From positions 196,785-225,574 of the forward strand of contig NW_003109098.1 in assembly GCF_000003605.2 (NCBI RefSeq): a DNA stretch of 28,790 bases, written 5' to 3'. Origin of the DNA: Saccoglossus kowalevskii (Eukaryota; Hemichordata; Enteropneusta; Harrimaniidae). The notes under the pieces were generated by a model that searched no databases, was not told the DNA's origin, and saw only the letters and a list, made by a program, of their open reading frames with translations. Made by a program: the position numbers and the translations under genes. Within the stretch, counting starts at the first letter, position 1. Each line of letters starts with the position of its first letter. Shown in pieces: positions 1-28,790 of this stretch.

Positions 1-117
1 CAGGCTTATAGTTTTCAAGAAGATGTCGAAAAAGTAAAACATTGACACGGACGACGGACGACGACGGACAATCACTCATATGATAAGCTCCGCTCGGCAA
101 AGTCGACAGCGGAGCTA
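1..117 (+). repeat. Interspersed-element end with ACG-rich tract and terminal hairpin
   Basis: A tract of imperfect ACG/ACGG units (about 45-69) is followed by a perfect 9-bp inverted repeat, AGCTCCGCT at 86-94 and AGCGGAGCT at 108-116, with a 13-nt loop, and then by an A run. As I recall, this arrangement (ACGACGG tract, 'ATAAGCTC' hairpin 'GAGCTAAAAA') is a common interspersed repeat end in molluscs and other marine invertebrates. I cannot name the family. Only the right end is visible, because the element runs off the window edge. Confidence 0.55.
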
Positions 118-215
118 AAAAGTCAGGAGGGACAACAGTGACATTCAATGTCCGGAACTGTCGCCTGGCACACAAAAAAATATTTAAAAAAATAAATAAA
201 TAAATATTCTATACT
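118..215 (+). repeat. SINE 3'-end fragment with A-rich tail
   Basis: Positions 118-175 are nearly identical to the reverse complement of about 10769-10825, the tail of the SINE inserted in the LINE. The shared core contains GACATTCAATGT and CGCCTGGCAC and is followed in both copies by an A-rich run. No A or B box is present here, so this copy is truncated at its 5' end. It directly abuts the hairpin element on its left, which suggests either nested insertion or a composite family. Confidence 0.7.
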
Positions 216-775
216 GTCGAGAAACAAAATAGTGCTTGTGTATTACCAATGCGTTTTGAGACGGTCAACGTGATCTACACTGTGTCAATAAAGGGTGCTC
301 AATTCACCAAACCAACAAATCAAAGAAATTAGAAATGTGATAACATTAATCAAATGATTATCAGCCTCTTCTTAAAAAAACACGTTTTATTGATGTTCAT
401 TGATACTGTCGATGTTCAAAGGAGATTTAAATTGCCTTTTGCACTTACCAGATACAAGAATAACTTTTGTTACTGTTTCGTCAAAATAGTTTTGTTGTTT
501 TGATTGGGAAATGCATAACTCGACATATGACAGGCTGTTCAATTGTTCACAAAAATGGTGAAAAGTATTACAGTTGACAGGCACACTTACTCCGCTGATC
601 TAGTTTTTGGGAAAACAATCTCTTGATATTGAGGTGAACGTGTTTATCCGTTCAAAATGATATGACGAAACGTGAAGTAGCTTCTTTAATTGTACTACGA
701 GTATACTTTTTTTCTTTCCTTCAATGTTTCAATAACTACAATTACACCAAGTAGTATTTACGACTTGTGTGGGTT
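216..775. other. AT-rich stretch without a firm gene
   Basis: No recognisable domain is seen. On the minus strand a frame of about 50 codons (about 599 down to 449) ends at a good donor (G|GTAAGTG, exon end 449). It has no ATG, no convincing acceptor and no similarity to the missing second half of the VWD domain. A second GTAAGT lies just upstream on the same strand, near 590. If the minus-strand kringle-VWD gene continues leftward, this is where a further exon could lie, but I cannot show one. Confidence 0.3.
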
Positions 776-1272
776 ACGTAATGCTAAGTTGGCCGCGTAT
801 ATCACACTCGTCATGTCTGTACGTAATGCTAAGTTGACCGCGTATATCACACTCGTCATGTCTGTACGTAATGCTAAGTTGACCGCGTATATCACACTCG
901 TCATGTCTGTACTTAATGCTAAGTTGACCGCGTATATCACACTCGTCATGTCTGTACGTAATGCTAAGTTGACCGCGTATATCACACTCGTCATGTCTGT
1001 ACGTAATGCTAAGTTGACCGCGTATATCACACTCGTCATGTCTGTACGTAATGCTAAGTTGACCGCGTATATCACACTCGTCATGTCTGTACTTAATGCT
1101 AAGTTGACCGCGTATATCACACTCGTCATGTCTGTACGTAATGCTAAGTTGACCGCGTATATCACACTCGTCATGTCTGTACGTAATGCTAAGTTGACCG
1201 CGTATATCACACTCGTCATGTATGTACTTAATGCTAAGTTGACCGCGTATATTTCACTCGTCATATGTCTGT
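776..1272 (+). repeat. 45-bp minisatellite, 11 tandem copies
   Basis: Eleven copies of a 45-bp unit begin at 776, 821, 866 and so on; the last copy has a 2-bp insertion. Copies are almost identical. Copies 4, 8 and 11 read ACTTAATG where the others read ACGTAATG, giving the order GGGTGGGTGGT and implying duplication in blocks of four and three units. Because 45 is a multiple of three, the array stays open on the plus strand (690-1424, 15-residue period, NAKLTAYITLVMSVR) and on the minus strand (1306-758, MTSVIYAVNLALRTD). The hydrophobic periodic proteins are probably by-products of the period. The array lies downstream of the VWD exon of the minus-strand gene, perhaps in its next intron. Confidence 0.95.
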
Positions 1273-1714
1273 ACGTGACCACTATTACGCGAAACGTCGC
1301 TGACAATAAATACGTTGCTCCGCGACTTTCAAATGCACAAATGTTCGTTCCTTCGTATATCTCAACAAAAACTGACGAATTGTTAAACTATATTGTCTGC
1401 AAAGGGAGCTATTATAGTATGTGAAGATCGCCAGTACAAATAAAAAAATGAGTTATCATAAAACAATAATGCCCTACATAGATTCAATATGTGAAGTAAA
1501 ATTCAAATCCAAATTATTGACACTTTTTTAATTATAAATAAAAATTCATTCCCGAAATGTGAAATAATCTCGCTGTACTTTGGCACATTGTACTTCCAGT
1601 TGAAGCAATTAATTCGATACAATAGTGACTGTCATACATATATAATGGCCGTTAGTGAAACAAAATAAAAAATAGCATTATTAAAAAAATGTTTGTATTA
1701 ACTATATTACTCAC

Positions 1715-1989
1715 CAAAAAAGAGTTATTTTCCAAAAAACGTATTGTTGGCAACCCCTTTGCAGTTATGGTAATTGCCACCATCCTGGTAGGAGGTTTGT
1801 TCGGCTTATTGCGCCCACGGAAATCAGCTGAGATTTTAAATCGAGGCTCTGTTGAATGGCAATCCTTGACAAGAACATAGTTACAGAAGCCTTGGAAGTC
1901 GTATTTCAGGGCGTCAAACGTTGTCATGTGTGGATCCCCATACCCCCCAGGAGGTGGGGTCGGGGGTTGAGTTGTAGGAGGTATGCTAT
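1715..1989 (-). CDS. Exon with Pro/Thr linker and N-terminal half of a VWD domain
   Basis: Acceptor ...AATCAACAG|AT at 1990/1989 and donor TTG|GTGAGT at 1715/1714; entry phase 1, exit phase 0; 275 nt. The encoded segment starts with a Pro/Thr/Gln linker (PPTTQPPTPPP), then GYGDPHMTTFD, YDFQGFCNYVL and a second cysteine in VKDC. GDPH-x-TTFD followed by YDFQG-x-C-x-YVL is the hallmark opening of von Willebrand factor type D domains (zonadhesin, IgGFc-binding protein, mucins, vitellogenin-like proteins). The domain is cut at about its first 80 residues, so the CGNYN-type motif of the second half must lie in a later exon, not found in this window. Confidence 0.88.
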
Positions 1990-4900
1990 CTGTTGATTTA
2001 ATATACGAAACAATACTCATTTACAAATTGTCTGTCAGTTCCGGTAATAACTTGAGATTGTCATGTTTCCTGGCCCGTTTAATGCCAACAATCTCGAAAT
2101 TAAGGAGCTCTTGGGAAAATCTGATTACATCTCGAGTCCCGCCCACTGCACACTATTGCAAGACGTACTGTTTGACTTGCTTGTATAAATTATAATTGGT
2201 TACTTAGAGAAATATATTTGTTTGGAACATTTTCCCCACTGTATAGTTTATGTGTATAGCACATTTTTTATATATATATATATATCGTTTTTTGTGCCGA
2301 ATTATTTAATTATATGATAATACATCATGTTTAAACACCAGTATATGACAACAAAACACCAGACTTTGTAGTTAAATACACCAAGTATGAATTTTCCTAA
2401 AAAAATCTCTATAAGCAATTTATGTTTGACCCCTGATCAACTCAAAAACGTAAGTGAGGATAACAGTAATTTCATAATAATTAATCTTTGGGAATTCTCC
2501 ATTCTAAGTGCCTTGTAATATGTTGCGAGTCAGCCGTAAGCTTCTCGTATCACTTAAAGCGGGAGGGTCGTCACTTGCGCACGCGCGGGAAAGCCTACCA
2601 GTGCGTGATATGGACGCACATACTATTTTCCCCAGAGATTCTAGAGCACGCCTTATACGAAGGAGAGTGAAACAGATTGTTTGGCCATCAAGTTTTTATT
2701 GTATCGAAATTTAGTCTCTGTATCTATACTTACATCATGTACTACCGCCAAATAGAACATTACTATCTAATTTAATTTGGGGTGTTACAGATACGTTAGT
2801 AGAGCCATTCTCCAAAATAATACAAGTATGGTTACAACAACAAAAACTTACCGCAATCAACGAAATCACAATATGCAAATGCACCGGTGATGTTGCTTGT
2901 ATAGCACCACGGTTTGAAGTCGTTATCTGGATTACGACAGTAAGCATTATCTTCTCCCTCTAGGCCTTTATTAGGATAGGTTGTAGGGTTAATTAAAAAG
3001 TTAACATTGGATGACCAAACCAAGCAAGGCTTCCCATTAGCTATGCCAAACGTTCCACGATAATCTGTTCCAGTTGGGCCATTGTAGCAGTCTGCAAAAA
3101 CATATTATCATCACTTGGATGAATATTTAGGGTTTCGTGGGAGTTTCATCGCATATAGATGAAAATAACAGAGGTAATAAGACATTGTAAGCGTTTGGTG
3201 TAATTGGTTAATTGTAATTTTCAGATAGCGATGGGGATAAAGTGTATATAATTGTGTGAAATCATATTTTTTATTCGGTCTCGGTTGCACGATGTCATCA
3301 CCAGCACATTTTATATGTACCGGTATATATTTTGATAATACTCTAATTATTTACCCAGCTTAGTTTATCATTATCTTCATCACTTTTCTATGCACCAAAT
3401 TAGAAAAGTTACATTTTTACAATCGTATTTATCTGTATACTACTTCCATGTGAGTATCGCCGGAATTGCATTCATATCAGAATAAATACAACAGCGTCCA
3501 GATTACTTTCGAAAATTCCGTCGCGATTCAGAAAGTTTAAATTTTCACTTTTGAATATTTATTTGTTCTTTTAGGTTAGTGAGAATGGGTTATGATAATT
3601 TTTCATTTCACTTTAACACTGTTTTTTTTTCACCTCTCAGATCCCATTAAAATGTCACTTCTGGCCATTATAATGCCCATTATTATTTTAATGGTCAGAA
3701 TATCGACCAGAATTTTTTTTAATGGCCAAATGTGTAGCAGCATTTTTAAAACTGGTAGTTATAATGACCATTATTTTTATACTGTTCAGAATAATGGCAA
3801 TTTTTTTCTTCAGTGATGGAGTTGGTGACAATCTTTTTTTAATGGGCGGTATAATGATCATTTTATTTTTCATAACTTAAATAAAATGGTAATTTTTTCA
3901 TGTCACAGATATAATGGCAAATGGGGATTGACAGATTAATCTTCCTCCTTTTCCTCCCTTGCTTCAGTTTTCTTCAATTTCAAGCCAGTAGAATTGTAGG
4001 TAAACGTCTAAAAATATATAGGATTTTAAAGAATCTGCAATATGAAATTGTATATCTTGAAAAACATTTTTGGATTAATTTCTTTTAAAAATTTGCAAAT
4101 CATTACAACTTGTGCTCTCGATCCTGTTGTTTTAATAATATATAGTGTAATGCAATAGGTTATTAAACATAGAAGGTGACATAAAATAGAAGTTGACTCG
4201 CTTTTAAGATTCAGTATAGACCCCTAGTACAGGCTAACGAAGTGTGCATAAATATTTAGCCCAGGCTACGCAGCGAAAATACCATTGTACTCAATGTCCA
4301 TTTGAAAGATAAACTACTATATATACCTATTATTTTCCGTATGCTATTCTCAAAATGACAATCAATGCAAGCACATTCTGAGATATTATTCTCAAAAGAA
4401 AAAAAATGGAGTACTACTTCCTGTTTTAAAGGCAATGTCCAGCATTATAATACCATGAACAAAGAAACAAGACATTTACTACTGAACCTTCGAACATTGC
4501 ACAATCACACAAATTGCTCATCAAATGATTTTCAAAGGTGATATGTTCATGAGTAATACTATGTAACAACCGAAAAAGTAACATAAATAGAGAGTTAGTC
4601 AAAAAAGTCATAAAACAGCAAGTTATTAATCCAAAAAGAACAAAAATACTTTAACAATAACTTTTATATTTTAATGTGGCTTAGACACTCGTCATTTTGG
4701 AGTTGTGCACAAGTAACTAGGCAGTGAATGACTTGTTTGGTATTATAATGCTATACATTGTCCTTAATTTGTATTGTTATTCTCGCATAACCATAGAACT
4801 AACATGTATACCTTCCCAGTTACTGCACTGAGTAATAATAATAAAAATGATATTATTTTTAACACAAAATATAAGCATACTAGTATGCACAGAATTCGGA

Positions 4901-7900
4901 AAACAAGTGTTGTTGTTCCTTCGCCAGTGTTATAACTGTTGTGTCTTCGTGTGAGTGAACACAATTGGGTATAGCTGATATGCAAACATATGGAATTAAC
5001 TTAAATCTTAGTCTGTACTTGATCAAATTACCACCTTTTTGTATGAAACTATTTTATAACAACATGATTAATATATTTATAATAAATTACACCAATCATA
5101 GAAATTGTTTAGTAGCAGCAAAACTTGTTAAGTTTTCTTGAATAAAGAATGCACCGATCTCACTAGGAATTCATTCAAATCTAGTACCCTCACTCCCACT
5201 CATTAAAAATTTAGTGTGCTTTAATAATGGCTCATTAAAGTACTAACTAATATTGAATTACTGAATTGGAACATACTTTATTGTAAAGTATAGTTCATGC
5301 TCTGTCCTTCTCATGTGACAGTTTAAGAAGACGTAAATTATTTAAAATCATTTTAAAAAAATATTTAAAATACGACTGAAATGTGCAGGCCCAAACTTCT
5401 GCTGCCAAAACGTCCGTCCACCCCTACATGTGCATGCAATTTTTTCTCTGAGATTTTGTAGCCAGATTATTTTTGAATAACTGAATAACACAAGTTTATT
5501 TTTACATTTCCAGATAACATATGACTATATAGTTTTATAATTCTATTAAGAACAGTGATAGAAAATTGTGTTTGAAATATTGCAATGACAGTTTTCAACC
5601 CCCCCCCCCCCCCAAATACAAAAAAAAAACTATGAAAATATTTCGCAATAGGCAAAGATAGTTTTTCGTTTCTCTTGCTTAGGCAGGATGGTGTGCAAAT
5701 TTTCAGAAGCTGATATGAGTTAGTTGACAAATGTCACTTTTATTTGCAGGGGAACACGAACAAGCGATGTAAAGCGACCCTACACACTTGAAACTTTCAA
5801 AATCTTATACCTTCCGGTTTGTTGACCCAAAGTCACGCACTATGCGCAAGCATAACAACGATAAACATGCAAATGCTATCAATTTGGGAATCATCTATCT
5901 AACTTCTTCCGTCATCAACAATTTAACCTACACAGATTAATTGTCATTGTCTGCGAAAAATAATTAAGTTTGCTATTATTAACTTACAATGACCAGTTTT
6001 TATTTAATATACTTGTCCATATTCCTGTCCTCACAGCAATAGCAATGTGATCAAAATGACGTCATCGGAAATGCTAGTTAACCCCCGATGCAACTCAGAT
6101 ACAATATATAATACCATATTTACTCCATTACATTTGTGCATACTAAATCATGAAAATATCACTTATTTCGACCATTGAAGATGGTGCAAGTGCTCCTAAT
6201 ACAGTATTATGGTAAGTGTAAAACTGTTCCTATATTTTTTTCAAATTAAAGAAAATGATATTACAAAATAAAGAAAACATAATATAAGTATCATCCATTT
6301 GACCCATGGATCTTCCAAAAGTAGTGTTTACGCTACACGAAGTATGGGGCTAAGATTACTGGGGGGGGGGGGGAACAGTGGTTAGCACAGGATGAGGAAC
6401 TTAATAAGAATATATAAAATCTTCGGTCATGTTAGCTATGATTGCTCAGTAGAGTAGCTAGAAAGGTATATATGTTGATTCCACATTTATAAAACAATAG
6501 AAAGGCAAATTTAGAAATAGCTGATTGCAGAATAACATGGAGTAGCACATCATCGGTTCATTTTTTCTCGAGCCAATCTTTCTCTGTGTGTTAGCCTTTA
6601 TTGTAATGTTGGAAATGGCACACCGAAATGAATAGCTATAAATATAATAGTAAATCTTCCAAATAAGCATTGAATACCTTAGCGTTTTGGGCGCTTAGTC
6701 TCAGCTAAGCCCTCGGGGGTCACTTTATATGCTTTTACTACCCCATGTGCGTTCCAAATTTAGCGGGAAAGCGGGGGTGTTTTTCACCTTCTAAAGCGGG
6801 CCCGCGCGGGAAGCAAATAGGCCCCCTTTAAAATGCTAATGTTAGCAATAGGCTCCAGAAATAAACTCACAGGGTTGCTGCGCCAGCTGTAGGCCCCCTC
6901 TTGCAACAGCCACTCCCACACACCGCCATAGGCCCCGAATTGGCGGACCCATAGCCCCGACCAGGCCGCAAACGTCCGCCTGAACTTTCCCACCGGGACA
7001 TTCCCGCCACTTCCAACACGAGCATGCGGAGGCTTATTGTAATCGAAGAAACGAAACAAAACAGAACGGAACGGAACGGGTTAACACATATAATAACAAT
7101 TAAACTGTATTCAGTGGAAATGGGTTTTATACGCACAACATTTACAACATTTTGCTGAAAATAATATTTAAGCAATAAACCACCACCGGAGACGAAACTT
7201 GACCAGTATTTTTATTTATTTGTAATTAGGAGCTGCAATAAAATTATTGAAAAAGCACAAACTTTATGAAAAAAGAAACTTTTGAACTTAAAGTAAATAC
7301 AGGAAATAAGTCTAATCTACATAATCTCTTCTATAATCCATGACATCAATAAGAAAACTTCTCACAATTCTATCAATATATTTACCTTTCAGTCATGCAT
7401 TTAACACACTAAAACATTTGCCGAAAACAACGGGATTTTAATTAGTAAACGGTTCGTTTCGCTAATTAAAGATAATCGGAAATCCGCAATCACGCGGCGA
7501 GACAAGGGTCTTACAGGTACAATAATCTATAATAATAATACAATAATCACAAATATCGGACGAAACTTGAGCAGGATTTTTACCTTTCAGTCGTGTATAA
7601 AACTTCATTAAAACAATTATTAAAAGTTAAAACATTCACATTAAAACAATTATCTATAATTAGCGAAACGAATCATTCACTAATTATTTTCACTTTATTT
7701 TTATTTTCGACAAATGTTTCATGGTGTCAAATACACGACGGAAAGGCCGTCTGACAGTTGTGAATATTGTAAGTGTCAGACTCATGTTTCGCTGATACAG
7801 ATTTTCGATTATCTGTAATTAGAGAAACGAGCCATATGCGTATTAAATATTATTATTTTCAGCAAATATTTTGTAAATTGTGTGCGTATAAAACCCATTT

Positions 7901-10378
7901 TCACTAATTACAGTTTAATTTTCATTATGTGTGTTATCCCGTTTCGTTTCGTTTCGTCAATTACAATAAACCGCATACAGAAAGTCACCCCCCCCCCGAG
8001 TCATCCACACTTCCGAAACTCCTTTCGCGCCTCGGCCTCATTCGCATTCAGCTCCTGCTATTTTCTGGGTTTTCTGCCCTGGATTCATGCCAAAGTCACT
8101 CGGAACTGAACATACAATTGCGTCACGTAATGGTATCTGATGGAATAAGAATCCTGGCAAAGTTGTGTGCATTGTGTTTTAAACTATCAAATAAATCATC
8201 ATATTCACACTCATGTCAATAGTTCTCAATTTTTTTCATCAAACAACGAATGACACCAACAGGAGTTGCATACACAGTAACTCCACTTGAGTGCAAAAAG
8301 AAGAATCCTCGCAATAGAGGGTAGGATGTTCTCAATATATGTCTGAAATAGGGGGTGTTTTTTTCTTCAATATGTCTGCTTTAGGGGGTACTAAATTTAC
8401 ATTGCGTCCGCAATAGGGGTATGGTTTGTCCACAGTCCCTCTATCCCAATACCGTGTAAATACTAGTCACCGACCTCTGCGTTACTATGAACTTTCACAG
8501 GGGTCGAGGCAATATTCGTGTCCCTGCAAACGCCAGTGAAACATAAAATTACCACACATATATTGAACTCACACGGGGTAGCAGTTTTATCCTTTTACAT
8601 TAGTGAAATGAACAAAAATAATATACTACTGTTAAAATGACCATTATACTGCCCATTTAAAAAATGTCATCAACTTTATCATTTAAACATGGGTAACTAT
8701 AACCACTAGTTTAAAAATACTGGTCAATATTTTTGCAATTAAAAAAATTCGGGTCGATGTTCTGGCCAATAAGAAAAATAATGGCCAGAAGTGACATTTC
8801 AATGGGATTTGAGAGGTGAAAAAAACAGTGTTAAAAAAAAGTGAAAAATTATTATAACCTCCTCACTAACCTAAAAGTACAAATAAATATTCAAAAGTGA
8901 CAATTTTAACTCTCTGAATCGCGACGGAATTTGTTGTTGTTGTATTTTTCTGATATGAATGCAATTCCGGGGACACTCAAATGGAAATAGTACTAAGAAA
9001 TATTTAAAACATTTGAAAAGTAAAACTTTTCAAAACGCGACTGAATTTCCGAAAGTAATCCGGATGCTGTTATACTTATACTATATTATATTTATATGCA
9101 TATATACACGTCGCTTGTTTTAGCTACATCTACGTTTCAAACAATCAACATGTATACTATATACTATGAAAACATTGAGGATACAATGTAAATCATAAAC
9201 CAATTTGCCTTGTAATTGTAATCAATATGACAAAAGCCTTTGGTGTGCCATAAGCAGTAAGTACTAGTATTCAGTATGGGTATGTGTCCTTTGGATTTGA
9301 CTTTCGTTTTTCCACTAGATTTATTTTCTAAATGTTTATTTAGTGAGAGTCAATTATGTCACGACAGATCTGTCTATATGCTACATTTAGAAATATATAT
9401 CATGTTTTTATGTCATATTGTAATTTACCATTCAACATATTTCTTGTTCTATAAAGTGAGCGTACATATATTTTGTACAATGATATATCTTTTACAGACG
9501 GGAAATACTAAACCAATTATATATATATACATATATATATATATATTGATGGGCGTATGACAAAATAAAAAATCACCCGATTCTATGTCATAAAGTCAAA
9601 TATCTTTGGTCACAACCCAACTAATGTGGCGAGAATGCTACGTCACTGGATTTCTTTGTCATAATTTTCCTTGATATTATTCAATTTTATCAAGTTTAAG
9701 TAGTTATTTATCTAGTCGAAGTTAATTAATATTTTACACAATTATTGTTACTTCTATAATACCTGACTTCCTGGGTGTATGTTCTAAGATCCATATCTCT
9801 CGTTGATGTATTGGTTCAGGAGTTTACTTATCAGTTGCGGTTCGTCTGTATTTTGTGGTTGTTTATTTTGATCTCGATTTATTTGTAAATATTCAATGAG
9901 CCTGCCTATTATTACTAATTTTGTTTGTTCATAGTATAATTAAATGCTCTCAGTGTGTATATGTCATGGATGTGTCAGTATAATGAATGCCAGTCTTCTA
10001 GAGAACCCAACCCGACCATAATATTTTCATTCCGGGTCCAGTGATGTTAAGGGAAAGTCACAGTGGTTTTATATGTGCTTAACTCTCCTGTCCATCACAT
10101 TTCTCGCAAAATGTACTCACCAACAGTTCGCCTTTGCTTTGCGTGTTTGACGGCCTGAAAGACAAACGTTTCACTAGTTAATATACATTGTACGTTACAA
10201 CATTCTTTCACGAATGTATAAGAAGTTTAAGTAAAATCAAACAAAAACATTAATATATTCTTACCCCGGGTTGGAGAGGGGCTAGTTTTTTGACAGCTGC
10301 CTTCCATGTGTTTTTACAAGTCACGTGATACACACTCAGCAAAATCACAACAATTGTACAAATTGATGCAGCGTTCAT
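1715..10378 (-). CDS. Secreted kringle-VWD protein gene (5' part, four exons)
   Basis: Model on the minus strand: exon 1 10378-10265, exon 2 10154-10121, exon 3 3091-2852, exon 4 1989-1715. The exon sum is 663 nt, exactly 221 codons. Junction phases agree: 0 between exons 1 and 2, 1 between 2 and 3 (G|AC = Asp), and 1 between 3 and 4 (G|AT = Asp). The product has a signal peptide, a short basic segment, one complete kringle, a Pro/Thr-rich linker and the N-terminal half of a VWD domain. It would be secreted; kringles bind proteins or lysine side chains, and VWD domains build multimeric or mucin-like proteins. The 3' end is not visible; exon 4 stops inside the VWD at a strong donor, phase 0. 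The roughly 7-kb intron 2 contains large inverted repeats and a possible nested gene. What is seen: exons, splice sites, domains. Inferred: that exons 1-2 belong with exons 3-4. Exons in between cannot be excluded. Confidence 0.7.
2063..2188 (+). other. Small unrecognised ORF (41 codons)
   Basis: An ATG-to-TAA frame encodes 41 residues beginning MFPGPFNANNLEIKELLGKS. Its composition looks more protein-like than the surrounding DNA, and it has in-frame stops on both sides. It lies in the intron between the kringle and VWD exons, on the opposite strand. No family is recognised and no splice sites are convincing. It could be a transposon fragment or chance. Confidence 0.15.
2488..2714. other. 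Locally CpG-rich segment, open in two plus-strand frames
   Basis: About 2525-2665 is richer in G+C and CpG than its surroundings, and two overlapping plus-strand frames stay open (2488-2670 and 2508-2714). It contains GCGCGGGAAA at 2583-2592, which matches the E2F consensus. The encoded peptides are arginine-rich and unrecognised, and the two overlapping frames cannot both be explained as coding. It could be an intronic regulatory island or a fragment of a mobile element. Confidence 0.25.
2852..3091 (-). CDS. Complete kringle-domain exon
   Basis: Acceptor TTTTTGCAG|AC and donor TGCG|GTAAGT bound a 240-nt symmetric phase 1-1 exon, as usual for kringle modules. With the Asp restored at the junction, cysteines fall at residues 2, 23, 52, 63, 75 and 80, the canonical six-cysteine pattern (disulfides 1-6, 2-4, 3-5 in the family). 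Family motifs YRG, EDNAYCRNPD and KPWCYT are present. In the lysine-binding site, the acidic pair D-x-D (NPDNDF) and the Trp of PWC are kept. The Arg and Trp found just before the fifth cysteine in plasminogen kringle 4 read Ala and Phe here (GAFAYC), so lysine binding may be weak or altered. That last point is inference from motif positions. Confidence 0.95.
3440..3885 (+). repeat. Left arm of a widely spaced inverted repeat
   Basis: Read forward, this segment matches the reverse complement of 8620-8990 over roughly 400 bp. Shared landmarks include GGAATTGCATTCATATCAGA, the CGCGATTCAGA stretch, TTGAATATTTATTTGT and CCATT..AATGTCACTTCTGGCC. Inside are many short 'ATAATGGCCATT / AATGGTCA / AATGGCAA' words in alternating sense, which makes the arm internally repetitive. 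The right arm lacks about 20 bp present here near 3495-3515 and differs elsewhere by small indels. It could be terminal repeats of one large element or two copies of a smaller element inserted in opposite orientation. Confidence 0.8.
3890..6050. other. Intron sequence, no gene seen; poly-C tract
   Basis: AT-rich DNA inside the long intron of the minus-strand gene. No domain, RNA gene or long open frame is recognised on either strand. A run of 15 Cs occupies 5599-5613, followed by an A run. Confidence 0.5.
6057..6112 (+). promoter_or_regulatory. Candidate promoter: perfect CRE plus TATA-like box
   Basis: TGACGTCA, the full palindromic cAMP-response element (CREB/ATF site), is at 6057-6064. 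TATATAAT lies at 6105-6112, about 38 bp before the ATG of the candidate exon at 6150. The order CRE, TATA, ATG, splice donor is that of a compact inducible promoter. These are motif matches only, and TATA-like words are common in AT-rich DNA. Confidence 0.35.
6150..6211 (+). CDS. Candidate first coding exon of a nested gene
   Basis: ATG at 6150 (A at -3) opens 20 codons, MKISLISTIEDGASAPNTVL, and the frame reaches a strong donor ATG|GTAAGTGT with exon end 6211, exit phase 2. A CRE and a TATA-like box lie just upstream. It sits on the plus strand inside the 7-kb intron of the minus-strand kringle-VWD gene. No family is recognised and no second exon was found. Short ATG frames ending at GTAAGT do occur by chance. 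Confidence 0.3.
6361..6373 (+). repeat. Poly-G tract
   Basis: A run of 13 Gs in AT-rich DNA. It could form a G-quadruplex and is prone to length error in assembly. Confidence 0.9.
6695..7180 (+). repeat. Left arm of an inner inverted-repeat element, G+C-rich outer part
   Basis: About 7027-7175 matches the reverse complement of about 7840-7975. Landmarks are AATGGGTTTTATACGCACA at 7119-7137 against its complement near 7882-7900, and the GAAACGAAACAAAACAGAAC tract against GTTTCGTTTCGTTTCG. The outer part (6695-7020) is unusually G+C-rich and contains several AGGCCCC words. Its reverse complement shares GCTTT...CTAAATTT...GGGGTA with about 8376-8430. The minus-strand frames across it (7059-6784, 7175-6867) match no family and are probably incidental. 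Confidence 0.7.
7190..7835. repeat. Loop of the inner element: short repeats in alternating orientation
   Basis: Between the arms, a degenerate unit of about 95 bp recurs. In plus sense it runs GATTATCT-TAATTAG-GAAACGA, then CTAATTA, then TTTTCGGCAAATGTTT, then a GACTGAAAGG end. It is seen at about 7650-7747 and 7808-7900 (plus), and at about 7384-7480 (minus). A direct repeat CGAAACTTGA-CAG-ATTTTTA occurs at about 7193 and 7561, and TACCTTTCAGTC at about 7384 and 7581. No coding frame is seen. The pattern resembles a foldback-type non-autonomous element or stacked MITEs. Confidence 0.6.
7840..8308 (-). repeat. Right arm of the inner inverted-repeat element
   Basis: The part 7840-7975 is the inverted partner of 7027-7175. 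It includes GTTTCGTTTCGTTTCG at about 7941-7956 and a short poly-C at about 7987-7997. From about 8000 to 8308 the sequence no longer pairs clearly with the left arm, and no gene is recognised. The plus frames at 7882-8109 and 7929-8222 have no family signature. Confidence 0.6.
8309..8440 (+). repeat. Degenerate tandem repeat of about 33 bp, four units
   Basis: Four units begin near 8309, 8342, 8376 and 8408, each carrying CNGCAATAGGGGGTA or a variant, followed by a T-rich stretch ending CAATATGT or similar. The third unit contains the CTAAATTT block shared in inverted form with the left arm near 6750, so the array belongs to the inner inverted-repeat element. Confidence 0.6.
8620..8990 (-). 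repeat. Right arm of the widely spaced inverted repeat
   Basis: Inverted partner of 3440-3885, described there. Just beyond it, at about 9025-9090, a short stretch (CGCGACTGAATTTCCGAAAG...) again resembles the same arm. The right flank therefore holds a partial second copy in the same orientation, including the roughly 20-bp block that the main right arm lacks. Confidence 0.8.
9091..10110. other. Intron sequence, no gene seen; TA-rich tract
   Basis: AT-rich DNA within intron 2 of the kringle-VWD gene. A (TA)n tract with one interruption occupies about 9518-9547. The plus-strand frame at 9276-9560 runs into this tract and has no recognisable domain; it is regarded as chance. Confidence 0.5.
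10121..10154 (-). CDS. 34-nt microexon of the kringle-VWD gene
   Basis: Acceptor GTTTGTCTTTCAG|GCC and donor GTTG|GTGAGTAC are both strong. The exon reads 11 codons, AVKHAKQRRTV, plus one base (entry phase 0, exit phase 1). The extra G completes an Asp codon with the kringle exon. The segment is very basic and contains an Arg-Arg pair that could be a proprotein cleavage site before the kringle; the cleavage is inference. Confidence 0.7.
10265..10378 (-). CDS. First coding exon: signal peptide and basic segment
   Basis: ATG at 10378 (A at -3) opens 38 codons ending at donor CCCGGG|GTAAGA, phase 0. Residues 1-21 form a typical signal peptide, MNAASICTIVVILLSVYHVT plus Cys, with a hydrophobic core at residues 6-16 and likely cleavage near residue 20 or 21. 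The following residues are Lys-rich and end LAPLQPG. A pyrimidine-rich TTTATCTCCAG directly precedes the ATG, so an acceptor there, with a separate 5'-UTR exon, is possible. The exon lies just beside the left end of the LINE, which is on the other strand. Confidence 0.75.
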
Positions 10379-10461
10379 TCTGGAGATAAATGATTATTAA
10401 TGCTTAATATTTGTGTTTGACAATGAGTTGTGTTTTACCGGATAACTTATGAAATTGTTAA

Positions 10462-12535
10462 CTGGTGTTCACACTGAAATATAGCAAAAAGAAGGCCAAC
10501 AAAGGGGGAAAACTAGAATTAAAAGTTGAAGAGATGGAAAAGTATTTAGCATTTCAACAAACAGAGGACATTGCAGAAGAGTGCCAAAAAGCTACAGATG
10601 AACTCCAAAAAGAACTAGATCATATAAACGAGGGGAGTATATGCGTGACCAATAGTATGGGTAGATCAAGGTGTGACTGGTATGAGTATGGAGAGAGAAA
10701 ATAATAAATATTTTGTTATCATTGGAAAAATTAAATGATAAGACTCTCGGTAAACAAGAAGAGTTTTTTTTTGTGCCAGGCGACAGTTCCGTACATTGAA
10801 TGTCATTGTTGTCTCTCCTGACTTTTTTTTATTGTGCAAATTGCAAGTGCTAGTGCTGACACATAGTGAATTTTTGACAGGGCTGTGCGGCCATCTCCCT
10901 ATCAAATGGCAATTTAATGCGCTATCCTGGCGTCAACCAGGCTCGGTCGAACACAAGCACCTGCGGACCTTAACCAAGGTTCCCCCAAAGTCACATTCGT
11001 TAGTGAATAAATCTGGATTGGCCTTCCTATTGAGTCTGTGGCACACTCACCCAGGGTATGTTGATGTTCAGCCTATGATAGGATTTGAACTTGGGTCTAC
11101 CGATCGAGTCTGATGCGACAAACATTATGCTACCAGTGACTGAATAAATTAACAAAGAAATTCTATGAAGATTTGTATTCAACAAAAATTCAGCCAGTGA
11201 ATGAGACAAATAAAGATCAAGAAATTGTTGTTCTTTAACAATCTAGAAACTCCAAAACTAGAAACTTCCAAGGGAGGAAGCACTACAGTCAGAGGGTATG
11301 ATTACATTAGAAGAAGCAGAAAGTGCACTAAAATAATTACAAAATAATGAGACTCCTGGAAATGACTGTCTCACAGTTGAATTTTTAAAAAATATTTGAG
11401 CCAACCTTAGGTCATATCTAGTTAGATTACTAAACAGCGGGTTTGAAAAAGGTGAATTTTCACCATCACAAAGACAGGGGGTAATAATTTTGCTTGCAGA
11501 TATATTAAAAACTGGCGACCAGTTGCATTATTAAATATAGACTACAAGATTGGAACCAAATGTTTGGCAAGGAGAATGAACAAAATATTACCAAAAATTA
11601 TAAATCAAACACAATCGGCCTTCGTGAAGAATAGATACATTGGGGACCTCATAAGACTGGTAGAAAATACTATGCAATATAGGGATAATATGAAGATACC
11701 AGGTATTCTCATTTCAATCGATTTTGAAAAGGCATTTGATAGTCTGGATGGAGCTTCATGCTGGAAGCGTTAAAAGCCTTTACAAAATCTCCTTTAGCTG
11801 TTTTATGAACAAAGGTACATCTACCGAATATTTCTATCTGAGAAGAGGAGTTAGACAAGGGGATTGCATTTCTCCAGCATTGTTTATTCTGAGCTTAGAA
11901 ATATTCTTGATTGCATTGCGTAGCAACAATTATATTAAGGGAATCAAAATTAATAACCAAGAAATCAAGAATGCAATCCTGCAAGATAGCATGTCCGCTA
12001 AAAATGTATTCACACTTTTAAACAAATCTAAAGATAATTCAGGGCTACAAATAAATTTTGAAAAATCAGAAGCCATGTGGCTTGGCAAACTGAAAAGGAG
12101 TAAACAAAAACCATTGAAGTTGAAATGACCTAAAGAACCAATAAAAAGAGTTAGAATCCATGTCTCTTATGACTATGTAAAAGCAAAAAACTTAAATAAA
12201 ACTCGGGATTCTACATTGGCAGGTAGAATTCAGATAATCAAAACACTAGGAATTTCTAAAATGCAAGATTTATTAAGCATGGTGGAAGGAAATTAATAAA
12301 ATTCTCTACGATTTTCTATGGAGAGGACCAGATCGGATAGCGAGACACACATTTATTGGCTGTAAAAAAAGGAGGGTTAAATAAGCCTGATATATATACA
12401 TTTTGTATATATACAGTAAATATAGCAATTAGGATTGACTGGATAAGAAGGTACTGCGACCAGTCAATCAAACATCCATGATTCAGCTTTGGTTCGTGGA
12501 CGTTTTATTGGTACGAGTTGTTTAAAATGCTGTGA
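10462..12535 (+). pseudogene. Broken L1/Tx1-like LINE, ORF2 remnant with reverse transcriptase
   Basis: Fragments of one non-LTR retrotransposon ORF lie in several plus-strand frames: 10465-10704 (linker ahead of the RT), about 11145-11560 (frames broken by stops), 11564-11773, 11724-12128, and weak traces to about 12535. Visible RT motifs are QSAFVKNRYIGD, IDFEKAFDSLD (catalytic motif A), RRGVRQGD (motif B), and downstream LQINFEKSEAMWLGK and LAGRIQIIKTLG. The YADD catalytic block expected between IKINNQEIK and LQDSMSAKN is missing, so the enzyme is dead. No endonuclease domain is present, consistent with 5' truncation on insertion. A SINE interrupts it at about 10764-11140. Assignment to the L1/Tx1 group rests on the motif spelling and is less certain than the LINE call. 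Confidence 0.88.
10764..11140 (-). mobile_element. tRNA-derived SINE inserted in the LINE
   Basis: On the minus strand, TAGCATAATG (11132-11123) resembles a Pol III A box and AGTTCAAATCC (11091-11081) a B box, spaced as in a tRNA gene. After the tRNA-like head comes an unrelated body and a tail with GACATTCAATGT and CGCCTGGCAC ending in an A run (plus-strand T run at about 10766-10774). The LINE frame resumes on both sides, so the SINE is younger than the LINE. No clear target-site duplication was found. The plus-strand frame 10796-11113 and the minus-strand frame 11209-11027 are incidental. Confidence 0.75.
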
Positions 12536-13394
12536 CGTGATGACGTGATGAAATTTGTCAAACAAACATATTAGTAAACTATGTGCCATTAATGTAAATT
12601 GTGTAATGCAACCTGTCCATCTGGAATCTGACAGAAATTTACCGAACCATGTGAGTGATGAGTGACAACACGATCTACGCCATTCATTAAATACAGACTC
12701 GAGTATCTTCTATCTATATATGCTATTACTGTAGGCCAACGATTAGGTAATGCGCAATTCTATGAAAGTGGCAATAATTATGGACATGTATAATTACGTA
12801 ATTGTATTTTATAATACAAGACGTGCTAATTACGCTGATGGCTTTGGATTGAGAAAATACATGAAAATAATCTTGTATATATTTTATTAGTTGTTAACAT
12901 CAAATGTTATGATAGTGAGTCGTGATCATTTCCGTGTTATCGCTAATTTCAAAAAGTGGAGGCAAACATTTCGGAAATCTGTCCCAACTATCGAACAAAA
13001 AATACGTGCAGTACTTCGAGATATAAGTACTGGGGTTTCCTTTCTGTAATTCTTCTATTTTTGAAAGATTCTTGCACGAGAGATATTTTGCGTGGAACTA
13101 ACCAGTTTTGAAATGGCGGACTGACACACCCATTTGATAGTTCGGTGTTTGCAGTACCGGTGTCGCGTCATTTTGTGCATATTTAAGCCTGAGGCTATAA
13201 CTTTGTAGCTAACTTGTTTTCGGTGTAGGCACAAATCCAATTTTCGTATTCGACCCAAGTGCCATCCATTTTGTAGAAAATATAAAACAAATGTGCTGTT
13301 ATGCGGATGTGAATACCCCCTCCCGATTTTCAATTGGGTATTGAACTCATAAATCCCAAAAATAATGCCCAATCTGGACTATTCGTTTCCCCAG
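12536..13394. other. No firm gene; possible promoter region near 13110
   Basis: AT-rich to about 13000, with a 12-bp palindrome AATTACGTAATT at 12792-12803 and two GTGACGTGATG-like words near 12533-12549. From about 13050 CpGs become more frequent. GAAATGGCGGAC at 13110-13121 resembles a YY1 core often found at animal transcription starts. The minus-strand frame 13372-13055 (105 codons) has no recognised family. Confidence 0.3.
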
Positions 13395-13495
13395 GTCCCT
13401 TGCCGACGTTTCAAAATAATAGGTTGTCACATGCACAGCCGTCTGTTCGTTCCTATCGAAGAATTATAGAAGGAGAGCTGAAGTCATACATACCT
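13395..13495 (+). CDS. Candidate internal coding exon of an unknown gene
   Basis: A strong acceptor TTCGTTTCCCCAG|GT and a strong donor ATACCT|GTGAGTCT bound 101 nt. One frame is open throughout (33 codons, entry phase 1, exit phase 0). The other two contain stops. Residues such as NNRLSHAQPSVRSYRRIIEG and ELKSYIP look like a genuine, charged, soluble protein. I do not recognise the family. A possible start region with a YY1-like motif lies 280 bp upstream, but no partner exon was found. Confidence 0.45.
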
Positions 13496-13499
13496 GTGA

Positions 13500-14690
13500 G
13501 TCTGTGCCGGGTCACTAGTATATGCTCTTGTATTTACATACACGTATGTTTAACCAACAGACAACTTGTGAAGGTACAGTGCTACAATGTGACAATACCA
13601 AAAGTAGTTGCTGGCCAATAAACGCGCGATGTTAGGATGTGTGCGAGATCGTGACAACTTTGTTTTATGTACGCTTTTGTACTGCTGGCGCCACTGTTCA
13701 GACGTCTTTCTATTGTACGATTTCATCGCGCAACAGGAAGAGGCTGTCACCACGATACTGTAATCTATGCACACACGCTAAAGAACACGTAAAGTTGTTA
13801 AGGACATTGCAATTTGATGAATGTTTCAATGTCGTTTTCAGTACAAATCATTTTAAAACCAGGGTAGATGAAAGTGTTGTGTTTTGGTCGCCACGTACTT
13901 ATAATTCTGTCTGCTGTTATGAGGGCATTGCAATTTTTAATAAATGTTTCAATTTAATTTCATAAAGATAACGAAGAGCATACAAACATATTATGTACAC
14001 TATTTAGCTTGCAACTACATAGAAGCCCACAAATCAATCTACTGGTTTCATAGAGTTGAATGCAACCAAATATTCTATTGCCATGTGTTAGTGTTTCCAG
14101 TCATAAACATGTAACAGAATATTCCATAAACAGTAAATTCGTCACTGTTCAAAATATCCTATATAGTTGGTGAGTGTTATGCCTGGAAGATACGGCATAC
14201 GAATTGAATAACTAGGACCGACATAGTATGCAATACTGGGAGAAAGCCATGTTTATCACAAATGCATTATGGGTTACATCAAGTGACCTTTGACATAACA
14301 ATGATGTAATATCTTAGACCGCCTCAATTTGTTATACACAAGTGATTATGACTTATCTACCTGCGTGTGTCCATTGCGTGCTTAACTGGTGCATGTTTGT
14401 AGATCATGATTTTTGAGACTGAATGTGCGAATCAATAATTGGCAATAAAAGGTGGCTTTACTGCACCAGTTGGAGTCTCACGTTGTAGTGGTTTATCGTC
14501 ACTCTGATTTAAACATATGAATTTCTGGTTTCCATGATTCGATTAAGTCATGATTCGATTAAGTGAAACAAGGTCCAACCTTTGCCATGCATGAGCCTCG
14601 TTTTCAGTTTAGTGGTTGTAATCGTATAGAATCACCTATTACTAACCATTACTAATGGTCTGCTTTTGACTTCTGCCTTTTGATCATCAT
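13500..14690. other. No gene recognised; short direct duplication
   Basis: The plus-strand frame 13639-13965 (108 codons) has no recognisable domain. About 13620-13770 is locally CpG-rich, with CCAATAAACGCGCG and CAGGAAG (ETS-like) words. CATGATTCGATTAAGT is repeated in tandem at 14533-14548 and 14549-14564. Remnants of an LTR of the neighbouring Gypsy element may lie here but cannot be delimited. Confidence 0.35.
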
Positions 14691-14699
14691 CAGCTGTAG

Positions 14700-14930
14700 G
14701 AATTCAATTAATGTTTAAATGCAGTGAATTCATCATTGGTATACTGTCAACCTTTGTCTGTCATCCTATCAGTGATTCCATGCAATGCGAAGTGAGACTT
14801 TGTCACATTGCCAGCTGTCGTCGTCTTCGAGGCGGTCTATCACAAAGTAGTCACTACGATAATCCTCATCATCCATGGTTTTCTTCATATATACACAAAT
14901 AGATCTTGCCCAACTTTAGAACGCCAGTTT
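14700..14930 (-). pseudogene. Ty3/Gypsy integrase core fragment
   Basis: On the minus strand, pieces in shifted frames spell VGQDLF, DRLE, TTAGNV, KSHFA, HGI and YTNDEF, in the order expected for the integrase catalytic core of Ty3/Gypsy elements. Several frameshifts and stops interrupt it. It continues the element whose RNase H and RT remnants lie just to the right (upstream on the minus strand). The plus-strand frame 14711-14902 is its shadow. Confidence 0.7.
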
Positions 14931-15085
14931 GTTAATCTCTAAAATTCCAGCATTCATAAATACAAACTGTGATTTTCCTCACATGCATCTGGCCATCTGG
15001 CCATGACTGTTCTCATGAGCATTTGTAATCGGGCATGGCGGAGGTACAAGATTTGACTTGTTCATGAGTTCTTTCAGATAAGTGC

Positions 15086-15382
15086 TTAAATTCTACCTGT
15101 TTGAAATAAGCTCTGGTCTTGTATACGTTGGATTATTTGGTATTCTTGAGTATTGTCTGTTTTATGCGCATGTGCTCTACTTAACACTCGACGTAACATG
15201 TCATCGACGTACATCCTGGTAAGTATATATACTTGTAGGTTGTACTTTTGCAGTGCTGAATGTAACGATTTTTGTAAAACCATAACCAATGGTTTATGGT
15301 CTAATTCTACAGTGATTTTATGACGATGACAATGCAAGCATTGGTTAAATCTGCAACAAGCAAAACAATGCGCTGGAGACAA
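15086..15382 (-). pseudogene. Ty3/Gypsy RNase H fragment
   Basis: A minus-strand open frame of 98 codons contains KITVELDHKPLVMVLQKSLH and further on MYVDDMLRRVLSRAHA. These correspond to the RNase H region (the T/E-x-DHKPL block and the 'ADxLSRA' end) of Ty3/Gypsy polyproteins. The stretch between them is shorter than in intact elements, so there is an internal deletion. It is non-functional. Confidence 0.85.
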
Positions 15383-15399
15383 ATGCCACTAGCTGTCCA

Positions 15400-16330
15400 T
15401 TTTCCATTAATGTAGCTTCTAACCCTGATTGATATGCATCACCCTGTATTTTGACCTGACCTGCCCACATAATCATATTTGAACACTGGTGAACAACTTT
15501 ATGTCAGCATATGCTTCTGCTTGTTGCTTTCCAAGACGAACTCAGCATAGTGATCATATCTCTGACAGCTTTGATAAAAATCTGTATAGATAGTTAACAC
15601 AACCTAACATGCGCTGAACTGCTTTCAGCTGAACTGCCATTTGTTGTGGACATGTTGACAATAATGGAGACTTTTTGTGGATCAGGTTTCAATTCTTCAA
15701 GTTGTCCCATGTATGTAACTTGTTCTTTTCTCTGCCTGAATTTCTTCATGTTGGACTACAGATTCACTTGTTACGCTCACTCTAATAATTGTATCATATT
15801 CTTATCATGGCCTCCTAGTGCTTCATCCATTATTTCACCAAAACCAAAACACAGAATAATACCCACTATTGCTTCTGTACCATCAAGTTCTGCAAGGACC
15901 TTATTGTGATGGCGTTGATATGCTTAGATAGTAAACTATCATGGTTCAATTTGACTTGAAAGAAGCTATCCTCACCATCCTAATAATGTGAGAATGTTTG
16001 CATCTGTAAGCTTTGGTAGCCATTGAATTTACTGTTGGCAACTGATATTTTGCTCGCTTAATAGCTTTAAGTCTCTTTGATCTATCCTCACGTTTAGCAT
16101 GTCAGCTTTCTGCCCTGCTACCAATCAAATCTATTGTGGAACTTCAGCTTTGCCTCTCCATGTCATCATTTTTTTTATTTTCAGTTTGAACAGAACTGGT
16201 ACACAACTTGGTGCTATACAGGTTGCACAGTAGGATTCATCGCTATGTGGTATTCATATCCTAATCTTGTGAAAACTTCACTGTGATATTTTTAAGGATA
16301 ATCTGAAAGAAAATTCATTGAAATCATGAG
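15400..16330 (-). pseudogene. Ty3/Gypsy reverse transcriptase remnant
   Basis: On the minus strand, in several frames, I can read RLGYEYHIAMNPTVQP (start of the RT region), a piece resembling the RT palm (about 15910-15980), ILCFGFGE, EQVTYMG and ELKPDPQKVS (RT thumb, about 15690). The active-site aspartate pair expected before ILCFG is not present. The order fits one decayed element running from gag at 16642 to integrase near 14700. The plus-strand frame 15646-15909 is a shadow. Confidence 0.75.
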
Positions 16331-16426
16331 TGTTATGTTGTTCGCTTTGTGATTCACTGCATCAATATGATTAAATATTAAACAGAATTGACTTATATGG
16401 CTTGCTGACATTTTTGCTTGGTTTCT

Positions 16427-16642
16427 TTATTTTCTCGAAAAATGATACGAAGTGATTGGTTTACCAAATTTGTTGCACGTTTTCTCAAACGCTTGACATT
16501 TTGTCTTGACTCTCACAGGACGTTCGCATAGCCGCCTGTCTCTAGTATTTGAATCATGAGTACCCATGACTGGTTTGTCTCTTATCAAACTTTCATTGAG
16601 GTTGTCAAACTTGCATGATCCCGATAGTTGACATAGTCGCAT
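16427..16642 (-). pseudogene. Ty3/Gypsy gag fragment (capsid C-terminal part)
   Basis: A 71-codon minus-strand frame contains CKFDNLNESLIRDKPVMGTH, then RDRRLCERP, KCQAFEKT. This is the pattern of the capsid C-terminal region of Ty3/Gypsy gag proteins (LIRD-x-x-V-x-G...ERLL...C-x-AFE). The zinc knuckle and protease that should follow are missing before the RT part at about 16330, so the element carries an internal deletion of the gag-pol junction. Confidence 0.7.
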
Positions 16643-16771
16643 AACATACTGATCTACAATTTTATATATACACTAAATGGTTCTTTGGCATGAAATGATC
16701 TTCTAACTTTGTTGGATTATATAGTGGGACTATTCATAATGTTCACACAATAGGTGATTTTCCGAACAATT

Positions 16772-16787
16772 GCGAGATCTCGCGAGA
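16772..16787. promoter_or_regulatory. TCTCGCGAGA palindrome in a CpG-richer patch
   Basis: TCTCGCGAGA (16778-16787) overlaps a second palindrome GCGAGATCTCGC (16772-16783). The first matches the motif bound by BANP at CpG-island promoters in vertebrates. It lies at the left end of a patch (about 16770-17100) richer in CpG than its surroundings. Minus-strand frames 17027-16845 and 17225-17028 in the patch are unrecognised. A promoter here is possible but no transcript can be shown. Confidence 0.35.
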
Positions 16788-17229
16788 TGCATGAAAGACG
16801 CGCGTCGAACGTCTGCCGCAAAAATCGAACGATTTGATTTTGAACTAGAATTTCTTTATTTCGCAGCTTACATTGACCGGCCGATCTTCGACAGAGGAAT
16901 ATTGCTTCCGAATACCCTTACTTAATCGAAATTGCCTATCATCAAATGTGGACAGCACATTATTAAGCATGGAAATGTCCCCGAAATACTTTCGCGTTTG
17001 TCGAATCCCACGCGATGTTTGACGCAACTACGACGCTATGACCTTTGTTTGTCCTGTTTTTACGTTCGATTTCACGCATAACGCGTGATTCTCGCAGTGA
17101 ACGAAAAATGGTCTATTCATACCCATAACACTACATAGTGGTCCAGCCTGTATTTGTTTGGATTTATCTCCCAATTGTAGAATATAAGTCAGCAACATTG
17201 AAATGCTTCTAGTTAAACACATCATCTAT

Positions 17230-17890
17230 CATGGACTGTGGCTTGATACCATTACTATAAATAAATCAACTGCATGTGGAAAGTAAGACAGTTTGACAGT
17301 TGATATAGTGAATTGTTTATTGTATTTATTGGCCTTGCTATAATAGTTGACAATAATACTATCCTGTATGGTGTTACTTTTACTTAAATCGAGTTCAATC
17401 ATATACATCTGTCTGGCTTCACTTTATTTCAAATATGGAAACTTCCTGTCCGACTCGTGGTTTTGCGCGAATTCCACAACACATCTATAGAAGATTTCAT
17501 TCACCTGACACGTTCTGATGCTCACTGCTCTCAGATTCTGCCAATGGCGAGTTAAAGACTTTCTGGGACCATGTTATGCCTTGCAGGAACGGTATATTAA
17601 TTAAATATATGGGACTGTCATGGCATGTGTTACTAGGAGAAATCCATGTGCTTGTAAAGCATGGTTGAGAATGATGTAATCTTAGAGTACCCTACTCTGA
17701 GAGATGCCAAGTGGAATGCCTGATTTTCTCTATAACACTTATAAGTGATAACATGGAAAAAAGTTTCCTTTTTATTGATAAAGAAGTTCAAAATGCTTTT
17801 CATATTTAAGATCACATGTCTTCTTTAAGATGGTTAGTGTATTTGTTAAATATACATTCAATTCTAAGTTAAACATTCTGTTATTCATAT
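17230..17890. other. No gene recognised
   Basis: AT-rich DNA, possibly including diverged LTR sequence. The minus-strand frame 17815-17633 has no family signature. Confidence 0.4.
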
Positions 17891-18140
17891 GTTCATGCCA
17901 TGATTAGTACTTGTCAACAATGGAGCCTAATGCCATGTATTGAGATACATGGTATTGTATTAGTGATATAGCACCCTCAGTGACGAGGTCATTGGTTGAT
18001 CCGACAGTTTATATACGTTAATTACTGGTTGACTGGGTGTAGACAGTAATACAATTTGAGTGAGTGTTTATTTGGTTAAATCCAGAACCATATGTTGACC
18101 AGATGTCCATGGGATGTGACATTGGCGACGAGAATCGGAC
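17891..18140 (+). mobile_element. 3' part of an LTR and primer-binding site of a retrotransposon
   Basis: The sequence ends ...GGGATGTGACA at 18121, followed after one base by TGGCGACGAGAATCGGAC (18123-18140). LTR ends in CA and primer-binding sites beginning TGG complement the CCA end of a tRNA. This one resembles a serine-tRNA type site. A TATA-like TTTATATACG is near 18007-18016. The 5' limit of the LTR is not defined. The element would run rightward into the assembly gap, and no matching second LTR is seen in the window. Confidence 0.55.
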
Positions 18141-18147
18141 TACAATA

Positions 18148-18197
18148 NNNNNNNNNNNNNNNNNNNNNNNNNNNNNNNNNNNNNNNNNNNNNNNNNN
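18148..18197. other. Assembly gap (50 Ns)
   Basis: Exactly 50 Ns, the usual placeholder for a gap of unknown size. It lies immediately inside an LTR element. The true distance and the relative orientation of the two sides are therefore uncertain, and open frames crossing it are not real. Confidence 0.98.
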
Positions 18198-18258
18198 AAG
18201 AAAGTGTATTTTGGGTGTGAATAAGGAACTGATATAAACAACCAGATTAGAGATTAAC

Positions 18259-18540
18259 TCAAACTCTACCAAATGATTTCCCATTTCTTTTATTGTATTT
18301 GGGATTTCCTCCTTTCTTTTCACGCCGACAGATGGGTGTTGAATTTGTACGGTTCGTTGTTGCAAAGTTATTCTGACCACATCTATAACATTCACTTTTC
18401 TGTGGATTTTTACTCAGGTACTGTTTCTGACTAGAGACTCCTTTGGAATGGAATTGTGATTCTACAGCTTCAAAAGACCCTGTTAATATAAGGGTTTCTT
18501 CAAGACTCGGTTTATCACTCTTTCTAGAAGTTTGCGTCAA
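18259..18540 (-). pseudogene. Gypsy-type gag fragment with degenerate zinc knuckle
   Basis: The minus-strand 93-codon frame contains SLEETLILTGSFEAVESQF and then CYRCGQNN, i.e. the gag C-terminal helix followed by the start of a CCHC zinc knuckle (C-x2-C). The His and last Cys of the knuckle are not in place, so it is decayed or frameshifted. It is oriented opposite to the LTR and primer-binding site on the other side of the gap. Confidence 0.6.
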
Positions 18541-19690
18541 TTAAGTATTAGATTCACAGTGTTCTACAACTTAAGCGTAAAGGTGGCCAAGTGAAATTAG
18601 AAAAAAAAGCAAAACATGCATAGTTGTCCGCCAGAGGCAATTAGGAGTACTAGTCTTTCTGTAGCATCGTGGGAGGATTTTGCGGTAGATTGTCTTGGCC
18701 CATGCACCTATAGTTACACCAAAATGGCAAAATGGTTGGGCGGCAACACCAGTCACTTGAAAATCAGATGAATACGGCACAAGCTGAAGGAAGTGACTCT
18801 AAAGAAGAAGCAATTTTAACATACTGGCAAGAGCTATCAGTACTGCTGTCGGTATGTAAATGCGTACTTGAACGCCCAAGTTGAAGAGAGAATTCGCCGA
18901 TCTCGAAGTTCGAGAGAGAGAGAGATGCGAAAATGAAAAGAACGGAAAAATTTTATGCAGGTAGTTTCCAAAGCAGAAAGCAAAGTTACTGTAGAGTCAC
19001 CAGTGAAACTTCAAGATGATCGTAATATATCACAGGTCAACAAGTACTGTGTTCTAGAGGAAACCGATACCAGAAATACAGCAGGATAAGATACAACACT
19101 TACAACAAATCTCCGATGGAATTCTCCAACAATACTGCGACACCAATAAGTAGACGTAAAACAGATAGTGTTACCAAACAAATTTCATGATTTCGTGATA
19201 ACATCCTGTGAAGGAGACTAAGTGAATGATAATGAAGATGATCATTTCATAAGACTTTGCATGTAGTGAGAGTTCAATCATTGTAAAAACATTTGAAATA
19301 GAAATGGATTATGACATCGTATTCATTAACCATACAAAATGATTAGACTGTTCTAGATTTCAGTGTGATGAAATGCCGGTATGGATTATTGTTAACTGTA
19401 GTTTGTATGATTATCATAAACATTTCTAGTCACAGTGTTTATTGGGCTGTTAGACGGATTGATTTTGAGATGTGTTGATTAATCACTGTTAAGTAATACA
19501 ATATCTGAATTGATATTGTATATCACTGATTGATATTGTATATCAAAAATGAGAGATGTCATGTATTGGAATATATTGTTTTGTATTGAATTATATAATA
19601 TGGGTTTTGCCTTTCTTTTCCAAAATATTTGCATCTTCGGCAGATGTTTGCTCGCACGGAATGCCTTCTAGTTGTTTTTTGTAATTTCAC
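18541..19690. other. No firm gene; element debris and short repeats
   Basis: Plus-strand fragments at about 18725-19130 look protein-like over short stretches (for example EGSDSKEEAILTYWQELS) but are full of stops; they are probably retrotransposon debris. A short (GA)n lies near 18909-18922. TGATATTGTATATCA is repeated at 19511-19525 and 19531-19545. The minus-strand frame 18780-18571 is unrecognised. Confidence 0.35.
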
Positions 19691-19693
19691 TAT

Positions 19694-19765
19694 ATGGCTG
19701 AGAATGTCGTTTGCGCAAAACTGTTATTTTTATTCTCATACCTAGAAGACAAGAACGCCTTACAG
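19694..19765 (+). CDS. Candidate first coding exon of an unknown gene
   Basis: ATG at 19694, with an in-frame stop four codons upstream, opens 24 codons starting MAENVVCAKLLFLFSYLEDK and ending NALQ. The exon closes at TTACAG|GTAATT, a good donor, phase 0. The frame hits a stop soon after the donor, as expected of an intron. No family is recognised and no next exon was found; chance remains possible. Confidence 0.35.
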
Positions 19766-19769
19766 GTAA

Positions 19770-21220
19770 TTTTTACCATATTGTAATATTGTCATACATT
19801 TTTTTTGCAAATATGTCACTATTAAAATACGAGTGCTCAATTATTTTGCAATTTGATTAAGAGTTTTTGGGTAAAAAAAATAATTTGAAGAGCTATGTGA
19901 CCTCAACTAATTACCTAATATATATCCAATTCGAATTGAATAACTTGAATATTCAACTATGCATCCAAATTGCGACACGTTCTACAATAAGGAAAAGATG
20001 AACATTTAAACACGGCAACACCAGTAGGCAGAAATTAAACCATACAGTGCAATAGACAAACACAGCTGCCAATCAAAGTATACACAGTATGATACAGAAC
20101 ATTATCAATCATTGACGTAATCAATGTATTAGGTATAATGGTTGAAAGGTTATCCACTGACCTATATACGTTTGCATTCATTTTCGCTGTACTTTTTGAT
20201 TGCAATCAAGAGTTCAAACTATAATATGTTATATTTTTAGAATGAACTATTAGTCACGAAGTAGAATGCTATTCCAATCCTGTCTATGAAGGACGCCACT
20301 CGATATTGTGATTTTAGCTCTTCTTTCTATCTACCAAAATATTGTTTATGAAATAGGAACATCGGTCGAGATCTTCTGAACATATTCCCATTTAAAGGTG
20401 ACATCTACGGTTTCTAAATTATCTGGTTATGCTATGAAATGCGGAAGTTGTTCTCCAGTAGCTAAAAATGTATTGACATCATTTTTGTTTTAGCTTCAGC
20501 CGTAGTGTCACTGTTGTCGCATCTGATTCTGTGTATGTGAAAGTTCAATAGGTAATGGTATGTGGTAATGGTGACAGTGCATTCATTGACAGAAACCTTA
20601 CGTAGCAACATTATTAACTTAGCGAATAGATACATTCTTTCTTCCATATCGATTCACTTTGGACTACAAAGGTGAAAACATAATATGGCAGAACCCCGTG
20701 GACCCGCATTGACGTTTGTGGCGTGTGGGTAAAAATTATTCTCACTCGTGATGTGTTTTATCCGTGGTTTTGCTTCATCCCATACAGCTCAGACGCTAGG
20801 ATTATGTCATATTAAAGTTATATTATAAATAATATAACAAAAAATCTAATATTCACAAGTCATGTGATGTTTCGGTTGAAACACCTAGTACATCTGACAT
20901 ATAAAGTAATATTTCCCTTTGTTTGGGAACACGCTTATTTGTGACGCTTCGCTGCACCAGCTTGTTATTGCGAAATCGAGTTAAAATTGTTTTTAGAAAG
21001 AATGATATTTTATACAGTTATAAATTGTGTATATTGATGTTAGCAGGGAACATCATTAGTCTAAATACTGGCACGTATTAATGTTAAATATCAATTTAGA
21101 AAAATACATTTTTCATATTTTTTTTAACCGAATTACCAAATGGGGAAAATGTTGACGTGACAGACAGCACATATACATCATCATTGTTTACTCATTCGAC
21201 ACCTCTAAAAGGGGTTTGCT
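19770..21220. other. No firm gene
   Basis: Mostly AT-rich. A perfect palindrome of 9-bp arms, GTTATATTA and TAATATAAC, lies at about 20817-20838. A very weak candidate start exon is at 20685-20728 (ATG, MAEPRGPALTFVAC, donor GG|GTAAAA, phase 2). The minus-strand frame 20647-20462 has no family signature. Confidence 0.35.
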
Positions 21221-21223
21221 CAG

Positions 21224-21272
<49 letters not shown>

Positions 21273-21320
21273 GCAACTATTATTATTATTATAGTAGTAG
21301 TAGTAGTAGTAGTAGTAGTA
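21224..21320 (+). repeat. Compound trinucleotide microsatellite (AAC)n-(ATT)n-(TAG)n
   Basis: About 50 bp of AAC repeats (21224-21270) pass through CAGCAACT into ATT repeats (about 21277-21291), then TAG repeats (about 21292-21320). Confidence 0.95.
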
Positions 21321-23294
21321 ATATATGTTCATTGCTAAGTCGAGATTCAACAAGTACCCATTGGCAGACTTACAGTGTTCGCACTAATCCTCTTCAAACA
21401 GACAGACCATATTTGGGGAATTCAGATGCAATTGTTGTACATGCTGTAATTGAGAAAAGGCATATATCAAAGATGGTTCGTTGAGGGAAGATGGCAACTT
21501 GTTAAAACTAATAGTGTTTATAACAAATTCTCTTCTAATACGCCATATATGTATATATTACACAAACATTGTGATGTGTCTGTTTTAATTGCGGAAACAA
21601 AGATTCGAAGTAATACAATTTAAAATAAAGATTCCAAGTAATAAAATTTAAAATGAACATTTTAAAAAGAGTAATTTAAAATCAATATGTAGTGGCGATG
21701 TATACAATATAGAGAGATAAATACATGGGTCGAAAGTTGTTTGCCTCTAAATATTACTATGTTATTTTATATGGACCTTTGGTACTCGCCTGTTGTATAA
21801 ATTGCTATGGGGCTCATATCCAACTCATAAATAGTCGTATATGTAACTCTCTGATGACTTGGCGGTACTGCTGGTTCCATGTCACTCCTCCCTCGGGAGT
21901 ACTCACCTGGATTTTGTGTGCGAGTGCTCCGCAACCAGTTAAAAACTGGACCCAAAAGGATCGACGTTGAGGGCGCTTCTAGCGTGGCCGGAAATTTTAA
22001 AAATGGGGGCCAACGGCGCATACCTGTATACTTCAACTGTATGTATGTCATTAACAGATCACATGGCTCCTATTATTGATTTTTTCTCCGCGCTTTTTTC
22101 TGAAACGCGGTGTGCGGGTGCTTTCTTCAATCGGTTGATGGAGATGAGTGTAAAGTTTTGTTTATTGAAGCCTAGTCACCAATCGCATGACAGTGTCCAT
22201 TGGTCTATTATGTAAAATCATGGAGCTATTGCTGGAGCTATTGCATATTGTAGTTAGTTGTCCATGGAAATTTCATTCGCCCAATCTATTCTTGACCGCA
22301 ACGAACAACTAAACAACGAAATGTTTGTGTTGATAATCTCACCGAAATCGTGTTTATTTCAGACCACAACATTCGTAAACAATGTAAACACATTATCTAC
22401 GTTCTTATATACAAATTTGAATGCATAATGTTAACGTAAAGTAAATTAGACGGCGGGTTTTACCGCGCTTTCTTCAGCGCGTCAGTCGAGTCCGCGGTCG
22501 AGAATTGATGTATGGAGCGCCACCTACCGGCAAAATTCAGCAGTCACATACCGCACATTCCTTAACGGTCTCTGGAATGTGCAGATGGTGGTAATATATT
22601 TATGTCTCCCGAAATGTTAACGAAAATAACTTCGATTAATGAGCATAAACTGTCGAATTTTTGAAAAAATGCCAAAACATATTACTGTCTATGTAGAAGG
22701 GTTGGTGTTTATTAAATTATAGGGCTCTGAATATAATCTGTTTGTCTGGGATGAAGATAGTACTTTGAAACATTTCAATTCGTATGCACCCTAGATGAGC
22801 CTCCGGGAGGATCATCACAATGTCACACCGAACCGCATCATAAAATACCACGGACTATTCCACTCAGCCTATGGGGTAAACGAGGGGTGTTGACATGCTC
22901 GTGATGACACCTTTTGAAGCTACACCTGGCTCAATGCCAAAAATAAACTCGTTGAGTGCATGTTCAATTGTTGCCCACTTAAGTTTGTCCCCATTGACCA
23001 GAATAAATGCACAACAAACGAGTACACCAAACAAGTGGTGGTCGCACTCTTACCCTGTCCTGGAACTTGTCATGAAAGTTCTCGGTGTCCTGAAAGGGGC
23101 GTGGCTCGTTGTCTTCTGAACTTTGCGTTGTAGTGGTGCGGTTTGGTCTGAGTCTGGCAGGGAGTTTGCATTCTTACAGGGTCGTTGTACGTCAAACTTT
23201 GCAGCAACTATTAGACTCGAATGATATGTTAGCCGTGGAAGGCACCCGTCCATCTTGAATTTTTAGTCAACTCTGCTGCTAAGTACTGAGAATA
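21321..23294. other. Upstream region of the PDZ gene; no firm gene
   Basis: Several short frames overlap on both strands at 21725-22215, and none has a recognisable domain. CpG-richer patches occur near 21950-22130 and 22440-22560 and could be regulatory. Two small perfect hairpins are present: CGCGCT/AGCGCG near 22463-22480 and GCACATTCC/GGAATGTGC near 22553-22582. The last 250 bp before the PDZ start codon presumably hold its 5' leader or promoter. Confidence 0.35.
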
Positions 23295-23399
23295 ATGGTT
23301 CGCGGGCAGACTTTGCGCGTCCACCTAACCGGCGGAGCTCCTTGGGGCTTTAGACTGCAGGGCGGTTCAGATAGCAACCTCCCTATAACTATTTCTAAG
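23295..23399 (+). CDS. First coding exon of a PDZ-domain protein (PDZ-LIM or synaptopodin-2 type)
   Basis: ATG at 23295 has a strong context (A at -3, G at +4). It opens 35 codons: a short basic start [11 protein letters not shown], then [13 protein letters not shown], then LPITISK, closing at TCTAAG|GTAGGA, phase 0. [12 protein letters not shown] is the carboxylate-binding loop region (PWGF) and second strand of the PDZ domain in PDZ-LIM (Enigma/ALP/Zasp), synaptopodin-2 and, more distantly, shroom proteins. In that family the domain starts right at the N terminus and an intron follows ISK/ISR. The family acts as cytoskeletal scaffolds that bind alpha-actinin at Z-discs or actin bundles. The next exon, with the rest of the PDZ, is not found to 28790. 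Confidence 0.85.
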
Positions 23400-23680
23400 G
23401 TAGGACTTTTTAATGAACATTTCATCTTTTGTATAACTTATATTCAATTACATAACTATAATTTTTAGCTTGTTGCGTTGCACATTCGGTCATCTTGTTC
23501 TTCTGTTTTGGTCCAGGCTGCCACAAAGCAGGGGATAGTGATTGTTGCTCATACACAACCGTTCCTTGCAAGAAATCTCCAAAACATGCTTGATTTAAAT
23601 TTATAGTTTTTAATTACGTGTCTTGTGTATTGTTTGGTATTAACTGAGAGAAACTTTGTACTTGTTTGTACGCAGTACTG

Positions 23681-23712
<32 letters not shown>

Positions 23713-25460
23713 TCAGATCACAGACAAGCTTCATTCTTCTATAACATCTTTTAAGTCGGGGAGCGCCCTGCGGCGTTCGACATGCCCGTTCTAAATCCGA
23801 TCCTGTTGGGGTGCAATGGGTTATCGACTCGTATGTCGGTGTTTGCACAAACAGCTGAATGTTTCCGGTAATCGATCCTATTATTCTGTTCAATATGCAT
23901 TTTAATATTTCCCTTCAATTATATATTTTCTAAAACATTTGTTTTGGTTGAAATATTAGTTGTTCGGCATGAATTGCCTGGTGTGGAAGTAGGATTTTTA
24001 TTCGTGATAATATTAGTTAGAACCGAGACGCAACACGGGTAATCTGAAAAGCAATCCCTGCAGAACTTCGCGTTAAAATAATGACCGTGTTAGAAAAAAA
24101 GTAACAAGTTTGTAGCAAGGCAAATAATGTATTTTTAATGTCAATGTCTGTTTCATGCTGAGTGTCAATGGGTCATTAGTCATACCTCGGTGCTGGTATA
24201 CTAATGAACCCGCTGCCAAAAATAGAAACAAATTTGGGAATAACAACATCCTACCACATTTGCAGAATATTGTATGTGCTTATGTAGCACTTGAAAATGT
24301 CAGGGGATACAACGGAGACATTCTATGTTAGAATAGCTATCACTTGACACTAACAAGTTTTTTTTTATTGTGCATGTGGTACAAGCCAGATTCTCTCAAA
24401 TGTTGGAATCAGTGCGAAGCTACTTACAAGATTGTACCCTGATTGGCTACCCAACTCTAACTCCTAACAATCAGACCAATCAGAAAGCAGCTTGTCTGTT
24501 GACAGTTTTTTTTTTAGACTTTTTGGATTCTGCCTTGTAATGTTCTACTGTTAATGTTTGCAAGAGTCTAAAATCAACAAAATTATAATATTTCTGTTAT
24601 AAATATCGAAGATTTCTTACTTTTATGAAGATCGTTTATAATCAAACTAATTTTTATGGGAACTATTTGGTGGAAGGGGACAAAACATGACAAAGGCTGT
24701 GAAAGGGTTTTTGTTTATTTTTCTTCCATCCATCATATGCGACACTGTTTAGCAAGTTTACTCCTGCTAGTAACTCAAAACTGATGGTACAAGGTCTCTG
24801 ATTGGTGGCATTATATTACTACTAGTTCATTCAGCCAATCATAGGGGATTTTTCAGGTGTGAACAAAACAAAAGCATGATGCTCCTTGCACAAGTACAAT
24901 CCTAAAATAACTGTCCATCTTACAGAAATTATTATCTTAGAACAAGAATATGATATGTACCAAATATGTATTATTCTTTTGTAAGTTTTTACAGAGATGA
25001 AGATTCAGGTACAACAATTGCTTTTGATAATTCCTAAAAACACAGTGATTGATGTTAAAACTATGTAAAAACAATTAGAAGCCATGTTGATTTAAGAAAA
25101 CAAATTGAACATAAATATTTTTTTAGTCAGAATAATTGATATAATAACAAAATTAACAATTTTCTGAAATGATGAAATTTGAATATTTTCACAATTTATC
25201 AACAACTTAAAAAGCAATAAATTTGAAAGTGAATTAAATTTTAGATCTAGTTGTCATACATTTAAAATAAGAATCCATCTATGTGTGAAAGTTAAATTAG
25301 AATATTTGTATGATGTTGTTGAGTGCATAAACACGTAAACATGTTTTATTCTGTTATAATTGATTTTCACTGTGAGTGTATAAATCATCACAGTCGTCAT
25401 ACACGTATGTAGTTTATGTGCATTGCTCAATTGCATTTGACTCGTATCAAACGTGATGTG
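23400..25460. other. Likely first intron of the PDZ gene; ATT repeat and four CCAAT boxes
   Basis: No second PDZ exon is visible. An (ATT)n microsatellite lies at about 23682-23713, followed by a CpG-richer patch (about 23750-23880) with no recognised frame. CCAAT/ATTGG words occur as two inverted pairs: 24442-24446 with 24476-24480, and 24801-24805 with 24835-24839, both with 34-bp spacing. This could be a duplicated regulatory module or chance. Confidence 0.4.
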
Positions 25461-25664
25461 GTGCGATTATTGTGGCCATATTGAACATGACGCTGTGAGA
25501 CAATTGTGGCCATGTCGAACGCAACGCTGTGCGATTATTGTGGCCATATCGAACACAATGCTGTGCGATTATTGTGGCCATATCGAACACAACGCTGTGC
25601 GATTATTGTGGCCATTATGAACACAACGCTGTGCGATTATTGTGGCATATCGAAAGAGACGCAT
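25461..25664 (+). repeat. 34-bp minisatellite, six tandem units
   Basis: Units start at 25461, 25495, 25529, 25563, 25597 and 25631, each resembling GTGCGATTATTGTGGCCATA followed by TCGAACACAACGCT. The second unit is the most diverged. The unit carries CpGs in otherwise AT-rich intronic DNA. Since 34 is not a multiple of three, the frames 25529-25726 (plus) and 25757-25569 (minus) are not likely to be genes. Confidence 0.92.
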
Positions 25665-26356
25665 GTGATGCTTTAACATATCACACAGTGTATTTGAATC
25701 ATGATTGTTATGTTTATGATCATTAACACTTTCAAGAAAAAAATTAATTTGTTGCAATTCTCATAACTGGAAAATTAGAATAAATATAATTTTTTTATCT
25801 TTTTGATTAACATTAACACTCAATTCAAGGTAAAATTATATTTTAAGATTTAGATATTTTTAATAGTGTCTGGATTACTTTGAATTGAACTGGTGTTAGA
25901 GCAAATTAGATAAGGAGTTACTATATGAACATTTATTTCATAACACTCTTGCTGTTTTCTATATGCTAGAGACCTTGTTGGTCAAACACAGACTGTGAAC
26001 AGGCTGTGTTCTATTTAAAATAACAAAGCACATACTGAGAGAAGGCAACCTTGGTCAGTGTTAATAAAGATAGATGAACCCCATCTGCTTTTTCTTACTT
26101 CAGTTTGTAAACAAAAAAATCAATAACCCTTTATGTTCTCTAGTAATTCTTCTTTTTTTTAACCAAATTAGCTTTTTTTAGTTTTTTTCACTTTTATTAC
26201 ACTACGTGTGTTTGATATATACACAGTGTACAACTCACATAAAATACCTTGCTTAATATCTGTAGAAAAATCATGATCATGATGTTATTATGACTTTTTT
26301 GAAACATCACCAATATTTGTCAAAGCTTTTCACTTTATCAAGCTTTGAAAGTCTGT

Positions 26357-26464
26357 GTTGCCATGGTTATGCTTAAATTAAAGTAAAATAGTAGTAGATG
26401 CAAATTGTTACAAAATTCCTCTGTCATTGATGAGATTACATGTAATCTTTGTTTCCATGGCAAC
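26357..26464 (+). promoter_or_regulatory. Pair of RFX X-box-like motifs
   Basis: GTTTCCATGGCAAC at 26451-26464 is close to the ideal palindromic X-box (GTTGCCATGGCAAC) bound by RFX factors. GTTGCCATGGTTAT at 26357-26370 is a near match, starting 94 bp earlier. Two such sites close together in AT-rich DNA suggest an intronic enhancer; this is motif evidence only. Confidence 0.35.
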
Positions 26465-27126
26465 AATCGGTGCTACTGATACTAAGCTTCATCAAATATT
26501 TTGTTCACCATCTTTCTAAATAGAAACTATATTGATGTGAACACACTGAATACATGGGGGTGGGGTTGTCAATGTAATATTGAGAAGGAACTTTTTCATT
26601 CAAGTAGTTCAATTGTATATTTCATTGATTAAGTTTTTGTTGCGTCTTTTGGACTATTTGGCCAAATTTGATTTAAAAAACTTTTGAAAATATTTATGCA
26701 GTACAATATTTGAATTTAAATAATAGGCAGATTTTGTTTTGAAATTTCAAAAGATTACACTCTTATGGCGTTCAGTATCTGCATTCAGCACATAGTTCTT
26801 ACTTTCTGTTGGGCACTATATATGTTTCAGTAACAAAAATCCTTTAATATAAATAATTACCTTCACATACTGTTAATAAATATCATTTGCGCATTTAAAA
26901 CAAAATTGTTGGAGTATTCAATTTAATTTTACTTTTTTTACTACATAGTTTAGGATTTTGCTTCAAATAATGGAGTTGAACTTTAATATCACTTTCTTTG
27001 TACTTTATATATATACCTCTACTGCTCTTAAACTTTTACACTGAAAGTTGTCCTCTAAATATGTCGTTAAACTCTAAATAGAGCAAGACTGGTTTATTTC
27101 AGTGCTTATCTCATCTTCCAATGTCA

Positions 27127-27139
27127 TTCTAGAATATTC
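27127..27139 (+). promoter_or_regulatory. Heat-shock-element match
   Basis: TTCTAGAATATTC is a perfect three-subunit HSE (TTC-nn-GAA-nn-TTC) and is followed at 27142 by another TTC. It lies 200 bp left of the 31-bp minisatellite. No adjacent gene start is seen. Confidence 0.3.
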
Positions 27140-27345
27140 CATTCTTCTAAGCTGACTCATTGGACCCATAGAGAAACGTAATCACACTCTCAACCTCCGT
27201 ACTGACCTTACATGGGACAGTTTTACCACATAAGACGGGAATGATTCAGTGTTGAGCAAAAATAAAAAAACACATGAATTATGGCTTTTAAGAAGTAATT
27301 CTCATTCAAGGATGTATGAGCGTCCCTGGCATATCCTGGGTCTGA

Positions 27346-28790
27346 TAAACTGAACTGTATACCAGTACTGTCAAACAATTCAAAACTAAACACCAGTAAA
27401 GTGAAACTTGTATAAACAGAACACCAGTACAGTGAAACCTGTCTAAACCAAACACCAGTACAGTAAAACCTGTCTAAACCAAACACCAGTACAGTAAAAC
27501 CTGTCTAAACCAAACACCAGTACAGTGATACCTGTCTAAACTGAACACCAGTACAGTGATACCTGTCTAAACTGAACACCAGTACAGCAAAAACTGTCTA
27601 AATGGAACACCAGTACAGTGAAACCTGTCTAAACTGAAAACCAGTACAGAGAAACCTGTCTAAACTGAAAACCAGTACAGAGAAACCTGTCTAAACTGAA
27701 AACCAGTACAATGAAACCTATCCACAGTATACCAAATACCAGTACATTGGAACCTGGCTAAACTGAACACAAGTGGAGTGAAACCTGTCTAAACCAAACA
27801 CCAGTACAGTGAAACCTGTCTAAACTGAACACCAGTACAGTGAAACCTGTCTAAACTGAACACCAGTACAGGGAAACCTGACCCAGCCAAATGACTGGTT
27901 ATAGTTGACTGGTTATAACTGTATACCAGTAGTGTCAAACCTTTCAAAACTAAACACCAGTAAAATGAACTTGTATAAACAGAACACCAGTACAGTGAAA
28001 CCTGTCTAAACTGAACACCAGTAAAGTGAAACCTGTTTAAACTGAACATCAGTACAGTGAAACCTGTCTAAACTGAACACCAGTACAGTGAAACCTGTCT
28101 AAACCAGACACCAGTACAGTGAAACCTGTCTAACCTGAACACCAGTACAGTGAAACCTATCAAAACTAAACACCAGTACAGTGAAACCTATCAAAACTAA
28201 ACATCAGTACAGTGAAACCTATCAAAACTAAACACCAGTACAGAGAAACCTGTCTAAACTGAAAACCAGTACAGAGAAACCTGTCCAAGCTGAACACCAG
28301 TACAATGAAACCTATCCACAGTATACCAAATACCAGTACATTGGAACCTGGCTAAACTGAACACAAGTGGAGTGAAACCTGTCTAAACCAAACACCAGTA
28401 CAGTGAAACCTGTCTAAACTGAACACCAGTACAGTGAAACCTGTCTAAACTGAAAACCAGTACAGAGAAACCTGTCCAAGCTGAACACCAGTACAATGAA
28501 ACCTATCTACAGTATACCAAATACCAGTACATTGGAACCTGGCTAAACTGAACACCAGTACATTGGAACCTGTCTAAATGGAACACCAGTACATTGGAAC
28601 CTGTCTAAACCGAACACCAGTACAGTGAAACCAGTCTAAACCAAACACCAGTACAGTGAAACCAGTCTAAACCAAACACCAGTACAGTGAAACCAGTCTA
28701 AACCAAACACCAGTACAGTGAAACCTGTATAAACCGAACACCAGTACAGTGAAACCTGTCTAAATGGAACACCAGTACAGAGAAACCTGG
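27346..28790 (+). repeat. 31-bp minisatellite array, about 46 units, continuing past the window
   Basis: The unit is close to AACACCAGTACAGTGAAACC TGTCTAAACTG with substitutions and occasional unit-length changes. Higher-order structure is visible. A variant block (CCACAGTATACCAAATACC ... CATTGGAACCTGGC) recurs at about 27722, 28316 and 28506. The variant block that opens the array near 27350 (TGTATACCAGTA) recurs near 27919. The minus-strand frames 27486-27223 and 28049-27789 are artefacts of the repeat. The array reaches the last base, so its true length is unknown. Confidence 0.95.

Follow-up and report, generated by a model that had tools for sequence, protein, structure and literature searches.

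The window, by which we mean the whole 28,790-nucleotide stretch of DNA that was analysed, carries on its minus strand a kringle and the first part of a VWD domain within one open frame with compatible splice signals, and this much is established at the level of sequence. We favor, with a probability of about 60%, the reading that these features belong to the start of a kringle-VWD gene for a secreted invertebrate mosaic protein, which would open with a signal peptide and a basic propeptide-like segment, proceed through the kringle, a Pro/Thr linker, and the VWD, and then continue into further modules. The encoded product would most likely be a mosaic protein of the extracellular matrix or of mucus, or one active in adhesion or immunity, assembled via phase-1 exon shuffling. 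From this arrangement we infer a transcript, together with the secretion, cleavage, binding, and assembly of its product.

The gene model comprises four exon-like stretches, all on the minus strand. Exon 1 (10378-10265; 114 nt) starts with an ATG at 10378, encodes a signal-peptide-like stretch of approximately residues 1-21 as judged by eye, begins the basic segment, and closes on a GT donor. The basic segment ends (KHAKQRR TV) in exon 2 (10154-10121), a 34-nt micro-exon with AG/GT bounds, as are also found at the two exons that follow. Exon 3 (3091-2852; 240 nt) contains the entire kringle and is a symmetric 1-1 exon, the classic class of shuffled extracellular modules, while exon 4 (1989-1715; 275 nt) encodes a Pro/Thr linker and then the N-terminal part of a VWD. 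Joined, the four stretches have cumulative phases of 0, 1, and 1 after exons 1, 2, and 3 and form an open frame of 663 nt, or 221 amino acids. The original prediction had placed four minus-strand exons at these coordinates and in these phases, with a Pro/Thr linker ahead of the VWD, and these elements are all borne out. Its description of the 221 residues as one secreted protein does not hold, as they represent a gene fragment with about 40% of the VWD profile in exon 4 and a donor-like end. Likewise, the proposed order of signal peptide, kringle, and VWD stands with respect to both domains and a signal-like exon 1, but the model is probably just the N-terminal, 5' part of a gene with more modules to follow. 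All of its junctions are predicted from phases and splice signals, including the one that would unite exons 1 and 2 with the kringle exon in a single transcript across the approximately 7-kb intron between exons 2 and 3.

Splice sites were scored with approximate, untrained weight matrices and ranked against the GTs and AGs of the minus strand. By this measure the four donors, at 8.8-10.4 bits, rank within the highest 0.2-0.8% of GTs on that strand; exon 1 has a donor of 8.9 bits (top 0.6%), and the phase-1 donor of the kringle exon reaches 10.4 bits. Exon 2 ranks highly at both its acceptor (top 1.4% of AGs) and its donor (top 0.8% of GTs), as does the donor-like site that ends exon 4 (top 0.8% of GTs). 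The exon 3 acceptor lies in the top 6.6% of AGs, and that of exon 4 is weak, with a score of 1.8 bits that is equalled or beaten by 38.5% of AGs. Six ATG-led, hydrophobic stretches with a donor above 5 bits were found as first-exon candidates on the minus strand between 3300 and 22000, and exon 1 leads them both in hydrophobic peak (3.48, the next being 3.28) and in donor strength (8.9 bits, the next being 6.6), which supports the earlier claim of a signal-peptide-like first exon. Just 5' of its ATG there is a pyrimidine-preceded AG (6.3 bits, top 6.9% of AGs) that would allow an additional non-coding exon upstream.

The basic segment that precedes the kringle is 26 residues long and carries a net charge of +8, and the KQRR at its end, directly before the kringle, is by its motif what we take to be a dibasic or furin-like site of the proprotein-convertase type. 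The amphipathicity of this segment is unremarkable notwithstanding its charge, since 2636 of 5000 shuffles match its best helical moment, and the idea of an antimicrobial helix was dropped.

A domain search of the 221 residues, which the original prediction had proposed, returned two Pfam matches, a Kringle and a partial VWD, both far from chance. The kringle call proved correct: PF00051 matches residues 51-129 (3089-2853 in the window, minus strand) over the full length of its profile (positions 1-79 of 79), with an E-value of 6.2e-17 and a score of 62.1 bits, above the curated cut-off of 34.3. The VWD call is upheld as well: PF00094 matches residues 146-204 (1942-1766, minus strand; E 2.1e-11) at 44.8 bits, above its curated cut-off of 22.9, but the match covers the N-terminal part only, positions 4-63 of 156. 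Searches against solved structures matched the kringle to those of plasminogen, HGF, and prothrombin and the VWD part to the D domains of FCGBP, VWF, and mucins. No second copy of either domain was found in the window by tblastn, the sole extra match being 10 residues long with an E-value of 6.2.

The window kringle is identical to plasminogen kringle 1 at 35 of 74 aligned residues and to plasminogen kringle 4 at 35 of 76, and all six of its cysteines align with those of kringle 4. Its CRNPDND and PWCY motifs keep the Asp pair, Trp, and Tyr found in plasminogen kringle 1. We take the lysine-binding pocket of a kringle to consist of Asp-x-Asp, Trp, an aromatic residue (Tyr), and Arg, and the Arg of KRYDYC in plasminogen kringle 1 and of VRWEYC in kringle 4 is aligned to Ala here (GAFAYC). 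Because the Asp pair, Trp, and Tyr are kept but the Arg is replaced, lysine binding by this kringle is possible, without being a confident prediction. A single-sequence structure prediction for the kringle (79 residues) gave a mean pLDDT of 36.8, too low to be informative.

Several features of exon 4 relate to what may lie on either side of it. Its frame is closed upstream of 2020, where there is an ATG followed by no signal-like stretch, so a secreted product requires an upstream exon; the phase-1 donor of the kringle exon, 862 bases away, fits as that partner. Because the VWD is unfinished and exon 4 ends at a donor-like site, the gene probably continues. Further modules such as C8, TIL, EGF, or others may follow beyond the window, and for this reason an absence of the usual VWD companions cannot be claimed. 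Pfam gave no match to the rest of the VWD in the 50 ORFs scanned out of the 96 in the window that have at least 60 residues.

As a proposed continuation, we considered acceptor-led, phase-0 frames of at least 18 residues from 1650 to the window start, which yielded 31 candidates. The stretch 599-449 (minus strand, phase 0 to 1), which begins ISGVSV, has the top summed splice score, combining a 10.9-bit donor with a weak acceptor of 3.1 bits, and it is a sequence-based candidate for a fifth exon. In 3 of 34 chains among the structure matches listed (two of FCGBP and one of mucin-5B) the best stretch extends to LISGV. Adding 599-449 raises the Pfam VWD score from 44.8 to 45.5 bits, a gain of 0.7, and its frame alone has no Pfam match. 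With a small VWD profile that we built from three bacterial VWDs and applied to all 31 candidates, best-domain scores range from 31.1 to 32.2 bits compared with 32.7 for exon 4 alone, and 599-449 is tied for lowest at 31.1. By whole-sequence score, candidates with acceptors at 518 and 1371 reach 33.9 and 33.2 bits, above the 32.8 of exon 4 alone, and 599-449 falls below it at 31.9. The VWD being incomplete in the window and this fifth exon lacking profile support, the gene could be truncated.

The remainder of the window, in which G+C content is 29-41% per kilobase, is marked by repeats. This composition, with the exon-like structure, the repeats, and a reverse transcriptase, suggests an animal genome, and the look of the repeats prompted a guess at a mollusc or near relative, perhaps some lophotrochozoan. 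Among its 96 ORFs of at least 60 residues, 50 were scanned singly with Pfam, and a reverse transcriptase was the sole convincing domain; apart from a Focal_AT match in a tandem array, the remaining matches fell below their cut-offs. Pieces of RVT_1 lie upstream of exon 1 at 11456-12128 on the plus strand, in two overlapping frames with E-values of 4.8e-10 and 6.1e-6, the latter just below the cut-off; this is a broken reverse-transcriptase element, presumably LINE-type by its look. A weak, below-cut-off match to RT_RNaseH at 15089-15388 (minus strand, E 0.056) is possibly another retroelement remnant. The exon 2-3 intron contains four inverted-repeat pairs of 41-71 nt that are 83-96% complementary, located at 3427-3671 and 8778-9003 and flanking about 5.1 kb; they represent either two copies of a repeat in opposite orientation or the termini of an element. 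A further 64-nt inverted pair, at 117-180 and 10764-10827 and 94% complementary, probably represents two copies of a dispersed repeat. There are also two tandem arrays, one of a 45-bp unit at 775-1276 (11.1 copies, 97% matches, open in three of six frames) and one of a 31-bp unit at 27353-28789 (about 46 copies) that runs up to the window end. The match to Focal_AT, at 761-1387 (E 2.2e-6; 28.1 bits, cut-off 23.3), falls in the 45-bp array and was taken as an artefact of repetition. In the window, Rfam gave no match at gathering thresholds, and ARAGORN found no tRNA. An NCBIfam scan likewise gave no match.

The 5' end of the model invites the alternative that the kringle and VWD exons form one gene whose true 5' exons lie elsewhere, with exons 1 and 2 belonging to another gene or transcript. 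The 7-kb intron with its internal repeats and the reverse-transcriptase stretch on the opposite strand, approximately 1.1 kb upstream of exon 1, speak for this alternative, yet we judge it unlikely in view of the strong splice sites of exons 1 and 2, their correct phase for joining exon 3, and the position of exon 1 as the best of the six signal-like candidates. At the opposite end, the joining of exons 3 and 4 is predicted from phases and splice signals, and one could imagine two neighboring genes on the same strand, the first ending with the kringle and the second beginning with the VWD. The weak exon 4 acceptor and the ATG at 2020 in the exon 4 frame are in keeping with such a division; nevertheless, the exons are separated by just 862 bases, a 10.4-bit phase-1 donor ends the kringle exon, exon 4 has the matching phase 1 and opens on a linker between domains, and translation from the ATG at 2020 would give a product lacking any signal-like stretch, so that we attach very little weight to it.

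It is also conceivable, if decidedly improbable, that the locus is a pseudogene, a decayed or truncated copy in which the VWD was cut short after exon 4. Coverage of the VWD profile stops at position 63 of 156, with the remainder unmatched in the ORFs scanned, and the 11-copy array of 45 bp separates exon 4 from the candidate exon 5. Set against these signs of decay are 663 nt without a stop or frameshift, the retention of all six kringle cysteines, and a donor after exon 4 that ranks among the top 0.8% of GTs; moreover, other exons may lie past base 1.

If the four exons open a single kringle-VWD gene, as we favor, its product would be secreted via the signal peptide of exon 1, and the basic segment may be removed by a cut at KQRR, immediately before the kringle. 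The kringle could then dock through its Asp-x-Asp/Trp/Tyr pocket on a cationic ligand, lysine-rich or of another kind, or on a glycan, while the VWD and downstream modules would anchor or assemble the protein in an extracellular matrix or in a mucus, adhesive, or immune secretion. A far more speculative idea, which we regard as a long shot, is that of a new secreted family of invertebrates in which the basic propeptide fills the kringle lysine pocket in cis until KQRR is cut, whereupon the freed kringle would bind lysine-rich partners and the VWD would assemble a clot-, mucus-, or glue-like matrix. The self-locking of plasminogen is known, and a kringle blocked in cis would be its protease-free counterpart.

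Kringles are small binding modules best known from blood-clotting proteins. If the transcript were confirmed, the pairing of kringle and VWD would join the catalogue of exon-shuffled extracellular proteins as two modules best known from clotting in one chain, probably of an invertebrate. The protein would then be a candidate for studies of mucus, adhesion, or immunity, and the understanding of either module would be unchanged. The pairing looks uncommon, within an ordinary kind of mix-and-match secreted protein.

The original prediction knew of no named family with this order, and no description of a kringle-VWD protein or family appeared among the full-text literature matches listed, in the parts of sources that include PMC11788884, PMC6071037, and PMC9643190. 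This silence is weak evidence of absence, because in some cases the matches are listed in part and the search was of papers rather than of protein-architecture databases or animal genomes. Kringles are promiscuous in their domain partners, and an excerpt on deuterostome-specific domain combinations lists the kringle among hub domains, with six partners (PMC2394772). The available text on a limpet describes an adhesive candidate with peptidase_M12A, ApeC, CUB, kringle, sushi, C-type-lectin-like, and ShKT domains (PMC7333891), and mussel transcript tables, as excerpted, include a 'MAC/perforin- and kringle-dom-cont prot' and a 'Von Willebrand factor D and EGF dom-contprot' (PMC4581086). In a prokaryote genome collection, 3 of 43 pattern matches were confirmed, each of them within the VWD portion of the query (residues 98-134 of 172); a viral collection gave 24 pattern matches, none of which was confirmed.

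Several known systems can be compared with the predicted protein. Like the kringles of plasminogen, HGF, and prothrombin, the window kringle is full-length, with six cysteines and the Asp-x-Asp and Trp/Tyr of the pocket, but here a single kringle is followed by a VWD, and the 221 residues include no protease domain. Neither they nor the 50 ORFs scanned with Pfam, out of 96 in the window with at least 60 residues, gave a trypsin match, and the gene probably leaves the window. With the D domains of FCGBP, VWF, and the gel-forming mucins, exon 4 has in common the VWD start GDPHxxTFDxxxYDFQGxCxYVL, whereas the window shows the N-terminal part of the domain, and the C8/TIL partners, which were not seen in it, would fall beyond the window start. 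The three confirmed prokaryotic matches, VWD proteins of bacterial MAGs (L001, 4593-6059; L002, 4611-6089; L003, 3666-6767), have a similar VWD start, GDPHMTTFD, and a near-complete VWD in Pfam, and one also has Big_5 and LCCL; they differ in being bacterial records with no kringle match.

Among marine invertebrates, the VWDE-type protein of molluscs is a comparable VWD-bearing mosaic, although its name, as it stands in the excerpted tables, includes no kringle (PMC4581086). In a flatworm, a single glue is reported to have among its candidate components one protein with kringles and another with a vWD, and knocking down the former gave a non-adhesive phenotype (PMC9229212). That pair, Tmed-krg1 and Tmed-ap1, brings the same two kinds of module into one adhesive system, but it does so on separate chains, one being a predicted membrane protein that bears six kringles and the other having a signal peptide and a vWD accompanied by C8, TIL, and other domains (PMC9229212).
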